Shown: positions 1 through 64,000 of the stretch, one piece after another | Numbering within the stretch: position 1 is the stretch's first letter | Layout of the letters: the number at the start of each line of letters is the position of its first letter | DNA from: Clostridia bacterium | GTDB lineage: Bacteria > Bacillota > Clostridia > Oscillospirales > Acutalibacteraceae | Length of the DNA: 64,000 bases | NCBI GenBank assembly: GCA_017407705.1 | Contig: JAFQWA010000013.1 | Location: forward strand, 1 to 64,000 | Direction: 5' to 3' | Made by a program: the position numbers and the translations under genes | Notes under the pieces: model-generated | The model's database searches: none | Told to the model about the DNA's origin: nothing | What the model saw: the letters and a program-made list of their open reading frames with translations, nothing else

Positions 1-1
1 C

Positions 2-421
2 TTAAACCGTAAAAAATTGGCGTCTATTGCCTTTTCTTCAAAGTGCAAAACCAATCTTTTAAATGAAATTACACATCCGTTTATAATGGAAAATATTAAG
101 GATAAAATAGATATGATAAGGCAGTCGAGCAAGTGCTGTGTGGTGCTGGACGCTCCTCAGCTTTTTGAAAGCGGCGCTGATAAAATTTGTCACTTAAAGG
201 TTGTTGTGACCGCCGAAAAAAGCCTTAGAAAAGCCCGTATTATGCAACGTGACGGCATTGACGAGGTCGCTGCAGACACCCGTCTTAACGCCGCTTTGGA
301 TGACGGCTTTTTCAGATCCAATGCCGATGTTATCATCGAAAACAACGGTGATATATCCTTACTTAAAGAGCAGGCTGATGAACTTATTTTGAAAATAAGA
401 AAGGCGGCGGATAATATTTGA
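2..421 (+). CDS. coaE: Dephospho-CoA kinase, C-terminal part (5' end outside window)
   Basis: Last step of coenzyme A synthesis: ATP-dependent phosphorylation of the 3'-hydroxyl of dephospho-CoA in the cytosol. The reading frame is open to the left edge, so only about the last 140 residues are seen. The visible part begins with the helix LNRKKLASIAF and continues to LNEITHPFI, both typical of the CoaE lid region, followed by the hydrophobic strand VVLDAPQLFESG (normally VxDxPLLFE), the VVVT strand and the RIMQRDGI arginine motif. The P-loop is upstream of the window. The stop overlaps the next start by 4 nt, suggesting translational coupling. Confidence 0.9.
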   Translation, partial: LNRKKLASIAFSSKCKTNLLNEITHPFIMENIKDKIDMIRQSSKCCVVLDAPQLFESGADKICHLKVVVTAEKSLRKARIMQRDGIDEVAADTRLNAALDDGFFRSNADVIIENNGDISLLKEQADELILKIRKAADNI

Positions 422-990
422 AAAAAATCATTAAATTAGTTTTTTCGGTTGCAGTAATTGCAATTTTAATATATCTTGGTTTACAGTCTTATAATAAAGT
501 TATGCGGTTTATTTATCCTATTGATTACACCGATTATGTGGAAGAATTCAGTTCTAAAAATAACCTTGATGAATATTTGGTATATTCGGTGATAAAATGT
601 GAAAGTTCGTTTAAACCCGAGGCTGTATCCTCTATCGGTGCTAAGGGACTTATGCAAATGACTCCTGACACCTTTGACTGGGTGAGAACCAAATACAAAG
701 ACGATGATGAGCTTACATCCGACGATCTGTTTAACCCGAAAGTGAGCATTGAGTACGGCACTTACCTTTTAAAAATGCACATTGAGGAGTTCGGCAGTGA
801 AAAAACCGCACTGGCTGCTTATCACGCAGGCAGAACTGCAGTGAAAGACTGGCTGAGCAACCCTGAATATTCGTCGGACGGTAAAAATCTTGATAAAATC
901 CCCTATGAAGATACAAGTGATTATGTAAACCGAGTTTTAAACACCAAAGAAACATATATTAAGATATACGGAGGTACTGAAAATGAGTGA
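418..990 (+). CDS. Membrane-anchored lytic transglycosylase (SLT domain)
   Basis: Cleaves the MurNAc-GlcNAc bond of peptidoglycan. 190 residues: an N-terminal hydrophobic anchor (about residues 4-24), then a soluble SLT domain on the outer face. The catalytic glutamate is E62 in the motif CESSF, followed by GAKGLMQMTPDT (residues 74-85) and AYHAG (134-138; most homologues read AYNAG). YVNRVL near residue 170 closes the fold. The TTG start overlaps the coaE stop, and the ribosome-binding site is weak, so translation is probably coupled to coaE. The pairing of coaE with a small Slt protein is common in Clostridia. Confidence 0.88.
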   Translation: MKKIIKLVFSVAVIAILIYLGLQSYNKVMRFIYPIDYTDYVEEFSSKNNLDEYLVYSVIKCESSFKPEAVSSIGAKGLMQMTPDTFDWVRTKYKDDDELTSDDLFNPKVSIEYGTYLLKMHIEEFGSEKTALAAYHAGRTAVKDWLSNPEYSSDGKNLDKIPYEDTSDYVNRVLNTKETYIKIYGGTENE

Positions 991-2380
991 AAAAACACAG
1001 GCAGAGTTGCTGAGTGAGCAGCTGTTTGCCAATGAGAAAAACGCCTATTTTGAGGCAACACAGCAGGACATTGACCTGGCATATAAATTCTGCGAAAAAT
1101 ATACCGATTTTCTTAACAAAAGCAAAACTGAGCGTCTTTTTGCCGCTAACACCATTGAGTTGGCAAAGGCAAACGGATTTACAGAGTTTTGCCCCAACAA
1201 AAAGTACAGTGCAGGAGATAAAGTATACGTGCTCCACCGCAATAAAGCAGTTATACTCTGCGTTATAGGTAAAGAGCCTATTGAGAAGGGTGTGCGTATT
1301 GCCGCCGCTCATATTGACTCTCCCCGAATTGACTTAAAGCCCAATCCCTTATATGAAGCTGAGGGACTTGGCTATTTCAAAACCCACTATTACGGCGGTA
1401 TCAAGAAATATCAGTGGCCCACTATTCCCCTCTGCCTTTACGGTGTTATCGTTAAGTCAGACGGTGAAAAGGTTGAGGTAAGTGTTGGCGATAAACCCAC
1501 CGACCCCAAATTCGTTATTACCGACCTGCTTCCTCACTTGGCTGTTGAGCAGTCTAAACGCACTCTTAACGAGGGTATTAAGGGTGAAGAGCTTAACATT
1601 CTTATCGGTTCACGTCCTTTTAACGACGATAAGGCAAGTCAGGCAGTTAAATTAAACCTGATGAAGCTGTTTAACGAGAAATACGGCATTGTGGAAAGCG
1701 ATTTTCAGTCTGCTGAGTTGGAGTTTGTTCCCGCATTTGAGGCTTGTGACATCGGCTTTGATCGCTCACTTATCGGCGGCTACGGTCACGATGACCGTGT
1801 TTGTGCTTATCCTGCAGTTATGGCTGCACTTAACACAAACGCCCCTGAGAAGACTGTTGTCACAGTGCTGGCAGATAAAGAAGAGGTTGGCTCTGACGGT
1901 AACACAGGCTTGTGTTCTGCTTTTATGGCAAACTTCTTTAACGACCTTGCAAAGCAGCAAGGCACCGAAGGATACATCGTTTTAAGAAATTCCCAGTGCT
2001 TGTCTGCTGACGTTAACGTGGCTTACGACCCCACCTTCTCTGACGTTACCGAGAAAAACAACACCGCCTTTATCAACAAAGGCGTTTGCATTACCAAATA
2101 CACCGGCGCAAGAGGTAAGTCCGGCACATCTGACGCTTCTGCCGAGTATATGGGCTTTATCCGTAAGCTGCTCATTGATAACAAGGTAGTGTGGCAGACC
2201 GGTGAGCTTGGTAAGGTGGATGCAGGCGGCGGCGGTACAGTTGCTATGTTTATTGCAAACTTAGACGTTGACACCATCGACCTTGGTGTTCCCGTACTTT
2301 CAATGCACGCACCCTTTGAGGTGGTTTCAAAAATGGACGTGTATATGGCATACCGTGCATTTTACGTTTTCTTCAACTAA
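983..2380 (+). CDS. M18 family aminopeptidase
   Basis: Cytosolic dinuclear-zinc aminopeptidase removing N-terminal residues from peptides. 465 residues, full length for bacterial M18 proteins. Visible metal-site motifs in order: AAHIDSPRIDLKP (H110), GGYGHDDRVCAYP (Asp ligand), DKEEVGSDGNTG (general base and ligand glutamates), and MHAPFEVVSKMD near the C terminus (last His ligand). The ATG is preceded by GGAGG at 970-974 and lies inside the end of the transglycosylase gene (8-nt overlap), indicating one transcript with coaE and slt. Which residue it prefers (acidic, as in DapE-like aspartyl aminopeptidases, or neutral) cannot be read from sequence. Confidence 0.92.
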   Translation: MSEKTQAELLSEQLFANEKNAYFEATQQDIDLAYKFCEKYTDFLNKSKTERLFAANTIELAKANGFTEFCPNKKYSAGDKVYVLHRNKAVILCVIGKEPIEKGVRIAAAHIDSPRIDLKPNPLYEAEGLGYFKTHYYGGIKKYQWPTIPLCLYGVIVKSDGEKVEVSVGDKPTDPKFVITDLLPHLAVEQSKRTLNEGIKGEELNILIGSRPFNDDKASQAVKLNLMKLFNEKYGIVESDFQSAELEFVPAFEACDIGFDRSLIGGYGHDDRVCAYPAVMAALNTNAPEKTVVTVLADKEEVGSDGNTGLCSAFMANFFNDLAKQQGTEGYIVLRNSQCLSADVNVAYDPTFSDVTEKNNTAFINKGVCITKYTGARGKSGTSDASAEYMGFIRKLLIDNKVVWQTGELGKVDAGGGGTVAMFIANLDVDTIDLGVPVLSMHAPFEVVSKMDVYMAYRAFYVFFN

Positions 2381-2393
2381 ATATATAATAAAC

Positions 2394-2438
2394 TTCGTCT
2401 CCTTTGCATATATTTTTACAAAACACAAAGGGGACGAA
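2394..2438 (+). promoter_or_regulatory. Hairpin occluding the ribosome-binding site of the DUF4830 gene
   Basis: TTCGTCTCCTTTG (2394-2406) can pair with CAAAGGGGACGAA (2426-2438), 13 bp with a single G-U pair and a 19-nt loop. The 3' arm contains the Shine-Dalgarno AAAGGGGA for the ATG at 2443. No T-run follows the stem, so it does not look like a terminator. Translational control is inferred from the layout. Confidence 0.6.
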
Positions 2439-2442
2439 AATT

Positions 2443-2940
2443 ATGATCAGTTTTACTGCAAAGATAACAAAAAAGAGGATATTTGTTGCCGCTTTGATTA
2501 TTTTGATACCTATATGTATTTTGGCCTCTTACGTTACTGCCGCTGAGCAAAATCAGGGCTACAGCTTTTCCAGAGTCGGCGGCACCACCAATGAAAGAAT
2601 TGCTTTTTTAGCTCAGTTCGGGTGGGAGGTTGAAGGCTCCTCCGAAACCGTGAAGGATACGATTATTCCCGCCCAGTTTGACGATGTTTACGAGCCCTAT
2701 AACCTTATCCAAACCAATCAGGGCTTTGACCTTACCCCTTACAAGGGCAAAACGGTCAAGCTTTACAGCTTAAAGGTTATCAACTACCCCGAAAACAGCG
2801 AGTATGTTTACGCTACTCTCTTAGTGTATGACAACACTGTTATCGGCGGTGACATTCATTCCACCAGTATGGACGGATTTATGCACGGATTTAATTTAAC
2901 CGGCACGGGACTGAGTATGGGGCAACTTAAAACTAATTAA
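2443..2940 (+). CDS. Secreted or membrane-anchored DUF4830 protein
   Basis: Function unknown. 165 residues from the ATG at 2443, chosen because AAAGGGGA sits 8 nt ahead; a TTG at 2404 in frame has no binding site. Residues about 8-30 form a positively charged, hydrophobic N terminus (KKRIF then a VAALIILIPICILA core) ending in AAE, a signal peptide or anchor. The rest resembles the DUF4830 domain of Clostridia: NERIAFLAQFGWEV, IPAQFDDVYEPYN, QGFDLTPYKGK and VIGGDIHS are recognisable. It sits 15 nt before the pseudouridine synthase gene but behind an RBS-covering hairpin, so its expression may be separately controlled. Confidence 0.75.
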   Translation: MISFTAKITKKRIFVAALIILIPICILASYVTAAEQNQGYSFSRVGGTTNERIAFLAQFGWEVEGSSETVKDTIIPAQFDDVYEPYNLIQTNQGFDLTPYKGKTVKLYSLKVINYPENSEYVYATLLVYDNTVIGGDIHSTSMDGFMHGFNLTGTGLSMGQLKTN

Positions 2941-2955
2941 GACGGTGAAAGGTTT

Positions 2956-3678
2956 ATGGCTGTTGAAAGATTAGACAAGCTTATATCAAAAATATTGAAT
3001 ATCTCACGAAACGACGCTAAGTTGCTTATTAAAAAAGGTAACGTTAAAATAGACGGTGAGATAATCAAAAAAAGCGATATTAAGTGTGATACTGAAAAAA
3101 ATCAAATTTTTGTGAATGATACTGCCTGTTTTTACAAACAATACAGATATATTATGATGCACAAGCCTTCAGGAGTGGTCTGCTCTACTGATGACAGTGA
3201 CGTTAACGTTATTGACATTTTACCCGATGACTTAAAATGTTCCGGTCTGTTCCCTGGGGGCCGACTGGACAAGGACACCACCGGACTGCTGATAATCACT
3301 AACGACGGTGTTTTTGCTCACAAGGTCATCTCCCCTAACAAAAACCTGATAAAACGCTATTTAGCGGATTTGGCTGAGCCTCTTGACGATGATGCGATCA
3401 ACACTCTCACATCACCTATGACTTTGGCAGACGGCACTGTGGTAAAACCTGCACAGATCAAAGTGCTCAGCGATGATAAAATGCAGATCGAAATTGGTAT
3501 CGGCGAAGGTAAGTATCATCAGGTAAAACGAATGCTGGGCGCTGTTAATAACAGAGTGGTATCGTTGCACCGACAAAGCATCGGCTCACTTTCATTGGAC
3601 AGTTCACTGAGTGTGGGAGAATGCCGTGAACTTACTCAATCTGAGTTGGATGAACTATTGCAAAATAGTGACATTTAA
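2956..3678 (+). CDS. rsuA: RsuA-family 16S rRNA pseudouridine synthase
   Basis: Converts a uridine of 16S rRNA (position 516 in E. coli for RsuA) to pseudouridine; the exact target here is inferred from the family. 240 residues: an S4 RNA-binding domain (about residues 1-55, VERLDKLISKILNISR), a linker ending in MMHKPSGVV, and the catalytic domain with GRLDKDTTGLLI, whose aspartate D105 is the nucleophile. KYHQVKRML and VVSLHRQSIG are conserved C-terminal motifs. RBS GAAAGG lies ahead of the ATG. The last 15 nt of the gene belong to a 16-nt sequence repeated in the leader of the next gene. Confidence 0.9.
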   Translation: MAVERLDKLISKILNISRNDAKLLIKKGNVKIDGEIIKKSDIKCDTEKNQIFVNDTACFYKQYRYIMMHKPSGVVCSTDDSDVNVIDILPDDLKCSGLFPGGRLDKDTTGLLIITNDGVFAHKVISPNKNLIKRYLADLAEPLDDDAINTLTSPMTLADGTVVKPAQIKVLSDDKMQIEIGIGEGKYHQVKRMLGAVNNRVVSLHRQSIGSLSLDSSLSVGECRELTQSELDELLQNSDI

Positions 3679-3805
3679 TCAATCGTTCATAATTTGTGCA
3701 CTTTTTATACCAAACCAGCTGTTTTTTGATTTTTTTTGTAAAATTTATGATTGTTATAGTAATATTGACTAAACTGAGATTTGCATATTTGGGCATTTAG
3801 ATTTA

Positions 3806-3834
3806 TTGCATTTTTGTGAATTTTATGGTATCAT
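3806..3834 (+). promoter_or_regulatory. Sigma-A type promoter of the sugar ABC ATPase gene
   Basis: TTGCAT (3806-3811), 17-nt spacer, TATCAT (3829-3834), with TATG directly upstream of the -10 (the Gram-positive TRTG element). Transcription would begin near 3841, leaving a leader of about 50 nt. Confidence 0.6.
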
Positions 3835-3846
3835 TATTACAGTAAT

Positions 3847-3872
3847 TTGGTCAATTGCAAAATAGTGACCAA
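3847..3872 (+). promoter_or_regulatory. Palindrome in the msmX leader (operator or 5' stem-loop)
   Basis: TTGGTCA (3847-3853) and TGACCAA (3866-3872) are perfect 7-bp arms around 12 nt. The element begins within a few bases of the predicted transcript start and ends 6 nt before the AGGAGG ribosome-binding site (3879-3884). It could be a repressor operator or a 5' mRNA hairpin. Its loop carries a 16-nt sequence also found at 3657-3672. Confidence 0.55.
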
Positions 3873-3892
3873 AAAATAGGAGGATTTAATCT

Positions 3893-5035
3893 ATGGCAAG
3901 CTTATCTCTTAAAGGTATTTACAAGAAATACCCCGGCGGCGTTATAGCTGTTTCAGATTTCAACCTTGAAATCAAAGATAAGGAATTTATTATTTTCGTT
4001 GGTCCGTCAGGTTGCGGTAAATCAACAACACTTCGTATGATCGCAGGTCTTGAAGAAATTTCAGACGGTGAATTATACATAGGTGACCGTCTTGTTAACG
4101 ACGTTGCACCTAAGGATCGTGATATCGCCATGGTTTTCCAGAACTATGCGCTTTATCCTCATATGTCAGTTTTCGAGAACATGGCTTTCGGACTTAAGCT
4201 CCGTAAAACTCCTAAGGATGAGATCAAACGTCGTGTTGACGAAGCTGCAAGAATTCTCGATATCGCTCACTTGCTTGATAGAAAGCCTAAGGCTTTGTCA
4301 GGTGGTCAGCGTCAGCGTGTTGCTTTGGGTCGTGCTATCGTTCGTGAGCCCCAGGTATTCTTGCTTGACGAGCCTCTTTCAAACCTTGATGCTAAGCTTC
4401 GTGCACAGATGCGTACCGAGCTTACTAAACTCCATCAGAGACTGGGAACAACCTTTATCTACGTTACTCATGACCAGACAGAGGCTATGACAATGGCTGA
4501 CAGAATCTGCGTTATGAAAGACGGTTTCATCCAGCAGGTTGATACTCCTCAGCATCTTTACGATATGCCTTGCAATATGTTCGTTGCAGGATTTATCGGT
4601 ACTCCCCAGATGAACTTTGTTGACAGCAAGATTATCAAAAAGGGTGACGATTTCTATGTTGAGTTCGGCTCTGAAGATACAAAACGTCGTGAGGGCGTAA
4701 AATTCCAGATCAAGCTTCCCGAAAGCAAGAATCCGAAGGGTATTTTGGAGCAGTATGTTGATAAGGAAGTTATCATGGGTATCCGTCCTGAGCATATCCA
4801 CGATGAGCCCAAGCTCATTGAAGAGTTCCCCGACGGTGTTGTTGAGGCTAACGTTGAAGTTACCGAGCTTATGGGTGCTGAAACTTACCTCTACCTCAAC
4901 TGCGAAACTCATAACCTTATCGCTCGTGTTGATCCCTCTACAACCGCTAAGACCGGTGATACAATTAAGATCACTATGGAACCCGGTAAGATCCACCTCT
5001 TCGATAAGGATACAGAGCAGGCTATCGCTCACTAA
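3893..5035 (+). CDS. msmX: MsmX/UgpC-like multi-sugar ABC transporter ATPase
   Basis: ATP-hydrolysing subunit that powers carbohydrate ABC importers; in Firmicutes one MsmX often serves many transporters. 380 residues. Walker [10 protein letters not shown] at about 37-45, Q-loop [19 protein letters not shown], signature [14 protein letters not shown], Walker [17 protein letters not shown], and the H-loop histidine in [11 protein letters not shown]. The C-terminal third (GIRPEHI, ETYLYLN, PGKIHLF) is the MalK-type TOBE/OB regulatory domain. No permease or binding protein lies next to it, which fits a shared, orphan ATPase. It has its own promoter, a palindromic leader and a strong terminator, so it is monocistronic. 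Confidence 0.93.
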
Positions 5036-5049
5036 TCAAAACTTTAAAA

Positions 5050-5076
5050 GGCAGGAGAAAATCTCCTGCCTTTTTT
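5050..5076 (+). terminator. Rho-independent terminator of msmX
   Basis: GGCAGGAGA (5050-5058) pairs with TCTCCTGCC (5062-5070) around AAA, followed by six T. A very stable 9-bp stem 15 nt after the stop codon. Confidence 0.92.
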
Positions 5077-5077
5077 G

Positions 5078-5106
5078 TTGTCTTTTTAAGCACTATATTG
5101 TATAAT
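5078..5106 (+). promoter_or_regulatory. Promoter of the YdcF-like gene
   Basis: TTGTCT (5078-5083), 17-nt spacer, perfect TATAAT (5101-5106). It begins directly after the msmX terminator, giving a leader of roughly 25 nt before the GTG start. Confidence 0.65.
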
Positions 5107-5137
5107 TAAATATAACTTACATAAGGGGTGTGTTGCT

Positions 5138-5893
5138 GTGAAGATCGGACGTTTAAGAAAAGCTGTTGCTATCATACTGGCGTTACTTATTATCATATTT
5201 ATGATGCCGATCTTTATGGGCATTTTACATATTGGAATGATATATCCTACCCTACTGTTTTTACTGCTTTTATTTATTGATCTGTTCCCTCAAAAATTCA
5301 AATTACTGTTTAATTGCAAACTGAAAATATTAACCTGGATAATTACTGTGGGAATAAGCCTGGGTGTTGTTTTAACCTCTGTGGTGTTGATAACTATGGG
5401 CGTTTACGCCGCAAAACCACCTGAGAAAAACGCCACCGTTATTGTTTTGGGCTGTCAGGTAAGAGGCTCAACGCCCAGTAAAATGCTGTATGACCGTATG
5501 AACGCTGCTTTGAAATATCTTAATGAAAATCCCGATTCAGCTTGTGTTGCATCGGGCGGTCAGGGTGAAAATGAGGACATCAGTGAGGCACAGGCAATTT
5601 ACAATTACCTAACAGAAAACGGCATCGAATCATCAAGGATATATTTAGAGGATAAATCTGTCAGGACCTCTGAAAATATTTCCTTTTCAGCTAAAGTTAT
5701 TAAAGACAACAACTTAAGCAAAAACGTGGTTATCGCATCGGATAATTTTCATCAGCTAAGGTCGTCTATCTTCGCTGAGAAAAACGGATTATCGGCAACT
5801 CCTTTAGGCTGTCCTACCTTCCCTACTCTGGTGGCTCCATATTGGACAAGAGAGGTTTTGGCGGTAATAAAAGCAGTCATTTTAGGATATTAA
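5138..5893 (+). CDS. YdcF-like (DUF218) membrane protein
   Basis: 251 residues. The GTG start follows AAGGGG at 5123-5128. The first 90 residues hold three hydrophobic segments (about 9-30, 33-52 and 65-90), after which a DUF218 domain begins with ATVIVLGCQVRGSTPSKML and contains ASGGQGENEDISEAQ (acidic motif) and VVIASDNFHQLRS. The family includes SanA/ElyC-like proteins linked to envelope biogenesis in E. coli, and soluble YdcF binds S-adenosylmethionine; the role here is not established. It has its own promoter and no evident operon partner. Confidence 0.82.
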   Translation: MKIGRLRKAVAIILALLIIIFMMPIFMGILHIGMIYPTLLFLLLLFIDLFPQKFKLLFNCKLKILTWIITVGISLGVVLTSVVLITMGVYAAKPPEKNATVIVLGCQVRGSTPSKMLYDRMNAALKYLNENPDSACVASGGQGENEDISEAQAIYNYLTENGIESSRIYLEDKSVRTSENISFSAKVIKDNNLSKNVVIASDNFHQLRSSIFAEKNGLSATPLGCPTFPTLVAPYWTREVLAVIKAVILGY

Positions 5894-5959
5894 GTAAATT
5901 TATAGTGAAAGTTACCAATTATAAGCCTATAAATTCAAACTCTTTTACATTATTGCTAT

Positions 5960-5988
5960 TTGAAAATTGGGTAGATTTGTGGTAAAAT
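5960..5988 (+). promoter_or_regulatory. Promoter of purL
   Basis: TTGAAA (5960-5965), 17-nt spacer, TAAAAT (5983-5988), with TGTG one base upstream of the -10. The leader to the start codon is only about 25 nt, which leaves no room for a purine riboswitch. Confidence 0.62.
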
Positions 5989-6019
5989 AAAACTACATAA
6001 AATTAATGAGGTGGAAAGC

Positions 6020-9000
6020 TTGGTTAGACGTTTATTTGTTGAAAAGAAAAAGGGCTTCGATATTGAAGCTCAGCACATTTTGAGTGACCTTGTTGACAGC
6101 TTGGGACTTGATAAAAATCTCGAAATAAGACTGTTCAACCGTTACGACATTGACGGGCTCAGCAACGATGAATTTGACAGAGCAAAGGTTACTGTTTTCT
6201 CGGAGCCTAATGTTGACAATACTTATGTTGACTATCTCCCTCTCACAAAGGATTGGGTTTATTTTTCTATGGAGTATCTGCCCGGTCAGTACGATCAGCG
6301 TGCCGACTCAGCCGCTCAGTGCGTACAGCTGCAAAATCAGAGTGAGCGTCCGCAGGTTGTTACCGCTAAGGTTGTTGCTTTTAAAGGCGATATGACTCTT
6401 ACTACTCTTGAAAAGGTTAAGGCTTATCTTGTAAACCCCGTTGAGTCAAGAATTGCATCAGATGCAAAGCCCTTAAACCTTGATCTGTCTGCAGATGTTC
6501 CTGCTGACATTAAAGTGGTTGAAGGCTTTACCCAGATGAACGATATTGAAATCTATCAGTATCACAAATCTATGGGCTTCGCTATGACCACTGAGGATCT
6601 TTGCTTCTGCAGAGATTATTTCAAAAAATGCGAGCGTGACCCCTTTGTAACCGAGCTTAAAGTTATTGATACATATTGGTCTGACCACTGCCGTCATACC
6701 ACCTTCTCCACTATCTTAAAGAATATCGAAATTGCTGATTGCCCCTTAAATCAGCCTATCAAAGCCACTTTAGACGAGTACTTTGCTGCAAGACAAGAGG
6801 TTTACGGCGATAAAGACAAGCCTGTTACTCTTATGGATATTGCTACAATGGGTGCCCGTTTGCTGAAAAAACGTGGTATGCTTAACAGCCTTGATGAGTC
6901 TGACGAGATCAACGCTTGTTCCATTCAGGTGCCTGTTGACGTTAACGGCGTTGTGGAGCAGTGGCTGGTTCAGTTTAAAAACGAAACCCATAACCACCCC
7001 ACCGAGATCGAACCCTTCGGTGGCGCTGCTACTTGTCTTGGCGGTGCTATCCGTGATCCCCTTTCAGGCAGAGCTTACGTTTATCAGGCAATGCGTGTTA
7101 CAGGTAGCGGTGATCCCACTGTTGCTTTTAAAGACACTATGCCCGGCAAACTGCCCCAGAAAAAGATCACCACAGGTGCTGCTCACGGTTACTCCTCTTA
7201 CGGTAACCAGATCGGTCTTTCTACCGGTCAGGTAGCTGAGATCTATCACAGCGGTTATGTGGCAAAGCGTATGGAGATCGGTGCTGTTGTTGGTGCTTCT
7301 CCCAAATCAAACGTTTACCGTGGCGTACCTGCTGACGGTTATATAATCGTATTGCTTGGCGGCCGTACCGGTCGTGACGGTTGCGGCGGTGCTACCGGTT
7401 CCTCTAAAGCACACGACTCTAAGTCTATCGAGACCTGCGGCGCTGAGGTTCAGAAAGGTAATCCCCCTACCGAGCGTAAAATTCAGCGTTTGTTCAGAAA
7501 CCCCGAAGTTTCTACCCTTATCAAGCGTTGTAACGACTTTGGTGCGGGTGGCGTTTGCGTTGCTATCGGTGAGTTGGCTGACGGTCTTATCATCGACCTT
7601 GACCGTGTTCCCAAAAAGTATGACGGTTTGGACGGTACTGAGCTTGCTATTTCCGAGTCACAGGAGCGTATGGCTGTTGTGCTGAATAAAGATGACGTTG
7701 ATAAATTCATCGCTCTTTCTGAGGATGAAAACCTTGAAGCAACTCCCGTTGCTGTTGTTACCGAAAAGCCCGTTTTGAAGATGCTGTGGAGAGGCAAAGA
7801 GATTGTTAAGCTCCACCGTGAATTCCTTAATACCAACGGTGTTACCGGTAATGCAAACGTGTTCATTTCCCCCGTTAACGAAGCAAACGACTATCGCAAC
7901 GCTGTTCCTGAGTGCCTTAAAGACCTTTCTGTTGCTCAGGCTTTTGTTAAGAACCTTAACCGTTTGGAGGTTGCTTCACAGAAGGGCTTGTCTGAAAGAT
8001 TTGACTCCTCTATCGGTGCTTCTACTGTGCTTATGCCTTTCGGCGGTAAGCATCAGATGACTCCCGAAGAGGCTATGGTTGCAAAAATTCCTATGCTTGG
8101 CGGTGAAACAGATACTGTTACCGTTATGAGCTACGGTTATAACCCCTGCGTTACCGAGGAAAGCCCCTACCACGGCTCTGCTTTCGCTGTTATGGAAAGC
8201 TTGTCTAAGATCGCCGCTGTGGGTGCTAACCCCTTGAACGTTCACCTTACCTTCCAGGAATATTTTGAGCGTCTTAATGCTGTTCCTTCAAGATGGGGCA
8301 AGCCTGCCGCTGCATTGCTTGGCGCTTTTGCTGCACAGATCGGTATGGGCGTTGCATCTATCGGCGGTAAGGACTCTATGTCCGGCTCCTTTAACGAGTT
8401 GGACGTTCCTCCCACACTGGTTTCCTTTGCTCTTGCAATTTCTAAAGCAAGTGAAACTCTTAGTGCCGCTCTTAAAAAGCCCGGCAGCACATTGTTGCTT
8501 ATTCCTATGCCTGTTATCACCAAAACCAGAATGCCTGATTTTGATAAAGCAAGAGTTATGTACCGTCAGCTGCACTACCTCACTCAGAGTGGTAAAGTAC
8601 TTGCAGCAGGCGTTGTAAAAGAAGGCGGTATTGCCGCTGCTGTTGCTAAGATGGCATTTGGTAACGGATATGGTGTTGACTTTGCAACTGAAGATAAACA
8701 GCTCTTGTTCGCACCTATGACTGCATCTATCGTTGTTGAAACTGAAAATCCCAACGCTTTTGCAGGTATGGACACAGTTGTTATCGGTACCGTTAACGAT
8801 ACTGCCAAATTCACCTTTGGCGAGATCGAAATTGATATGGATACCGCACTTAAGTCATACACAAGCAAGTTAGAGGGTGTGTTCCCCACCGATGCAGGTG
8901 TTACTGCTCCTATGGCAGATATTCCCCTTTACAGCGAACACTCATCTCTTGCTCCCGCTATTAAGATTGCAAAACCCCGTGTATTTATCCCTGCATTCCC

Positions 9001-9772
9001 CGGAACCAACTGTGAGTATGACTCTGCACGTGCTTTTGAAAAAGCAGGTGCTACTGCAGATATTCTGGTTGTTAAAAACCTTACTCCTGCTCACATTGAA
9101 GAGAGCATCGAGAAAATGGTTGAGATGATCAACCAGTCACAGATCATTATGATCCCCGGCGGCTTCTCAGGTGGTGACGAGCCTGACGGTTCAGGTAAAT
9201 TTATTGCTACCACCTTCCGTAACCCCAGAGTTAAAGAGGCTGTTATGGAGCTGCTTAACAAGCGTGACGGTTTGATGCTGGGTATCTGTAACGGTTTCCA
9301 GGCTCTTATTAAGCTTGGCCTTGTACCTTACGGCGAGATCCGTGATCAGCAGGAAAACGATCCTACCTTGACATTTAATACTATCGGACGTCACGTTTCA
9401 CAGATGGTTTATACCCGTGTAACCTCCACCAAATCACCTTGGCTTTCTATGTGTGAGGCAGGAGATATTCACGCTATTCCCGTATCCCACGGTGAAGGTA
9501 GATTTGTTGCAGATGAAAAGACTATTGCACAGCTTATGAAGAACGGTCAGATCGCTACTCAGTATGTTGATCTCAGCGGCAATCCCACCGGTGCAATGCC
9601 CTTCAATCCCAACGGTTCTATCTGTGCTATTGAAGGTATCACTTCACCTGACGGCCGTGTATTCGGTAAAATGGGCCATAGTGAACGTATTAACAAGGAT
9701 TGTTACGGTAATGTTCCCGGCAATAAAAATCAGAAGATATTTGAGTCCGGTGTTAAATATTACAGCTTATAA
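6020..9772 (+). CDS. purL: Phosphoribosylformylglycinamidine synthase, single-chain type
   Basis: Fourth step of de novo purine synthesis: FGAR + glutamine + ATP to FGAM. About 1250 residues, combining PurS-like, PurL (two AIRS-type halves) and glutaminase PurQ parts. Visible motifs: DTYWSDHCRHTTF, FKNETHNHPTEIEPFGGAAT in the first catalytic half, PMLGGETDTVTVMSYG and IGGKDSMSGSF in the second, then the glutaminase with PGGFSGGDEPDG, LGICNGFQAL (nucleophilic Cys) and SHGEGRF. The TTG at 6020 is preferred because AGGTGG (6009-6014) lies just ahead and gives MVRRLFVEKK; a GTG at 6011 would fall inside that binding site. No other pur genes are in the window. Confidence 0.96.
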   Translation: MVRRLFVEKKKGFDIEAQHILSDLVDSLGLDKNLEIRLFNRYDIDGLSNDEFDRAKVTVFSEPNVDNTYVDYLPLTKDWVYFSMEYLPGQYDQRADSAAQCVQLQNQSERPQVVTAKVVAFKGDMTLTTLEKVKAYLVNPVESRIASDAKPLNLDLSADVPADIKVVEGFTQMNDIEIYQYHKSMGFAMTTEDLCFCRDYFKKCERDPFVTELKVIDTYWSDHCRHTTFSTILKNIEIADCPLNQPIKATLDEYFAARQEVYGDKDKPVTLMDIATMGARLLKKRGMLNSLDESDEINACSIQVPVDVNGVVEQWLVQFKNETHNHPTEIEPFGGAATCLGGAIRDPLSGRAYVYQAMRVTGSGDPTVAFKDTMPGKLPQKKITTGAAHGYSSYGNQIGLSTGQVAEIYHSGYVAKRMEIGAVVGASPKSNVYRGVPADGYIIVLLGGRTGRDGCGGATGSSKAHDSKSIETCGAEVQKGNPPTERKIQRLFRNPEVSTLIKRCNDFGAGGVCVAIGELADGLIIDLDRVPKKYDGLDGTELAISESQERMAVVLNKDDVDKFIALSEDENLEATPVAVVTEKPVLKMLWRGKEIVKLHREFLNTNGVTGNANVFISPVNEANDYRNAVPECLKDLSVAQAFVKNLNRLEVASQKGLSERFDSSIGASTVLMPFGGKHQMTPEEAMVAKIPMLGGETDTVTVMSYGYNPCVTEESPYHGSAFAVMESLSKIAAVGANPLNVHLTFQEYFERLNAVPSRWGKPAAALLGAFAAQIGMGVASIGGKDSMSGSFNELDVPPTLVSFALAISKASETLSAALKKPGSTLLLIPMPVITKTRMPDFDKARVMYRQLHYLTQSGKVLAAGVVKEGGIAAAVAKMAFGNGYGVDFATEDKQLLFAPMTASIVVETENPNAFAGMDTVVIGTVNDTAKFTFGEIEIDMDTALKSYTSKLEGVFPTDAGVTAPMADIPLYSEHSSLAPAIKIAKPRVFIPAFPGTNCEYDSARAFEKAGATADILVVKNLTPAHIEESIEKMVEMINQSQIIMIPGGFSGGDEPDGSGKFIATTFRNPRVKEAVMELLNKRDGLMLGICNGFQALIKLGLVPYGEIRDQQENDPTLTFNTIGRHVSQMVYTRVTSTKSPWLSMCEAGDIHAIPVSHGEGRFVADEKTIAQLMKNGQIATQYVDLSGNPTGAMPFNPNGSICAIEGITSPDGRVFGKMGHSERINKDCYGNVPGNKNQKIFESGVKYYSL

Positions 9773-9786
9773 TTTGGAGTTATCTT

Positions 9787-10983
9787 ATGAAATATGTTGT
9801 TTTGCTGTGTGACGGAATGGCAGACCTTCCGGTAGCTGAGCTTGGCGGCAAGACCCCCATGCAAGCGGCACACAAACCTAATATGGACAGCCTTGCAAAA
9901 GCATCAATGCTTGGTATGTGCAAAACCGTTGCTGACGGATTAAAACCCGGCAGTGACGTGGCTAATCTCTCGGTTTTGGGTTACGACGCTAAAACCTGTT
10001 ATTCAGGCAGATCACCCTTAGAGGCGGCAAATCTTGGCATTGAGCTTACAGATAGCCAGATCGCACTCCGTTGTAACCTTGTAACTCTGTCAGACGCTGA
10101 AAATTACGCTGATCGAGTTATGGTGGATTATTGCGGTGGTGATATTACCACTGAGGAAGCCGATGAGCTTATTAAAGCGCTGGAAAAAGAGTTTGGCGAT
10201 AATACCCGTCATTTCTACACAGGTGTTCAGTACCGCCACTGCTTGGTGGTTGAAGACGGTAAGTTGGGTCTGCAGCTTACTCCGCCCCACGATATTTCAG
10301 ATAAGGTTGTGGGTGAGTATTTGTCTAAGGTTCCTGAGGCCAAGCAGTTTATAGAGCTTATGGAACAAAGCGTTAAGGTGCTGGAAAATCATCCCGTTAA
10401 CAAAAAGCGTGTGGCTGAGGGTAAGCGCCCTGCCAATTCTGCTTGGTTCTGGGGTGAGGGCAAACGTCCTAACTTAGAGAAATTCTATGACAAGTTTAAG
10501 GTTAAGGGTGCTGTGGTTTCTGCAGTTGACCTTATCCGTGGTATCGGTAAGTTGGCAGATATGCAGGTAGCCGTTGTTGACGGTGCTACCGGCTATATCG
10601 ACACTAACTTTGAAGGCAAAGCAGCAGCCGCTATCGACCTGCTTAAAACCAACGATTTTGTGTTTATCCACCTTGAAGCACCCGATGAGTGCGGTCACAG
10701 AGGCGAGATAGCTAACAAAGTTAAAGCCATTGAGCTTATTGATGAGAAGGTTTTAGCACCCGTTACTGAGGCTTTAGAGCAGTATGATGATTATAAGATC
10801 TTAATTATGCCCGATCATCCTACTCCCCTTTCCATTAAAACTCACTCAGCAGCCCCCGTTCCCTTTATGATATACCAAAAAAGTGTAGCTAAAGAGGGTG
10901 CTGTGTTTACTGAGGAGAACGCTGAAAAGGCAAATAATTACATTGAAAACAGCGGCGATTTAATGCCCATGTTTATAGGTTAA
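9787..10983 (+). CDS. ApgM-type phosphoglycerate mutase / proposed homoserine kinase
   Basis: 398-residue member of the alkaline phosphatase superfamily, archaeal-type cofactor-independent phosphoglycerate mutase branch. Metal and catalytic motifs: LLCDGMADLP at the N terminus, GSDVANLSVLGYD (the serine that is phosphorylated in the mutases), HLEAPDECGHRGE and MPDHPTP. NCBI-type annotation splits this family between 2,3-bisphosphoglycerate-independent mutase and a non-homologous homoserine kinase reported from Bacteroides-like genomes; sequence alone does not decide. It starts 14 nt after purL with RBS TTGGAG and is followed 4 nt later by the SDR gene, so the three are probably co-transcribed. 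Confidence 0.8.
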   Translation: MKYVVLLCDGMADLPVAELGGKTPMQAAHKPNMDSLAKASMLGMCKTVADGLKPGSDVANLSVLGYDAKTCYSGRSPLEAANLGIELTDSQIALRCNLVTLSDAENYADRVMVDYCGGDITTEEADELIKALEKEFGDNTRHFYTGVQYRHCLVVEDGKLGLQLTPPHDISDKVVGEYLSKVPEAKQFIELMEQSVKVLENHPVNKKRVAEGKRPANSAWFWGEGKRPNLEKFYDKFKVKGAVVSAVDLIRGIGKLADMQVAVVDGATGYIDTNFEGKAAAAIDLLKTNDFVFIHLEAPDECGHRGEIANKVKAIELIDEKVLAPVTEALEQYDDYKILIMPDHPTPLSIKTHSAAPVPFMIYQKSVAKEGAVFTEENAEKANNYIENSGDLMPMFIG

Positions 10984-10987
10984 TGCT

Positions 10988-11722
10988 ATGAATAAAACTG
11001 TTGTTATTACCGGTGCAGCTCGTGGTATCGGCAGGCAGACTGCCATCTTATTCGCTCAAAAAGGCTACAACGTTGCAGTTAATTACTTTAGCAACGATGC
11101 TATGGCAAACTCCCTGATTGATGAGCTTAAAGGTATGGGCTGCTTTGCAAAGGCGTATAAAGTCGATGTGGCTGACTTATCTGCAGTAGATGCTATGATA
11201 AAGCTGATAATACGGGATTTCGGCGGCATTTCGGTGGTTGTGAACAATGCAGGTGTTGCCCTTTATAAAGTAATGACCGATGTTACCGATGATGAGTTTG
11301 ACCGCTTGATGAACGTTAATGTCAAAGGCGTGTTCAATGTATCCAAAGCGGTTTTGCCCCACTTTATAAACAAAAAGCAAGGCAAAATTATAAACGTCTC
11401 ATCTATGTGGGGTGTTACCGGCGCTTCCTGTGAGGTGGTTTACTCTGCTTCAAAGGCGGCGGTTATCGGTTTTACCAAGGCTCTTGCCAAAGAGGTAGGC
11501 CCTTCAAATATTCAGGTAAACTGTGTTGCCCCCGGTGTGATACAAACCGATATGACCTCAAACCTTGACAAAACCGCCTTAGATCAGCTTATTGACGAAA
11601 CCCCAATAATGCGTTTGGGCACTGCTGATGACGTGGCAAAGTCTATTGCGTTTTTAGCAAGTGACGATGCAGATTTCATCACAGGTCAGGTAATAAACGT
11701 AAACGGCGGAATAGTAATATAA
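10988..11722 (+). CDS. Short-chain dehydrogenase, YmfI-like (EF-P 5-aminopentanone reductase candidate)
   Basis: 244 residues, complete classical SDR: TGAARGIG dinucleotide-binding motif (9-16), NNAG (86-89), catalytic serine in NVSS (about 138-139), YSASK with Y152 and K156, and the C-terminal INVNGG. NYF after the second strand suggests NADPH use. The block SSMWGVTGASCEVVYSAS is close to Bacillus YmfI-type enzymes, which reduce 5-aminopentanone on elongation factor P; FabG-like oxoacyl reductase is the alternative. No efp gene is nearby. It closes the purL transcription unit at a strong terminator. Confidence 0.78.
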   Translation: MNKTVVITGAARGIGRQTAILFAQKGYNVAVNYFSNDAMANSLIDELKGMGCFAKAYKVDVADLSAVDAMIKLIIRDFGGISVVVNNAGVALYKVMTDVTDDEFDRLMNVNVKGVFNVSKAVLPHFINKKQGKIINVSSMWGVTGASCEVVYSASKAAVIGFTKALAKEVGPSNIQVNCVAPGVIQTDMTSNLDKTALDQLIDETPIMRLGTADDVAKSIAFLASDDADFITGQVINVNGGIVI

Positions 11723-11727
11723 AGTAA

Positions 11728-11755
11728 AAAGCATCTATCTTTCGATAGATGCTTT
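11728..11755. terminator. Bidirectional terminator between convergent genes
   Basis: AAAGCATCTATC (11728-11739) and GATAGATGCTTT (11744-11755) form a 12-bp perfect stem with a TTTC loop. T-runs on both strands serve the SDR gene and the convergent radical SAM gene, whose stop codon touches the stem. Confidence 0.9.
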
Positions 11756-12681
11756 TATATTTTATCTCCCTGATAAATATCATTATCAGCCATATATTTA
11801 TCAATAGCGCCCAGCACTGCAATTTTATCTCTGCTCCATAACGGTGCAATCAGCTTTGACTTATCCCCATCTCCCGTTATACGCTCTATGACAGTCTGCG
11901 GCGGTAAATACCTTAACTGCTCTACCACGGTTTTCACGTAATCATCACGGCTCATTACTTTAATCTCGCCGTTTTCAAACTCTCGGGCCATTTTAGTGCC
12001 CTTTATTATGTGCAGCAGATGTATCTTTACACCACCCGGTGATAACTTCCCTACCACTTTAGCTGTGTTTATCATCATATTATAATCCTCATTTGGCAAA
12101 CCGTTTATAATATGCACACAGGTACGGATATTATACTTTTTCAGCAAATTATACCCCTGCAAAAACTCATCAAAGCTATGACCTCTGTTTATCTGCTCAG
12201 CAGTTTCATCACTTACCGTCTGCAGTCCCAATTCCACTGTTAAATTAGTTTTTTCAGATAATTCCTTTAAATATTTCACCTTATCCTCGTCTAAACAGTC
12301 GGCTCTTGTTGCAATGGAAATGCCGCACACATCGGGATTTTCAAGGGCTTTTGAGAAGGTACGCTTTAACAAATCTAAGGATGCATAGGTGTTGCTGTGA
12401 GCCTGAAAATAGGCAATTATACCAACGTCCTGATGCTTTTCCCTTATTCTGCTTATTTCCCTTTTTAGCTGCTCCTCAATGGGCACAGTACAGCTATTTG
12501 TAAAATAACCGCTACCGCCGTCACAGTAAGTGCAGCCACCAACACCCTTAGTGCCGTCAATATTCGGGCAGGTAAACCCTGCATCAATAACCGCCTTGTA
12601 ACACTTACCACCGTGATGCTTTGAGTAGTAATGCAGCGTGTGGTACCGCTTGTTATCGTCTGAATATAAAAATCCGCTCAA
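11755..12681 (-). CDS. Radical SAM protein, YhcC/TIGR01212 family
   Basis: 308 residues. The cluster motif is the family-specific long form: CPNIDGTKGVGGCTYC, cysteines C38, C50 and C53, binding a 4Fe-4S cluster that cleaves S-adenosylmethionine. YFQAHSNTYA, ISIATRADC and VELGLQT are the downstream TIM-barrel strands typical of YhcC. The substrate of YhcC-like proteins is not securely known. The TTG start follows GGGAAG with 10-nt spacing. A divergent promoter pair lies between it and the aldo/keto reductase gene. Confidence 0.87.
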   Translation of the reverse strand: MSGFLYSDDNKRYHTLHYYSKHHGGKCYKAVIDAGFTCPNIDGTKGVGGCTYCDGGSGYFTNSCTVPIEEQLKREISRIREKHQDVGIIAYFQAHSNTYASLDLLKRTFSKALENPDVCGISIATRADCLDEDKVKYLKELSEKTNLTVELGLQTVSDETAEQINRGHSFDEFLQGYNLLKKYNIRTCVHIINGLPNEDYNMMINTAKVVGKLSPGGVKIHLLHIIKGTKMAREFENGEIKVMSRDDYVKTVVEQLRYLPPQTVIERITGDGDKSKLIAPLWSRDKIAVLGAIDKYMADNDIYQGDKI

Positions 12682-12682
12682 C

Positions 12683-12711
12683 TTGACACATCTTCCCTTT
12701 AGTAATATACT
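12683..12711 (+). promoter_or_regulatory. Promoter of the aldo/keto reductase gene
   Basis: Consensus TTGACA (12683-12688), 17-nt spacer, TATACT (12706-12711). The -35 box begins only 2 nt from the start codon of the divergent gene. Confidence 0.7.
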
Positions 12712-12714
12712 TTT

Positions 12715-12743
12715 ATTATACTGGATATTGGTGAGGTAAGCAA
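12715..12743 (-). promoter_or_regulatory. Promoter of the radical SAM gene
   Basis: On the minus strand TTGCTT, 17-nt spacer, perfect TATAAT (12720-12715). The -35 box abuts the ATG of the divergent reductase, so the two promoters are interleaved within 61 nt and could interfere with each other. Confidence 0.6.
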
Positions 12744-13673
12744 ATGGAATCTTTGAAAATAGAGGATATTTTAGTATCCAAGCTCATTATGGGCACTGAT
12801 AAAATAGATACAATAGGCACTGATAAGGATGTTTTTGCCCTTTACGACGGTTATATTAACAAAGGCGGAAACTGCTTTGACACCGCAAGAATGTACGTTA
12901 ACGGGCAAAGTGAGGAGGTTTTAGGCAGATATTTAAAGTCACGCCGTAACAGAGATGATGTGATAATCTCCACTAAAGGCGGATTTCCTCATCTTAATGA
13001 TAAGACCCGCTCACGTTTATCAAAGGATGAGATATTCAGTGACTGCGATGCAAGTTTAAAGGCGTTGCAGATTGACAAAATCGACCTATACTGGCTGCAT
13101 CGTGATGATGAGAGTATTGATGTGGGTGAAATAATTGAGCCGTTAAACGAGCTTATAAAGCTCGGTAAAGTGGATAAGATAGGTGCATCAAACTGGTCGA
13201 CCCAGCGTATTGAACAAGCCAACAACTATGCTAAAAGTCACGGACTAAAGGGCTTTAGTGCCAGTCAAATCCAGTGGAGTGCCGCTGTGTCGGATGAAGT
13301 GCGTTACAACGATTACGGACTGAAAATTATGCACAAGTCTCAGTATGACTGGTACTTAAAAAGCAATATGCCCATCTTTGCATTCGCACCTATTGCCAAC
13401 GGATTTTTTAATAAGCTGAGCAGTGTTGGTGCAAACGGTATGTCAGACAAGCTAAAAGCGAGGTTTTTATGTGATGAAAACTTGCGTAGAGCCCATATAT
13501 TAAGTGATATATGCCACGGCAAAAACTGTTCTGTTACCAACGCGGCACTGGCGTATCTTATATTTAACAAGCTCCCCACTGCCGCCATAACCGGTGCTAA
13601 AACAATGGCTTATCTTAATGACGCATTTGATACCTTTAATTTTAATTTTGATCAGTTTGATTTTGAAATTTAA
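12744..13673 (+). CDS. Aldo/keto reductase
   Basis: 309-residue NAD(P)H-dependent carbonyl reductase fold. The catalytic tetrad is visible: D46 in CFDTARMY, Y51, K78 in ISTKGG and H119 in YWLHRDD. IGASNWSTQRIEQA, QIQWSA and the C-terminal PTAAITGAKTMAYL correspond to the cofactor-binding strands of the AKR barrel. The start is ATG with GAGGTAAG upstream. Monocistronic. The natural substrate cannot be deduced; many such clostridial enzymes act on sugars or small aldehydes. Confidence 0.9.
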   Translation: MESLKIEDILVSKLIMGTDKIDTIGTDKDVFALYDGYINKGGNCFDTARMYVNGQSEEVLGRYLKSRRNRDDVIISTKGGFPHLNDKTRSRLSKDEIFSDCDASLKALQIDKIDLYWLHRDDESIDVGEIIEPLNELIKLGKVDKIGASNWSTQRIEQANNYAKSHGLKGFSASQIQWSAAVSDEVRYNDYGLKIMHKSQYDWYLKSNMPIFAFAPIANGFFNKLSSVGANGMSDKLKARFLCDENLRRAHILSDICHGKNCSVTNAALAYLIFNKLPTAAITGAKTMAYLNDAFDTFNFNFDQFDFEI

Positions 13674-13720
13674 TGTATTATTAAAGTAATATTCGCCAAA
13701 ATAATATTGAGGTGAATTTT

Positions 13721-13867
13721 ATGAATAATATTTTCAGCAACAGCGACGTTCAGCAGTATTTTAACACTCTGCCACCTGCAGTGCAGGAAACTGTGATTCA
13801 AAGTGGTGTGCAGATCACATCTGTTGACCATTTAAAGCAAGTAGTAGAAAATTTTCAGAGCAAATAA
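13721..13867 (+). CDS. Small protein of 48 residues, unknown function
   Basis: A short gene with good signals: ATG at 13721 preceded by TTGAGGTG (6-nt spacing), stop TAA at 13865-13867, and a strong terminator 5 nt further. The product starts MNNIFSNSDVQQYF, contains a predicted helix rich in Val, Gln and Glu (LPPAVQETVIQSG, then DHLKQVVENFQSK), is soluble and slightly acidic, and has no Cys or signal peptide. No family recognised. It stands between the reductase and the TVP38-type gene, each with separate signals, so it is an independent small gene or the tail of the reductase transcript. Confidence 0.7.
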   Translation: MNNIFSNSDVQQYFNTLPPAVQETVIQSGVQITSVDHLKQVVENFQSK

Positions 13868-13872
13868 TTTAA

Positions 13873-13904
13873 TCCCCGATAACTCAAATTATCGGGGAAT
13901 TTTT
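13873..13904 (+). terminator. Terminator after the 48-residue gene
   Basis: TCCCCGATAA (13873-13882) and TTATCGGGGA (13889-13898), 10-bp perfect stem, loop CTCAAA, followed by ATTTTT and more T. Confidence 0.92.
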
Positions 13905-13918
13905 CTATTTTTTTAAAG

Positions 13919-13947
13919 TTGTAACTTGTCAAAAACTGTGGTATAAT
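13919..13947 (+). promoter_or_regulatory. Promoter of the TVP38-like gene
   Basis: TTGTAA (13919-13924), 17-nt spacer, perfect TATAAT (13942-13947) with TGTG one base upstream (extended -10). The RBS AAGGGGGG follows. Confidence 0.65.
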
Positions 13948-13972
13948 GTTGCCTTAGAAGGGGGGTTTAGCT

Positions 13973-14671
13973 GTGAATAGTAAAAAAAGCATTTTTTCTA
14001 ACAGAAATATCTATCTGATAATTTCATTTACTGTGCTTATAGCCCTTATGACAATAGGCTCCATTCTTTTGGGACCTCATCTTGTGGATGCAGTAAAGGA
14101 TCCCCAAAAGTTCCGTGAGTTGCTTGGTACCGGTGTAAAGAGTTATTTTATTTTTCTCGGTATTCAGATGGCACAAATAATCTTTGCCTTTATCCCCGGC
14201 GAAGTAGTGGAAATCGGTGCCGGCTATGTTTACGGTAATTTCAAAGGCACTGTTTTGTGTATGCTTGGCTCAGCGGTTGCAACCTTTATAATTTTCGGAC
14301 TTACCCGTATGCTTGGCAAAAAATTTACCAGCATAATGATAGACTCTAAGGACTTTAAACGTCTTAAATTTCTGCAAAACGAGAAAAATCTCGAGTTGTT
14401 ATTTATACTTTTGTATTTTATTCCCGGCACTCCTAAGGATCTGATTACGTATTTTGCAGGTGTTACTAAAATAAAGTTCGGTGTGTTTATGGTAATCAGC
14501 ACCTTTTGCAGAATCCCGTCTATACTCACCTCCACTCTTGTAGGCTCAGCTTTGGGTGAGGAACGGTATTTAATGTCTGTAATAGTTTTTGCGATTACGG
14601 GTGTTATAGCGATCATAGGTCTGTATGTTTACCACCGTATTTCCAAAAAGAGTAATAATGAACAAGAATAA
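13973..14671 (+). CDS. TVP38/TMEM64 (VTT/DedA-like) membrane protein
   Basis: 232 residues with about six hydrophobic segments. The GTG start follows AAGGGGGGTTTAGCT. The VTT core shows IPGEVVEIGAGYVYGNFKG (about residues 66-85), then the glycine-rich re-entrant part CMLGSAVATFIIFGLTR and, near residue 150, YFIPGTPKDLITYFAG, the second conserved proline-rich loop. Members of this superfamily have been linked to lipid scrambling or transport of lipid carriers in membranes; the role here is inferred only at family level. Flanked by its own promoter and terminator, so monocistronic. Confidence 0.88.
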   Translation: MNSKKSIFSNRNIYLIISFTVLIALMTIGSILLGPHLVDAVKDPQKFRELLGTGVKSYFIFLGIQMAQIIFAFIPGEVVEIGAGYVYGNFKGTVLCMLGSAVATFIIFGLTRMLGKKFTSIMIDSKDFKRLKFLQNEKNLELLFILLYFIPGTPKDLITYFAGVTKIKFGVFMVISTFCRIPSILTSTLVGSALGEERYLMSVIVFAITGVIAIIGLYVYHRISKKSNNEQE

Positions 14672-14696
14672 AAAAGCACTCCATAGGAGTGCTTTT
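14672..14696. terminator. Bidirectional terminator
   Basis: AAAAGCACTCC (14672-14682) and GGAGTGCTTTT (14686-14696), 11-bp perfect stem with a 3-nt loop, shared by the TVP38-like gene and the convergent gene ending at 14699. Confidence 0.9.
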
Positions 14697-14698
14697 TA

Positions 14699-15136
14699 TT
14701 ATCTTAAAAACGGTTTTAATTTTTCAATATTATCTTCCTGAATTTTAATCAGCTCGTCTGCAAGGTCTGTGATCTGAGATGATGCATCGGGGTGGGCATT
14801 TTTAGTTTTGGTAATGCCGATAACCCCCATATTATTGCCCTGAATCATCAAATCGGCGATATGAGATGAGGTGGAGTCCATCATTGTGTTAAGCTGAACG
14901 CCCATCCAAGCGCCGAATTCCTGCATTTTAGGCAGATCCTCGGGGTCATCGTGACGTCGGTGCATCTCAGCCACTGCCTTTTCCTTAAACTTGTTATAAA
15001 CCGACTGTTCTCTCTGCAGCTCATTTTTAAGCTCCGCATTATTGACCTTGGGCAAGATCATATCAATGGTCTCTACTCCCATCAGCGAACCTCTGTAAAT
15101 CTCTGCTAAATAATCACTTTCATTTGCTTTTTGCAT
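14699..15136 (-). CDS. Conserved helical protein of unknown function
   Basis: 145 residues, start supported by AAGGAGG 8 nt ahead. Predicted almost entirely helical, in four helices: EIYRGSLMGVETIDMIL, a charged helix with ELKNELQREQSVYNKFKE, a helix starting WMGVQLNTMMD with SSHIADLMIQGN, and a C-terminal amphipathic helix ending in EKLKPFLR. The pattern recalls ferritin-like or DUF-type four-helix bundles, but the paired E-x-x-H iron motifs are not evident. No signal peptide. It follows the RsmF-type gene on the same strand by 41 nt with its own RBS. Confidence 0.65.
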   Translation of the reverse strand: MQKANESDYLAEIYRGSLMGVETIDMILPKVNNAELKNELQREQSVYNKFKEKAVAEMHRRHDDPEDLPKMQEFGAWMGVQLNTMMDSTSSHIADLMIQGNNMGVIGITKTKNAHPDASSQITDLADELIKIQEDNIEKLKPFLR

Positions 15137-15177
15137 AATAAATCCTCCTTTTTGAATTTATTATCTGCAAAAAGCTT

Positions 15178-16524
15178 TTATAATATACGCAATCCCTTCG
15201 GATAATGATTTTTCAGCATACCGTTTGACGCTTTGCCAAATCCCATAACCATACCGTTTACCGCCACACCGCAATAACCCTTTTTATCGCAAGGTATCTC
15301 GGCACCCTTTAAAAACTGAGTGCAAAGTGGATCGTTGGCATCTAATTCAACCACATTTTTTAAGTGCTCGCACTTTGACGCCATATAAAGTGCGTGTTCG
15401 GGCTGAAATCGGTTTTTTACAAACTTTCCTGCCTCAACGCCGCATTTTAATATATGCAATCCGCTTAAATCGGGCACTGACTGGGGCAAAATTATAACGC
15501 TATCCCCTATCTGAGTTAGCCTGCCGTGATCACAGTTAAACTGCGACTGCCAGAACTCACGGAACATATTATCATCGGCTAAAGGCTTAAGCTTCAACTC
15601 ACCCACATAGCAGTCCTCATCACCGCATTTTCTGAGTCTTGCCACAAAATGGCCCTCACCGCCGTCACAAGGCAGAATTCGTCTTGCAAGGGTAATTTCG
15701 GGATTATCACAAAAATGGGTGTAGGCAGGCCTGCCAAACTGCTTACTGATTGCTTCCAGTTTAAACTCACTGTGACTTTGCAAAAACTTATCAATAACCA
15801 GCTCGTTTTCCTCACCTGAAAGAGTGCAGGTGGAATACACCATAACACCGCCGTTTTTCAGCGCCTTACAAGCACTCTCTAAAATTTTTAACTGACGATC
15901 AGCACAAACGCTTCGGTTTTCCTCTTTCCACTCAGTAACAGCATTGGGTTCCCTACGCACCATACCCTCACCTGAACAAGGTGCGTCCACCAACACTTTA
16001 TCGAAATACCCCTGCAGCTTACTGCACAAAACATCGGGATGAGCATTTGACACCACCGAGTTAGTAATGCCCATACGCTCCATATTAGAGCACAGTATCT
16101 TAGCACGTGAACCCACTATCTCATTAGACCAGATAAGTCCGCTACCTTTGAGCTGGTCGGCAATCTGGGTGGACTTTCCGCCGGGTGCAGCACACAAATC
16201 CAACACCTTATCCCCTGTTTGCACCTCAAGTGCCGATACTGCCGACATAGCAGACGGCTCTTGTAAATAAAAAGCACCTGCGTGGTGAAGGGGGTGGTTG
16301 CCAAGCCCTTTAATATTATTATCTATGTAGAACCCCTCATCATAAAAGGGGGTTTTTGTCATTTTTATATTCAAAATTGATGCAAGCTTTTCTGCATCTG
16401 TTTTTAAAGTATTTACTCTAAGCCCTCTGAAAGGCTCATTATCAAAGGATGCTTTATATTGCTCAAAATCCTCTTGCAAGGTGTTTTTCATACACTGAAA
16501 AAACGCATTATCAAGCTGTAACAT
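15178..16524 (-). CDS. RsmF/RsmB-type rRNA (cytosine-5) methyltransferase
   Basis: NOL1/NOP2/Sun family enzyme transferring a methyl group from S-adenosylmethionine to a cytosine of 16S rRNA. 448 residues. SAM motif LCAAPGGKSTQIADQL (about residues 110-125), NPPR-equivalent VDAPCSGEGMVRR carrying one catalytic Cys, and VYSTCTLSGEENE with the other. The C-terminal third, with a PUA-like end (CGVAVNGMVMGFGKASNG), matches YebU/RsmF rather than RsmB. The start has GGAGGATTTAT upstream. It is 13 nt after the YitT gene, so both are likely one transcript. Confidence 0.9.
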   Translation of the reverse strand: MLQLDNAFFQCMKNTLQEDFEQYKASFDNEPFRGLRVNTLKTDAEKLASILNIKMTKTPFYDEGFYIDNNIKGLGNHPLHHAGAFYLQEPSAMSAVSALEVQTGDKVLDLCAAPGGKSTQIADQLKGSGLIWSNEIVGSRAKILCSNMERMGITNSVVSNAHPDVLCSKLQGYFDKVLVDAPCSGEGMVRREPNAVTEWKEENRSVCADRQLKILESACKALKNGGVMVYSTCTLSGEENELVIDKFLQSHSEFKLEAISKQFGRPAYTHFCDNPEITLARRILPCDGGEGHFVARLRKCGDEDCYVGELKLKPLADDNMFREFWQSQFNCDHGRLTQIGDSVIILPQSVPDLSGLHILKCGVEAGKFVKNRFQPEHALYMASKCEHLKNVVELDANDPLCTQFLKGAEIPCDKKGYCGVAVNGMVMGFGKASNGMLKNHYPKGLRIL

Positions 16525-16537
16525 ATAAATCCTCCAA

Positions 16538-17398
16538 TCAGATTTTTCTAAATCCTTCTCCTAAAATCTCACCTGCTTCAAAGGTAACCACAAACGCAGT
16601 TTTGTCTATATCACTTATTATACGGTGCACCTGAGCCGCCTGATGGGTCCTCACAGCGCACATAATGATTTTACTGGGTTGATTTGTGTATGCTCCCACA
16701 CCGTTTAAAATGGTAACACCACGTTGCATTTTGTTTAATATCTCACGGGCAATCAGCTCATATTTTTTCGAGTTTATAAGCAACACTTTTCCCTTATCAG
16801 CGCCGTAAATAATGCTATCAATAACTCTGGACTGTGCAAAAATAGCAATCACTGCATACAAAGCACTTTCTAAGTTCTGATACACCAATGCCGCCGCTAT
16901 AACCACTATGGCATCCAGCATTAAAAGTATTTTACCCATTGAAAAATGCGGCAGTTTTATGTTAACCAACTTTGCTATTATATCCACACCGCCGGTGGTG
17001 GCACCACGGGTAAACACAAGGGCAAGTCCCACACCGGAAAGCACTCCGCCGTAAACACTTGCAAGTAGCGTATCGCCGGTGTAGGTGGGCATAAACACGG
17101 CAAAAACATCTATTAAAGCCGACATTATCACAGTGGCGATTATGGTTTTATATAAGAATTTTGCACCCAATTTATGGGCACCCACAATGAAAATCGGGAT
17201 ATTAAGCAGCAAAACGGTGGTTCCTATGGGAATAGAAAACAGCGAAAACAAAATAGTTGCCGCACCTGTTAATCCTCCAACCGCAATGGAATTAGGTGCG
17301 GTGAAGCAACTAACAGACACCGCAACCAAGGTGCCGCCCAATATAAAGGTAAATATATCTATAAAGCTTTTTTTGAATTTGGATCTCAATTTGCACAA
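16538..17398 (-). CDS. YitT family membrane protein
   Basis: 286 residues: five or six hydrophobic segments in the first 200 residues (DUF161 region: FILGGTLVAVSVSCF, GGLTGAATILFSLF, GVLSGVGLALVFTRGATTGG), then a soluble DUF2179 domain (KKYELIAREILNKMQRGVTIL, TFEAGEILGEGF). Function of the family is not known; it is widespread in Firmicutes, and DUF2179 is thought to sense ligands. GTG start with AAAGGCGG ahead. Confidence 0.87.
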   Translation of the reverse strand: MCKLRSKFKKSFIDIFTFILGGTLVAVSVSCFTAPNSIAVGGLTGAATILFSLFSIPIGTTVLLLNIPIFIVGAHKLGAKFLYKTIIATVIMSALIDVFAVFMPTYTGDTLLASVYGGVLSGVGLALVFTRGATTGGVDIIAKLVNIKLPHFSMGKILLMLDAIVVIAAALVYQNLESALYAVIAIFAQSRVIDSIIYGADKGKVLLINSKKYELIAREILNKMQRGVTILNGVGAYTNQPSKIIMCAVRTHQAAQVHRIISDIDKTAFVVTFEAGEILGEGFRKI

Positions 17399-17440
17399 CC
17401 GCCTTTAAATGTGTTATGTAAACCAAAATCCAAGAATATG

Positions 17441-17839
17441 TTACTGACTTTCCTGCTGCCAGATACAATCAAAAAGCTGATTTATGCGGTCTGTCTGATC
17501 TGCCATATACAAGTATCCGAACAATGCTTCCAGACCTGTGGCGCTATGATACTCGCCTTCAGTTGAGCCTTTGGGCGTGTTATTATTATGTGCATTTCTG
17601 CCCCGTTTATAAACAGACATTTCCTTTTCAGTAAGCATACTCTCAATAGCCTTATATGCCTTTGCCTGAGCAGGTGCCTTAACATGATCTGCAGAAAGCT
17701 TATGTAACAGTCCTGAACGGCAGTTACCGTCGCAACAAAGCCGTTCACGAACCAACAAACTATACACAGCATCTCCAACAAAGCTCAAAGCATCGTTGGA
17801 AAGCATTTTAGCATCGCACAAATCCTTTAATAAACGCAT
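17441..17839 (-). CDS. mrnC: Mini-ribonuclease III
   Basis: Cleaves double-stranded RNA during 23S rRNA maturation; an RNase III catalytic domain without the dsRNA-binding domain. 132 residues, typical of MrnC. Motifs: LSFVGDAVYSLLVRERL (first acidic site), RRGRN-type block KRGRNAHNN, and YHSATGLEALFGYLY (second acidic site, EA). It lies 12 nt after obg with RBS GGGAG. In Bacillus mrnC is next to cysS; here it is attached to the rplU-obg ribosome unit, which suits its role. Confidence 0.9.
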   Translation of the reverse strand: MRLLKDLCDAKMLSNDALSFVGDAVYSLLVRERLCCDGNCRSGLLHKLSADHVKAPAQAKAYKAIESMLTEKEMSVYKRGRNAHNNNTPKGSTEGEYHSATGLEALFGYLYMADQTDRINQLFDCIWQQESQ

Positions 17840-17851
17840 AATTTCTCCCGT

Positions 17852-19123
17852 TTAGTTAACAAAATCAAATTCAAAATCATAGATAACAACAGTATCGCCC
17901 TCGTTAATACCTGCTTTACGCAACCCGTCAATAATGCCTGACTGAGTAAGCATTCTCTGGAAATACTGCAACGACTCATAGTCGTTAGGATTAGTTTTGT
18001 TCATTATGGGGATCAGCCAATCGGCGGTTACCTCATAAACTCCGTCATCTATCATTTCTATGCTGTATTCATATTTATTACGCTCAATAACCGGCTCAGG
18101 CGCCGCCTCAGCTTCGTATTTAACAATAGGCGGAAGCTTGTCAAGCTCAGCAGCAACGCAGTTGATAAGCTCCTTTGTACCGTGAGCAATAGCGGCAGAC
18201 ATTTCAAAGAATTTAAGTCCCTTACCCTCGATGTAAGCTCTGAATTCCTCTATCTGCTCATCCTCTGCCATATCAATTTTATTAGCGGCAACTATCTGAG
18301 GACGTTTGCTCAGTTCCTCACTGAACACAGCCAGTTCCTTATTGATAGTTTCAAAGTCTTCAATGGCATTTCTGCCCTCAGACCCGGAAACGTCCACCAC
18401 ATGGACTATCAAACGGCAACGCTCAATATGACGCAAAAACTCGTGACCTAAGCCAACACCCTCACCTGCACCCTCGATAACACCGGGGATATCAGCCATA
18501 ACAAAGGATTTCTCCTCAGCCACTCTCACAACGCCCAAAACGGGAGTTAATGTGGTGAAATGGTAGTTAGCGATCTTGGGTTTTGCCTCGGACACCACAG
18601 ACACTAAAGTGGATTTACCCACGTTGGGGTAGCCCAGCAGACCAACGTCTGCTAAAAGCTTTAATTCCATCTGAACCTCAAATTCCTCACCGGGTTTACC
18701 GCTTTTGGAAAATCTGGGGATTTGTCTTGTGGCGGTGGCAAAGTGCATATTACCCCAGCCACCACGACCGCCCTTAGCAATAACAACAGGCTCAGCATCA
18801 GACAAGTCTGCCATTATTCTGCCGGTTTCGGCCTCTTTAATGACAGTTCCAAGGGGCACTTTAATGATGGTATCCTGACCCTTTTTGCCGCTGCAACGGG
18901 ATTTACCGCCGTTCTGACCGTTCTCACCCTTGTACTTGCGTTTATACCTGAAATCAGCCAAGGTGGAAAGGTTGGTATCGGCAACGAAAATTATATCGCC
19001 GCCTTTACCGCCGTCACCACCGTCGGGACCGCCGTTAGCAACGTACTTTTCACGGTGAAAGGACACAGCACCGTCGCCACCGTCACCCGCTTTTATATGA
19101 ATTTTCGCTACATCAACAAACAT
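17852..19123 (-). CDS. obg: Obg GTPase
   Basis: Essential GTPase of 50S assembly and stress signalling. 423 residues in three parts: glycine-rich Obg fold (about 1-158, repeated GGDGG/GGRGGWGN turns), G domain with G1 GYPNVGKST, G2 TTLTPVLG, G3 DIPGVIEGAGEGVGLG and G4 NKID, and a Firmicutes-type OCT domain at the C terminus (EVTADWLIPIM, LQYFQRMLTQSGI, VVIYDFEFDF). RBS GGAG lies 6 nt ahead of ATG. It is last of the ribosomal genes after rpmA and follows a hairpin that may lower read-through. Confidence 0.96.
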   Translation of the reverse strand: MFVDVAKIHIKAGDGGDGAVSFHREKYVANGGPDGGDGGKGGDIIFVADTNLSTLADFRYKRKYKGENGQNGGKSRCSGKKGQDTIIKVPLGTVIKEAETGRIMADLSDAEPVVIAKGGRGGWGNMHFATATRQIPRFSKSGKPGEEFEVQMELKLLADVGLLGYPNVGKSTLVSVVSEAKPKIANYHFTTLTPVLGVVRVAEEKSFVMADIPGVIEGAGEGVGLGHEFLRHIERCRLIVHVVDVSGSEGRNAIEDFETINKELAVFSEELSKRPQIVAANKIDMAEDEQIEEFRAYIEGKGLKFFEMSAAIAHGTKELINCVAAELDKLPPIVKYEAEAAPEPVIERNKYEYSIEMIDDGVYEVTADWLIPIMNKTNPNDYESLQYFQRMLTQSGIIDGLRKAGINEGDTVVIYDFEFDFVN

Positions 19124-19152
19124 AACATACTCCGTTTCTTTAAAAACAAAAG

Positions 19153-19183
19153 CCCGAACTCAAAAGAAGCTTTCAAGTTCGGG
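19153..19183 (-). terminator. Hairpin between rpmA and obg
   Basis: CCCGAACT (19153-19160) and AGTTCGGG (19176-19183) form an 8-bp stem whose minus-strand RNA is followed by CTTTTGTTTTTA. Looks like a terminator or attenuator inside the ribosomal operon, setting obg below rpmA. Confidence 0.65.
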
Positions 19184-19197
19184 TTTGGACTTATCAT

Positions 19198-19479
19198 TTA
19201 GTCAGCAGCGTATACGCTAACCTTTTTGCGGCCGGCGCCGAAAGACTCAAACTTTACTTTGCCGTCGATCTTTGCAAACAAAGTATCATCTGAACCTCTG
19301 CCAACATTCTCACCGGGATGGAAATGAGTTCCTCTCTGGCGAACAAGAATGTTACCGGCAAGAACAAACTGACCGTCAGCCTTCTTAAGACCAAGACGTT
19401 TTGACTCGCTATCGCGTCCGTTCTTAGTTGAACCAACACCCTTTTTATGAGCAAATAACTGTATGTTTACTAAAATCAT
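19198..19479 (-). CDS. rpmA: Ribosomal protein bL27 with cleavable N-terminal extension
   Basis: 93-residue 50S protein near the peptidyl transferase centre. In Firmicutes L27 carries a leader that Prp removes. Here the leader is [10 protein letters not shown], followed by [14 protein letters not shown]; the canonical site is NLQFFA|SKKG, so the variant is [10 protein letters not shown]. The core ([40 protein letters not shown]) is standard. RBS GGAGG. The start overlaps the prp stop as ATGA. Confidence 0.96.
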
Positions 19480-19796
19480 GGTTCTACCTCCATTATAACC
19501 TTAATTTTATCGGGATATTCCTGACTGAGCGCTGATAAGTGAAGCTTTAATCCTTCAAGAACTGCTAAACAGCTTTTAGGATTGTTAACTGTAAGCTTTA
19601 AATATCCGTCATCAGTTGAAATATCCGCACTATCACCGATTATCTCAGTAATAGTATTTGCCGCCATAATTGCGGCGGATGAAACAGCGGAACAGACCAG
19701 CTTGCCTTCCATATCGTCGGCATCTACGGTGGAGTGGCCGCTTATTTCAAATCCATTAAGAACATCCTCTTTACTGAAAAGGATCGCTTTAATCAT
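19476..19796 (-). CDS. prp: Ribosomal-processing cysteine protease Prp
   Basis: Removes the N-terminal extension of L27. 106 residues; the family's catalytic pair is present: H21 in SGHSTVDAD and C35 in [12 protein letters not shown]. Lies between rplU and rpmA as in Bacillus (ysxB). It starts 2 nt after the rplU stop with no clear RBS, so it is probably translated by coupling, and overlaps rpmA by 4 nt. Confidence 0.94.
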
Positions 19797-19798
19797 AA

Positions 19799-20179
19799 TT
19801 ATTCAGCGTCTGCCTCTGCTTCAACCTCAGCGTCAGCAGGTTTGATAGCCTTATTAACTGTTGCAGTTGAGCCGAGAGCAACGATCTCAAGCTTGGTATA
19901 GGGCTGTCTGTGGCCTAATTTACGTTTCTCGTTCTTCTTTGCCTTGTAAGTGAAAACTGTGATTTTCTTGTCTTTACCCTGCTTAAGAACCTTAGCAGCA
20001 ACAAGAGTTGATGAAAGATAAGGAGCACCGATCTTAGCGCCTTTCTTTCCGTTGTCAAGGTAGAGAACCTTGTTAAAAGTAATGATCTCATCTTCTGCGG
20101 CATCCAGCTTTTCTACGAAAATGACACTGCCTTTTTCGACTTTATACTGTTTTCCGCCGGTTTCAAAAATTGCGTACAT
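19799..20179 (-). CDS. rplU: Ribosomal protein bL21
   Basis: 50S protein binding 23S rRNA. 126 residues, about 20 more than usual: after the standard end ([20 protein letters not shown]) there is a tail rich in Ala, Glu and Asp ([14 protein letters not shown]). The N terminus [17 protein letters not shown] is diagnostic. RBS GAGGAAGG. First gene of rplU-prp-rpmA-obg-mrnC, with a promoter and structured leader upstream. Confidence 0.96.
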
Positions 20180-20262
20180 TTAGTAACCTTCCTCTTATAT
20201 AGACTCGCTATTCGTTAGGCGGAAGCTAATGCTTCACTTTAAAAGCCCACAATACGCGGCTT
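20180..20262 (-). ncRNA. Structured rplU leader (L21-leader candidate)
   Basis: The leader RNA of about 80 nt can form AAAGCC/GGCTTT (arms at about 20262-20257 and 20246-20241) with a 10-nt loop, and GAAGC/GCTTC (20235-20231 and 20226-20222) with a 4-nt loop. Position and size fit the known L21 leader, through which the protein is thought to control its own operon. Assignment needs a covariance search (Rfam RF00559). Confidence 0.55.
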
Positions 20263-20266
20263 TACT

Positions 20267-20295
20267 ATTTTATCACAAACAACTATCTATGTCAA
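20267..20295 (-). promoter_or_regulatory. Promoter of the rplU operon
   Basis: Minus strand: consensus TTGACA (20295-20290), 17-nt spacer, TAAAAT (20272-20267), with TGTG one base upstream of the -10. The strongest promoter match on this strand, as expected for ribosomal genes. Confidence 0.78.
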
Positions 20296-20324
20296 CACTT
20301 TTTTACTAATTTTTTACCATCCAA

Positions 20325-20353
20325 AAACCCACATCCGAAACGGATGTGGGTTT
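20325..20353 (-). terminator. Terminator of nifJ
   Basis: AAACCCACATCCG (20325-20337) and CGGATGTGGGTTT (20341-20353), 13-bp perfect stem with a 3-nt loop, then TT on the minus strand. It separates nifJ from the rplU promoter. Confidence 0.9.
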
Positions 20354-20368
20354 AGGTTTATTCAGAGA

Positions 20369-23300
20369 TTATTCATAAAGCTTTGAACGCTTTGTGAGCT
20401 GCTCATACTTAGCCTTTGCTTCTGCCTCAGCCTTAGCAAACAAACCGTCTGCCTTGTCCGGGAAAGCACGCTGCAATGAGCTGTAACGAACCTCGTTAAG
20501 GATGAAGTCACGATACTCAGCTGTAGGCTCTTTGCTATCCAATGAGAAGGGATTCTCACCGTTTTCAGCCTTTCTGGGATCGAAACGGAACAGATGCCAG
20601 TAGCCTGCAGCAACTGCGTTCTTCTCCTCAGTCTGAGCGATACCCATACCACCCTTAATACCGTGGTTGATACAAGGAGCGTAAGCGATGATGATTGAAG
20701 GTCCTTTGTAGCTTTCTGCTTCGTGGAATGCTTTCAGACACTGGTTGTAGTCAGCACCCTGAGCGATCTGAGCAACGTATACATAACCGTAGCTCATAGC
20801 GATAGCAGCAAGATCCTTCTTCTTAACAGTCTTACCTGCAGCAGCGAACTGTGCAATAGCACCGGTAGGTGTTGATTTTGAAGACTGACCGCCTGTGTTG
20901 GAGTAAACCTCAGTATCGAATACCAGAATGTTTACGTCCTCACCTGAAGCGATAACGTGGTCAAGACCGCCGAAGCCGATATCATAAGCCCAACCGTCAC
21001 CACCGAAGATCCAGATGGATTTCTTTGCAAGGTAGTCACTGTCAGCCAAAACAGCCTTAACGTCATCAGTTGCTTTTGCTTTCTTAAGCTCAGCAATGTA
21101 AGCCTCAGATGCTGCTTTGCTCAACTTACCATCGTCCATTGTATCCAACCAAGCCTGAGCTGCATCTTTAAGAGCGCCGTCTGCTGTTTCAACAATGTTC
21201 TTTGTATGAGAAGCAAGTCTTGCACGGATAGCCTTGTTAGCAAGGTGCATACCGTAACCGAACTCTGCGTTATCCTCGAACAGAGAGTTCTGCCATGCAG
21301 GACCGTGACCTTCTTTGTTAGTTGTATAAGGAGTTGAGGGTGAAGAACCGCCCCAGATAGATGAACAACCTGTTGCGTTAGCGATGTACATTCTGTCACC
21401 GAACAACTGAGTTGCAAGTTTAGCATAAGGAGTTTCACCGCAACCTGCACAAGCGCCTGAGAACTCGAGCAACGGCTGGTTGAACTGGCTACCCTTAACG
21501 CCGGTATCCTTAAATTTCTCTGCAACTTCGGGCTTCTCAGCCAATGTAAGTGCATAGTTGTAGCACTCCTGCTGATCAAGCTGAGTATCAAGAGGCTGCA
21601 TTTCAAGAGCCTTGTTACCCTTCATACCGGGACATACGTTTACACAAGAGCCGCATCCTGTACAGTCAAGAACAGAGATAGCCATTGAGAACTGCATACC
21701 GTTGATACCGGTCATATTCTTATACTTCATATGAGCAGGAGCGTTTTTGAGCTCTTCCTCAGTTACTGCATAAGGACGGATAACTGCATGAGGACATACA
21801 AATGAGCAGAAGTTACACTGGATACAGTTTTCGGGTTTCCAAACGGGAACGTCAACAGCGATACCACGTTTCTCAAATGCAGCTGAGCCAAGGGGTACCT
21901 GACCGTTAGCGCCTTCTACGAAAGTAGAAACGGGGAGCTTATCGCCACGCTGTGCGTTGATAGGTGTAAGAATGTTGTTTACATAGTCGATGAGGTATTT
22001 GTTGTCGCCCTCAACCTTTGTATCAACAACAACGTCCTTAGCCTTTGCCCAGTCAGCAGGAACTTTAACCTTCTTAGCACCGTCGATACCACGTTCGATA
22101 GCAGCGTGGTTCATAGCAACGATCTTCTCACCCTTCTTGCCGTAAGACTTAGTTGCAGCAGCTTTCATAAGCTCAACAGCCTTGTCAGCGGGAATGATTT
22201 TTGAAAGTTTAAAGAATGCAGCCTGCAGAATGGTGTTAACACGGCTACCAAGACCTAACTCTTTAGCAATGTGAGTTGCGTCAACAGTGTAGAACTTGAT
22301 GTCATTCTTAGCAATGTATTTCTTAACCTTGCCGGGGAGCTTATTTGAAAGCTCGTCAACAGACCAAGAGCAGTTGAGCAAGAATGTACCGCCGGGCTTA
22401 ACGTCCTCAACGATGTCATACTTGTCCATATAAGAGGGGTTATGACAAGCTACGAAATCAGCCTTGCTGATAAGGTAGGTTGACTTGATAGGCTTCTTAC
22501 CGAAACGCAAGTGAGAAACGGTAACACCGCCTGATTTTTTAGAGTCATAAGCAAAGTAACCCTGTGCATACATGTCGGTGTTGTCACCGATGATCTTGAT
22601 AGAGTTCTTGTTAGCACCAACAGTACCGTCAGCACCAAGACCCCAGAATTTGCAAGAGGTTGTTCCCTTAGGAGTTGTATCGGGATTCTCTTTAACCTTA
22701 AGTGAAAGTTTTGTAACGTCATCCTCGATACCGATTGTGAAGTGCTTCTTGGGAGAAGCAACGCTCATATTTGCATAAACTGCAATGATCTGGCCGGGAG
22801 TTGTATCCTTAGAGCCAAGACCGTAGCGGCCTGAATATACAGAAACGCCTGCAAACTTGCTGTCGTGCAGAGCTGCAACAACATCAAGGTACAAGGGCTC
22901 ACCGATAGAACCGGGTTCCTTTGTTCTGTCAAGAACAGAGATGGTTTTAACTGTTTTAGGCAGAGCAGCAAGAAGGTGTTTTACAGAGAAAGGACGATAA
23001 AGGTGAACCTTAACAAGACCTACCTTCTCACCTCTTGCGTTGAGGTAATCAACAGTTTCTTCGATAGTATCGCAAACTGAACCCATAGCGATGATAACTC
23101 TTTCAGCATCACGAGCGCCGTGGTAGTTGAACAGCTTGTATTTTGTGCCGATCTTAGCGTTTACCTGATTGAGGTAATCCTCGGTAACACCGATAATATC
23201 GTCATAATATTTGTTGCAAGCCTCTCTTGCCTGGAAGAAGATGTCGGGGTTCTGAGCAGTACCACGCTGTGCAGGATGCTCAGGGTTCAAAGAGCCACGA

Positions 23301-23911
23301 CGGAAAGCGTCAACAGCGTCTTTATCCAGCATATCTTCGAGGTCTTTGTAATCCCAGCAAGCAACCTTCTGAATTTCGTGAGAGGTACGGAAACCGTCAA
23401 AGAAATGTAAGAAAGGAACTTTACCCCTGATTGCAGAAAGATGTGCAACTGCAGCAAGGTCCATAGCTTCCTGAGGGTTGTTAGAGCAAAGCATTGCATA
23501 ACCTGTCTGACGGCAAGCATACACGTCAGAATGGTCACCGAAAATGTTAAGAGCATGTGAAGCTACGCAACGAGCAGATACGTGAATAACGCTGGGGAGC
23601 AGCTCACCTGCCATTTTGTACATATTGGGGATCATAAGTAAGAGACCCTGTGAAGCGGTATATGTGGTGGTCAACGCACCGGCTGCCAATGAGCCGTGAA
23701 CTGCACCTGCAGCACCTGCTTCGGACTGCATCTCAGTAACTCTTACTTCCTGACCGAAGATGTTTTTAGCACCGCCGGCAGCCATCTTGTCGGTCTCCTC
23801 AGCCATATTTGACGAAGGAGTGATGGGGTAGATTGCGGCAACATCGGTAAAGGCGTATGAGGCATACGCGGTAGCGCTGTTACCGTCCATGGTTTTCATT
23901 TTTCTTGCCAT
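20369..23911 (-). CDS. nifJ: Pyruvate:ferredoxin (flavodoxin) oxidoreductase
   Basis: Oxidises pyruvate with CoA to acetyl-CoA, CO2 and reduced ferredoxin, the central step of clostridial fermentation. 1180 residues, single-chain homodimeric type. Order: N-terminal pyrimidine-binding domain (YAFTDVAAIYPITPSS), transketolase C-like part, gamma domain, ferredoxin domain with two cluster motifs (CIQCNFCSFVCPHAVI, CTGCGSCVNVCPGM), then the TPP domain with the proximal-cluster cysteines (CAGCGETPYAKL), GGDGWAYDIGFGGLDHV and NTGGQSSKSTPTG. Strong RBS GGAGG. Monocistronic with its own promoter and terminator. Confidence 0.98.
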   Translation of the reverse strand: MARKMKTMDGNSATAYASYAFTDVAAIYPITPSSNMAEETDKMAAGGAKNIFGQEVRVTEMQSEAGAAGAVHGSLAAGALTTTYTASQGLLLMIPNMYKMAGELLPSVIHVSARCVASHALNIFGDHSDVYACRQTGYAMLCSNNPQEAMDLAAVAHLSAIRGKVPFLHFFDGFRTSHEIQKVACWDYKDLEDMLDKDAVDAFRRGSLNPEHPAQRGTAQNPDIFFQAREACNKYYDDIIGVTEDYLNQVNAKIGTKYKLFNYHGARDAERVIIAMGSVCDTIEETVDYLNARGEKVGLVKVHLYRPFSVKHLLAALPKTVKTISVLDRTKEPGSIGEPLYLDVVAALHDSKFAGVSVYSGRYGLGSKDTTPGQIIAVYANMSVASPKKHFTIGIEDDVTKLSLKVKENPDTTPKGTTSCKFWGLGADGTVGANKNSIKIIGDNTDMYAQGYFAYDSKKSGGVTVSHLRFGKKPIKSTYLISKADFVACHNPSYMDKYDIVEDVKPGGTFLLNCSWSVDELSNKLPGKVKKYIAKNDIKFYTVDATHIAKELGLGSRVNTILQAAFFKLSKIIPADKAVELMKAAATKSYGKKGEKIVAMNHAAIERGIDGAKKVKVPADWAKAKDVVVDTKVEGDNKYLIDYVNNILTPINAQRGDKLPVSTFVEGANGQVPLGSAAFEKRGIAVDVPVWKPENCIQCNFCSFVCPHAVIRPYAVTEEELKNAPAHMKYKNMTGINGMQFSMAISVLDCTGCGSCVNVCPGMKGNKALEMQPLDTQLDQQECYNYALTLAEKPEVAEKFKDTGVKGSQFNQPLLEFSGACAGCGETPYAKLATQLFGDRMYIANATGCSSIWGGSSPSTPYTTNKEGHGPAWQNSLFEDNAEFGYGMHLANKAIRARLASHTKNIVETADGALKDAAQAWLDTMDDGKLSKAASEAYIAELKKAKATDDVKAVLADSDYLAKKSIWIFGGDGWAYDIGFGGLDHVIASGEDVNILVFDTEVYSNTGGQSSKSTPTGAIAQFAAAGKTVKKKDLAAIAMSYGYVYVAQIAQGADYNQCLKAFHEAESYKGPSIIIAYAPCINHGIKGGMGIAQTEEKNAVAAGYWHLFRFDPRKAENGENPFSLDSKEPTAEYRDFILNEVRYSSLQRAFPDKADGLFAKAEAEAKAKYEQLTKRSKLYE

Positions 23912-23985
23912 TTATATTTCCTCCTGTGAAAATAAAAATACTAAATTTAAGTGCCGAAAAAATCGGCGCAAAAGGACACTTATAT

Positions 23986-24014
23986 ATAGTACCACTAATT
24001 TATCAATATGTAAA
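23986..24014 (-). promoter_or_regulatory. Promoter of nifJ
   Basis: Minus strand: TTTACA (24014-24009), 17-nt spacer, TACTAT (23991-23986) preceded by AGTGG. Leader about 70 nt. Confidence 0.6.
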
Positions 24015-24186
24015 GATAAAAAAGCACAAAATTTTAAGGTTTTTTAAAGAATTTTTTAAGGCACTTTTTACCAAAACCCCATTTTTGCCCATAACTATGC
24101 GGAAAACTGCTGTTTTAAAAATTTCAAAAATTGTGTTATTTTAACATCGATTTTAAAACACCTTAATTTATTACAACAAAAAACTG

Positions 24187-24216
24187 TTGATATAATCGGG
24201 CTATCCGTGATATACT
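24187..24216 (+). promoter_or_regulatory. Promoter of the beta-helix gene
   Basis: TTGATA (24187-24192), 18-nt spacer, TATACT (24211-24216), with CGTG just upstream of the -10. Confidence 0.55.
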
Positions 24217-24245
24217 TTACTCAAAACCTCAAAGGAGGAGATTTT

Positions 24246-25322
24246 ATGGAAAATTTAATGTTAAACGTACGTGATTTCGGTGCTAAGGGTGACGGTGTTA
24301 CCGACGATACCGCCGCTATTCAGGCTGCTATCGACAAGGCTGCCGAGAACAAAAACACTGTGTGCTTCCCTGCCGGTGTTTATATGTGTGCTGAGCTTAC
24401 TCTTCACGCAGGCGTTGGTCTGCAGGGTGTGGGCAACAACTGGGGATACAGCTTTATGGGCGGCAGTGAGCTGCGTCTTAACAGAGATGATGCAAAGTAT
24501 CTCATCAACATCACCGAGGCTATGAACTGTATGATCGCAGGGCTGTGTATTGACGGTAATAAGCGTATGGGTGAGAATATTCACGGTCTTTACAAAAAAG
24601 GCAATAACAAGGCCCACAAGGAAGACAGCTATAAAATAGAACGTTGCCGAATCGGCGGCTTTAGCGGCGACGGTGTGCATATTGAAGGTGGCTGGTGCTA
24701 TACTATCCGCCAGTGTAACATCTGCAACAACATTGGCAACGGCATACTTGCCGAGGCTTGTGACGGATTTATCATCGACAACTGGCTTTCCGGCAACGGC
24801 CAGGCAGGTTTCGGCTCATACTACTGGTGCTGTTCCACCATATTCACCGCCAACCGAATTGAGTGGAATAAAAAGGCAGGTATTTTCATCTTATGCGGTT
24901 GTGACTTTAACTTTAACGGCAACTGCTTTGACCGTTCAGGCGGTCCCGGACTTTCCCTCAACACCGGTAACAGTCACGATGCTATGCACATGACCATTAC
25001 GGGAAATATATTCCACAGAAGCGGTGCAAAGTATGAGATTGCCGACACTGATGAGGACTGTCACCTTTATATGAAAAATATGAAGGGTATCACCTGCGTG
25101 GGCAACAGCTTCTACTCCACCTGCGATGACGGTGGTAAGTCCGGCAGAATTTCACCTCAGTACGGCATTATTATTGAAGATATGCAAAACACTGTTATTA
25201 AAGATAACGTGTGGCATCACGGCGTTACAAAGGAATTTTTGGTTGATAAGGGCGGTAATGAGCGCTGCGTTATTAAGGATAACTTAGGTCAAGTACGAAT
25301 CGACGGCGACCATTTAGGTTAA
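24246..25322 (+). CDS. Right-handed parallel beta-helix protein (pectate lyase-like fold), cytosolic
   Basis: 358 residues from the ATG at 24246, chosen for the AAAGGAGGA site 7 nt ahead. The N terminus MLNVRDFGAKGDGVTDDTAA is the classic Pectate_lyase_3 / GH28-like opening, followed by a DKAAENKNTVCFPAGVYM strand. The rest is a series of short repeats (CIDGNKRMGENIHGLY, CRIGGFSGDGVHIEGG, CNICNNIGNGIL, NRIEWNKKAGIFI, NCFDRSGGPGLSL, NIFHRSGAKYEI) that would stack into helix coils. No signal peptide, and many Cys residues, suggest a cytosolic protein. Likely a polysaccharide lyase or glycosidase relative, but I see no catalytic set I can assign. Confidence 0.8.
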   Translation: MENLMLNVRDFGAKGDGVTDDTAAIQAAIDKAAENKNTVCFPAGVYMCAELTLHAGVGLQGVGNNWGYSFMGGSELRLNRDDAKYLINITEAMNCMIAGLCIDGNKRMGENIHGLYKKGNNKAHKEDSYKIERCRIGGFSGDGVHIEGGWCYTIRQCNICNNIGNGILAEACDGFIIDNWLSGNGQAGFGSYYWCCSTIFTANRIEWNKKAGIFILCGCDFNFNGNCFDRSGGPGLSLNTGNSHDAMHMTITGNIFHRSGAKYEIADTDEDCHLYMKNMKGITCVGNSFYSTCDDGGKSGRISPQYGIIIEDMQNTVIKDNVWHHGVTKEFLVDKGGNERCVIKDNLGQVRIDGDHLG

Positions 25323-25326
25323 ACAA

Positions 25327-25361
25327 AAAACAGACTTGGAAAACTCCAAGTCTGTTTTTTG
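25327..25361. terminator. Bidirectional terminator
   Basis: AAAAACAGACTTGGA (25327-25341) and TCCAAGTCTGTTTTT (25346-25360), 15-bp perfect stem around AAAC. Shared by the beta-helix gene and the convergent amidohydrolase. Confidence 0.92.
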
Positions 25362-26513
25362 TTATGCTCTTTTACCGCCGCAGAATACCATTTGCGGCTT
25401 ATTCATTACATTTAAAGGATCACCGTTGTACAAAACAAAGTCTGCATCTTTACCAACCTTGATTGAGCCGACCTTATTATCAATACCGCAGATTTTTGCA
25501 GGGGTGATAGTAATGGCTTTTAAGGCTGTATCGTAGTCCATACCGTCACGCACGCACACTGCCGCACACAACGGCAGATACTGAATTGGGATAACGGGGT
25601 GATCGGTGATAATAGCAGTTTCAATGCCCGCATTTGACAAAATTCCTGCGCACTCAGGAGTAAGTCCTTTAAGCTCGGGCTTTGATCTGTCACAGATAGT
25701 GGGGCCACACAAAACCCCAACATCCAGCTGCTTTAACTCTTTTACCGCTTTATATCCCAGTGTACCGTGGATAATGATATATTTCAAATAAAACTCCTGA
25801 GCAATTCTTGCGGCAGTGAAAATATCATCTACTCTGTGAGCGTGGAAAAATGCGTATTTCTCGCCCTTAACCACCGGCAACAGTGCCTCGCACTTAATAT
25901 CATATTCAGGCTTATCCTCGTCCTCACTGTTTTCAGCGTTGTCTAAATCCTGCATATATCTCTTTGCCTTATTAAGTTGCTCACGGATTATGGCCGCCGT
26001 TGCCATACGGGTAACGGGAGTCTGATTTTTACCGTGGTAAACACTTTTTGGGTTCTCACCCAAAGCAAACTTCACACCGCAGCACTTATCCACCAGCATA
26101 TTATCAATGCGGCAACCCATTGTTTTAACAGCGGCAATCTGACCGCCAATGGGATTGGCACTGCCGGGGCCTGTAAGCACTGTGGTAACGCCACCCTTGA
26201 GTGCTTCTTCAAAGCAAAAATCATCAGGATTTATGGCGTCAATAGCACGAAGGTGAGGTGTTGAGGGATCGGTATCCTCATTACCGTCGTCCCCTTCAAA
26301 GCCCAGACCGTCTTCCCACATACCGAGATGAGTGTGGGCATCAATAAATCCGGGATAAACACGCATTCCCTTTGCGTCAACATCAGTATCAGCAATTTCG
26401 GGGCAATCAGTCATATCGCCCACAGCGGTGATAACACCATTTTCAAACTCTACAAAGCCATTTGAAAAATGGGTATCCTCCATTGTAAAAATTTCAGCAT
26501 TATAAATCTTCAT
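25362..26513 (-). CDS. Metal-dependent amidohydrolase
   Basis: 383 residues, imidazolonepropionase/dihydroorotase-like TIM-barrel hydrolase. GFIDAHTHLGMWEDG gives the first HxH metal pair; FFHAHRVDDIFTA and IIHGTLGYKA give later histidine ligands; AIITDHPVIPIQYLP holds the last aspartate. The C-terminal composite domain (GSIKVGKDADFVLYNGDPLN) is typical of the superfamily. The substrate is not evident; family members hydrolyse cyclic amides or N-acyl groups. RBS GGAG. Stands alone between two terminators. Confidence 0.88.
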   Translation of the reverse strand: MKIYNAEIFTMEDTHFSNGFVEFENGVITAVGDMTDCPEIADTDVDAKGMRVYPGFIDAHTHLGMWEDGLGFEGDDGNEDTDPSTPHLRAIDAINPDDFCFEEALKGGVTTVLTGPGSANPIGGQIAAVKTMGCRIDNMLVDKCCGVKFALGENPKSVYHGKNQTPVTRMATAAIIREQLNKAKRYMQDLDNAENSEDEDKPEYDIKCEALLPVVKGEKYAFFHAHRVDDIFTAARIAQEFYLKYIIIHGTLGYKAVKELKQLDVGVLCGPTICDRSKPELKGLTPECAGILSNAGIETAIITDHPVIPIQYLPLCAAVCVRDGMDYDTALKAITITPAKICGIDNKVGSIKVGKDADFVLYNGDPLNVMNKPQMVFCGGKRA

Positions 26514-26542
26514 ACTAACTCCGCAAATTTAATAAAATTCAA

Positions 26543-26571
26543 CCCGCCGAACTCACTATAAATTCGGCGGG
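26543..26571 (-). terminator. Terminator of the yab/sporulation operon
   Basis: CCCGCCGAA (26543-26551) and TTCGGCGGG (26563-26571), 9-bp perfect stem; minus-strand RNA continues TTGAATTTTATT. Downstream of the S1-domain gene. Confidence 0.8.
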
Positions 26572-26585
26572 ATCATAGGTCAAAT

Positions 26586-27002
26586 TTATCTCTGTGCTCT
26601 TCTGGATGTGCGTTTCATCTCGCCGTTTTTGCGTTTTAAGTCCATAAACTTTTCGTCGCTTGACTGCTTGAATTTAGCCATCATATCCTCAAAGCTTGCA
26701 GGCTCCTGAGGCTTTTTCACCCAATCGGTCTTAACAGGGCGGGGATCCCTTGCAGGACGGCGTTCCGGTTCCAATGCACGTTTGATACTCAAGGAAATCT
26801 TACCGTCATCCGAGAGCTGAAGTACCTTAACCTTAACGGTTTCTCCTTCTTTAACGTGGTCTTTTATTTCGTTAACATAAGTAGAAGCTACCTCGGAAAT
26901 ATGTACCATACCGGTAGTGTCTTTATCTAACTCCACAAAAACTCCGAATTTAGTAATACCTGTAACTTTTCCTTCTAAAACTGCACCGACTTCTAACTGC
27001 AT
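26586..27002 (-). CDS. S1 RNA-binding domain protein (YabR-like)
   Basis: 138 residues. S1 domain at residues 3-72: VGAVLEGKVTGITKFGVFVEL, GMVHISEVASTYV, GETVKVKVLQL and KISLSIKR. The remaining half is basic and disordered (ERRPARDPRPVKTDW, KRTSRRAQR). Equivalent by position to YabR, downstream of divIC in B. subtilis. Likely RNA or ribosome binding; precise role unknown. RBS GGAGGA, 9-nt spacing. Confidence 0.88.
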   Translation of the reverse strand: MQLEVGAVLEGKVTGITKFGVFVELDKDTTGMVHISEVASTYVNEIKDHVKEGETVKVKVLQLSDDGKISLSIKRALEPERRPARDPRPVKTDWVKKPQEPASFEDMMAKFKQSSDEKFMDLKRKNGEMKRTSRRAQR

Positions 27003-27025
27003 GAACTATAAAGTCCTCCCCCAAA

Positions 27026-27334
27026 TTATTTTCCGGATATATCCTCATATACCTCTTCGTTTTGATATACATAATCGAGCTTGTCTCTTGCGGCACGCTC
27101 AATAAGATCCTTTTCCGAACCCTTTTCCAGCAAATACTTCAAATCATCGTTTGAGATCTGCTTTTGTGTGATCAACGCTTGTTTTTGCGCCAATATCTTT
27201 TTATTTTCAGCAAGCTCTGCTTGCAATGATATCATTGAATAAATGGTATAAACTGCAAAAAGCAGCAGTGCAACACGAAAAATCACGCTTTTTTTAGCGC
27301 CTACGTTTTTCTTCCTACGCATACACTCAGCCAT
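27026..27334 (-). CDS. divIC: Septum formation initiator, DivIC/FtsB family
   Basis: 102-residue bitopic division protein. Short basic cytoplasmic tail (MRRKKNVGAKKS), one membrane span at about 18-37 (FRVALLLFAVYTIYSMI), then a coiled coil outside (LQAELAENKKILAQKQALI) ending in the family motif IERAARDKLDYV. Interacts with FtsL and DivIB-type proteins in the divisome. The upstream ATG at 27334 abuts AAAGGA, so the true start may be the ATG at 27322. Sits between yabQ and the S1 gene exactly as in Bacillus. Confidence 0.9.
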   Translation of the reverse strand: MAECMRRKKNVGAKKSVIFRVALLLFAVYTIYSMISLQAELAENKKILAQKQALITQKQISNDDLKYLLEKGSEKDLIERAARDKLDYVYQNEEVYEDISGK

Positions 27335-27339
27335 TCCTT

Positions 27340-27864
27340 TTACGAATTTTCATCAAGCTTTTTGTTAGATTTAAAAAACTTTATAAAAATATTATACACC
27401 ACTTTATACAGCGGTTTCAAGCACTTTTTAATCAAATTACTAATTTTTTTGAGCAAAAACCCAAACACTCTGCAAAACAGAGCCTTTATCCACCGCAAAG
27501 CACCTTTTACAGGTGAAAAAATCAATTTATCTATTAAGGAAATAACGGCTTTTACAAACCTGATTATCCCCTTTGATATTGCCATAATAAGTCGGCTCAA
27601 GGTCAGTCGGCAACAGATAGCACCCAGTAGCTCTCCCAATAAAACAAACCATCTTATCTCGCCGCTGCAACGTACTAATATATTGAAAAACGTAACCAGT
27701 GCCGCCATAACAAAAAATGAAATATCCTGAACAAAACCCGACACGGTGTCGGGTTTATTTGCAAGTCTGATTATTCTGAACACATCGTATAAAAGACATA
27801 GCCCCACCCCTACTATCATACTGATAAAAAAGGTGGCTATGTCGGTATTGCCTGCCCTTAACAT
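27340..27864 (-). CDS. yabQ: Spore cortex biosynthesis protein YabQ
   Basis: 174-residue membrane protein needed for spore cortex formation in B. subtilis. Hydrophobic spans at about 10-27, 45-66 and 70-95; GVGLCLLYDVFRIIRL is the family's N-terminal signature. The C terminus is long and strongly basic (KKISNLIKKCLKPLYKVVYN, SNKKLDENS). No clear RBS ahead of the ATG, which begins 2 nt after yabP, so coupling is likely. Supports an endospore-forming lineage. Confidence 0.88.
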   Translation of the reverse strand: MLRAGNTDIATFFISMIVGVGLCLLYDVFRIIRLANKPDTVSGFVQDISFFVMAALVTFFNILVRCSGEIRWFVLLGELLGAICCRLTLSRLIMAISKGIIRFVKAVISLIDKLIFSPVKGALRWIKALFCRVFGFLLKKISNLIKKCLKPLYKVVYNIFIKFFKSNKKLDENS

Positions 27865-27866
27865 AA

Positions 27867-28154
27867 TTACTTGAACAGTCGGGTGAGAAATCCACCACGC
27901 GATGCGTTTGAATCAGCATACACAAGCCCGTAGATACTGCCGTCGATATTCAGCTCACCGGTATCCACGTTAAGCTGACTTATATGCAAATTACTGCCCT
28001 TAACCGTCAGCTCACCCATATCGGTAATGAGCACCACTGTCTGCTCATCAAAGCTGTCCACCTGAGAAACGCCGGTAATATTCAGCTTTGCTCGGTTTTC
28101 CATAATCAGATTATGTGGCAGCTTTACAGTTCTTTTTTCCTCCGACAATATCAT
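27867..28154 (-). CDS. yabP: Sporulation protein YabP
   Basis: 95 residues from the ATG at 28154, preceded by AAGAGGA; an in-frame start 12 codons upstream lacks an RBS. Contains the YabP/YqfC domain: HNLIMENRAKLNITGVSQVDSFDE, VVLITDMGELTVKGSNLHI and LNVDTGELNIDGSI. Binds or cooperates with YabQ in spore cortex assembly, by analogy to Bacillus. Confidence 0.9.
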   Translation of the reverse strand: MILSEEKRTVKLPHNLIMENRAKLNITGVSQVDSFDEQTVVLITDMGELTVKGSNLHISQLNVDTGELNIDGSIYGLVYADSNASRGGFLTRLFK

Positions 28155-28217
28155 ATATGATCCTCTTTTCATACAAGTATAGTAGTACATAGTATGAAAA
28201 CGGGCGGTGGGATATGC

Positions 28218-28460
28218 CTAATCTATTATTTTGTAAAGCAGATCTGCGTCTTCCTTTTTGGTAAACTCTTTAACGTCGGTCACCTGAGCCTTAAAAGGAC
28301 GGCTGCCAAAGCTTATTTCTATAATATCTCCCACTTTAACGTCGTAAGATGCACGGGCAGGTTTGGAATTTACGAGCACTCTGCCTGCGTCACAAGCCTC
28401 ATTGGCAACAGTGCGGCGTTTTATAATTCTTGATACCTTTAAAAACTTATCAAGTCGCAT
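28218..28460 (-). CDS. rqcP: RqcP (YabO), S4-domain ribosome quality-control factor
   Basis: 80 residues, a single S4 RNA-binding domain: MRLDKFLKVSRIIKRRTVAN, DAGRVLVNSKPARASYDVKVGD-type strand pattern. In Bacillus RqcP binds the 50S subunit and works with RqcH in Ala-tailing of stalled nascent chains. RBS AAGGAG 8 nt before ATG. Lies between hup and yabP. Confidence 0.92.
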   Translation of the reverse strand: MRLDKFLKVSRIIKRRTVANEACDAGRVLVNSKPARASYDVKVGDIIEISFGSRPFKAQVTDVKEFTKKEDADLLYKIID

Positions 28461-28480
28461 ATATTTTACTCCTTAAATCA

Positions 28481-28508
28481 AAATCGGCCCGAAAAATCGA
28501 GCCGATTT
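28481..28508 (-). terminator. Hairpin after hup
   Basis: AAATCGGC (28481-28488) and GCCGATTT (28501-28508), extended inside by CGA/TCG with one mismatch. Minus-strand RNA then reads TTGATTT. A partial terminator: hup, needed in quantity, would be separated from the low-expression rqcP-yab genes. Confidence 0.65.
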
Positions 28509-28527
28509 AATTTGCCTTTTGCTATAA

Positions 28528-28803
28528 TTATTTTGCAATAGCGTCTTTGAAAGCTTTACCAGCTTTGAATACAGGCAGTTTTGATGCAGGGATCTCGATC
28601 TTCTGTTTTGTCTGGGGATTGAGACCTGTTCTTGCGTTACGTGTACGAACCTCGAATGTACCGAAGCCAACGAGCTGTACTTTGTCGCCTGCTTTAAGAG
28701 CGTCAACAACAGATTCGATAACAGCAGCAACTGCTTTATCAGCGTCTTTCTTTGTGAGACCTGCCTTCTCGGCAACAGCATTAATTAATTCAGTTTTGTT
28801 CAT
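28528..28803 (-). CDS. hup: HU family DNA-binding protein
   Basis: 91-residue histone-like protein; full length. [24 protein letters not shown] dimerisation helices, [20 protein letters not shown] and the [22 protein letters not shown] arm-and-tail region with the conserved proline. Bends and compacts the nucleoid. RBS GGAGGA. Inserted between mazG and rqcP, a clostridial variation of the Bacillus order. Confidence 0.96.
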
Positions 28804-28858
28804 AGTAATTTAGTCCTCCTAAAATTTTTATATATTCAGCAGCTTTACTACTGCTAAA

Positions 28859-29662
28859 TTACTTAATATGCTTCACTTCATCCCAAATAGCATCCAACTG
28901 CTCTAAAGACGCACTTTTCATATCAATGCCTCTTTTTTTGGCAATCTCCTCCACTTTGGAAAAACGTGAAATAAATTTGTTTGTGGCATCACCCAGCGCC
29001 TGCTCTGCATCAACATTGAGAAATCTTGAAACGTTCACCATAGAAAACAGCAGATCACCAAATTCTTCTTTGATTTGCTCACTGTTTTCCTCGGTTACAG
29101 CCTCGCTGAGTTCCGCAAGCTCTTCGGAAAGCTTTAACAAGGGTTCATAAACATCAGGCCAGTCAAAGCCTGCTTTTGCTGCACGCTTTTGCACCTTAGC
29201 CGCTCTCATCAATGCAGGAAATGCGTTTGGTACGCTTTTTAACGTATCGGTATATGATAACTGATTTTTCTCCACCATTTTTATCTTTTCCCAGTTATCC
29301 AACACCTGCTCGGTAGTATCGGCAGATACATCTGAGAAAATATGGGGATGCCGCAGTATCAGTTTCTTGCAAATACCGTCAGCCACATCATCAAAATCAA
29401 AGCTGCCTGCTTCTCTTTCCATCTGACTGTGGAACACCACCTGCAACAACACGTCGCCAAGTTCTTCACACAAAGCAGCCTTATCGTCACAGTCGATAGC
29501 ATCTACTACTTCATAAACCTCTTCCAAAAAATTATTCCTGATAGACTTATGATCCTGCTCCTTATCCCAAGGACATCCATTCTCGGATCTTAGCATAGCC
29601 ATTATCAAGACCAGATCATAAATATTATAATTTTCTTTGAAAGTAAATTCGTTATTCTGCAT
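28859..29662 (-). CDS. mazG: Nucleoside triphosphate pyrophosphohydrolase MazG
   Basis: Hydrolyses (d)NTPs to monophosphates and PPi, removing aberrant nucleotides. 267 residues with two MazG domains: first with CPWDKEQDHKSIRNNFLEE and the metal-binding EEL-GD pattern in CEELGDVLLQVVFHSQM, second with LSEELAELSEAV and EEFGDLLFSMVNVSRF. Corresponds to YabN (its MazG half) of Bacillus; the N-terminal methylase domain of YabN is absent here. RBS weak. Confidence 0.93.
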   Translation of the reverse strand: MQNNEFTFKENYNIYDLVLIMAMLRSENGCPWDKEQDHKSIRNNFLEEVYEVVDAIDCDDKAALCEELGDVLLQVVFHSQMEREAGSFDFDDVADGICKKLILRHPHIFSDVSADTTEQVLDNWEKIKMVEKNQLSYTDTLKSVPNAFPALMRAAKVQKRAAKAGFDWPDVYEPLLKLSEELAELSEAVTEENSEQIKEEFGDLLFSMVNVSRFLNVDAEQALGDATNKFISRFSKVEEIAKKRGIDMKSASLEQLDAIWDEVKHIK

Positions 29663-29708
29663 ATTAAGATGCTGCCTCTGTAACCTTTTTTATATCACTT
29701 TTACCATT

Positions 29709-31484
29709 TTAACCTAAAACTTTGAATTTTTCAAGTACTTTTGCGATTTTTTCTCCCTTTGGAAGCAATTTTACATCATCTTTTGTAATAGTTTTAAGGC
29801 AGAACAGTACAACACAGAAAACTATCACTGCAACAACCACTGAAATACCGGTAGAAAGGATCATACCCATCCTGCCTGCACCCAGCCAATTTGATGCCAA
29901 TCCGTAAACTGCAAAGGCAGATATTGCACACAGTATTGCAGAGGTAAAGGGCTTACCCAGTGTGGTCCACAAATTAGGCATAACACCCGAATGCTTTGCA
30001 AGAGAGATAATGTTTAGTACCACTATCAGAACATAGCATACAACCGTGCTTATGGCAGCACCTAAAATATTGATCTCAGGTATCACAACAAGTGCGGCGT
30101 TTAAGATGATCTTTGCACCAAGACCGATAAGTATATTCACCACTGGTACCTTCTGTTTACCAATCGCCTGAAGCATACTGGTGATGGGCATAGCAATTCC
30201 TGCAAATATACCTGCTATTGCAAGCCAGAACAGTAAATCGGCAGATACAATAACCTCATCAGGTCTGTCGCTAAAGAATATGGTAAGTATGGGGTTTGAC
30301 AAAACCGCAATACCCAGTCCCATAGGAGCTGCAATAAGCGTTGTCATACGCAGTACCGACTCTATGTTGAATTTTACTGCTTGTTTGTTTTTCTCGTACC
30401 AAGCGGCGGCTAAATTCGGCAACACGCTGATACCGATAACCGATGTAACGGTGGGAACTAAGTTGTAAAAGGAATACGCAAAGCCTTTGTAACAGCCGTA
30501 AAGGAACGTGGGTATCTTATCAGCCTCAACATTAAGCAAAGCACTGCCGTGGGACTGGATAACAGTTTGAGCTGATATTCCCATAGCATTGTTAAGCTGA
30601 CCCTGTACGGTGATAAGGTCGATAATGCTTGCAAGATTCTGCGCTAATGCCCCCAAAACCACCGGTAACGCAAACTTCATTAAAGTTTTGAAGTTTTCTC
30701 TATCGGCATAAGGTTCCGGCGATGCTTCGATCTCAGCAGCCGTTATACCGTCACCCTTGGATTTGTGGCTGATAAGCAAATAAATAGCGCCGATAATGGT
30801 GCCCAGTGTAACACCGCCGATAGCACCTGCCGATGCAAAGGGCAATATCACACCCTGCGCTGCTTTTATTCCCTCTTCACCGGTAGCGGTGATAACCTGA
30901 CCGAATACAGCGCCGCTGTCGTTGTATTGAGACATACCTATTTGCATAATAACATAAGCAAAGCCAAAGCCGAAAATAAGCTTACACAAAGCCTCTATTA
31001 CCTGAGATATGGCAGTGGGGTACATATTTTTAAGTCCCTCATAATATCCTCGGTAACAGGCCATTATACAGCAAAACAGCATAGACGGAGCTATTACCAA
31101 AACGCTGTAAAGTGCGCCGAAATTTTTATTGATATAAACCGCAAAGGGATACGCAATAAGTGAGATAAGCATAAATCCTGCCAGTCCCGTTATAAAGAAG
31201 GTGCGTTGTGCTACCCTTAACAGACTTTTAGCATCCTTAAATCGGTTTTGTGCCACTGCCTCTGCCACCAATTTAGATATAGCAATCGGCAGACCTGCCA
31301 TAGCGATAGTATAAATAGGGGCATATAAGTCGTAAGCGGAAGAATAGTATCCCATACCCTCGCCGCCAAGCAGTTTTCCCAGTGGTATTCTGAAAATGGC
31401 ACCGATAACCTTAACAAGCGCAGTTGCAATTACCAAGATAAGTGCGCCGTGAAGGAAATTATGCTGTTTACGTGTTTTTTCCAA
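29709..31484 (-). CDS. spoVB: SpoVB/MurJ-type lipid flippase (polysaccharide biosynthesis family)
   Basis: About 591 residues, 14 predicted membrane segments, MVF/MATE-like fold. GALILVIATALVKVIGAIFRIPLG at the N terminus is the family opening; GLPIAISKLVAEAVAQ and PLGKLLGGEGMGYYSSAYDLYAP follow. Equivalent by position to YabM, ahead of mazG; SpoVB itself acts in spore cortex synthesis, so the product is probably a lipid II or wall-precursor exporter. The TTG at 31484 is preferred since AAAGGA lies 9 nt ahead, while the ATG at 31493 directly abuts that site. Confidence 0.85.
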   Translation of the reverse strand: MEKTRKQHNFLHGALILVIATALVKVIGAIFRIPLGKLLGGEGMGYYSSAYDLYAPIYTIAMAGLPIAISKLVAEAVAQNRFKDAKSLLRVAQRTFFITGLAGFMLISLIAYPFAVYINKNFGALYSVLVIAPSMLFCCIMACYRGYYEGLKNMYPTAISQVIEALCKLIFGFGFAYVIMQIGMSQYNDSGAVFGQVITATGEEGIKAAQGVILPFASAGAIGGVTLGTIIGAIYLLISHKSKGDGITAAEIEASPEPYADRENFKTLMKFALPVVLGALAQNLASIIDLITVQGQLNNAMGISAQTVIQSHGSALLNVEADKIPTFLYGCYKGFAYSFYNLVPTVTSVIGISVLPNLAAAWYEKNKQAVKFNIESVLRMTTLIAAPMGLGIAVLSNPILTIFFSDRPDEVIVSADLLFWLAIAGIFAGIAMPITSMLQAIGKQKVPVVNILIGLGAKIILNAALVVIPEINILGAAISTVVCYVLIVVLNIISLAKHSGVMPNLWTTLGKPFTSAILCAISAFAVYGLASNWLGAGRMGMILSTGISVVVAVIVFCVVLFCLKTITKDDVKLLPKGEKIAKVLEKFKVLG

Positions 31485-31539
31485 TCCGACCATCCTTTAC
31501 AGTTTTATAATAAAACTTACTCCTTTGTCCTTTAAAAAA

Positions 31540-32235
31540 TTACAAAGTATTTTTAATAGCATCCATAACGATGTTTACAAGAGTATCTTCTTTAAGTACG
31601 TTTACCTCAGTGTAGCTTTCTGCGGCAGACTCATCGGCATCGTCAGATATGCTGCGTATGGCAGCAAAGGGCACTCCCAATTTATGACACACCGATGCAA
31701 TGGCAGCAGATTCCATGTCACAGCAACCGCCGCCAAACTGCTCTATAACAAAATTTTTCTTGTTTGTGTCACTTACAAACATATCGCCCGATACCAGTAC
31801 ACAAGGCTTTAACTCAGGATGAGCGCTAATAAGCATATCATAAAGCTGTTTATCGGGATAATACTCGTATGTTTCCTGAGGCTTTTGACCGGGTTTGTAG
31901 CCCAGCGGAGTCAAATCAAAATCGTGTTCAACAAACTTTGTGCCGATAGTAACATCGTTTTTTCTAACACCTTTTATGGCGCCGGAAAGTCCGAAATTGA
32001 TAATGGCATCTACCTTTTCAGCATAACAAAGTGCCGCCGCACCGCCTGCGGAATTTACTTTACCGATACCGCACCATATAGCAACCATCTGAGCAGCATT
32101 ACCGTTATTCTCCACTGTAAATTTAGCGATCTTATCGCCGTAAGCGTTATAAACCTGTCCGCCTAATTTACAAGCCAATTTCTCAACAGGTGCAAACTCC
32201 TGATCATCGGCAATTACAAATCCAAACTTCTTCAT
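31540..32235 (-). CDS. mtnN: 5'-methylthioadenosine/S-adenosylhomocysteine nucleosidase
   Basis: Cleaves adenine from MTA and SAH, recycling methyl-cycle by-products and feeding AI-2 synthesis where LuxS exists. 231 residues, phosphorylase-nucleosidase fold: CGIGKVNSAGGAAAL, INFGLSGAIKGV, SGDMFVSD, CDMESAAIASVC (catalytic glutamate) and AIRSISDDAD (catalytic aspartate). The N terminus (FVIADDQEFAPVEKL) is slightly divergent from the E. coli form. RBS AGGGGAT. Followed at 47 nt by the flippase gene. Confidence 0.9.
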   Translation of the reverse strand: MKKFGFVIADDQEFAPVEKLACKLGGQVYNAYGDKIAKFTVENNGNAAQMVAIWCGIGKVNSAGGAAALCYAEKVDAIINFGLSGAIKGVRKNDVTIGTKFVEHDFDLTPLGYKPGQKPQETYEYYPDKQLYDMLISAHPELKPCVLVSGDMFVSDTNKKNFVIEQFGGGCCDMESAAIASVCHKLGVPFAAIRSISDDADESAAESYTEVNVLKEDTLVNIVMDAIKNTL

Positions 32236-32253
32236 ATCTAATCCCCTAATAAT

Positions 32254-32276
32254 AAACGGGGCAAACTGCCCCGTTT
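32254..32276 (-). terminator. Terminator after the zinc-ribbon gene
   Basis: AAACGGGGCA (32254-32263) and TGCCCCGTTT (32267-32276), 10-bp perfect stem with AAC/GTT loop; minus strand continues ATTATT. Lies 18 nt before the mtnN start. Confidence 0.8.
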
Positions 32277-32290
32277 TTACTGCTTATAAA

Positions 32291-32647
32291 TTAAAACTGT
32301 TTACCGCATTTCTGGCAAAAAGACGCATCAAAAGCATTTTTTGCACCACAATTATCGCAGATTATCATATTTTTAGCGGCGGCAAGCTGATCCTCTAAAT
32401 CCGACACCTCTGCCTGCTTTGACTCAATACCTGCAATAAGAGCATTAGCCGCATCCTCATTGTCTTCACCGCTCTTTTTAGAGTCGTGATACAAGCGGCC
32501 CAGCATCTCATAATCCTTTGCGATCTTAGAGTTTATTTTCGCAATATTATACTTGATTTTCTGCTCGGAAATAACGTCGGTAGTCTTCTCCACAGCAACG
32601 TCGAAAACATCCTTAGCTTTAACAGCAGCATCTTCAAAAAATCCCAT
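32291..32647 (-). CDS. Small coiled-coil protein with C-terminal zinc ribbon
   Basis: 118 residues. The first 90 are helical with coiled-coil character (AVKAKDVFDVAVEKTTDVI, GIESKQAEVSDLEDQLAAAK), then a zinc ribbon CDNCGAKNAFDASFCQKCG with four cysteines in CxxC pairs. No signal peptide. Widespread in Clostridia, function unknown; not a transcription factor by any visible motif. RBS AAAGGAG. Own terminator. Confidence 0.78.
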   Translation of the reverse strand: MGFFEDAAVKAKDVFDVAVEKTTDVISEQKIKYNIAKINSKIAKDYEMLGRLYHDSKKSGEDNEDAANALIAGIESKQAEVSDLEDQLAAAKNMIICDNCGAKNAFDASFCQKCGKQF

Positions 32648-32720
32648 AATTATTACTCCTTTCGGTAGATACTTAATACCTTACTTTATTATACCAATTT
32701 ACACTGCATAAATCAATATT

Positions 32721-34148
32721 TTACTTATAAAATTCATAAATAGCTGATTTTCTTTTTAACATTTCATCAAATCCACTTATATACTCATAAGGGTATTTGT
32801 AATTGAAAATACGGGATATGTTGGTTTTATCCTCCGACACAAGCTTAGTAGATGCACCTGCACCCACCGCTAAAATAGTTTGTGCCTCTTCCATGATAAA
32901 CACGTTATAAAGCCCCTCAAAGCCGGGTTTTGACCAGCCTATGTTCTCGTTATTACCTGCCATACGGCTTTGACGGTACATATAATAAGGCAGATAACCG
33001 GAATTCTTAAGGCTATTGTGGGATATTTCAAGCATCTGTGATGCCACACCGCCTTCTGGCGAATACTCTGCCTCGCCCTTATAAACAAGCCTTGATGAAC
33101 GCTTTATAGACAGAGTATGTACCGTTACACAAGCGGGTGAAAGTCCTATTATCTGATCCATAGTATCCTTAAAGGACTCCACTGTATCGGTGGGCAGACC
33201 TGCGATAAGATCGGTGTTGATATTATCAAAACCGGTTTTAAGTGCCAGTTCATAGCAATCAAAAAACTCTTTTGCAGTATGATTTCTGCGTATCTCCTTT
33301 AACACGTTATCATTTAAGGTCTGCGGATTTATGCTTATTCTGTCGGCTCCCGAAGCTTTTATTACATCGAGTTTTTGCTTGGTTATGGTATCAGGGCGAC
33401 CTGCCTCAACGGTAAATTCCAACAGATTACTCAAATCAAAATACTTATACACCGCTGCTATGATCCTTTGCAGATCCTCAGCCTCAATGGCAGTGGGTGT
33501 ACCGCCGCCGATATAAACTGTTTGCAGTGTGAGACCTATATCCCTTGCCACTTTTGCGGTGTATTCCAACTCACGGCAAATAAGCTGTACATAGTCCGGT
33601 ATCAGTTTATGTGATTTTGACACGTCGTGTGATATAAACGAACAGTAACTGCATCTGCTTTTGCAAAAAGGAATGGATATATACAAGCTAAAGGAACGGG
33701 GCAAGATCTTACTCAGCAAGGGGTCCTGAATACTCATAGTATCGTAAGCAAGGTTTAGCTTTTCATCGGAAACCAGCAGCTTTGATCTAAAATAATCCTT
33801 GGCATACTCAATACCCTTTTTCTCTTTTAACGAGCGAAGCAGCTTAGTGGGTCTTACCCCCGTTTGTATGCCCCATTTAGGGTAGATACCCGTATATTCT
33901 GAGAGTATCTCATACAGCAGAGCACATAAAGTCCGCTCAAAATCGTTACAGGCACAAGCCTGTGCTTTCTCAAAATGCTTGTCCGAAATATCCACTGTCA
34001 CCTTTGCCAAATCGCCGTCTTTTTGGGCGGTAATATGGGCAGTGCAGTTCTCCGCCTGCTCCGACACACTCTCTGCAGGGAAAAACAGTTGTATTATATT
34101 TTCAATTTCGTACTTATAATCGTTACCTATTAAAGTTAATTTTATCAT
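32721..34148 (-). CDS. hemZ: Radical SAM coproporphyrinogen dehydrogenase-like protein HemZ
   Basis: 475 residues. HemN-type radical SAM enzyme with cluster motif FCKSRCSYCSF (C162, C166, C169), YIGGGTPTAIE, ISINPQTLND and GLPTDTVESFKDT. The first 150 residues are the HemZ-specific N-terminal domain (IQTGVRPTKLLRSL). B. subtilis HemZ oxidises coproporphyrinogen III without oxygen; no other heme gene lies here, and in heme-lacking gut Clostridia the protein may act on another substrate. Start overlaps the hydrolase stop (ATGA). Last gene of recJ-rsh-MBL-hemZ. Confidence 0.88.
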   Translation of the reverse strand: MIKLTLIGNDYKYEIENIIQLFFPAESVSEQAENCTAHITAQKDGDLAKVTVDISDKHFEKAQACACNDFERTLCALLYEILSEYTGIYPKWGIQTGVRPTKLLRSLKEKKGIEYAKDYFRSKLLVSDEKLNLAYDTMSIQDPLLSKILPRSFSLYISIPFCKSRCSYCSFISHDVSKSHKLIPDYVQLICRELEYTAKVARDIGLTLQTVYIGGGTPTAIEAEDLQRIIAAVYKYFDLSNLLEFTVEAGRPDTITKQKLDVIKASGADRISINPQTLNDNVLKEIRRNHTAKEFFDCYELALKTGFDNINTDLIAGLPTDTVESFKDTMDQIIGLSPACVTVHTLSIKRSSRLVYKGEAEYSPEGGVASQMLEISHNSLKNSGYLPYYMYRQSRMAGNNENIGWSKPGFEGLYNVFIMEEAQTILAVGAGASTKLVSEDKTNISRIFNYKYPYEYISGFDEMLKRKSAIYEFYK

Positions 34149-34759
34149 ATCAGCCTCACAAGAGGATTTGTTTTACGCTCCACCGACAAAGTGGTAGCCT
34201 CACCGTGACCTGAGTACACGGTATAGTCGCCCTCTAAAGCGAACAATCGTCTGAACGACTCCAACATCTGCTGTAAATTACCTGAGGGAAAGTCAGTTCT
34301 GCCACAGCTGCCGCAAAACATTGTATCACCTGAGAAGATGATACCGTCGGTAATAAAGCAAACGGAACCGTCAGTATGACCGGGTGTCTGCATTATTTTA
34401 AACGCTGTATCGCCCACCAATATCTCATCACCGTCACAAACTATAACGTCTGCATCAACGGGCACAAATTCATCACTGTAAATGCCGATAGCATCGTAAA
34501 GACTGTCCCTACTGCTCTGCATACGTACAGCTTCAGCCTTTGTGCAAACTACTTTAGCGCCGCTCAAAGCCTTAAGACTTGCCGCCGCCATAATGTGATC
34601 GGCGTGAGCGTGGGTGATGAAGATGTAATCGGGCTTTAAAGAGAGTAACTGAGCACACTGGAAGGCAGGGTCCACCACCGCCATTTTACCCGTTTTATCA
34701 TCAGTATAGATGTAACAGTTGGTGGCAAGGGGTCCTAAAACCAAGGTTTTTACAGCCAT
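34145..34759 (-). CDS. MBL-fold metallohydrolase (glyoxalase II-like)
   Basis: 204 residues. Metal motif ITHAHADHIMAAASL (THxHxDH), PGHTDGSVCFI, FSGDTMFCGSCGR and YSGHGEATTL supply the remaining histidines and aspartate. Close to the hydroxyacylglutathione hydrolase-like proteins that sit next to relA in Clostridia; the true thioester or ester substrate is unknown. RBS AAAGGG. 12 nt after rsh, overlapping hemZ. Confidence 0.9.
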   Translation of the reverse strand: MAVKTLVLGPLATNCYIYTDDKTGKMAVVDPAFQCAQLLSLKPDYIFITHAHADHIMAAASLKALSGAKVVCTKAEAVRMQSSRDSLYDAIGIYSDEFVPVDADVIVCDGDEILVGDTAFKIMQTPGHTDGSVCFITDGIIFSGDTMFCGSCGRTDFPSGNLQQMLESFRRLFALEGDYTVYSGHGEATTLSVERKTNPLVRLI

Positions 34760-34771
34760 AATTTTCCCTTT

Positions 34772-36949
34772 CTACATTCCCGTACGCTCTACTGTATAAA
34801 CACCGTAGATCTTGGAAAGCTTTGCAATAATGGTGTTAAGATGCTCAAGATTTTCAATGCTGATGGTAATGGTTATCTCACAGTTACCGTCTTTTAACTC
34901 ACGGGCATTTACTGCGTGGATCTGCAATCGCATATTGGCAAGAGCCACTGTAACATCTACAAGCAGCTGATTACGGTCAAGAGCACTTATCTTAAGGGTG
35001 GATTTAAAGGTTTCCTTAGCCTTTCCAGTCCACAACACTCTTACCCAACGCTCAGGATCCTCACATTTTGTAATATCACGGGGAACGTTGGTGCAGTCAC
35101 GCTTATGCACCGAAACGCCGTGACCTCTTGTGATATATCCGATAATGGCATCACCGGGCAAGGGATTACAGCATTTTGACAGCTTGATAAGGCAGTTATC
35201 CATACCAACAACCGCAACACCCTCATTATTACGCTTATTGGGTGCGGCGATATAGTCGTTGATATCCACCTTGCTTTCTTTTCTGGATTGACGGTACTCG
35301 TCTTTAATTCGGGGCATCAAACGGGAAATAAGAATTCCGCCGTAGCCCACTGCAGCATAGAAATCGTCAACGGTAGCGCAGTGCTGACGTTCTGCTAAGG
35401 TTTGCATTATCTTATCAAATTCCTCATCGGTAGTATCAATAAGATTGCGCTTAAACTCACGCTCTATCTCAGCCTTGCCGGTTTCGATATTCTCGCTTCT
35501 GCGTTCCTTTTTAAACCAGGAACGTATCTTGTTTTTCGCCTCACCGGTTTTAACTATTTTCAGCCAATCACGGCTGGGGCCATGAGGCTGTGAGGTGGTC
35601 AAAATTTCAATGATCTCACCGGTTTTTATCTGATAATCAAAGGGCACTATCCTACCGTCTGCCTTAGCACCAATCATTTTGTTGCCGATAGCCGAGTGGA
35701 TAGCGTAAGCAAAGTCGATAACACAAGAGCCAACAGGCAGAGATATAACGTCGCCCTTGGGTGTTACCGCAAAAACGTCATCCTGAGCAAGGTCGGACTT
35801 AATGGTAGTGACCAGCTCCTCAACGTCATCACTTTCCTTCTGGTTGTCAAGCATATGACGTACCCAGGACAAACGCTCATCCATCTTGCTGTCGTTTTTG
35901 GATATTCCCTCTTTATATTTCCAATGAGCCGCAATACCGTATTCCGCAGTCTGGTGCATATCCCAGGTTCTTATCTGCACCTCAAAGGGTATTCCCTCAC
36001 GGCTGATAACGGTAGTATGCAGTGACTGATACATATTGGGCTTGGGAGTAGAGATATAGTCCTTGAACCTGCCGGGAATAGGACGGAACATATCGTGGAT
36101 AAAGCCTAATATGTTGTAGCAGTTAACTACTGTATCGGTAATAATTCTGACAGCATAAACGTCGTAGATCTCCTCAAAGGCTTTACCCTGCATATACATC
36201 TTACGGTAAATTCCGTGGATAGACTTAACACGTCCTTCAAGATGAATATCACTTACCGATGTACCAAGACGATTCTCAATTCGGTCAATTATAGTCTTGA
36301 TAAACGCCTGACGGTACTGCTGGCGGCTGGTTAATGCCTGTTCAATATCTGCATAAGCCACGGGGTCAAGGTACTGGATGGCCAAGTCCTCCAGCTCCTC
36401 TTTAATGGCTCTGATACCAAGTCGGTGAGCAATAGGAGCGTAGATCTCCAGGGTCTCACGGGATTTATCACGCTGTTTTTGCTCGTCCATAGCGTTTAAA
36501 GTACGCATATTATGCAGTCTGTCTGCCAATTTTATGATGATAACACGGATATCCTCGGCCATAGCAAGCAGCATTTTTCTGATGTTCTCTGCCTGAGCTT
36601 CTTCACGGCTGACGTAAGGGATCTTACCCAATTTTGTAACTGCATCTACCAAAGAAGCCACGTCTGTGCCGAAATTTCCCTTGATTTCATCTAAAGTGAC
36701 ATCGGTATCCTCCACCACGTCGTGAAGCAGTGCAGCCACAATGGTATCACTGTCCATACCCAAATCTGCAAGAATTATGGCACAGGCACAGGGGTGATTG
36801 AAAAACCGCTCACCTGATTTTCTCAGCTGACCTTTATGTGCCTTTTCTGCAAAATTATAGGCTGTTTTTATAAGCTCGATATTATATTTTTTGTTTTGTC
36901 CGGTTATGGCATCTAAAATATCGTCTAAATTATATTCTCTGTAAGGCAT
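34772..36949 (-). CDS. rsh: Bifunctional (p)ppGpp synthetase/hydrolase, Rsh
   Basis: Makes and degrades the stringent-response alarmones. 725 residues in the long-RelA order: HD hydrolase (RFFNHPCACA, LLHDVVEDTDV with H76-D77, ADRLHNMRT), synthetase (GRVKSIHGIYRKMYMQ, YDVYAVRIITDT, YQSLHTTV), TGS domain (VFAVTPKGDVISLPVGS), a Zn-finger/helical region (LSKCCNPLPGD, GHGVSVHKRDC) and a C-terminal ACT domain. All hydrolase residues appear intact, so it is bifunctional. ATG directly follows the recJ stop with AGGAG ahead. Confidence 0.96.
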   Translation of the reverse strand: MPYREYNLDDILDAITGQNKKYNIELIKTAYNFAEKAHKGQLRKSGERFFNHPCACAIILADLGMDSDTIVAALLHDVVEDTDVTLDEIKGNFGTDVASLVDAVTKLGKIPYVSREEAQAENIRKMLLAMAEDIRVIIIKLADRLHNMRTLNAMDEQKQRDKSRETLEIYAPIAHRLGIRAIKEELEDLAIQYLDPVAYADIEQALTSRQQYRQAFIKTIIDRIENRLGTSVSDIHLEGRVKSIHGIYRKMYMQGKAFEEIYDVYAVRIITDTVVNCYNILGFIHDMFRPIPGRFKDYISTPKPNMYQSLHTTVISREGIPFEVQIRTWDMHQTAEYGIAAHWKYKEGISKNDSKMDERLSWVRHMLDNQKESDDVEELVTTIKSDLAQDDVFAVTPKGDVISLPVGSCVIDFAYAIHSAIGNKMIGAKADGRIVPFDYQIKTGEIIEILTTSQPHGPSRDWLKIVKTGEAKNKIRSWFKKERRSENIETGKAEIEREFKRNLIDTTDEEFDKIMQTLAERQHCATVDDFYAAVGYGGILISRLMPRIKDEYRQSRKESKVDINDYIAAPNKRNNEGVAVVGMDNCLIKLSKCCNPLPGDAIIGYITRGHGVSVHKRDCTNVPRDITKCEDPERWVRVLWTGKAKETFKSTLKISALDRNQLLVDVTVALANMRLQIHAVNARELKDGNCEITITISIENLEHLNTIIAKLSKIYGVYTVERTGM

Positions 36950-38983
36950 TTACTCCTGCACCTCCCCATATTTTAACGTTCTGAGTATATGGGATGACTC
37001 TAAATCCACCTTTTTATCAGTGGGTATGTAATCTATCTGCAAGCCTGAGGATACGTTAAGCTGTATCAGCTGCAGTTCGCAAAGTATATCTAAAATTATA
37101 CGGGTTTTGGTGTAATTATCGGTGTTTAATCTTACACACATAGAGTCCTCATTCACAAATAAAGACTTGCAATTTCTTACCGCCTTATAAACCTCTGCTA
37201 TCTCATTTCTGTCAGGCACCGAGATGCTTGGCAAAGTACTGAAACGGCAGTAATTTTCGTAATCACGAACACCCTGCATCAGCTTATCGCTATCCACGTC
37301 CGATGAACGAATTTCCTTAATAATCACCGACAGATTTTCATTACCCTGATAAATATTTTTATCCAGCGTAACTGCCACGTCCACCCTATCGCCTTTAACA
37401 AAGCCCAAGTTCTCACAGGTGGATGAGAATTTCACCGCAGTAACACTTGCACCGTCACGGCAAAGGGTAATGCGCAGATGCTTGCCGTTACCAATAGAAT
37501 TTATCTGTGTAACAGTCATATTAAACAAGCCGTAAATCGGCAGTTCGTTGCCGTTACCAAAGGGTTTTAACTGCTCCTGAGCGTAAACGTTGGAAAGGGA
37601 CAGCCCCTTAGGATTTAATTTACAAGCTATATCCAACTCACAAAAAGGCAGCTGACCGTACGCCTGAATAGCGGCACCGCATATCTCATCGGCAAACTTT
37701 TGCAGGTCATCAGTGTTACAGGTTAGACCTGCGGCGGTTTCGTGACCACCGAATTTTACTGTATATTTTGATGCGGCGGCAATCAGCTCGTAAATCGATA
37801 CACCCTTATAGCTTCGGGCAGAGCCACTTGCCTCATCACCCTCCACAGAAAAAACTATGGAAGGTTTTAAGTATTTTTGTGTTAGCCTTGCGGCAACTAT
37901 GCCCACCACACCGTGGTGCCAGTTTTCACCCCACACCACCAACACAGGTGAACACAAATTTCGTGCATCACTTAGAAGCTGTTGCTCAGCCTCACTGAAA
38001 ATACGTGCTTCCTCTTGCTGACGCTGAACATTCAGGTCATTTAACTCTTGTGCCAACTCACAAGCGGTATCTGCATCATCACAAAGCAGTAGCTTTACCG
38101 CCTTATCGGGATTACCCATACGGCCTGCGGCATTTATACGGGGTGCAAGTCCGAAAGCTACTGTGGTGGATTCTATTTCCTTACCCGTTATGCCTGCGGC
38201 TTCACACAAGGCTTTAATACCCACACGGTGCCCTGTATTGATAAGACTGAGTCCACCCTTTACGATAGCTCGGTTATCTCCCACTAAGGGCATAACGTCT
38301 GCAATAGTGCCCAGCGTTACCAGGTCGCCATATTCCGATAGCATTTCCTCACAGCTGCTGTCGTTTAACGCACAAGCCAGCATAAACGCCACGCCCACAC
38401 CTGCATAATCCTTAAATTCGCTGATACAATCGGCTCTGTGGGGATCCACCACAGCCACTGCATCGGGTATGTTTTCAGGCGGCAGATGGTGGTCGGTTAC
38501 CACCACGTCTATACCGCACTTTTTAGCGTATTCAATTTCATCAAAAGCGGCAATTCCGTTATCCACAGTGATAATCAAGGAAACCTCTGCGGCTTTTAGC
38601 TCATCTATGGCATCACAGCTCATACCGTAACCTTCGTCACGCAAGGGCAAACGGTACTGCACCGCAGCACCCATTTTTTCAAGGCAGGTGTATATCAGTG
38701 TGGTGGCGGTAACACCGTCAGCATCGTAATCGCCGAATATGGCGATCTTTTCAAAGCTATCCACTGCCCTTTTTATACGCTCTACCGCCTTATCCATATC
38801 AGTAAAGGCAAAGGGGTCGGGCAGTATTATTTCATCAGATAAAAATTCCTCTATCTGGCAAGGGTCGGACACACCCTGTCTGCACATAAGCAGAGCAGTA
38901 AAAGCATCTATTCCACAGTCCTCAGCCAGTTCCAAAGCCAAAGCTTTATCCACCGGTTTTACATTCCATTTTTTGATGCTCAT
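36950..38983 (-). CDS. recJ: Single-stranded-DNA-specific exonuclease RecJ
   Basis: 5'-3' ssDNA exonuclease of recombination and repair. 677 residues. DHH domain with FGDYDADGVTATTLIY and VVTDHHLPPEN, NAAGRMGNPDKA, then DHHA1 with GGHETAAGLT (substrate-binding) and an OB-fold beginning near ELDIACKLNP. The C-terminal ~120 residues are the Firmicutes extension. First gene of an operon with rsh, the hydrolase and hemZ; the common clostridial apt gene between recJ and rsh is absent. Confidence 0.95.
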   Translation of the reverse strand: MSIKKWNVKPVDKALALELAEDCGIDAFTALLMCRQGVSDPCQIEEFLSDEIILPDPFAFTDMDKAVERIKRAVDSFEKIAIFGDYDADGVTATTLIYTCLEKMGAAVQYRLPLRDEGYGMSCDAIDELKAAEVSLIITVDNGIAAFDEIEYAKKCGIDVVVTDHHLPPENIPDAVAVVDPHRADCISEFKDYAGVGVAFMLACALNDSSCEEMLSEYGDLVTLGTIADVMPLVGDNRAIVKGGLSLINTGHRVGIKALCEAAGITGKEIESTTVAFGLAPRINAAGRMGNPDKAVKLLLCDDADTACELAQELNDLNVQRQQEEARIFSEAEQQLLSDARNLCSPVLVVWGENWHHGVVGIVAARLTQKYLKPSIVFSVEGDEASGSARSYKGVSIYELIAAASKYTVKFGGHETAAGLTCNTDDLQKFADEICGAAIQAYGQLPFCELDIACKLNPKGLSLSNVYAQEQLKPFGNGNELPIYGLFNMTVTQINSIGNGKHLRITLCRDGASVTAVKFSSTCENLGFVKGDRVDVAVTLDKNIYQGNENLSVIIKEIRSSDVDSDKLMQGVRDYENYCRFSTLPSISVPDRNEIAEVYKAVRNCKSLFVNEDSMCVRLNTDNYTKTRIILDILCELQLIQLNVSSGLQIDYIPTDKKVDLESSHILRTLKYGEVQE

Positions 38984-39018
38984 ACTCCCACCCTCTTTCC
39001 GCTTGATAATAATATATT

Positions 39019-39047
39019 ATTTTACCACTAAATCCCCTATTTATCAA
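39019..39047 (-). promoter_or_regulatory. Promoter of the recJ-rsh operon
   Basis: Minus strand: TTGATA (39047-39042), 17-nt spacer, TAAAAT (39024-39019), preceded by AGTGG. Confidence 0.6.
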
Positions 39048-39067
39048 GGTTTTTAACAGCAAAAAAT

Positions 39068-39101
39068 AAAAAGGGATGATGACGAGCACCATCCCTTTTT
39101 T
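39068..39101 (-). terminator. Terminator of the small membrane protein gene
   Basis: AAAAAGGGAT (39068-39077) and ATCCCTTTTT (39091-39100), 10-bp stem with partial inner pairing of the 13-nt loop. T-runs on both strands. Confidence 0.8.
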
Positions 39102-39108
39102 GTTTTAA

Positions 39109-39465
39109 TTAAATAAGCGGTCTTAAAGTATCTAATACAAAGATCATTGCAAGTACTAAAGTAAACAAACCGCAGATGATCAGGTACATTGTTCTACCGC
39201 CGGTCTTGTTAAGCTTAGAACCGGTAAAGCCCATAAGAATACAAGCAACTATAAGGGTAATAAATATAATGCAAACCTTTATGTTGATAGCGGAAAAAGG
39301 TAAAAATGATGTTAAAAATCCGGTTATGTATTTCATACAGATCTGCATAACGGGGAGCAACAGCAACGGCAATATACCGTAAGCATAGGTTTTCTTTCCT
39401 GCACGCAGGAATATGAACGCCATGGCAAAGATTATGGCAATAATAGCAAAGCTTTCAACTATCAC
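39109..39465 (-). CDS. Small integral membrane protein, unknown function
   Basis: 118 residues, four hydrophobic segments at about 3-20, 27-47, 60-80 and 90-115 (IVESFAIIAIIFAMAFIFL, GILPLLLLPVMQICMKYI, VCIIFITLIVACILMGF, IICGLFTLVLAMIFVL), joined by short basic loops. GTG start with GGTGG 10 nt ahead. No family recognised and no residue pattern that would suggest a transporter. Lies between recJ and ldh with its own terminator. Confidence 0.7.
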   Translation of the reverse strand: MIVESFAIIAIIFAMAFIFLRAGKKTYAYGILPLLLLPVMQICMKYITGFLTSFLPFSAINIKVCIIFITLIVACILMGFTGSKLNKTGGRTMYLIICGLFTLVLAMIFVLDTLRPLI

Positions 39466-39511
39466 TGTACAAGCACCACCTAATAAAATAATTTATACTA
39501 TTTGCTTAAAA

Positions 39512-40468
39512 CTAAATATCCAAAGAGTCGATAACACTTCTCAAAGCATTAGCACTCTTATGAAGCTGCTGTAACTCCTCATCAGTAAGAGGCGGAGTAA
39601 TATAACGCTCAATACCGCGAGCACCTACAACAGCGGGTAAGCTCAAGGCAACGTCCGGCAGACCGTATCTTCCGTTAGTAAGAGTAGAAACCGTGAGAAT
39701 AGAATCAGAGTCACGGATAACCGACTCACAAATTCGTCTTACAGTCATGGCAATAGCGTAGTAAGTAGCACCCTTTAAGCTGATAACCTTAGCACCTGCA
39801 GTTCTTACATCCTCACCAATATCGTAAAGCTCTTTTTTACCGCAATGGTTATGATTTTCGCAAATATTAGTGCAATACTGAGTCATTTCCATACCTGCAA
39901 TGGTAGTCAGTGACCAGGGAATCATAGCGGTATCGCCGTGCTCACCGAAAACGTAAGCGTGAACGTTTTGTGCAGGAATTCCAACGTGCTCAGCCAGTCT
40001 TGATCTCAAACGTGCGGAATCCAGCAAGGTGCCCGATCCGATAATCTGTGATTCGGGAATTCCCGAGGATTTGATAATAGCATAGGTAAGAATATCAACA
40101 GGATTACTTACAACCACATAAATAGCATCCGGAGCGTATTTGGCTATCTGGGGCATAACAGCTTTTATTATGTTGATATTGGACTGAGCCAGATCAAGTC
40201 TTGTCTGACCGGGCTTTCTTGCCATACCTACAGTAACAACAACCATATCAGCATCCTGACAGTCGCAGTACTCACCTGCATAAAGGTTAACGGGAGAGGT
40301 GAAAACAGTGCCCTGGATAATATCCATGGCCTCACCCACTGCCTTTTCCTTATTTATATCTACTAAAACTATCTCGTTTGCAGTACCGTCCAAAGCCAGA
40401 GTGTAGGCAATAGTTGCACCTACATTACCTGCGCCCAGAACGCAGATCTTCTTACCTTTTTTAACCAT
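39512..40468 (-). CDS. ldh: L-lactate dehydrogenase
   Basis: Reduces pyruvate to L-lactate with NADH. 318 residues: GAGNVGATIAYTL (NAD loop, 12-24), D37 after the second strand (NADH specificity), substrate arginine in KPGQTRLDLAQ (R90), D150/R153 in LLDSARLRSRL and catalytic H177 in GEHGDTAM. Q87 of the KPGQTR loop favours lactate over malate dehydrogenase. RBS GAGG. Promoter overlapped by a probable Rex operator. Confidence 0.95.
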   Translation of the reverse strand: MVKKGKKICVLGAGNVGATIAYTLALDGTANEIVLVDINKEKAVGEAMDIIQGTVFTSPVNLYAGEYCDCQDADMVVVTVGMARKPGQTRLDLAQSNINIIKAVMPQIAKYAPDAIYVVVSNPVDILTYAIIKSSGIPESQIIGSGTLLDSARLRSRLAEHVGIPAQNVHAYVFGEHGDTAMIPWSLTTIAGMEMTQYCTNICENHNHCGKKELYDIGEDVRTAGAKVISLKGATYYAIAMTVRRICESVIRDSDSILTVSTLTNGRYGLPDVALSLPAVVGARGIERYITPPLTDEELQQLHKSANALRSVIDSLDI

Positions 40469-40566
40469 TAAAATACCTCTTTTTAAAAAACCTTTGTTTT
40501 TTTACATCATTTAATTATTGACTGAGAAACATGAAGGCACAATTCCAGATACCCCCATATTAAAGA

Positions 40567-40585
40567 CTGTTAATATTGTAACATA
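40567..40585 (-). promoter_or_regulatory. ldh extended -10 promoter overlapped by a Rex-like operator
   Basis: The plus-strand sequence 40567-40584 (CTGTTAATATTGTAACAT) matches 11 of the 14 fixed positions of the clostridial Rex consensus TTGTTAA-N4-TTAACAA. On the minus strand it contains TATG-T-TACAAT, an extended -10 box (TACAAT at 40580-40575); the -35 is poor. Rex represses fermentation genes until NADH rises, so the site would link ldh to redox state. Confidence 0.6.
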
Positions 40586-40699
40586 CTTTTTTATAAAATA
40601 AAAGCATTTTATTGCAAATATTTATTTTTCTTTAAATTGCATTAAACTTGTGCTGTAAGTCTAAAATAAATTGACAAATACACCAAGGAGGGTCTAAGG

Positions 40700-41470
40700 G
40701 TGAATATCATTAAAACTGCCAACACAGTGCTGAAAAAACAAAGGCTGACAGCGGCGCTGAGCTGTACTATCCCACTGTGCCTTACGCCAATATGCGTTAT
40801 AGCGGAATATCTTATTTTGATCTACCTGTTCCCTGCTGCAAACGCTTATGTAAAGCTTGCAATAACGGGAGTCATACTACTTCTCAACCTGCTGATACTA
40901 CGCCCCGTAAGTTTAGGTAAAAAGAACTGGTTTTTGAAATTATACACTAAAGCCGACGGCAGTGTGCTGAATATATTTCACTTTTACGAAAGCTTTGGTT
41001 TGTTTTGCTCAGCGGCAGCTTTGTGGTTGTTAAAGCGGGTGTATATAGCAGCAATTTGCCTGATAGTTTTTGTGCCCTCAATCATAATGTTCAGATACTT
41101 TTCATCCCTGGCTCTGCCTTACGGTGTATTCCTCTCAATACTGACTTTTATCACAGGTTTTCTGCTCGTTCTAAAAAGCTTAACATCACTGTTTTTGTGC
41201 GATTATCTGCTTATTTCAGAATGCCAAAATCCCTTCAAAGCATTTTATTTCTCACTTGTAAAAATGCGACGTCACCGTACTGAGCTTATAATGCTTATTT
41301 TAAAATTTTGGTGGAGAATATTCTCTTGTATTTTTATATTTCCTTTATTTCATACAGTACCCTTATTCTGTCAGTCTATGGCTGTGTTTGCAGACAAGAT
41401 AATAACTTCAGCTTCCGACCAAAAATCTTCCGTTCCCCCAAAATTCTTACATTATCAAAAAAATTTGTAA
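40700..41470 (+). CDS. Polytopic membrane protein, distant DUF975-like
   Basis: 256 residues with five or six hydrophobic segments (about 18-45, 52-70, 95-130, 138-165, 205-230). GTG start behind AAGGAGGG. The C-terminal part, LLISECQNPFKAFYFSLVKM then a WWRIFSCIFIFPLF helix, resembles the DUF975 pattern in which a short amphipathic segment precedes a membrane helix, but the similarity is loose. Function unknown. Ends 60 nt before the mreB promoter and start; no terminator seen between them. Confidence 0.65.
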   Translation: MNIIKTANTVLKKQRLTAALSCTIPLCLTPICVIAEYLILIYLFPAANAYVKLAITGVILLLNLLILRPVSLGKKNWFLKLYTKADGSVLNIFHFYESFGLFCSAAALWLLKRVYIAAICLIVFVPSIIMFRYFSSLALPYGVFLSILTFITGFLLVLKSLTSLFLCDYLLISECQNPFKAFYFSLVKMRRHRTELIMLILKFWWRIFSCIFIFPLFHTVPLFCQSMAVFADKIITSASDQKSSVPPKFLHYQKNL

Positions 41471-41487
41471 AATATTAAAATTTATGG

Positions 41488-41516
41488 TTGTTTATATAAC
41501 AGTTTAAGGTTATAAT
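41488..41516 (+). promoter_or_regulatory. Promoter of the mreBCD-pbp2 operon
   Basis: TTGTTT (41488-41493), 17-nt spacer, perfect TATAAT (41511-41516). Confidence 0.62.
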
Positions 41517-41556
41517 ATATTTAATTATATATATGTTTTACAGGAGTGTAGTTAAA

Positions 41557-42582
41557 GTGCAATTTTTAAGCAGAGATATTGGTGTTGATCTTGGCACAGC
41601 AAACACTATTGTTTGTATAAAATCAAAAGGTATTATTATGCGTGAGCCGTCGGTTGTGGCGGTGGATATTAAAAACGTAGCAGTTAGAGCTGTTGGTAGC
41701 GAGGCACGTGATATGATCGGTAGAACTCCCGGTTCTATCGTGGCTGTACGTCCTCTTAAGGACGGCGTTATTGCTGACTTCGACGTTACTGCAGCTATGT
41801 TGAAAAAATATATCAAATCCGCTATGAAAGGCTCATTTGTTTCCAGAGCAAGAGTTCTTATCTGCATACCCTCAGGTGTTACTGAGGTTGAAAGCCGTGC
41901 AGTTAACGATGCTGTAAGACAAGCAGGTGCACGTACTGTGGACCTTATCGAGGAGCCTATGGCAGCAGCACTGGGCGCCGATCTCCCGGTTTTCGAATCG
42001 GTGGGTAATATGGTGGTTGACATCGGCGGCGGTACCAGTGAGGTTGCTGTTATTTCTTTGGGTGACATCGTTACCGCTCAGTCTGTAAGAACTGCCGGCG
42101 ATGATATGGACGAGGCTATTATTTCATACATTCGTCGTAAACATAATCTGCTTATCGGTGAGCGTACCGCTGAGCAGATCAAGATCGAGATCGGTTCTGC
42201 TTGGGAGTTTGAGGGTGAGGAAAACCTGTTTATGGAAATTAAAGGCAGAAACTTGGTTGACGGTCTGCCCAAAAACATTACCATTACAGCCGCTGAGGTT
42301 AGAGAGGCTTTATCAGAGCCTTTGGCACAGATCACCGAGGCTATCCGTGCTACCTTGGAGAAAACTCCCCCTGAGCTTGCGGCAGATATTATTGACCGTG
42401 GAATCACCCTAACCGGCGGCGGTGCTCTGCTTCGTGGAATAGACACACTTATTGCCAACAGAACCGCTATGCCCGTAGCTATTGCAGAGGAACCTGCTGA
42501 CTGTGTGGCAAAGGGTATTCATAAGCGTTTGGAAATGGATCTTCCCTTCGACACTTATCAGCGCCGTGCTAAATACTATTAA
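41557..42582 (+). CDS. mreB: Rod shape-determining protein MreB
   Basis: Bacterial actin that organises lateral wall synthesis under the membrane. 341 residues from GTG at 41557, preceded by CAGGAGTG; the upstream ATG lacks an RBS. Nucleotide-site motifs: [11 protein letters not shown] (phosphate 1), [25 protein letters not shown] (phosphate 2), [12 protein letters not shown] (adenosine). Heads mreB-mreC-mreD-pbp2. Confidence 0.96.
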
Positions 42583-42596
42583 GGATGTGACATAAA

Positions 42597-43448
42597 GTGC
42601 GATTTTTCTTCCGTAGCAGAAGATTTAAAATTATACTTGCTATAGTACTTGCGTCGGCTTTATCCTTTGGTATTTTCGGAATAGCCACAGGGCTTTCCGC
42701 TCCGCAAAGCAACATTATGGGTGCTGTATTAAAGCCCATACAGCAAGGCTGTGCAAATATTTCCAACTGGTTTGACTCGGTGTTTGTTAACTTTGAAAGT
42801 AACCAAAAATTGAGTCAGGAAAATCAGGAGCTTAAAAAGCAGCTGGCTGATAAAAACTATCAGCTGGTGGAATACGAAGATGTTGTTCGTCAGAACAAAT
42901 TTTACAAGGATTTTCTTGAAATAAAAGAAAACAACCCCTCATACAAATTTTCTCCGGCAATGGTAATTGCCAGAGACACCACCGATCCCTACGGCACTTT
43001 TACTATCAACAAAGGCATACTTGACGGTGTGTCGGTTTACGATCCCGTAATTACTGCTGACGGACTGGTTGGGTACATAAGTGATGCCTACTCTAATCAA
43101 AGCGTAGTTATGACCGTTCTCAATCCGTCTATCAACATCACTGCACTGGATAACCGCACAAGAGATAGCGGTAATATTACAGGTGATGCAGATCTTGCCG
43201 TTAAGGGTATGTGCAAAATGACTTACCTGGCAAAGTCCAGTTCGCTGGCTGCAGGAGATTTTATTATTTCCTCAGGTGCAGGTGGAGTGTTCCCTGCAGG
43301 TCAGATAATAGGTACTGTAAAAGAGGTTAAAACCTCTGCAAACGCTACCGATTACTACGCTGTTGTACAGCCGTCTGTGGATGTTTTTGATATAGCAGAC
43401 GTAATGGTAGTAACCTCTTTTGAGGGAAAAAGTTCTATCTCTAAGTAA
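42597..43448 (+). CDS. mreC: Rod shape-determining protein MreC
   Basis: 283-residue bitopic elongasome scaffold. One membrane span at about 10-30 (FKIILAIVLASALSFGIF), a coiled coil at about 65-105 (NQKLSQENQELKKQLADKN), then the periplasm-side double beta-barrel domain (PAMVIARDTTDPYGTF, GLVGYISDAYSNQSVV, SSGAGGVFPAGQIIG). GTG start 14 nt after mreB with AAGGATG. Confidence 0.94.
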   Translation: MRFFFRSRRFKIILAIVLASALSFGIFGIATGLSAPQSNIMGAVLKPIQQGCANISNWFDSVFVNFESNQKLSQENQELKKQLADKNYQLVEYEDVVRQNKFYKDFLEIKENNPSYKFSPAMVIARDTTDPYGTFTINKGILDGVSVYDPVITADGLVGYISDAYSNQSVVMTVLNPSINITALDNRTRDSGNITGDADLAVKGMCKMTYLAKSSSLAAGDFIISSGAGGVFPAGQIIGTVKEVKTSANATDYYAVVQPSVDVFDIADVMVVTSFEGKSSISK

Positions 43449-43470
43449 ATTTTAAAAAGGAGCAAACCAA

Positions 43471-44046
43471 ATGACAACTCAGCACAAACATAAGTATCTG
43501 CGTTTTATCGGATACAGTCTGCTCCTGCTTGTTTGTTTTATAGTTCAAACAGTTCCGTTTATGATAAAAATCGGTAACGCTTACCCTAATCCTATGCTGA
43601 TCTTAACTATCATCATCGCTATGTATGAGGGTGATAAGATCGGAACGGGATTTGGTCTGGCAAGCGGCATTTTAATGGACCTTGTGTCGGTAAACGGCTC
43701 AGGATTTCACGCTATAACATATATGCTCACAGGTCTTGCCTGCGGTCTTTTAGTAGAGATATTAGTGCAGAACAATATAATATCCGCTTTTGTTTTAGGC
43801 ATTGCCACTCTTGGCGTGAACTCGGTTTTGGAATGGCTGTTTAAGTCTTTGTTTTCCGGTTTATCCATAAACTTATATTTTTCTGTGTATTTCCCGTCGG
43901 CAATATACAGTCTGGCGATTTTGATTCCCGCCTACCTTCTGTTCTCAAAAATATTCGGGTTTAAAATCCGATACAAACCTCCGTCAGGTCTGCCCTGGGG
44001 CAAACTTAGTCATAAATCTGTCGGCGTAAGAAAAAGGGATTACTAA
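43471..44046 (+). CDS. mreD: Rod shape-determining protein MreD
   Basis: 191 residues, six hydrophobic segments; GYSLLLLVCFIVQTVPFM at the N terminus and GFGLASGILMDLVSVNGSGFHA in the middle are the family's marks. Links MreC to the wall synthases. RBS AAAGGAG. Basic C-terminal tail (HKSVGVRKRDY). Confidence 0.9.
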   Translation: MTTQHKHKYLRFIGYSLLLLVCFIVQTVPFMIKIGNAYPNPMLILTIIIAMYEGDKIGTGFGLASGILMDLVSVNGSGFHAITYMLTGLACGLLVEILVQNNIISAFVLGIATLGVNSVLEWLFKSLFSGLSINLYFSVYFPSAIYSLAILIPAYLLFSKIFGFKIRYKPPSGLPWGKLSHKSVGVRKRDY

Positions 44047-44048
44047 AA

Positions 44049-46073
44049 ATGTATTTTGAAAGACAACAAAACAATAAAAAAGTTAATAAATTTTTCCGTT
44101 CTGTTGCTTTATGTGTTTTGTCTGCGGCTATACTCTGTGTTTACACAGTCCGTCTTGCCAAACTGCAGGTAATTGATTACAACTACTACCGTAATCAGGC
44201 TAATTTGCAGTCGGCACAGAAAGTAGTGGTGAAGGCCGCCCGTGGTGAGATACTTGACCGCTACGGCAGAGCTATCGTTTCCAATCGCAACGGTTATAAC
44301 GTGGTGTTTGACGCTTCGTATATATCTATGCCTAAAATTAACGGCACCATAAACGATATGATAAGACTTTTATCGGCTAACGGTGATGAGTGGAGAGACA
44401 GACTTCCTATTTCACAGAAAGCCCCGTTTACCTTTAACGAGAATGCCACAAGCAGTGAGATATCCTCTTTAAAATCCACGTTAAAGCTTAACCACTATGC
44501 CACTGCTCAAAACTGCTATGACGCTATGGTGGAAAAGTACAACCTTTCTGCCTACTCTGCTGAAAAGCAACGTACCATTATGGGTGTGCGTTACACTATG
44601 GATTACGAGGAGTTTTCTATCTCCTACCCCTTTACCTTAGCTGAGGACGTATCTGAGGCTTCACGTGCTAAAATAAAGGAGTCCTCTGCAAGCTATCCCG
44701 GTGTTGTTATTTCCGAAGTTAAAGTAAGAGAATACGGTGACGGTGATATAGCACCCCATCTTATCGGCACTATCGGTCCTATTTACAAGGAGGACTGGGA
44801 GGAGCTTAAGGATAAAGGCTATTCCTATAACGATTACTTAGGAAAGTCCGGCGTTGAACTGGCTTTTGAAGACTATCTCCGTGGCACTGACGGTGCTTTG
44901 CGTGTTATTCAGGATAAAAACGGCAACACAGTGGAGGTCGTTACTGAAACTGAGGCAGTGCCCGGTAACACTGTAATGCTTACTATCGACCTTGATGTGC
45001 AAAAGGTGGCACAAAACTCCTTAAAGAGAGTTTTACAGGAGATGCAGGCTGAGGGTGTTGACGCTAAGGCAGGCTCAGTGGTGGTGCTTAACGTAAATAC
45101 CGGTGAGATAATCGCTGCGGCTAACTACCCAAGCTACACAATGGAGGAATATAAAAACAACTATTCCGCACTGCTTAATAACTCTGACCGTCCGTTGTTT
45201 GACCGTGCTTTTACCGGCACCTATCCCCCGGGCTCCACTTTCAAGCCCGGTGTTGCGGCTATCGGTCTTACCACCAACACTATCCCCCACGACCACACCA
45301 TAAAGTGCACCAGATACTACCGCTACTATTCCGATATGACCTACCGTTGCATGGGTTATCACGGAACTATTGATATCATTACCGCTCTTTCCAAATCCTG
45401 CAACTACTACTTCTACGAAACAGGCAGACTCTGCGGTATTGACACACTTAACAGCTACTGCCGTTTGATGGGTCTGGGCGTGAAGACAGGCGTTGAAGTA
45501 CCTGAGTCTTCCGGCGTTTTGGCAGGTCCTGCTTACGTTAAATCCATAAATCAGGTATGGAACCCCGGTGATACCCTGCAGGCAGCTATCGGACAGTCTT
45601 ATAATCTGTTCACTCCATTACAGCTCGCTACTTACACCGCCACTATTGCCAACGGCGGTACCAGATATCAGTCTCACCTTTTACATCAGGTTAGAAGCTA
45701 TAACCTGCAAAAGACTATCGTTCCCCCAAGTGCTCCCGTTGCAGCCAACACAGGCTTGGATGCTAAGGCTATCGAAACTGTTAAAAAAGGTATGCTTTCT
45801 GCGGCTTTTGAGGGTACTGCATCCTCCGTTTTCGGTAACTACGGTCTTAAGGTAGGCGGTAAAACGGGTACATCTCAGACAGTGGGCAACGATAACGGCG
45901 TATTTATCTCCTTTGCTCCTTATGATGAGCCTGAATTAGCCGTTGCCATACTGGTGGAACACGGTCTACACGGTTACACCTGGGCACCTGTTGTAAAAGA
46001 TATTTACGATGCTTATTTCTTCTCTAAAAATCAGCAGGCTGAAAATCAGCCTTTAGACACATTATTATCATAA
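44049..46073 (+). CDS. mrdA: Penicillin-binding protein 2 (elongation transpeptidase)
   Basis: Class B PBP cross-linking peptidoglycan during elongation. 674 residues: membrane anchor at about 17-37, dimerisation/pedestal domain (ARGEILDRYGRAIVSNRNGY, GKSGVELAFEDYLRGTDG), and the transpeptidase domain with SxxK in PPGSTFKPG (S396, K399), SxN in SKSCNYYF and KTG in GGKTGTSQ. Starts 2 nt after mreD. The insert of about 100 residues in the pedestal (CYDAMVEKYNLSAYSAEKQR) is usual for Firmicute PBP2. Confidence 0.94.
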   Translation: MYFERQQNNKKVNKFFRSVALCVLSAAILCVYTVRLAKLQVIDYNYYRNQANLQSAQKVVVKAARGEILDRYGRAIVSNRNGYNVVFDASYISMPKINGTINDMIRLLSANGDEWRDRLPISQKAPFTFNENATSSEISSLKSTLKLNHYATAQNCYDAMVEKYNLSAYSAEKQRTIMGVRYTMDYEEFSISYPFTLAEDVSEASRAKIKESSASYPGVVISEVKVREYGDGDIAPHLIGTIGPIYKEDWEELKDKGYSYNDYLGKSGVELAFEDYLRGTDGALRVIQDKNGNTVEVVTETEAVPGNTVMLTIDLDVQKVAQNSLKRVLQEMQAEGVDAKAGSVVVLNVNTGEIIAAANYPSYTMEEYKNNYSALLNNSDRPLFDRAFTGTYPPGSTFKPGVAAIGLTTNTIPHDHTIKCTRYYRYYSDMTYRCMGYHGTIDIITALSKSCNYYFYETGRLCGIDTLNSYCRLMGLGVKTGVEVPESSGVLAGPAYVKSINQVWNPGDTLQAAIGQSYNLFTPLQLATYTATIANGGTRYQSHLLHQVRSYNLQKTIVPPSAPVAANTGLDAKAIETVKKGMLSAAFEGTASSVFGNYGLKVGGKTGTSQTVGNDNGVFISFAPYDEPELAVAILVEHGLHGYTWAPVVKDIYDAYFFSKNQQAENQPLDTLLS

Positions 46074-46080
46074 AAAGTCT

Positions 46081-46109
46081 TTGACAGCCTATAAATTTTG
46101 TGATACAAT
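46081..46109 (+). promoter_or_regulatory. Promoter of the MinD-like gene
   Basis: Consensus TTGACA (46081-46086), 17-nt spacer, TACAAT (46104-46109) with TGTG one base upstream. One of the best promoters in the window, so minD and mgsA can be transcribed apart from the mre genes. Its first 21 nt match the GH5 promoter at 61499 at 19 positions. Confidence 0.75.
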
Positions 46110-46145
46110 TAGTAATGATACTATGTTTCGGGGAGTGAATTGCAG

Positions 46146-46889
46146 ATGGGTTCAGTTATGGTTGTAACCTCCGGAAAAGGCGGCGTGGGAAAGTCTACTG
46201 TTTCCTCTTGCCTTGGTGCAGCCCTGTGCAAGCTCTCTAAACGTGTACTTTTAGTGGATATGGATGAGGGGCTCCGTTCCCTTGACCTTATGCTTAACGT
46301 ATCTGCTCACACGGTTTTTGATGTGAGCGATATTATAAACGGCTATTGCAACGCTGATCAGGCAGTTTTGCCGGTTGCGTCTTGTCCCGGTCTTTATCTG
46401 TTACCCGCTCCTTCAAAAGTGGGTGCTATTGACAGTAAGGAAGCTATGCAGCTGCTTTGTTCAAAGTTGGCTAAAGCTTTTGATTACGTTATTATTGACT
46501 CCCCTGCAGGAATTGACCGTGGCTTTGAATTTGCTGTTTGTGCCGCTGACAATGCTTTGGTGGTGGTAACTCCCGATCCCGTCAGTGTGCGTGACGGCAG
46601 TCACGTGGCAAAGCTTTTACGCAACAGCGGTGTGAAAAACATTCGTCTGGTAATAAATAAAGTGAATACCAAGCTTATGCTGGAAGGCGTTTTTTATAAT
46701 ATTGATGAGATTATTGACGCTACCTCAGTTCAGCTTATTGCCGCTATCCCCACTGATGATGCAATCCTCTGCAGCAATGCTTTGGGTGAACCCTTAGCCG
46801 ACTCTTACGCTGCTGACGCTTTTGACCGTTTAGCCGCAAGGCTTGAAAATAAGCATATCCCACTTATAAATTTAAAGAAGATCACATAG
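46146..46889 (+). CDS. minD: MinD/ParA-family ATPase
   Basis: 247 residues from ATG at 46146 (a TTG 6 nt upstream is closer to GGGGAG and is possible). Deviant Walker [10 protein letters not shown] with the signature lysine, [15 protein letters not shown], and [14 protein letters not shown] as Walker B. Opening [13 protein letters not shown] is MinD-like. It lacks the C-terminal amphipathic membrane-targeting helix of MinD (for example a KRLFG-type end); the product ends in [10 protein letters not shown]. No minC or minE is adjacent. Position after mreBCD-pbp2 matches Bacillus minCD, so a role in division-site placement is possible but not certain. Confidence 0.8.
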
Positions 46890-46905
46890 AAAGGATTTGG
46901 TATAT

Positions 46906-47301
46906 ATGAATATTGCATTGATAGCTCACGACGCTAAAAAAGAATTGATGGTACAGTTTTGCATTGCTTATTGCGGAATTTTAAGCCGTCATAACATTTG
47001 TGCTACCGGCACTACCGGTAAGCTTGTGGCTGAGGCTACCGGTCTTGAAATCACAAGATTTTTAAGCGGTGATCAGGGCGGTGATCAGCAGATCGCTTCC
47101 AGAATAGGCTGTGATGAGATCGATATGGTTTTATTCTTCCGTGATCCTCTTACTGCAAAGCCTAACGAGCCTAATGATATGAATATTCTTCGTTTGTGCG
47201 ATGTTCATAATATTCCCATTGCAACAAATATTGCTACCGGTGAGGTGCTGATCCACGGTCTTGAACGTGGTGACCTTGACTGGCGTCTTTATGTTCGCTA
47301 A
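46906..47301 (+). CDS. mgsA: Methylglyoxal synthase
   Basis: Converts dihydroxyacetone phosphate to methylglyoxal and phosphate, an overflow valve of glycolysis. 131 residues from ATG at 46906 (RBS AAGGAT). The catalytic block GDQGGDQQI (55-63, D60), the nucleotide-like phosphate site GTTGKL, and [20 protein letters not shown] are diagnostic. 16 nt after minD, a common clostridial pairing. Confidence 0.95.
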
Positions 47302-47335
47302 TCCTTTATTTATAATATATTAAAGGTTACGACGG

Positions 47336-47546
47336 AAAAGAGTAATCGGTGTTTCCTTACAGAGAGTGGTCGTATTTGCTGGAAGCGACCATAAGATCAG
47401 AATGCCGACCAAGACATTCCCGAACTGCATTTGCCGTTTTCCCTACGTTATAAGGGACTTAAAGTGAAACGACTTGGTTCGTTTAATTTGGGTGGCACCG
47501 CGGGATTTTATCTCCCGTCCCTTAATGTTTGGGACGGGAGTTTTTT
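47336..47546 (+). promoter_or_regulatory. T-box riboswitch of hisS-aspS
   Basis: Stem I begins near GGAAAAGAGTAA (AGTA specifier-loop motif at 47341-47344); the helix CGGTGTTT (47347-47354) pairs with GAATGCCG (47400-47407), and GGTCG/CGACC forms the distal hairpin. The T-box core TGGCACCGCGG is at 47493-47503. The terminator is CTCCCGTCCC (47512-47521) with GGGACGGGAG (47531-47540) then six T. Uncharged tRNA pairs with the T-box and lets transcription continue. GAC (47407-47409) is a candidate Asp specifier, but I cannot exclude His. Confidence 0.92.
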
Positions 47547-47575
47547 ATTTATTTAAAACTGAAAGGATAAGAATT

Positions 47576-48895
47576 ATGGATCTTATAGCAGAAGCAATTA
47601 AAGGTACCGGTGACGTTTTACCGGGAAATGCCTATAAATGGCACTATATAGAAAAAACTGTTTCGGATGTGGCTGCACTGTTTGGTTTTCGTGAAATCCG
47701 CACTCCGGTTTTTGAGAAAACAGAACTGTTTGAGCGTTCAGTTGGTGATACCACTGACGTGGTGCAAAAGGAAATGTACACCTTCAACGATAAGGGTGGA
47801 CGTTCTATAACACTGCGTCCTGAAGGCACTGCAGGTGCTGTGCGTTCTATCCTTGAACACGGCTTGTTCAACGAAGCACTGCCCGTTAAAGCCTATTACA
47901 TCACCTCCTGCTACCGCTACGAAAAGCCTCAGGCAGGCAGACTGCGTGAGTTCCACCAGTTTGGCGTTGAGTGCATCGGTGCTGCTGCTCCCACTGCAGA
48001 CGCAGAGATCATTATGCTGGGTGATATGGTACTTAAAAGACTGGGCATCAAAAACATCTCTCTTGAGATAAACTCTATCGGTTGCCCCCAGTGCCGTGCT
48101 AAATACACCGCTGCATTAAAGGAATATTTTGCCGCATCTAAGGACAAACTATGCGAAACCTGTCTTTCCCGATTGGACAGAAATCCTATGCGTATTCTGG
48201 ATTGTAAGTCTCCCATTTGCCGTGAGATCGCAGAAGGAGCACCTAAGATTTTAGACTATATTTGCGATGAGTGTAACGACCATTTTAATCAGGTTAAGGC
48301 TCACCTCAACGCTGCAGGCGTTAAATTTACCGTTAATCCCCGTATTGTTCGCGGACTGGATTACTACACCAAAACAGTGTTCGAGTTTATTTCCAACGAT
48401 ATCGGCTCTCAGGGTGCTGTTTGTGCCGGTGGCAGATACGACGGTCTGGCTGAGGAGCTTGGCGGTCCTCACCTGCCCTCACTTGGCTTTGGTATGGGAC
48501 TTGAGCGTATTTTAATGGTTATGGAAAAACAAGGTTGTCCCTTCCCTGAGGAGAAAAAAATTGATCTGTATATTGCTCCTATGGGCGGCGCTGCTGCCAG
48601 TGAGGCAGTAAAAATCTGCTCTCTTGCCCGTGAGGAAGGCTTTGCCGCTCTTACTGACGTTGCCGGCAGAGGACTTAAAGCTCAGATGAAATATGCAGAT
48701 AAGATCGGTGCTAAGTTCACACTTGTTTTGGGTGAAAACGAGCTTAACTCCAAATCAGCACGTCTTAAAAATATGCAAAGCGGTGAACAGATCGACGTTG
48801 AACTGCCCGACGGTGTTATATCTGCTATTTATGATGAAACTATCAAAAATACATTTGCAGATTTAGAAAGCAGTTTGGAAAATCTTAAAATATAA
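47576..48895 (+). CDS. hisS: Histidyl-tRNA synthetase
   Basis: Class II synthetase charging tRNA-His. 439 residues from the ATG at 47576 (AAAGGAT ahead); an upstream in-frame start would lie inside the T-box terminator. Motif 1 region (GFREIRTPVFEKTELFERSVG), motif 2 LRPEGTAGAVRSI and YRYEKPQAGRLREFHQ, His-specific GLDYYTKTVFEF and CAGGRYDGL, motif 3 GFGMGLERI, and an anticodon-binding C-terminal domain. 15 nt ahead of aspS. Confidence 0.97.
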   Translation: MDLIAEAIKGTGDVLPGNAYKWHYIEKTVSDVAALFGFREIRTPVFEKTELFERSVGDTTDVVQKEMYTFNDKGGRSITLRPEGTAGAVRSILEHGLFNEALPVKAYYITSCYRYEKPQAGRLREFHQFGVECIGAAAPTADAEIIMLGDMVLKRLGIKNISLEINSIGCPQCRAKYTAALKEYFAASKDKLCETCLSRLDRNPMRILDCKSPICREIAEGAPKILDYICDECNDHFNQVKAHLNAAGVKFTVNPRIVRGLDYYTKTVFEFISNDIGSQGAVCAGGRYDGLAEELGGPHLPSLGFGMGLERILMVMEKQGCPFPEEKKIDLYIAPMGGAAASEAVKICSLAREEGFAALTDVAGRGLKAQMKYADKIGAKFTLVLGENELNSKSARLKNMQSGEQIDVELPDGVISAIYDETIKNTFADLESSLENLKI

Positions 48896-48910
48896 AGGAG
48901 TAAAATTTAG

Positions 48911-50692
48911 ATGTTAGATAGAATGGGTGCTTTAAGAAGAACAAACTACTGCGGCGATCTTAGAGCCGATGATAACGGCAAAGAGGTTGTAGTTTGCGGA
49001 TTTGTTCAGCGTCAGCGTGACTTAGGTCAGCTTATATTTATTGATTTGAGAGACAGAACAGGTATCGTTCAGCTTGCATTTGACGATAATACCGACAAAG
49101 CCATATTTGACAAGGCTTTTACTATCCGTTCCGAGTTTGTTGTAATGGCAAAGGGCGTTGTACGTCTGCGTTCATCAATTAACAAGGATATCCCCACCGG
49201 TGAGATTGAGATTGCAGTTAATGACTTAAAGATTTTAGGTGCTGCACAAACTCCTCCCTTTGAGATAGTTGAAAACTCCAACGTTAAAGAGGAATTGCGT
49301 TTAAAATACAGATACCTTGATCTTCGTCGCCCCGATCTGCAGCGTAATATTATAATGCGTCATCGCATTGCAAAGGTTATCCGTGACTATTTTGATGAAA
49401 ACGGATTTATCGAAATTGAAACTCCTATGCTGATAAAATCCACTCCCGAAGGTGCAAGAGACTATCTGGTCCCCAGCCGCCTTTATCACGGTGAGTTTTA
49501 CGCTCTGCCTCAGTCACCTCAGATCTACAAGCAGCTGCTTATGGTATCGGGCTTTGACCGTTATATGCAGATCGCCCGTTGCTTCAGAGACGAGGATTTA
49601 CGTGCTGACCGTCAGCCCGAGTTTACTCAGATCGACCTTGAAATGTCCTTTGTGGATATGGAAGATGTGTTAAGCATCGGCGAGGGCTTTGCAAAGCGTT
49701 TGTTCAAGGATATTCTGGGTGTTGATATTCCCCTGCCTCTGCCCCGTCTTACCTATGCAGATGCTATGAATATGTACGGCTCTGATAAGCCTGATACCCG
49801 TTTTGATATGAAGCTTTGCGACATCAGTGATCTGGTTAAAGACTGCGGATTTTCCGTATTTTCAGGTGCAGTGCAAAACGGCGGATCAGTACGTGCTGTT
49901 TGTGCTAAAAACGCAGTTTCTGTTTACACCAGAAAAGAGATCGACCGCCTGACTGAGACCGCTAAGGGCATCGGTGCTAAGGGTATGGCTTGGATCAGAC
50001 TTACCGATGAGGGTATTGCCTCATCCTTTGCTAAGTTTATGACCGAGGATGAAATGACCGCAATTCTTGACAGGGTTGGCGCTACAACCGGTGACGTTGT
50101 GGTAATTATCGCAGATAAGGACAAGGTTACTCTGCCCACCTTAGGCGCACTCAGACTTGAAATGGCTAAAAAGCTGGATATTATCCCCAAAGAGCAGTTT
50201 AATCTGCTGTGGATAACCGAGTTCCCCTTCTTCGAGTACAATGAAGAAACCGGCGGTTACGACGCTATGCACCATCCTTTCACATCACCTATGGATGAGT
50301 GCATTGAGTTTTTGGATACCGCACCTGAGAAGGTTCGAGCTAAGGCTTATGATATGGTGCTTAACGGCGTTGAGCTGTCCAGCGGTTCTATCCGTATAAC
50401 CGACCCCACTCTGCAGAAAAAGATGTTCTCAGCTTTAGGTCTTACCGACGAAGAGGCACAGCAGAAATTCGGTTTCTTGACCGACGCATTTAAGTACGGT
50501 GCTCCTCCTCACGGCGGTATGGGACTTGGTCTTGACAGACTTTGTATGATAATGCTCCAGTGCGAGAGCTTGAGAGACGTTATTGCATTCCCGAAAATGC
50601 AAAATGCCCGTGAGCTTATGAGTGAATGTCCCTCTGCTTGTGACGTTACTCAGCTTAACGACTTGGGAATTACCTTTAAAGAAAAAGAATAA
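48911..50692 (+). CDS. aspS: Aspartyl-tRNA synthetase
   Basis: Class IIb synthetase, 593 residues, bacterial type: N-terminal OB anticodon domain (VVVCGFVQRQRDLGQLIFID), motif 1 FIEIETPMLIKSTPEGARD, motif 2 CFRDEDLRADRQPEFTQID, a GAD insertion domain (about 290-410) and motif 3 GLGLDRLCMIM. RBS AAAGGAG. Transcribed with hisS under one T-box. Without a window-wide view of gatCAB or asnS, whether it is discriminating is unknown. Confidence 0.97.
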   Translation: MLDRMGALRRTNYCGDLRADDNGKEVVVCGFVQRQRDLGQLIFIDLRDRTGIVQLAFDDNTDKAIFDKAFTIRSEFVVMAKGVVRLRSSINKDIPTGEIEIAVNDLKILGAAQTPPFEIVENSNVKEELRLKYRYLDLRRPDLQRNIIMRHRIAKVIRDYFDENGFIEIETPMLIKSTPEGARDYLVPSRLYHGEFYALPQSPQIYKQLLMVSGFDRYMQIARCFRDEDLRADRQPEFTQIDLEMSFVDMEDVLSIGEGFAKRLFKDILGVDIPLPLPRLTYADAMNMYGSDKPDTRFDMKLCDISDLVKDCGFSVFSGAVQNGGSVRAVCAKNAVSVYTRKEIDRLTETAKGIGAKGMAWIRLTDEGIASSFAKFMTEDEMTAILDRVGATTGDVVVIIADKDKVTLPTLGALRLEMAKKLDIIPKEQFNLLWITEFPFFEYNEETGGYDAMHHPFTSPMDECIEFLDTAPEKVRAKAYDMVLNGVELSSGSIRITDPTLQKKMFSALGLTDEEAQQKFGFLTDAFKYGAPPHGGMGLGLDRLCMIMLQCESLRDVIAFPKMQNARELMSECPSACDVTQLNDLGITFKEKE

Positions 50693-50697
50693 ACAAC

Positions 50698-50730
50698 AAA
50701 AGCACTGCTCATACAACGAGTAGTGCTTTT
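50698..50730 (+). terminator. Terminator of hisS-aspS
   Basis: AAAAGCACT (50698-50706) and AGTGCTTTT (50722-50730), continued by CTC/GAG after one mismatch, around ATACAAC; ends in T-rich sequence. Confidence 0.85.
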
Positions 50731-50778
50731 TATTTTGATATGTAAACGAATTGTTATACTTCCCTTATTTTTCGCTCA

Positions 50779-50904
50779 TGCCGCGCGGCACCCCTTTTCT
50801 TTATGCGAAGAAAAGGGGAAAAGACGCAGCAAGGGAAAACCCTTCCAAACTGGGTTTTCCCTTTGCAATCCCTTTCCCGAATGGCTCAAGGGCTCGCCCT
50901 TGAG
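50779..50904. repeat. Cluster of four back-to-back perfect inverted repeats
   Basis: Within 126 nt: the palindrome TGCCGCGCGGCA (50779-50790); CCCCTTTTCTT/AAGAAAAGGGG (50791-50801, 50808-50818); AAGGGAAAACCC/GGGTTTTCCCTT (50831-50842, 50852-50863); CTCAAGGGC/GCCCTTGAG (50885-50893, 50896-50904). The stretch is richer in GC than the flanking AT-rich spacer and has no coding potential that I can see. Consistent with a dispersed intergenic repeat or a structured RNA. It fills most of the 294-nt gap between aspS and the URO-D-like gene. Confidence 0.75.
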
Positions 50905-50986
50905 AATCCCCATTTAATTGGTGGAATTTATAAAAATTAAAATTTATTTTCTGTAAGCCTGATTATATGTTTCCCGACCTTTTTTG

Positions 50987-52216
50987 TTAACCCGTAAACT
51001 TGTTTATTTCATCGTAAGCTAAGTTTACCCATCTTCCCATTCTTGTGGGATCATTTTCAACAGTATGGGTATCCTTCATAACAAACTCAACCACGCAACC
51101 CTTAGTCTTATTAAGTGTGGTGCTGATCTCTTTTCTCAGCTCTTTTTCGTCAAAACCAACACAAAGCGGTGACGGATTAGGCTTACGACTGATGATGTAA
51201 TTATTCTTAAGCTTATCAGCGCAGATATCCACATCACACCAGGGTGAAACAGAAAATCTTCTCATTCTTGGAATGGTGAGCAAATCGTCTAATCTATCGT
51301 GGATAGGCTCACAGCAACCGTAATGGTTAAGACCCGTAAGCTCCAAAACAGCTTTCTGATAGGGAAATATAAACTCACGGAACATATCCGGTGAAATACC
51401 CACCGTTTCCTGAGCCTCAGTAAAGCCCCATCTGTCCATAAGGGTGTATTTCTCACCCTCTGCTTTCAACGGCAGCTCAGTGGTATATGCCACACCGCCG
51501 GAACCGATATACTCATCACGGCAATTTGAGGTAAGCAAACCTTCCCTTTCAAAATATTTCAAGATATTTATCTGGTCATCACGCATAATCTCCATCATCT
51601 TATGCACTGCCTCAGGCTCATCATACATAAGATACATCAGCTCATCAAGACCAACTAAGAACATAGCCTCTTTGATCATACTGAAGGAGTTTTTCATACA
51701 AACTATTTTGGTGGGCAAAATATCACCAAAAATAGAATTTAAGCGGTCAAGGGTTTTGTAGGTGCCCTCACGGTCCACCTGAACGTCACGAATATGCATT
51801 TGATGAACCTGCTCAGCCAAGTTGGTAATAGGCGGGATCCAGGTGTAGCTATTACCCCACTCCTTACCGTATTTTATATTAACGGGGAATCCGTAGTCGC
51901 CGTAATGCACCTTCCACTCCAGCTGCAGCCAAGGCTCAAACACGTTATCATCACGGATATGGTCCCACCAGAAAATACGCTGACGCAAAATACGTTCCCA
52001 CAAGCGCAGCTCTTTATCCTCGCAAACCAGCTCATCCTCACGGACTATCTCGCCCCAAGAACCCTCAGGGAAACACAACACCAAAGGACGCTCAGCTTTA
52101 AGAGAGTTGAAATCGGTAAGAATTTTTTTCTTTTTATCCATTTCGGGATGTGCGGCAATTTCAGCCACACGGGTAGCCAACTGTCTTAAAATTTCTCTTT
52201 CCTTGGTTGTAGCCAT
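50987..52216 (-). CDS. Uroporphyrinogen decarboxylase (URO-D) family protein
   Basis: 409 residues from ATG at 52216, preceded by AAGGTGGGG. The fold is seen as a TIM barrel: EAMFLVGLDELMYLMYDEPE, MEIMRDDQINILKYFEREG, NHYGCCEPIHDRLDDLLTIPR and ISRKPNPSPLCVGFDEKEL. Not the heme enzyme itself: the conserved N-terminal RQAGR motif is lacking. These stand-alone proteins are frequent in gut Clostridia and related to corrinoid or methyltransferase-type URO-D domains (CmuA/MtaA/Mta-like), but no corrinoid protein is adjacent. Substrate unknown. Confidence 0.8.
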   Translation of the reverse strand: MATTKEREILRQLATRVAEIAAHPEMDKKKKILTDFNSLKAERPLVLCFPEGSWGEIVREDELVCEDKELRLWERILRQRIFWWDHIRDDNVFEPWLQLEWKVHYGDYGFPVNIKYGKEWGNSYTWIPPITNLAEQVHQMHIRDVQVDREGTYKTLDRLNSIFGDILPTKIVCMKNSFSMIKEAMFLVGLDELMYLMYDEPEAVHKMMEIMRDDQINILKYFEREGLLTSNCRDEYIGSGGVAYTTELPLKAEGEKYTLMDRWGFTEAQETVGISPDMFREFIFPYQKAVLELTGLNHYGCCEPIHDRLDDLLTIPRMRRFSVSPWCDVDICADKLKNNYIISRKPNPSPLCVGFDEKELRKEISTTLNKTKGCVVEFVMKDTHTVENDPTRMGRWVNLAYDEINKFTG

Positions 52217-52273
52217 ATATATCCCCACCTTCTACCTAAATTATAAAATTGCAGTAAAACGTTTTATATAATT

Positions 52274-52303
52274 ATTTTATCATTTTTTGTAATCTTTTTA
52301 CAA
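52274..52303 (-). promoter_or_regulatory. Promoter of the URO-D-like gene
   Basis: Minus strand: TTGTAA (52303-52298), 18-nt spacer, TAAAAT (52279-52274). The two divergent promoters share a 345-nt AT-rich intergenic region (52217-52561), the 52304-52386 part of which shows no other signal. Confidence 0.5.
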
Positions 52304-52386
52304 GCCGTTTTAACTGCAAATTCACCCGTTTTAGGCTGATTTCTTTCAATTTAGGGCAATTTTTTCAGAAAACGTGCCTTTTACTG

Positions 52387-52414
52387 TTGCAATCTTTAAT
52401 TTTTCTGCTATAAT
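52387..52414 (+). promoter_or_regulatory. Promoter of the corA leader transcript
   Basis: TTGCAA (52387-52392), 16-nt spacer, perfect TATAAT (52409-52414). Transcription would start near 52421, giving a leader of about 140 nt before the ATG at 52562. Confidence 0.6.
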
Positions 52415-52439
52415 ACTACTGTGACAAATTATTTTTAAA

Positions 52440-52555
52440 GGCAGGTGGATATAACTTGAGTTCCGAACCTTGTAAACCTCGAGGTAGTCAGTACAATTTA
52501 AAATCAAGCGGGCTGCAGTTATATCCCGTATATTTCTGCGCCCTCTAGAAGGGGG
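52440..52555 (+). ncRNA. Structured leader RNA upstream of corA, candidate riboswitch
   Basis: Nested pairings: outer GGCAG (52440-52444) with CTGCgC (52536-52541); a 10-bp perfect helix GGATATAACT (52447-52456) with AGTTATATCC (52517-52526); inside it TTGTA (52470-52474) with TACAA (52492-52496) enclosing the palindrome ACCTCGAGGT (52476-52485). The 3' end, CCCTCT-AGA-AGGGGG (52541-52555), folds the Shine-Dalgarno into a stem that shares its first C with the outer helix. No match to the M-box, the known Mg2+ riboswitch, as I recall it. Identity unknown. Confidence 0.6.
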
Positions 52556-52561
52556 ATTTCT

Positions 52562-53500
52562 ATGATTTCTTTTTACAAAACCCTGAACAACTGCATTTGC
52601 CAGATCGATGAATACGAAGCAGGTTGCTGGATCAATGTAATGGCTCCCGATAAGGACGAAATTGCAGTTTTGCAGGAGAAATTCGGCGTTGAAGCCGAGT
52701 ATATCCGCTCATCATTGGATGAAGAGGAATCTTCACATATTGAAAGTGAAGACGGTAATACTTTCTTGATATTTGACGTTCCCTGCGTTGAGAAAGACGG
52801 AGAGAACATCGTTTATAACACTATGCCTGTGGGTGTTGTGGTGACTGCGTCTAACGTTATCACCATTTCGCTCAGCGATAATCCGGTTATTATGGATTTT
52901 GTTCAGGGCGTTGTTAAAAACGTGCAGACCGCACATAAAACTCAGTTTGTGCTTATGCTGTTGTTCCGCATGGCAACAAGATTTTTGCAGTATCTGAAAC
53001 AGATCGACAGGCACTCACGTTATCTGGAAAGCAATCTGAGAAAGTCTATGAAAAATAAGGGTCTTGTTCAGCTTTTGGACTTGGAAAAATCACTGGTTTA
53101 TTTCCAGACCTCACTAAAGTCTAACGAAATGACCACTGAGAAGATTCTGCGTGGCAGATACTTAAAGCTTTACGATGAAGATCAGGAGCTGCTGGAGGAC
53201 GTTTTGATCGAATTGAAACAGGCTATTGAGATGTCTAACATTTATTCATCTATTCTCTCAGGCACTATGGACGCTTTCTCATCGGTTATTTCTAACAACC
53301 TGAACGTGGTTATGAAGGTGCTTACCTCGCTGACTGTTTTGATGGCAATACCCACTATGATATTCAGCTTTTACGGTATGAACATCGGCTCAAACACAGG
53401 TTTGCCTTTAGCGCAGAATATGCTGTTCCCGTCTATTGTTACAGTGGTTCTTACCGCCACAGTGGGACTTATACTTTACAAAAAAGATATGTTTAAATAA
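52562..53500 (+). CDS. corA: CorA-family divalent cation channel
   Basis: 312 residues: large cytosolic domain with helices (about 1-250), then two membrane spans at about 253-273 and 286-305. The signature YGMN is at the end of the first span (FSFYGMNIG), the Mg2+ selectivity filter. Transports Mg2+, or Co2+/Ni2+ in some members; Zn2+ exporter relatives (ZntB) lack nothing visible that would separate them. RBS AAGGGGG is covered by a hairpin in its leader. Monocistronic. Confidence 0.9.
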   Translation: MISFYKTLNNCICQIDEYEAGCWINVMAPDKDEIAVLQEKFGVEAEYIRSSLDEEESSHIESEDGNTFLIFDVPCVEKDGENIVYNTMPVGVVVTASNVITISLSDNPVIMDFVQGVVKNVQTAHKTQFVLMLLFRMATRFLQYLKQIDRHSRYLESNLRKSMKNKGLVQLLDLEKSLVYFQTSLKSNEMTTEKILRGRYLKLYDEDQELLEDVLIELKQAIEMSNIYSSILSGTMDAFSSVISNNLNVVMKVLTSLTVLMAIPTMIFSFYGMNIGSNTGLPLAQNMLFPSIVTVVLTATVGLILYKKDMFK

Positions 53501-53530
53501 AAACAAGCCGTTCAGATGAACGGCTTGTTT
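53501..53530. terminator. Bidirectional terminator corA / nadC
   Basis: AAACAAGCCGTTC (53501-53513) and GAACGGCTTGTTT (53518-53530), 13-bp perfect stem with AGAT loop, T-rich on both strands. Confidence 0.92.
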
Positions 53531-54367
53531 TTATTTAATCTTCATTGAAATATCAAATGCTTTAACAGAATGTGTAAGTGCGCCGATAGAGATTATATCA
53601 ACACCGGTTTTTGCTACCTCAATAATAGTTTCGTCGGTGATGTTGCCCGATGCCTCTAAAAGTGCCTTGCCCTTGTTCATTTCAACAGCCTTTGCCATTG
53701 TCTGAACGTCCATATTATCCAGCATAATTACGTCTGCATTGGCGCTTAACGCTTCCTCTACCTCTTTAAGGTTACGGGTTTCAACCTCGATCTTAACCAT
53801 ATGACCGATTTTCTCACGAAGCAGCTCTACAGCCTTTGTAATACTTCCTGCCGCATCAATATGATTGTCTTTTAGCATAGCCGCATCGGAAAGGTTGTAT
53901 CTGTGATTCTTGCCGCCGCCCACTGTAACGGCATACTTCTGTATAGGACGAAGTCCCGGCAAGGTCTTTCTTGTATCAGCAACGGTAGCGTTGGTGCCTT
54001 TGATAAGCTCCACTGCGTGATTGGTTGCGGTGGCAACACCTGACATATGCTGCAACAAGTTAAGGGCTGTACGCTCACCTTTAAGCAACAAACGGGTGTG
54101 TCCCTTCAAGGTTGCTATAACGTCACCTTTTTTAAGCTTATCACCGTCTTTTTTAAAGCACTGTGCTGTGAAATCATCATCCAGCATCTGGAATACTTTA
54201 AGGGCAATATCAAGTCCGCACAGCACACCGTCTGCCTTGGCAAGGAAGGTGGCTTCAGACATCTGATCCTCACTGATAACCAGATCAGCAGAGGTGTCAA
54301 TATAATTTATATCCTCAAGTAATGCGGTTTTAATAAGCTCTTCAACGTAAAATTTGTTTAAAATCAT
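53531..54367 (-). CDS. nadC: Nicotinate-nucleotide diphosphorylase (carboxylating)
   Basis: Quinolinate + PRPP to nicotinate mononucleotide, third step of de novo NAD synthesis. 278 residues from ATG at 54367 (MILNKFYVEELI), preceded by GAGAGGAG and overlapping the nadB stop as ATGA; 20 further in-frame codons upstream lie within nadB. Motifs: ERTALNLLQHMSGVAT, DTRKTLPGLRPIQKYAV, KDNHI, IEVETRNLKE, IMLDNMD and LEASGNIT. Confidence 0.95.
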   Translation of the reverse strand: MILNKFYVEELIKTALLEDINYIDTSADLVISEDQMSEATFLAKADGVLCGLDIALKVFQMLDDDFTAQCFKKDGDKLKKGDVIATLKGHTRLLLKGERTALNLLQHMSGVATATNHAVELIKGTNATVADTRKTLPGLRPIQKYAVTVGGGKNHRYNLSDAAMLKDNHIDAAGSITKAVELLREKIGHMVKIEVETRNLKEVEEALSANADVIMLDNMDVQTMAKAVEMNKGKALLEASGNITDETIIEVAKTGVDIISIGALTHSVKAFDISMKIK

Positions 54368-55833
54368 CGGTTTATAGCTCCTCTCAAAATAAGTGCGGCA
54401 ACGGTTGCCAAACTTTTTGCCTCGCAATAATCAACGGTTTTCTTGAAATAGCTGTTATTTAGTCGGGAACGGATCTGCTCGATAACCTTAAGCCCCTTCT
54501 CAGCGGCCGCCTGATCCGGCAACACAAAATGTGACTTTTGCATTATCTCACGTATCTGTGTCCTGATACCCTCGGGCAACGGTGCAGTGCCGTCCACAAT
54601 TTTAGGTGGTGTTCCGTGGACCGCTACGAAATTGGGGTGATGTATTTTTCGGTTTATCTCATCTGCCGCTCTACGGGAGAATACCAACGCCTCCAACAAC
54701 GAGTTAGATGCCAGTCGGTTTTTACCGTGGACCCCTGTATTGGCACACTCACCCACTGCATACAGTCGGTCAATACCTGTGTAGCCGTTTTCATCCACCT
54801 GAATTCCGCCCATAAGATAATGATGACATGGGAAAATGGGAATAGGCTCTTTGGTAAGGTCAACGCCCTCATTAAGGCATCTTTCATATATCATGGGAAA
54901 ACGGTTTTTAAGAAAATCAGCATCAAGACGGGAAATATCAAGATAAAATTTATCACTGCCGGTACGTCGGTACTCCATCATAATTGAGTGGGAAACCTTA
55001 TCTCTGGGTGCTAACTCCAGACGCTCATCATACAAGTGCATAAACCGCTCAAAATTGCAGTTCAGCAAATATGCACCTTCACCACGCACCGCTTCACTGA
55101 TCAAAAAACGCTCTCTATCCTCACCTGCCGCAAAAGCAGTGGGATGAAACTGGATGTAGTCAAGATCCTTGATCTGAGCACCAAGCTCGTAGGCAAATCT
55201 GATACCGTCACCGGTGGCAATAGACGAGTTGGTGGTGTATTTATAAACTCTGCCCACACCACCCGTTGCCAAAACAACAAAGGATGCCGACACAGTTTTA
55301 AGCTGCTTATTATCCAGCATTTCCACAAAAAATCCGCTTTCACCACGGGTTATCTGCACACAGGCAACATTCTCTGCCAGCTCAACGTTTTCAAGCTCAC
55401 TTACCCTTTGCAGCATAACAGTGGTAATGGCATCACCGGTGGAATCCTTGTGGTGCACTATTCTATGACGGCTATGGCCACCCTCTAAGGTCATACTAAG
55501 GCTTCCGTCGGGCTTTTTGTCAAAGTCAACCCCCAACTCACACAGCTTACGGACGTCATCGGGACCTTCCTCTACCAAAGTACGGACTGTTTTAGGGTTG
55601 TTTATCTGTCCGCCTGCTATTAAGGTATCGTTAAAATGATAGTCAAAATTATCGTTTTTCTCATCCAAAACAGCGGCAACACCGCCCTGAGCCAAGGAAC
55701 TGTTAGACAGCTTGAATTTTGACTTTGAGCAGACCAGCACTCGCAGATCTTTATCTAAATTATATGCTGCATAAAGTCCCGAAAGGCCTGTTCCGAGAAT
55801 CACAACATCATAATTATCCTTGCTGATTGCCAT
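54364..55833 (-). CDS. nadB: L-aspartate oxidase
   Basis: FAD enzyme making iminoaspartate for quinolinate synthase; under anoxia it can use fumarate. 489 residues. FAD motif ILGTGLSGLYAAY (about 11-23), SSLAQGGVAAVLD, GHSRHRIVHHKD, IQFHPTAFAAG, CHHYLMGGI, and GECANTGVHGKNRLASNS at the C-terminal flavin site. RBS GGAG. Middle gene of nadA-nadB-nadC. Confidence 0.95.
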   Translation of the reverse strand: MAISKDNYDVVILGTGLSGLYAAYNLDKDLRVLVCSKSKFKLSNSSLAQGGVAAVLDEKNDNFDYHFNDTLIAGGQINNPKTVRTLVEEGPDDVRKLCELGVDFDKKPDGSLSMTLEGGHSRHRIVHHKDSTGDAITTVMLQRVSELENVELAENVACVQITRGESGFFVEMLDNKQLKTVSASFVVLATGGVGRVYKYTTNSSIATGDGIRFAYELGAQIKDLDYIQFHPTAFAAGEDRERFLISEAVRGEGAYLLNCNFERFMHLYDERLELAPRDKVSHSIMMEYRRTGSDKFYLDISRLDADFLKNRFPMIYERCLNEGVDLTKEPIPIFPCHHYLMGGIQVDENGYTGIDRLYAVGECANTGVHGKNRLASNSLLEALVFSRRAADEINRKIHHPNFVAVHGTPPKIVDGTAPLPEGIRTQIREIMQKSHFVLPDQAAAEKGLKVIEQIRSRLNNSYFKKTVDYCEAKSLATVAALILRGAINR

Positions 55834-55844
55834 AATAGCATCTC

Positions 55845-56762
55845 CTAATTTCCGTAATATAACATATTATCAATAGACTTTTTAGCCGCAACTCTCAGTT
55901 GTTCACTGAGCTCTATATCACAGCCACCGTTACCGCAGATAGCATCATATACTCCCTGCAGAGTGGTAAGCTTCATATTGGTGCAGGTAAGCTTGTCCTT
56001 GCAAAGCTGATATACCTTCTTATCGGGGTGTTTATATTTTATGTAATCGCAAACGCCACGCTCTGTGCCGATAATCACCGGCTCATCAGTAGCCATTGTG
56101 TATTCGATAATACCACTGGTTGCACCGATATAGTCAGCATACTGTAACGCCTCAGGACGGCACTCAGGGTGCATAGCCAGTTTTGCATCGGGGTGCTGAT
56201 TTTTTGCTGCCAACACGTCTTCAGCAGTTATCTGATGGTGCACAGGGCAACAGCCGTTCATAAGATAGATGTTTTTATCCGGCAGCTGCTTTGCCACAAA
56301 TGAACCTAAGTTAGGATCGGGAATAAATAAAATATCCTTTGCAGGTAGCTTTGATACTATCTTAACTGCACTGGAGGAGGTGACGCACACGTCACACACC
56401 GATTTAAGCTCTGCTGTGGTGTTGATATACGCTACCACTGTGTGATCGGGGTGCTCCTTACGGTACTGCTCTATCTGACTTTTTTGCAGCTGCACCGCCA
56501 TAGGACAGGTAGCATCGGCATCAGAAAGAATAACTCTTTTTTCGGGGGATAATATCTTAACGGTTTCTGCCATAAATCTGACACCGCACATTAAAACTGT
56601 ATCCGATTGGAGTTTGGTAGCCGCAACAGACAAAGCAAAAGAATCACCGGTAATATCTGCAATATCAATAATTTCAGGCGCTTGATAGGTATGAGCAAGA
56701 ATACTGATATTCCGCTGTTTTTTCTCTTTTAAAATCGCCTCAATCAGCTGATCTTTTGTCAT
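55845..56762 (-). CDS. nadA: Quinolinate synthase
   Basis: 4Fe-4S enzyme condensing iminoaspartate and dihydroxyacetone phosphate to quinolinate. 305 residues, compact type. Cluster cysteines by alignment: C86 in DATCPMAV, C171/C172 in GCCPVHHQ, and C260 in LTCTNMKLTTL. ILAHTYQAPEI and GDSFALS are N-terminal marks. RBS GGAGGA. First gene of the nad operon. Confidence 0.95.
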   Translation of the reverse strand: MTKDQLIEAILKEKKQRNISILAHTYQAPEIIDIADITGDSFALSVAATKLQSDTVLMCGVRFMAETVKILSPEKRVILSDADATCPMAVQLQKSQIEQYRKEHPDHTVVAYINTTAELKSVCDVCVTSSSAVKIVSKLPAKDILFIPDPNLGSFVAKQLPDKNIYLMNGCCPVHHQITAEDVLAAKNQHPDAKLAMHPECRPEALQYADYIGATSGIIEYTMATDEPVIIGTERGVCDYIKYKHPDKKVYQLCKDKLTCTNMKLTTLQGVYDAICGNGGCDIELSEQLRVAAKKSIDNMLYYGN

Positions 56763-56803
56763 AATAAAATCCTCCGCCTAATTAAAGATACTAATACATA
56801 ATC

Positions 56804-56832
56804 ATTGTAACACAAAATTTGTAAAAGTAACA
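56804..56832 (-). promoter_or_regulatory. Probable promoter of nadABC
   Basis: Minus strand: TACAAT (56809-56804) preceded by TGTG-T, an extended -10; the -35 region (TGTTAC, 56832-56827) is poor. The 19 nt up to the -10 box agree at 17 positions with those in the minD promoter. Confidence 0.5.
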
Positions 56833-56889
56833 GAGAAAAATAAAACAAATGTAAAAAAGAATATCCTGAGAATTTTATAATATTTGTAA

Positions 56890-56917
56890 AAAACCGACTG
56901 TTAACACAGTCGGTTTT
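56890..56917 (-). terminator. Terminator of the glgB-glgC-glgD operon
   Basis: AAAACCGACTGT (56890-56901) and ACAGTCGGTTTT (56906-56917), 12-bp perfect stem with TAAC loop, 5 nt after the glgD stop. Confidence 0.9.
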
Positions 56918-56921
56918 TAAT

Positions 56922-58028
56922 TTAAACTATTAAGCCTTTGCCGATCACCATTGGGAATGACTTAAATCCCATCAGTGTTCTTCCCTGCTGAATATTCACG
57001 TTTTTATCAGCAACCACGTAGGAAAGCTGAGTATTCTCGCCAACGGTACAGCCCTGCATAAGTATGCAGTTTTCCACCTTAGCACCCTTCTCAACCTTAA
57101 CGCCTCTGAAGATAATGCTGTTTTTAACCTCACCCTCAATAACGCAACCGTCAGCAATCAGGGAGTTAACTGCCTTTGAGCCGAAGCCGTATCTTGAAGG
57201 CATATCGTCACGCAGCTTGGTAAATACGGGATACAATGGGTTAAACAGGTCGTCACGCACCTCTTTATTCAAAAGGCTCATATTAACGTCAAAATAAGTT
57301 TGCATACTGTCAACAACCGCTGCAAACTGAGTAACCTCAAATCCGCACATCTTGTAATTATTTACTTCACGCTGCAAAACGTCAATACCGAAATCGGTGT
57401 AATTGTGGATATAAGCGTTTTTAACCATCTCAATAAGCAGCTGACGTTTTATCAGCACCATACCAAGACTTCCCTTACTCTCAGCACCGCCGATCTGAGC
57501 ATCGGTGGTTATCTCGGTGATACGACCGTCCTCATCGGTGGTTAAAACGATCTCACTGTTAACGCCCTTCTTATAAGCGATAGTTACATCAGCGCCTGTT
57601 TCTTTATGCTGATCAAACATCTTCTCTAAATCAACGTTCGTAACAGTGTTAGCGTCGGTAAGTAAAACATATTCCTCTTTTGAACGCTCAAGGAACATAA
57701 GGTTGCCATGAAGAGCGTCTATCTTGCCCTTATACACACCGTATTCAGAGTTGGCATAGGGGGACAAAATGTAAAGACCGCCGTGTTTTCTTGCCAGATC
57801 CCAGGATTTACCGTTTCCTAAGTGGTCCACAAGTGACTGGAAATTACGTTTTGTAACAACCGCCACCTTGAAAATACCTGCATTAACCATTGATGACAAT
57901 GCAAAGTCGATTATTCTGTAACGGCAGCCAAGCGGCACCGAGCCGATAGTTCTGTGAGCAGTAAGTTCGGCAAGCTTTTGATCTCCTGTGTTGGCGAAGA
58001 TCATACCCATAACATCATTGCTTCTCAT
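56922..58028 (-). CDS. glgD: GlgD subunit of glucose-1-phosphate adenylyltransferase
   Basis: Firmicutes-specific partner of GlgC. 368 residues from ATG at 58028; GGAGG lies 10 nt ahead, while the TTG at 58037 is too near. Nucleotidyltransferase fold with a degenerate N terminus (VMGMIFANTGDQKLAEL instead of the GlgC GG-x-GxR loop) and C-terminal left-handed beta-helix repeats (NSIIFRGVKVEKGAKVENCIL). In Bacillus the GlgCD complex is more active than GlgC alone; GlgD is regulatory or weakly catalytic. Confidence 0.92.
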   Translation of the reverse strand: MRSNDVMGMIFANTGDQKLAELTAHRTIGSVPLGCRYRIIDFALSSMVNAGIFKVAVVTKRNFQSLVDHLGNGKSWDLARKHGGLYILSPYANSEYGVYKGKIDALHGNLMFLERSKEEYVLLTDANTVTNVDLEKMFDQHKETGADVTIAYKKGVNSEIVLTTDEDGRITEITTDAQIGGAESKGSLGMVLIKRQLLIEMVKNAYIHNYTDFGIDVLQREVNNYKMCGFEVTQFAAVVDSMQTYFDVNMSLLNKEVRDDLFNPLYPVFTKLRDDMPSRYGFGSKAVNSLIADGCVIEGEVKNSIIFRGVKVEKGAKVENCILMQGCTVGENTQLSYVVADKNVNIQQGRTLMGFKSFPMVIGKGLIV

Positions 58029-58048
58029 TATAGTCAATCCTCCCTTAC

Positions 58049-59245
58049 TTACATTCCCAGCATTGCTTTAGGCGGAATCTTGTCGCCTTTAGCAATGGTA
58101 ATATCGGGGCCGATAGTAGCCACGCCCCAGCTATCCTTATCGTCACAATCCTCAGGTCTTGCACCGATAACGGCATCTTCTTCAATAACTGCATTTTCTG
58201 CAACGATAGCATACTGCACCACTGCACCTGACTTTATCACAGCACCGGGCATAATAACGCTATCTCTTACTGCAGCACCACTCTCAACCTTAGCACCGGA
58301 GAACAGCACAGAATCCAGCACATCGCCTTCAACAGTGCAACCCTCACTGATAAGTGAGTTCTGAATATTAGCGGTGTCTGCCACAAAGTGGGGCGGCAGA
58401 GCACGGGTTCTTGCATAGATCTTCCACTCGGGATCATCCAACTCCAAAGTAGTTTTGGGATTAAGCAAGTCCATATTCGCTTCCCAAAGGCTGTCAATGG
58501 TTCCAACGTCCTTCCAATAGCCCTCAAAGGGATATGCAAACATACGCTTATTATCATTTAACATGGCAGGAATGATATCCTTACCGAAGTCGTTAGATGA
58601 ATTGGGATTTTCTTCATCCTTGGTAAGATAATGCTTTAAATCCTTCCAGTTGAAGATGTAGATACCCATAGATGCTTTGTTGCTCTTAGGCTCCTTGGGC
58701 TTCTCCTGGAACTCGTAAATGCTGTTATCCTCGTTGGTATTCATAATACCAAAACGGGATGCCTCTTCAAAGGGCACCTCAAGAACAGCAATAGTACAGT
58801 CAGCATTGTTCTGGTTATGGAAGTCCAGCATATCGGAATAGTCCATTTTATAAATATGGTCGCCTGATAAGATCAGCACATATTCCGGGTTGTAACGCTC
58901 GATAAAGGATAAGTTCTGATAAATAGCATTAGCAGTACCCTTATACCAGTCAGCACCTTTTATTTGCTGATAAGGAGGCAAGATATGAACGCCGCCGGTC
59001 ATTCTGTCGAGATCCCAAGGCTGTCCTGAACCGATATAATCGTTTAACTCCAAAGGCTGATACTGAGTTAACACACCCACTGTGTCAATACCTGAGTTTA
59101 TGCAGTTAGACAGAGGAAAATCAATAATTCGGTATTTTCCGCCGTAAGGGATGGCAGGTTTTGCCACGGTTTTGGTGAGTGCTCCAAGACGGCTTCCTTG
59201 TCCGCCTGCAAGCAGCATCGCAACGCACTCGGTTTTAAAATTCAT
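58049..59245 (-). CDS. glgC: Glucose-1-phosphate adenylyltransferase GlgC
   Basis: Makes ADP-glucose, the committed step of glycogen synthesis. 398 residues from ATG at 59245 ([23 protein letters not shown]); a start 13 codons upstream has no RBS. Catalytic loop [47 protein letters not shown] and the C-terminal beta-helix. 20 nt before glgD. Confidence 0.95.
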
Positions 59246-59294
59246 ATGCTTCTCTCCATTCTTCGTGTCGTAAAAGTGCGGCACAGCAATATAA

Positions 59295-61229
59295 TTATTT
59301 TTTTACATTTTTATTTTGTGATTTTGGTGGAACGTTTTCTAAATATATTACCGACAAAGGCGGTAAATTCAAGGAAATACTCTGCTCGAAACCGTGGGTA
59401 GCAAGTTTTTTACTCCTTACCCTACCCTTAGGACCTGCCCCGTTACCGCCGAAATCAGTGTTATCGGTGTTTAAAACCACCTGATAACTGCCGGACTTTG
59501 GAACACCGATCCTATAATTTTCTCGGTAAACAGGAACAAAGTTGCAAACAGCAATTATTTCCTTACCTTTTTCGTCAATTCTTCTGAATGCAATAACGCT
59601 TTGTGAATTATCATCATGGGAAATCCAACTAAAGCCTTCCCAGGAAAAGTCTATCTGCCAAAGAGGAGCGTAGGCCTTGTACAAGGCATTCAGCGTTTTA
59701 ACAAAATGCTGCATTTTGCTATGCTTGTCATAGCTGAGTAATAACCAGTCCAACTCGTTGGCAAAGTTCCACTCAATAAACTGAGCGAACTCTTGTCCCA
59801 TAAAAGTTAGCTTTTTACCGGGATGAGCCATCATATAAGCGAAAAACGCTCTCAATGATGCAAACTTATCATCATACTCTCCGGGCATTTTCTCTATCAG
59901 CGAACACTTACCGTGTACTACCTCATCATGAGAAAGGGGCAGTATGAAATTCTCGGAAAATGCGTAGAAAAAGCTGAAGGTAAGACTATCGTGATTATAC
60001 TTGCGGTAAATGGGGTCAAGTGACATATACCTTAGCATATCGTTCATCCAACCCATATTCCACTTGTAATTAAATCCCAAACCGCCTATATCCACAGGCT
60101 TGGATACATTAGCCCAAGCAGTGGACTCCTCTGCTATCATCATAGCATAAGGAAACTCCTTGAATATCTGCTGATTAAGACGCTGCAAAAACGAAATGGC
60201 TTCAAGGTTTTCATTCTTACCGTAAATATTCGGTACCCACTCACCGTCGTTTCTGCCATAATCAAGATACAGCATACTGGAAACTGCATCAACACGAAGC
60301 CCGTCAATATGAAACTTATCAAACCAAAAAGCAGCGTTGGAAATAAGAAAACTCATTACCTCAGGCTTACCGTAGTCGAACACCATAGTGCCCCACTGCT
60401 TTATCTCGCCTTTTCTGGGATCAGCGTATTCATAGCAGGCAGTGCCGTCGAACATACGCAGGCCATGCTCATCTCTTGGGAAATGGGCAGGTACCCAATC
60501 AAGTATAACGCCGATGTTTTTCTGATGGAAAATATCCACAAACTTCATAAAGTCCTTGGGAGTACCGTAACGGGAGGTTGGGGCAAAATAGCCGGTCACC
60601 TGATAACCCCAGGAAGCGTCCAACGGATGCTCGGCCACCGGCATCAGCTCAATATGGGTGTATCCCATATCCGCCACATACTCCGATAACTCCTCAGCCA
60701 GCTTCACATAGTCGAAAAACTCACCGTTATCATACTTTCTCCAGGAGCCTAAATGCACCTCGTAAACGTTCATAGGCTTACTGTAAGAGTGCTGCTTTGC
60801 TCTGGCTTTGATGTATTTAGAGTCCTTCCACTTATAACCGTCAAGCTTGTATGTTTTTGAGGCAGTAGCAGGTCTTGTCTCAAAATGGTATGCGTAAGGA
60901 TCACTTTTCATTACAATATTTTTAAAGCTGTCCTCAACTGCATACTTATAAGCGGTATATTCCTTTATCCCCGGAATAAACACTTCCCAGATGCCACCGT
61001 CGGTAATTCTGGTCATTGAATTCACAAAAGGCTGCCACCCGTTAAAATCACCGCAAACACTTACCGATCTGGCTTTTGGTGCAAAAACTCTGAACACCAC
61101 GCCCTTGGTATCGTCCACAGTGGTAAAATGAGAGCCTAACAAATCATAAGCACGACTGGACGTACCTTGATGAAAGAAATACTCTGCTAAATCGTTTCTT
61201 TTTAACGGACCGTTCATTGAAAAATTCAT
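59295..61229 (-). CDS. glgB: 1,4-alpha-glucan branching enzyme
   Basis: GH13 enzyme introducing alpha-1,6 branches in glycogen. 644 residues: CBM48 domain (about 30-125, [20 protein letters not shown]), catalytic barrel with [25 protein letters not shown] (nucleophile D314), MIAEEST (acid/base E367), [10 protein letters not shown], and a C-terminal beta domain ending in [11 protein letters not shown]. The ATG at 61229 directly follows AGGA, so the ATG at 61217 is an alternative. glgA and glgP are not in the window. Confidence 0.95.
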
Positions 61230-61251
61230 TCCTATCTGTAAATCATATTAT

Positions 61252-61280
61252 ATTTTATCAAATTTTATCCCAAATTTCAA
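61252..61280 (-). promoter_or_regulatory. Promoter of the glgBCD operon
   Basis: Minus strand: TTGAAA (61280-61275), 17-nt spacer, TAAAAT (61257-61252). Confidence 0.6.
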
Positions 61281-61307
61281 TATATTGTTGTAAAAAAATA
61301 ATTATTT

Positions 61308-61321
61308 GCGTAAATTTACGC
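61308..61321. promoter_or_regulatory. 14-bp perfect palindrome upstream of glgB
   Basis: GCGTAAATTTACGC, fully symmetrical, 28 nt upstream of the glgB -35 box in the glgB / GH5 intergenic region. Its symmetry and site suggest an activator or repressor operator. Confidence 0.5.
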
Positions 61322-61459
61322 CGAGCGTTTTTGTTAAAAATGCACAAAAGTTTTACTACTTGACTAATAAAATCGCAAATCAGGATGTTATTATACCATA
61401 AGCGAGTCAAATTTTAGGTCGAAAAACAAAAATGCAGTTAAATTTCGTATATGTAAAAC

Positions 61460-61487
61460 AACCAAAAAGGACGGTGTTTTTTTGGTT
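61460..61487 (+). repeat. Inverted repeat upstream of the GH5 promoter
   Basis: AACCAAAAA (61460-61468) and TTTTTGGTT (61479-61487), 9-bp perfect arms around GGACGGTGTT, 12 nt before the -35 box. Could be an operator; the rest of this 322-nt spacer (61322-61459) is AT-rich with no further signal. Confidence 0.45.
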
Positions 61488-61498
61488 AAAACGCGTGA

Positions 61499-61527
61499 TT
61501 GACAACCGATAAATTTTGTCTTAAACT
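61499..61527 (+). promoter_or_regulatory. Promoter of the GH5 gene
   Basis: Consensus TTGACA (61499-61504), 17-nt spacer, TAAACT (61522-61527). Leader about 18 nt before the GGAGGG site. Confidence 0.65.
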
Positions 61528-61551
61528 AACAAAAAAAGACGGAGGGTTTTT

Positions 61552-63138
61552 ATGATACAAGAGAAATTTTCCAAACATCTTGTCAGTGGATATTTAAGGG
61601 CTGACGGAACCAAAATAGTCAACGGAAACGGACAGGAAATTCTGCTCAGCGGCTTTGGTATCGGCGGCTGGATGGTAAACGAGGGATATATGTGGGGTAT
61701 TCACACCAGACAGTATTCTTCCCCCAGAGGACTGGAATTTTTAGTACGTGAATTATGCGGCAGTGCTTATGCAGACAAGTTTTGGAAGCAGTTCCGCCAT
61801 AATTTCATAACTCATCAGGATATTAAAGAAATCTCCCGATTAGGTCATACTTGTATCCGTGTGCCTTTGCATTGGAAATTCTTTATGGAAAACGAACCTG
61901 AAATCATCTGGTTAAACGAGGGCTTTGAGCTTTTGGATAATCTTCTTGATTGGTGTGAACAGGAACGTGTGTATGTGATTTTGGATATCCACGCTTCTCA
62001 CGGCGGTCACACCGGTAGTAATATAGATGATTCGGTGGATAATTTTGCACGTATGTTCAACGATCAAATGAGTTGGGACAGAACTATTCTGCTTTGGAAA
62101 ACCATCGCTCAGCGATACGAAAGTCGTTGGATAGTGGGTGCGTACGATCTGCTTAACGAGCCTATCCGTAACGACGAGCCACCTCACTGGCCGGATCAAG
62201 GCAATTTGTTGCCCAAGCTTAAACAGTTTTACCGTGAATGTACTGCGGCTATACGCAGTGTGGATAAAAAGCATATGCTGATGTATGAAGGTCATAACTG
62301 GGCAAGCAAGCCTGACATTTTCGATGAAGTGTTTGACTCTAATATGTGTATTTCTCCACACCGTTATTGGCTCAACCCCGAACCTCAAAGCTATGAAGGC
62401 TTCTTGAAGGTGTCAAGACAGCTTAACGTTCCGCTGTGGGTAGGTGAAAGTGGCGAAAACACCAACGAATGGTATGCTGCCATGTTCCCTCTTACCGCAT
62501 CGTTGGGTATTGGCTACTGCTTCTGGCCGTGGAAACGTATGTCTCGTGCAGACTCCTGCCCCGCTGTTATTAAAATGCCCGAGGGCTGGCAGCAGGTTAT
62601 AGAATACACCATTGGCGGTGTGCGTCCTACTTATGAACACGCTCAGCAGATGTTTGATCAGCTGCTTGAAAATATTAAATTCGAAAACTGCAAATTACAG
62701 CCTTCTGTTACTGACTATATGTTCCGCAGACCCGGATCAAAAATCAAAGGACAGGACCACGATAAATTAGGCGGTGAGGGTAAGGATTACAGCAATGTAA
62801 GCATTTACAAGCTGCACCCCACCGCACCGGTAGGTAAATACCACAGAAACCACTTTGAGTGGGAGGATCAGACCTTCGATATTTTACAAGGCGGTTTTGC
62901 TAACTACACCTTCTTCGGACTTGACAAAGGAGCCGAGCTTACTTTAGAAGTAAAAGCAAAAGCAGATGCAAAGCTGCGTGTTGTTCAGCAGGGTAAGCAA
63001 ATTGCAGAGTTTACCGCTGATAAGTGCGACGAAATAAAGCAGTATAAAACAGCGTTGCTGTGTGCTGACAGTGAGGATACCGTCACCGTTATTTGTGATG
63101 AGGGTACCGTAAACCTTGTTGCACTTGCTATTGACTAA
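61552..63138 (+). CDS. Cytosolic GH5 glycoside hydrolase with C-terminal accessory domain
   Basis: 528 residues, no signal peptide. GH5 (cellulase-superfamily) barrel: GFGIGGWMVNEGYMW, CIRVPLHWKFFM, VILDIHASHGGHTG, LLNEPIRND (acid/base E203), CISPHRYWLNP and WVGESGENTNEW (nucleophile E299), YCFWPWKRM. The last 130 residues (about 395-528) form a beta-rich tail (FEWEDQTFDILQGGFANYTF, AELTLEVKAKADAKLRVVQQ) that may bind carbohydrate. It probably cleaves imported beta-linked oligosaccharides (cellodextrin, mannan or glucan type; not decidable here). Strong RBS GGAGGG. Divergent to glgB. Confidence 0.87.
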   Translation: MIQEKFSKHLVSGYLRADGTKIVNGNGQEILLSGFGIGGWMVNEGYMWGIHTRQYSSPRGLEFLVRELCGSAYADKFWKQFRHNFITHQDIKEISRLGHTCIRVPLHWKFFMENEPEIIWLNEGFELLDNLLDWCEQERVYVILDIHASHGGHTGSNIDDSVDNFARMFNDQMSWDRTILLWKTIAQRYESRWIVGAYDLLNEPIRNDEPPHWPDQGNLLPKLKQFYRECTAAIRSVDKKHMLMYEGHNWASKPDIFDEVFDSNMCISPHRYWLNPEPQSYEGFLKVSRQLNVPLWVGESGENTNEWYAAMFPLTASLGIGYCFWPWKRMSRADSCPAVIKMPEGWQQVIEYTIGGVRPTYEHAQQMFDQLLENIKFENCKLQPSVTDYMFRRPGSKIKGQDHDKLGGEGKDYSNVSIYKLHPTAPVGKYHRNHFEWEDQTFDILQGGFANYTFFGLDKGAELTLEVKAKADAKLRVVQQGKQIAEFTADKCDEIKQYKTALLCADSEDTVTVICDEGTVNLVALAID

Positions 63139-63141
63139 TAA

Positions 63142-63180
63142 AAAAAATCACCGAAAGAAAAACTCTTTCGGTGATTTTTT
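63142..63180. terminator. Bidirectional terminator after the GH5 gene
   Basis: AAAAAATCACCGAAAGA (63142-63158) and TCTTTCGGTGATTTTTT (63164-63180), 17-bp perfect stem, loop AAAAC. Shared with the convergent holin gene. Confidence 0.93.
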
Positions 63181-63581
63181 TAATTATTATCGTTATTCAG
63201 TTGTATCAGTATTTCCTTTAATTTTTTAGGGATAGGTATTCCAAGACTTGCAGCGTTTTCAATTATGCTGATACCCTCATTGGCAGTGTAAAAGCAACAT
63301 ACCAAGGTGCGGAATATCCATTGATCTTTAGATATAAGTCGGTCTAAAAGCACCGCCGTTATAAGTATGAATATTATCAAAACCTTCTTGGCAATGCCCT
63401 TTGCACCTTGCTTACTGGAAACAGTGTTTTTGGTGATCGCAACGATCACTCCGGTTATGTAATCAATGGCCATAAATCCGCACAGTACTATCACCGACAG
63501 ATCAAAGCCACCGACCAAATAGCTGATTGCTGAAAAAACTGCAGTAAACCCTACCTTCATAATAAGTTTAAAATATTTCAT
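63180..63581 (-). CDS. Phage-type holin family protein (TcdE/holin 4-like)
   Basis: 133 residues with three hydrophobic segments (about 8-30, 32-52, 65-85). GFMAIDYITGVIVAITKN followed by SSKQGAKGIAKKVLIIF is the signature of the phage holin_4_1 / toxin-secretion holin family, and the C terminus is charged (IPIPKKLKEILIQL). Pairs with the upstream LysM-bearing gene. Start ATG with GAGG. No other phage gene is in the window, so it may be a domesticated lysis or secretion module. Confidence 0.85.
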   Translation of the reverse strand: MKYFKLIMKVGFTAVFSAISYLVGGFDLSVIVLCGFMAIDYITGVIVAITKNTVSSKQGAKGIAKKVLIIFILITAVLLDRLISKDQWIFRTLVCCFYTANEGISIIENAASLGIPIPKKLKEILIQLNNDNN

Positions 63582-63590
63582 TTAAAAACC

Positions 63591-64000
63591 TCAACTTATG
63601 CTGGATGAGGAGAACCACGCAGTGGTACTGCCAAGCCCCACAGTGGTTAATACAGTTGAACAGGCATAGGGGTACTTAGCGCCTTCCCTGATGCCCACCA
63701 CCACCATTTTCTTGTTTGAGAAAACCTTGGAAGCGTTGCCGCCACCGTTTGCCTGGGAGTTACCCACTCCGCAAACAGTCACCTTATCCCCTACTTTTAT
63801 TTTAGCCGCAGACTTACCCGATACATAAACAGTGTCACCCACGTGAATAAGATCAAGGTTTTTTATCTGGGGATTTAATTTTGCAATTTCAGATAAAGTA
63901 AGACCGTGTTCCATGGCTATCTCATACATAGTATCACCGCTTTTAACAGTGTAAGCAAGGGGCTTTTGGGGTGTGGCAACGGGTTTTTCATAGCTAATGC
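63591..64000 (-). CDS. LysM-domain protein, C-terminal part (5' end outside window)
   Basis: The frame is open to the right edge; 136 residues are visible. A LysM repeat lies at YTVKSGDTMYEIAMEHGLTL with AKLNPQIKNLDLIHVGD, which binds GlcNAc chains of peptidoglycan. The following part (KIKVGDKVTVCGVGNSQANG, KKMVVVGIREGAKYPYACS) has an SH3-like pattern. In Clostridia such tails follow an N-acetylmuramoyl-L-alanine amidase or GH25 lysozyme domain, expected beyond the edge. It precedes the holin gene by 9 nt: an endolysin-holin pair. Confidence 0.8.
   Translation of the reverse strand, partial: ISYEKPVATPQKPLAYTVKSGDTMYEIAMEHGLTLSEIAKLNPQIKNLDLIHVGDTVYVSGKSAAKIKVGDKVTVCGVGNSQANGGGNASKVFSNKKMVVVGIREGAKYPYACSTVLTTVGLGSTTAWFSSSSIS

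Follow-up and report, generated by a model that had tools for sequence, protein, structure and literature searches.

We propose that the DUF4830 gene examined here is controlled by the sporulation factor SigE from a promoter lying inside a hairpin, an arrangement in which read-through mRNA would be silenced and SigE mRNA translated, and we consider this reading of the sequence likely. The gene would be a SigE-controlled sporulation gene set between two housekeeping genes of the same strand, and the 12-nt spacer between its -35 and -10 elements would encode the complement of its own Shine-Dalgarno (SD) sequence. In growing cells, polymerase arriving from the upstream aminopeptidase gene (pepM18) would copy both spacer and SD, so that the hairpin would form and DUF4830 stay untranslated, and, with no T-run behind the stem, transcription would continue into the pseudouridine synthase gene that follows. 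During sporulation, the SigE polymerase of the mother cell would start near position 2421, past the 5' arm, and leave the SD free. If this is true, any transcript crossing the promoter would be untranslatable, with the SigE transcript exempt, and spacer and SD should change together gene by gene. The proposal draws on computed features, namely the hairpin, a SigE-type motif, spacer-SD pairing above chance, recurrence of the layout and a link between DUF4830 and SigE. The following features were placed in the window, by which we mean the whole 64,000-nt stretch of DNA analyzed.

983-2380, + strand: M18 aminopeptidase gene (pepM18), an ORF matching PF02127 (E 3.7e-82), with its stop codon at 2378-2380
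2386-2393, + strand: SigE-type -35 element, TAATAAAC, with the SigE-type base T at position 4, from the de novo motif
2394-2405, + strand: promoter spacer, 12 nt, exactly overlaying the 5' arm of the hairpin save the last base of the arm
2394-2406, + strand: hairpin 5' arm, TTCGTCTCCTTTG, anti-SD-like (CTCCTTT), from sequence, folding and promoter placement
2406-2415, + strand: SigE-type -10 element, GCATATATTT, whose first base closes the stem and whose remainder lies in the loop
2407-2425, + strand: hairpin loop, 19 nt
2421-2423, + strand: expected start of the SigE mRNA, deduced from promoter geometry
2426-2438, + strand: hairpin 3' arm, CAAAGGGGACGAA, from sequence and folding
2427-2433, + strand: Shine-Dalgarno AAAGGGG, from sequence, 9 nt ahead of the ATG at 2443
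2443-2940, + strand: DUF4830 gene, encoding an N-terminal hydrophobic segment and a DUF4830 domain (PF16112, E 1.8e-30)
2956-3678, + strand: RsuA/RluB-type pseudouridine synthase gene, an ORF with a family match, 15 nt 3' of the DUF4830 stop

The pepM18 gene ends 13 nt ahead of the stem, on the same strand, and a terminator scan restricted to loops of 3-8 nt, which the 19-nt loop of the DUF4830 hairpin would escape anyway, listed no + strand site from 2245 to 5046. With same-strand neighbours and no terminator reported, DUF4830 therefore appears to sit inside a run of housekeeping genes, in which pepM18 would be the source of read-through transcripts reaching it and the pseudouridine synthase gene may depend on read-through across it. 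Farther along the window, a perfect 13-bp hairpin resembling an intrinsic terminator lies at 5046-5074, directly 3' of a MalK-type ABC ATPase gene.

The earlier note had described a 13-pair hairpin that buries the whole SD of DUF4830 and is unlikely to stop transcription, a description that the analysis upholds. Twelve Watson-Crick pairs and one G-U pair (U2400-G2432) make up the stem, which, because of the G-U pair, is not a perfect 13-bp inverted repeat (one mismatch between the arms). Its MFE of -19.4 kcal/mol (2380-2460) compares with -6.98 ± 2.33 kcal/mol in 200 dinucleotide shuffles (z -5.3), none of which reached equal stability, and the SD falls entirely within the 3' arm. When 501 gene starts in the 717 kb analyzed (45% of the genome) were ranked for SD sequestration without use of the SigE motif, DUF4830 came fifth at -20.7 (mean -9.05, standard deviation 3.53), ranks 3 and 4 being start codons that, judged by eye, lie within other coding frames. 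A dispersed repeat was set aside, since a search of the genome for the exact two-armed element gave a single copy. Immediately after the stem the sequence reads AAAATTATG, without the T-run that would make the hairpin an intrinsic terminator. This argues against a role chiefly in terminating transcription or in protecting the 3' end of the pepM18 mRNA, in place of a block on translation, as does the terminator scan, which reports nothing there, although its 8-nt loop limit would miss this hairpin. T's do follow the stem directly at a dacB-like gene, at pdaB and in the DUF4830 relative G067, giving these sites a terminator-like look, so that the stem might also terminate there; for the window we regard such a role as quite improbable.

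The 5' arm of the hairpin consists of the spacer of a SigE-type promoter and the first base of its -10 element. This promoter emerged from a de novo two-block motif search, with widths preset at 8 and 10 and spacing free between 10 and 17, over the oriented upstream regions of 80 DUF4830 relatives and the window. The motif returned was TCATATTT-N12-GCATATATTT, with a spacing of 12 in 80% and a T at -35 position 4 in 98% of the 81 upstream regions. In leave-one-out scoring the window promoter obtained 18.3, a score reached by none of 500 shuffles of its own sequence, and a score of at least 9 was found in 71 of the 81 upstream regions versus 2.5% of their shuffles, with a model trained on 80 of the 81. 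The published Bacillus subtilis SigE logo comprises an 8-nt -35 element and a 10-nt -10 element spaced by 12 ± 1 (PMC517825), and a published distinction places T at -35 position 4 for SigE and C for SigK. The window promoter has the SigE geometry, with a spacing of 12 between its 8-nt and 10-nt blocks, and its -35 element, TAATAAAC, carries T and not C at position 4. Judged by its sequence, the motif upstream of DUF4830 genes is probably a sporulation SigE promoter. Among the sigma genes of the window's genome, the SigE-type match (340.5 bits, cut-off 348.6) and the SigG-type match (429 bits, cut-off 457) are strong, yet below the curated cut-offs, and SigK is above its cut-off. A start 6-8 nt past the -10 element would fall near 2421, and the SigE mRNA would therefore lack the 5' arm of the hairpin.

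The distribution of DUF4830 connects it to SigE. A search of 98 genomes found the family in 84, one of which is the window's own. Six of the 98, which are 92-99% complete, contain nothing better than 9.5e-21 for a SigE-type factor and matches in the remaining 92 are all at 2.7e-55 or lower, absence being defined by this E-value gap (9.5e-21 to 7e-18 vs 2.7e-55), which was chosen on sight, and the curated SigE cut-off being passed by only 25 of the 98. DUF4830 occurs in none of the six and in 84 of the 92 (Fisher p 2.9e-6), several of which may hold SigK rather than SigE. The SigG model gave no match above its cut-off in the 98 genomes and was left out of the profile. A structure of DUF4830 predicted with AlphaFold2 from 12 sequences (mean pLDDT 68.8) had no PDB match at E ≤ 0.001 (best 0.096), so no function could be read from it, and the family name was not found in the literature searched. 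Taken on its sequence and occurrence, DUF4830 is a probable SigE-dependent sporulation gene.

Spacer-SD pairing was then compared among relatives. Of 83 relatives with DUF4830, 80 were available (G037, G019 and G049 were not fetched), and the pairing set comprised 75 loci including the window, that is, the 81 upstream regions minus five with a motif score below 9 (G074, G008, G029, G030 and G014) and minus G088, a near copy of G065; G074, dropped on this score, has a strong spacer-SD duplex of -20.5. Own spacers paired with their SD at a mean of -9.02 kcal/mol versus -6.23 for swapped spacers (z -11, 10,000 permutations) and -6.71 ± 0.23 kcal/mol for shuffled spacers, the own spacer standing out at p ≤ 0.05 in 18 of the 75 loci. 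When the arm was slid along the upstream region in steps of 2, pairing peaked at the spacer position. Stems of at least 9 pairs were found in 14 loci versus 2.5 expected, and of at least 10 pairs in 8 versus 0.8; stems of at least 7 pairs are absent from 45. The excess is significant both for the 42 loci of the window's own family (p 6e-5) and for 32 loci drawn from other families of its order (p 3e-4).

Weak pairing in many relatives, together with the little or no pairing seen at spoIIIAA, at spoIIM and in a second DUF4830 set, would agree with pyrimidine-rich spacers meeting purine-rich SDs through composition alone, the hairpin being unselected. In that second set (L132-L152, from named MAGs, with at least one contig overlapping the first set), the promoter was found in 14 of 21 loci, and pairing, averaged without the seven loci lacking the motif, was -9.04 versus -8.32 for shuffled spacers, with p ≤ 0.05 in 2 of 14. 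We nevertheless find an origin in composition improbable: the shuffled, swapped and GC-matched controls were all surpassed (Wilcoxon p 2.5e-5 for the GC-matched swap, 75 loci), and none of 1,000 shuffles of the window spacer paired with the SD as well as the spacer itself.

The arms that pair differ greatly in their letters: TTCGTCTCCTTTG/CAAAGGGGACGAA in the window, CGTCCCCTGTCCGC/GCGGACAGGGGGCG in G067 and CTGTTTCTCTC/GAGGGAAACAG in G096. This variation from gene to gene, which tracks the local SD, is unlike the binding site of one protein and makes it very improbable that the inverted repeat is a DNA operator or a constraint of the promoter, with SD pairing incidental; the arms do flank the -10 element both here and at the dacB-like gene, but own spacers outdo swapped ones against the SD. 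The earlier note had proposed a comparison of relatives for preserved pairing, and the relatives compared here all belong to other genera. G050, the closest relative compared (same family, DUF4830 55% identical, with an upstream gene whose C-terminus resembles the same aminopeptidase by eye), keeps an 8-pair core of the window's 13, GTCCCCTT/AAGGGGAC, in which the G-U pair has become G-C, and in relatives more distant than G050 the pairing is often missing. Hairpin strength had no significant link to the orientation of the upstream gene, with crude gene calling, either among 32 same-strand and 35 opposite-strand loci (p 0.33) or in a further comparison of 27 and 19 loci (p 0.27), a null result that runs against the read-through idea, which predicts dependence on a same-strand upstream gene.

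Folding predictions separate the two kinds of transcript. For RNA starting at 2250, opening the SD and start codon is predicted to cost 14.0-16.2 kcal/mol, compared with 1.1-1.2 kcal/mol for RNA from 2421 that ends by 2480; once more of the gene is included, the cost for this SigE RNA rises to 5.3-9.1 kcal/mol, coding RNA folding onto the SD. The predicted probability of an unpaired SD is 0.001 in the read-through mRNA and 0.14 in a SigE mRNA extending to 2500. Across 70 of the 75 loci (those containing N or left with a leader shorter than 12 nt after trimming were set aside), the mean opening cost is 11.6 kcal/mol for read-through and 5.8 kcal/mol for SigE RNA, with a difference of at least 4 kcal/mol in 38 loci and a reversal in 9, where read-through RNA is predicted to be easier to open. 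The SD is thus predicted, by modelling, to be sequestered in RNA initiated upstream. We infer that read-through occurs, that SigE uses the site and starts where the geometry places it, and that silencing of read-through is the function for which the hairpin was selected.

The earlier note had instead suggested that translation awaits coupling to the aminopeptidase gene, a temperature shift or a small RNA. Because the 5' arm is the spacer of a SigE-type promoter, which would supply a transcript unable to form the hairpin, none of these would be needed. Coupling is in addition a poor fit, since the pepM18 stop codon (2378-2380) lies 13 nt from the stem, roughly as far as a ribosome would extend while terminating. 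A regulated switch on a sole DUF4830 mRNA, whether thermosensor, small-RNA target or coupling-dependent site, would be compatible with the predicted complete pairing of the SD and with a SigA-like site at 2361-2389 (10 of 12 matches) that could start an mRNA near 2396; such an mRNA would keep most of the stem, at an opening cost of 9-15 kcal/mol. SigA-like sites are common, however, with 22 in 6 kb against 13.7 ± 3.1 by chance, no Rfam family matched at its gathering score anywhere in the window, and the 5' arm overlies the spacer of a SigE promoter that is itself strongly supported. A 13-pair stem near -19 kcal/mol would also exceed the stability typical of thermosensors. We therefore hold a switch to be unlikely and retain a SigE promoter placed inside a hairpin that silences read-through mRNA.

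The same layout recurs at other sporulation genes. Scanning the motif across 717 kb (45%) of the genome, made up of the window plus 35 other stretches, gave 21 matches upstream of plausible starts, including those of sigK, spoIIID, spoIIIAA, cwlD, pdaB, spoIIM and the dacB-like gene, which with DUF4830 make up the eight counted as sporulation genes. Identification is above the curated cut-off for sigK; spoIIM (E 1e-14) is far below its cut-off, the dacB-like gene, encoding a D-Ala-D-Ala carboxypeptidase, is below every cut-off, and spoIIID, spoIIIAA, cwlD and pdaB are each the best family at 3 to 35 bits below the curated cut-offs. Spacer-SD pairing reached p ≤ 0.021 in six of the eight (DUF4830, dacB-like, cwlD, spoIIID, pdaB and spoIIIAA) and p < 0.05 in none of the 13 other matches (lowest 0.107), the labels having been assigned after the pairing results were visible; an earlier tally of 6/8 versus 0/12 gave a Fisher p of 7e-4. 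No such pairing was found at sigK and spoIIM of the window's genome. In the ranking of 501 starts, the dacB-like gene came seventh, cwlD 14th and spoIIID 15th.

Relatives of these genes were sampled as the best 30 loci per search, each sample including the own-genome locus, and loci without the motif were excluded from the means (11 of 30 for dacB-like, 12 of 30 for cwlD, 4 of 30 for spoIIID, 10 of 30 for spoIIIAA and 9 of 25 for spoIIM, where tblastn placed 25 of the 30 loci given). Pairing was clearest for dacB-like relatives (promoter in 19/30; -13.95 vs -7.86 for shuffled spacers; p ≤ 0.05 in 11/19) and cwlD relatives (18/30; -10.54 vs -6.95; 8/18), and mild for spoIIID (26/30; -9.54 vs -7.70; 5/26, the own genome's included). 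Relatives of spoIIIAA (20/30; -5.09 vs -4.64) reached p ≤ 0.05 in 1 of 20, the own genome's, and those of spoIIM (16/25; -7.04 vs -6.24) in 2 of 16. Under a different start rule the counts were 12 of 19 for dacB-like and 3 of 18 for spoIIM. In a class-level sample of dacB-like genes, whose 29 loci include one from the same order (L331) and two sharing the same promoter (L343 and L346), the promoter was found in 12 of 29, with pairing of -10.6 versus -7.0 and p ≤ 0.05 in 4 of 12. Since the results vary from gene to gene, the layout is recurrent but gene- and lineage-dependent. Whether sporulation SigE promoters of Clostridia more widely encode the SD complement in their spacer, uniting promoter and read-through insulator in one element, we judge to be evenly balanced.

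The principle of silencing read-through mRNA is already known. At gene e of phage T4, as well as at soc, 49 and I-TevI, early mRNA that reads through from upstream folds into an inhibitory structure, the structured transcripts of gene e giving about 100-fold lower lysozyme synthesis, and related phages are described in which a late promoter lies within the region encoding the 5' strand of the structure (PMC3014915). As proposed for DUF4830, long transcripts from upstream bury the SD of gene e, and those of the adjacent late promoter, which lack the 5' part, are translated. Gene e differs in belonging to a phage and in its late sigma factor gp55 and late promoter TATAAATA, whereas the promoter proposed for DUF4830 is a cellular one, of SigE type, in which the spacer between -35 and -10 doubles as the 5' arm. 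In B. subtilis, a large hairpin at sigG is proposed to prevent the translation of mRNA that reads through from spoIIGA-sigE (Mearls et al. 2018, PMC5942855). It too concerns a sporulation gene and is unable to form in the mRNA from the gene's own promoter, but it involves a SigF/SigG promoter, a stem of 20 or more bp and one gene, unlike the layout described here, with SigE-type promoters, an arm within the 12-nt spacer, several genes and many species. According to the same source, a small hairpin also occludes the ribosome-binding site of sigG; it is short, like that of DUF4830, and has a 2- to 4-fold effect, but it arises in sigG's own mRNA, which it dampens, whereas the 5' arm of the DUF4830 hairpin should be missing from the corresponding mRNA. 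Within the literature searched, which included few subscription papers and parts of others, we recognized no wider use of such an arrangement in sporulation promoters and no anti-SD spacers; the spacer-encoded arm and its recurrence across genes look new. The arrangement would show how a developmental gene can lie within a housekeeping unit yet escape early expression, with no need of a terminator that would deprive the next gene of transcription. Should it prove general, the spacers of sporulation promoters could no longer be taken as free sequence; it would also offer a signature for finding new sporulation genes and mark DUF4830 as a candidate SigE-dependent sporulation protein.

Several further sites deserve mention. 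At dacB-like loci (e.g. L116:16252, L318 and L321), the -10 element, the SD, the stem and a TTG start placed directly behind a T-run overlap within about 45-80 bp. The most sequestered of the 501 starts (L225:9598, contig C28; -26.7) opens a 110-aa ORF with a TTG start that has no match in Pfam or NCBIfam, and its SD forms the 3' arm of a hairpin that resembles a terminator, with seven T's at its end. The highest SigE-like score in the 717 kb, 19.6, belongs to an IreB-family phosphoprotein gene (L220:18786, contig C14) that is without a hairpin. The second most sequestered start (L218:11437, contig C7; -25.9) is that of a TIGR04086/DUF3792 membrane protein gene, directly preceded by a gene that we take to be YajC-like and followed by a gene for a small Cys-rich peptide; a SigE-like TTCTAAAT-N12-GAATATTTTA, read by eye, lies upstream, making this locus a candidate further member of the promoter-in-hairpin layout.

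Follow-up and report, generated by a model that had tools for sequence, protein, structure and literature searches.

A probable translation-sensing attenuator in the leader of a Clostridia corA gene

The leader of a corA gene from a Clostridia bacterium is, in our judgement, probably an attenuator that senses translation in the manner of MgtL and mgtQ, combining a leader peptide gene with a bistable RNA. We have little doubt that a regulatory leader peptide exists; that it operates a switch freeing the corA Shine-Dalgarno sequence (SD) is suggested by modelling and seems very likely; and that Mg2+ is sensed through destabilisation of the ribosome is, by analogy with MgtL, a reasonable expectation. 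The analysis yielded a family of ORFs with a shared motif and a link to corA, three mutually exclusive helices and a computed effect of ribosome position, and we infer translation in vivo, drop-off or pausing of the ribosome at the motif, Mg2+ as the signal and the direction of regulation. Such an attenuator is apparently undescribed in Clostridia: a literature search, with most subscription journals and preprints outside its scope, returned no description of such leaders from that class. The window (the whole stretch of DNA that was analysed, 64,000 nucleotides) contains the following features at this locus:

52387-52414, plus strand: promoter, with a -35 element TTGCAA, a 16-nt spacer and a -10 element TATAAT (52409-52414) preceded by TG (10/12 matches)
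52443-52448, plus strand: SD of the leader ORF, AGGTGG, 7 nt before the TTG start and conserved in homologues
52447-52456, plus strand: arm 1, which forms the 5' side of helix 1:2 and takes in the end of that SD, the spacer and base 1 of the leader TTG
52456-52548, plus strand: leader ORF of 30 codons plus stop (MSSEPCKPRGSQYNLKSSGLQLYPVYFCAL), with a TTG start and a TAG stop (52546-52548); homologous ORFs precede corA in relatives
52462-52470, plus strand: codons 3-5 of the leader ORF, Ser-Glu-Pro, corresponding in the host to the conserved family motif [P/S/A]-[D/E]-P (Pro-Asp-Pro in MgtL)
52480-52482, plus strand: CGA, a rare arginine codon, codon 9 of the leader ORF, recurring at codons 7-12 in homologues
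52510-52526, plus strand: arm 2, of which 52517-52526 pairs with arm 1 or, alternatively, 52510-52518 (GGGCTGCAG) pairs with arm 3
52536-52546, plus strand: arm 3 (CTGCGCCC), which pairs with arm 2 in helix 2:3, with CCCTCT, its 3' part, serving as anti-SD in helix 3:4
52549-52555, plus strand: arm 4, the corA SD (AAGGGGG), the partner of arm 3 in the SD hairpin
52562-53500, plus strand: corA, encoding a CorA-family divalent-cation channel of 312 amino acids (Pfam CorA, 187.5 bits)
53494-53537, bidirectional: strong terminator after corA, shared with a convergent run of NAD biosynthesis genes

Refolding of this region agreed with the structure that an initial annotation had drawn from the sequence. 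The leader was proposed to be about 140 nt long, and the -10 box does place the expected transcript start near 52420; an element similar to the window promoter (TTGCAATC...TATAAT) precedes many related leaders. The perfect 10-bp helix (GGATATAACT, 52447-52456, with AGTTATATCC, 52517-52526), the inner stem, the outer helix (which folds as 52441-52445 with 52535-52539) and the hairpin in which CCCTCT (52541-52546) pairs with AGGGGG (52550-52555), so hiding the corA ribosome-binding site, were all recovered. Of dinucleotide shuffles of the window leader, 0.6% contained a perfect helix of 10 bp or longer. The total folding energy is unexceptional (z of -0.7 for 52420-52580 and -1.3 for 52436-52562), and folding of the window alone is for that reason weak evidence.

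What that annotation had omitted is the 30-codon ORF with its own SD. The 10-bp helix spans the start of this ORF (TTG, 52456), its TAG stop codon lies in the loop of the corA SD hairpin, and a further pairing, helix 2:3, can form between 52510-52518 and 52536-52543. As far as sequence can tell, the leader resembles MgtL-type systems in having a short ORF that could be translated from an SD of its own, ahead of a putative Mg2+ transporter gene. Acidic and proline residues are likewise present at codons 2-5, where the S-E-P of the window is a weak form: its motif (SSEP, in an ORF that starts with TTG) has a single acidic residue and a single proline and is weaker than the EPDP of MgtL.

A DNA similarity search with the window leader retrieved only one clear homologue, as the RNA arms and the C-terminal part of the peptide diverge, and a search of viral contigs gave no match. 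Loci of relatives were collected by the CorA protein instead of the leader DNA. Comparison of their corA leaders identified a short ORF, and not RNA sequence, as the common feature, with peptides that begin MNPEPSIPRSSRLN..., MSADPGNPRSRK..., MKPDPLSR..., MSPDPGSHR... and MNPDPCGRK.... We scanned 148 corA upstream regions, mostly from the host's taxonomic family, for an SD followed by a start codon, any residue, [PSATE], [DE] and P. An SD-preceded M-x-[PSATE]-[DE]-P ORF was present in 90 of the 148, compared with 0 of 1480 dinucleotide shuffles and none of the reverse-complement controls, where the expression had been composed after the first sequences were seen, so that the shuffles gauge its frequency and not its choice. 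The same type of ORF was found in 22 of 50 corA regions from the wider order and class of Clostridia, a set that is mostly new, comes from other families and is closer to an independent test. About 40% of the corA regions examined in the strict scan had no such leader.

The strict set comprises 89 unique leaders in which codons 3-5 encode [PSA]-[DE]-P. Entropy at codons 4 and 5 is zero for the first two codon positions and about 1 bit for the third; the fixed residues are partly set by the search expression, and the free third positions are not. This pattern is what would be expected of a motif under selection at the level of the protein. Neither the start codon nor residue 2 is constant, and the peptides are unrelated in their C-terminal halves. 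Forms with two acidic residues (MDADP and MDSDP) occur elsewhere in the class. A more stringent pattern (GGAGGTG, 3-8 nt, RTG, x-P-D-P), run against 300 whole genomes of the host's taxonomic family, gave 27 matches, all 27 of them no more than 250 nt upstream of corA and on the same strand, and its reversed control gave none in the same genomes. At the level of the phylum this pattern matched five times, twice before corA (once in another family). The remaining three phylum-level matches (L206-L208) had no corA downstream and were taken as chance.

A second mark of these leaders is the codon CGA, which is found at codons 7-12 in 54 of the 89 strict leaders. Across leader codons 6-15, CGA accounts for 59 of 118 arginine codons; the corA genes of these loci have 17 of 332 (p = 1e-25), and the later arginine codons of the leaders 18 of 164. 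Beyond the SD, nucleotide-level conservation was noticed only in CGA(AG), which is nearly always an in-frame codon. In the leaders it often occurs as CGA-AGT-AG, after the PDP-type motif. CGA is read by inosine wobble of the arginine tRNA with anticodon ICG. In the host the tRNA-Arg anticodons found were ACG, CCG, TCT and CCT, with none of type TCG among the 30 of 32 tRNA loci that were scanned, and CGA is for this reason presumably slow there. The E. coli mgtL leader (L211) reads ATG GAA CCT GAT CCC ACG CCT CTC CCT CGA CGG AGA, with EPDP followed by CGA at codon 10; the marks common to the Clostridia leaders and mgtL (the latter taken from E. coli alone) therefore stand in identical order, an early motif and then CGA. 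That CGA is common to both is a hint that codon speed belongs to the sensor.

Pairing was compared in 62 unique leaders that end before corA. The leader SD and start region pairs with the 3' part of the leader (mean z of -2.8, with p<0.05 in 47 of the 62), and native arm partners reach -19.2 kcal/mol against -13.2 for partners swapped between species (p about 1e-11), where the leaders are mutually related and the p-values for pairing overstate independence. Several types of base pair are seen at each of positions -9 to -1 of helix 1:2, in a table that was fitted to the duplex and is illustrative. Conservation of helix 1:2 through compensatory change is strong evidence that the fold is real, and the initial proposal of a cis-regulatory corA leader is borne out by a leader that is conserved and covaries. 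Helix 2:3, between the 3' part of the leader and the anti-SD arm, also pairs better with native than with swapped partners (p = 3e-5, with the same overstatement), and in 29 of 33 leaders it overlaps, and so excludes, both helix 1:2 and the SD hairpin.

The consequences of ribosome position were computed for 46 leaders with a short 3' end, with the ribosome modelled as a mask. The mean cost of opening the corA SD was 5.85 kcal/mol in free RNA; placing a ribosome at the leader start brought it to 3.51, and placing one over arm 2 gave 5.97. Leaders with shuffled interiors gave 5.48, 5.56 and 5.77 kcal/mol in the same three states (p = 4e-7 and 3e-9, values that again overstate independence because the leaders are related). 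A ribosome at the leader start thus lowers the opening cost by 2.3 kcal/mol, and by 0 in the controls. The window follows the family trend at the leader start, with costs of 3.9, 2.2 and 5.0 kcal/mol (free, leader start, over arm 2), a modest modelled release. With a ribosome at codon 9 its cost is 4.5 kcal/mol, off the family trend; in window RNA with 38 nt of corA, simple 5' truncation left the corA SD paired. The effect on SD release is clear only across the leader family, and it needs the leader-start mask and a short 3' end. The computation suggests that ribosome position would choose between alternative RNA folds, as it does in MgtL-type leaders.

Not all leaders have room for such a switch. 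Among 104 unique leaders, 33 cross the corA start out of frame, and most of these begin only about 60 nt before it. Most are too short for the three-helix fold and retain the motif, and the sequences of the RNA arms vary between species. Because the overlapping leaders keep the motif without room for the switch, the peptide, and not the fold, is the constant part. In these leaders full translation would be expected to interfere directly with initiation at corA, and early abortion would relieve that interference.

These observations can be assembled into a mechanism. In undisturbed RNA, helix 1:2 (leader start with leader end) would permit the SD hairpin 3:4 to form, and corA would be off. A ribosome that falters on the first codons (x-[P/S/A]-[D/E]-P, probably with a slow CGA further on) would hold arm 1 open, so that arm 2 could capture the anti-SD arm (arm 3) and free the corA SD. 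Translation of the whole leader would carry the ribosome past arm 2 to a stop inside the SD hairpin, helices 1:2 and 3:4 would re-form, and corA would again be off. The signal would most likely be low cytosolic Mg2+, which would destabilise ribosomes on early acidic and proline-containing nascent chains, as in MgtL.

The leader would in this way join an MgtL-like peptide to an mgtQ-like RNA switch. In E. coli, ribosomes translating MgtL are lost at EPDP in low Mg2+ (PMC11282234). The mgtL leader of mgtA (E. coli and Salmonella) resembles the Clostridia leaders in being a short ORF before an Mg2+ importer, in its acidic/proline motif at codons 2-5 (MEPDP), in its CGA at codon 10 with a PR.RL-like continuation that is also seen in close relatives of the window (MNPEPSIPRSSRLN), and in alternative RNA folds of which one hides the leader's own SD. 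The Clostridia leader differs in belonging to another phylum and in preceding a CorA channel, whereas mgtL precedes a P-type ATPase; its apparent output is a freed corA SD, whereas that of mgtL is transcription termination; and its motif usually has one acidic residue (two in MDADP/MDSDP). In Salmonella mgtQ, between mgtC and mgtB, acidic codons near the start make the ribosome falter, and arms that otherwise form 1:2 and 3:4 then form helix 2:3, which frees the RBS of the Mg2+ transporter gene mgtB from helix 3:4 (PMC8092293). Unlike the Clostridia ORF, which has about 20-35 codons, lies at the 5' end and carries a conserved PDP-type motif, mgtQ has 8 codons and lies within an operon, and its Pro4 is dispensable as an amino acid (PMC8092293).

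For E. coli corA, an inverse relation has been described between its expression and the translation of corL in its leader (PMC11552253). This 'corA motif' leader likewise has an upstream ORF within a folded corA leader, with a stem that hides the SD of that ORF, but the motif has been reported only in Gammaproteobacteria (PMC6429828), and the corL N-terminus has one proline and fewer acidic residues (PMC11552253). No Rfam 15 family matched the window. The M-box (ykoK, RF00380) also controls Mg2+ transport genes in cis in Bacillota, but neither the window nor the host genome gave a match to it.

A leader peptide switch of the same build might instead sense a cue other than Mg2+, such as charged tRNA-Pro or tRNA-Arg, EF-P activity or a general slowing of elongation, which we consider unlikely. 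Pro5 is invariant (by construction of the set), Pro3 occurs in 74 of the 89 strict leaders and the enrichment of CGA lies at codons 7-12, all in keeping with such a cue, and Salmonella mgtP, a classical attenuator that responds to tRNA-Pro, is a precedent (PMC8092293). However, the prolines are few and do not form a run, leaders that border the strict set have lost the early proline yet keep Asp or Glu (MSNDSIPR, MSTEAIPR, MSSDSSKP), and the target gene encodes a divalent-cation channel.

Control might also be exerted on transcription (by intrinsic or Rho-dependent attenuation) and not on the corA SD. CCCTCTAGAAGGGGG followed by ATTTCTAT passes a loose scan for terminators, and Rho is involved at the E. 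coli corA leader (PMC11552253), but the stem has 6 bp and a poor T tract, relatives generally have no T run after the hairpin, and the hairpin itself contains the corA SD; we regard this as improbable. Positive translational coupling, in which completion of the leader delivers ribosomes that turn corA on and abortion turns it off, would account well for a leader stop codon (52546-52548) directly before the corA SD (52549-52555) and for the many leaders that end less than 30 nt from corA. In the models, however, it is an early and not a late ribosome that frees the corA SD, and a ribosome at the leader stop would cover that SD itself; output of an importer would moreover drop when Mg2+ is short, and the corA-overlapping leaders end well beyond the corA start. 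Coupling of this sort is accordingly very improbable.

The initial annotation had suggested a possible metal-sensing riboswitch, of which the tie to divalent-cation homeostasis probably holds and the aptamer is not supported, since the shared element is a peptide motif, the arms vary and no conserved unpaired aptamer core was noticed. Its remark that the leader is unlike the M-box, NiCo and Mn riboswitches is supported by the lack of any Rfam metal-riboswitch match, even at a permissive threshold: a scan of the whole window at the gathering threshold placed no family in the leader, a scan of the leader at E up to 10 gave only a chance-level match to a plant microRNA, and a scan of 20 relatives, mostly without the leader, gave only a tRNA. 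A metal-binding riboswitch with the ORF as bystander or target has the slimmest chance of these readings, for although a covarying fold with an SD hairpin before a cation channel would suit it, and a small upstream ORF under M-box control in Mycobacterium is a reported example of such a hybrid (PMC12810186), no Rfam riboswitch matches, amino acids and not unpaired nucleotides are conserved, and corA-overlapping leaders retain the motif, mostly without the fold. The evidence favours sensing by the ribosome as it translates and by its nascent chain.

The host is a gut-type bacterium, and its genome encodes bL31, which in MgtL-type leaders acts against the loss of ribosomes at low Mg2+. Membership of the channel in the CorA family is assigned from Pfam (its NCBIfam corA equivalog score is below that model's cut-off), with Mg2+ as the putative substrate. 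Neither MgtE nor an M-box was found in the host genome (96% complete), which would fit a role for CorA as an important Mg2+ importer. Among 40 relatives an M-box was present in two (G001 and G013, at loci L210 and L209), in which no corA of this type was found at E 1e-60; this distribution suggests that the M-box and this corA leader may replace each other.

Several neighbouring and related loci were also noted. A 413-aa ORF on the minus strand (50987-52228), divergent from corA and adjoining its promoter, was matched by neither Pfam nor NCBIfam at E 0.001 and reads like a corrinoid methyltransferase of the uroporphyrinogen-decarboxylase type. The NAD biosynthesis run convergent with corA (53531-56762, minus strand) comprises nadC (Pfam QRPTase), a nadB-like flavoprotein gene and a likely nadA. 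In one genus with a distinct CorA-like gene (L172, L175, L176 and L177), a conserved ORF M[EV]PD[SA]..E.G.PPKRRIAE lies upstream, with a CGA-AGA near its end that recalls the MEPDPTPLPRRR of MgtL; a separate hairpin and then the start of the corA-like gene come after this ORF. In another genus (L165 and L166), a CorA-like gene is preceded by conserved sequence with a possible short ORF, MEPLPEPNATI, and, ahead of the start, a GTACG...CGTAC hairpin; neither locus had an Rfam match.

The experimental cases of magnesium sensing through a faltering ribosome come from enterobacteria. We hold as evenly balanced the broader proposal that nascent-chain Mg2+ sensors govern corA across Clostridia, MgtL-like by descent or by convergence, with a two-part code ([P/S/A]-[D/E]-P and then, 2-7 codons on, a slow, inosine-read CGA) setting ribosome fall-off and with two outputs, the SD-releasing switch and the overlap with the corA start. 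If this is true, such sensing would be widespread, independent RNA folds would have been built around one peptide motif, and dozens of natural variants would be available from which to read its rules. It would also fill a gap in genomes like that of the host, where neither M-box nor MgtE is found.
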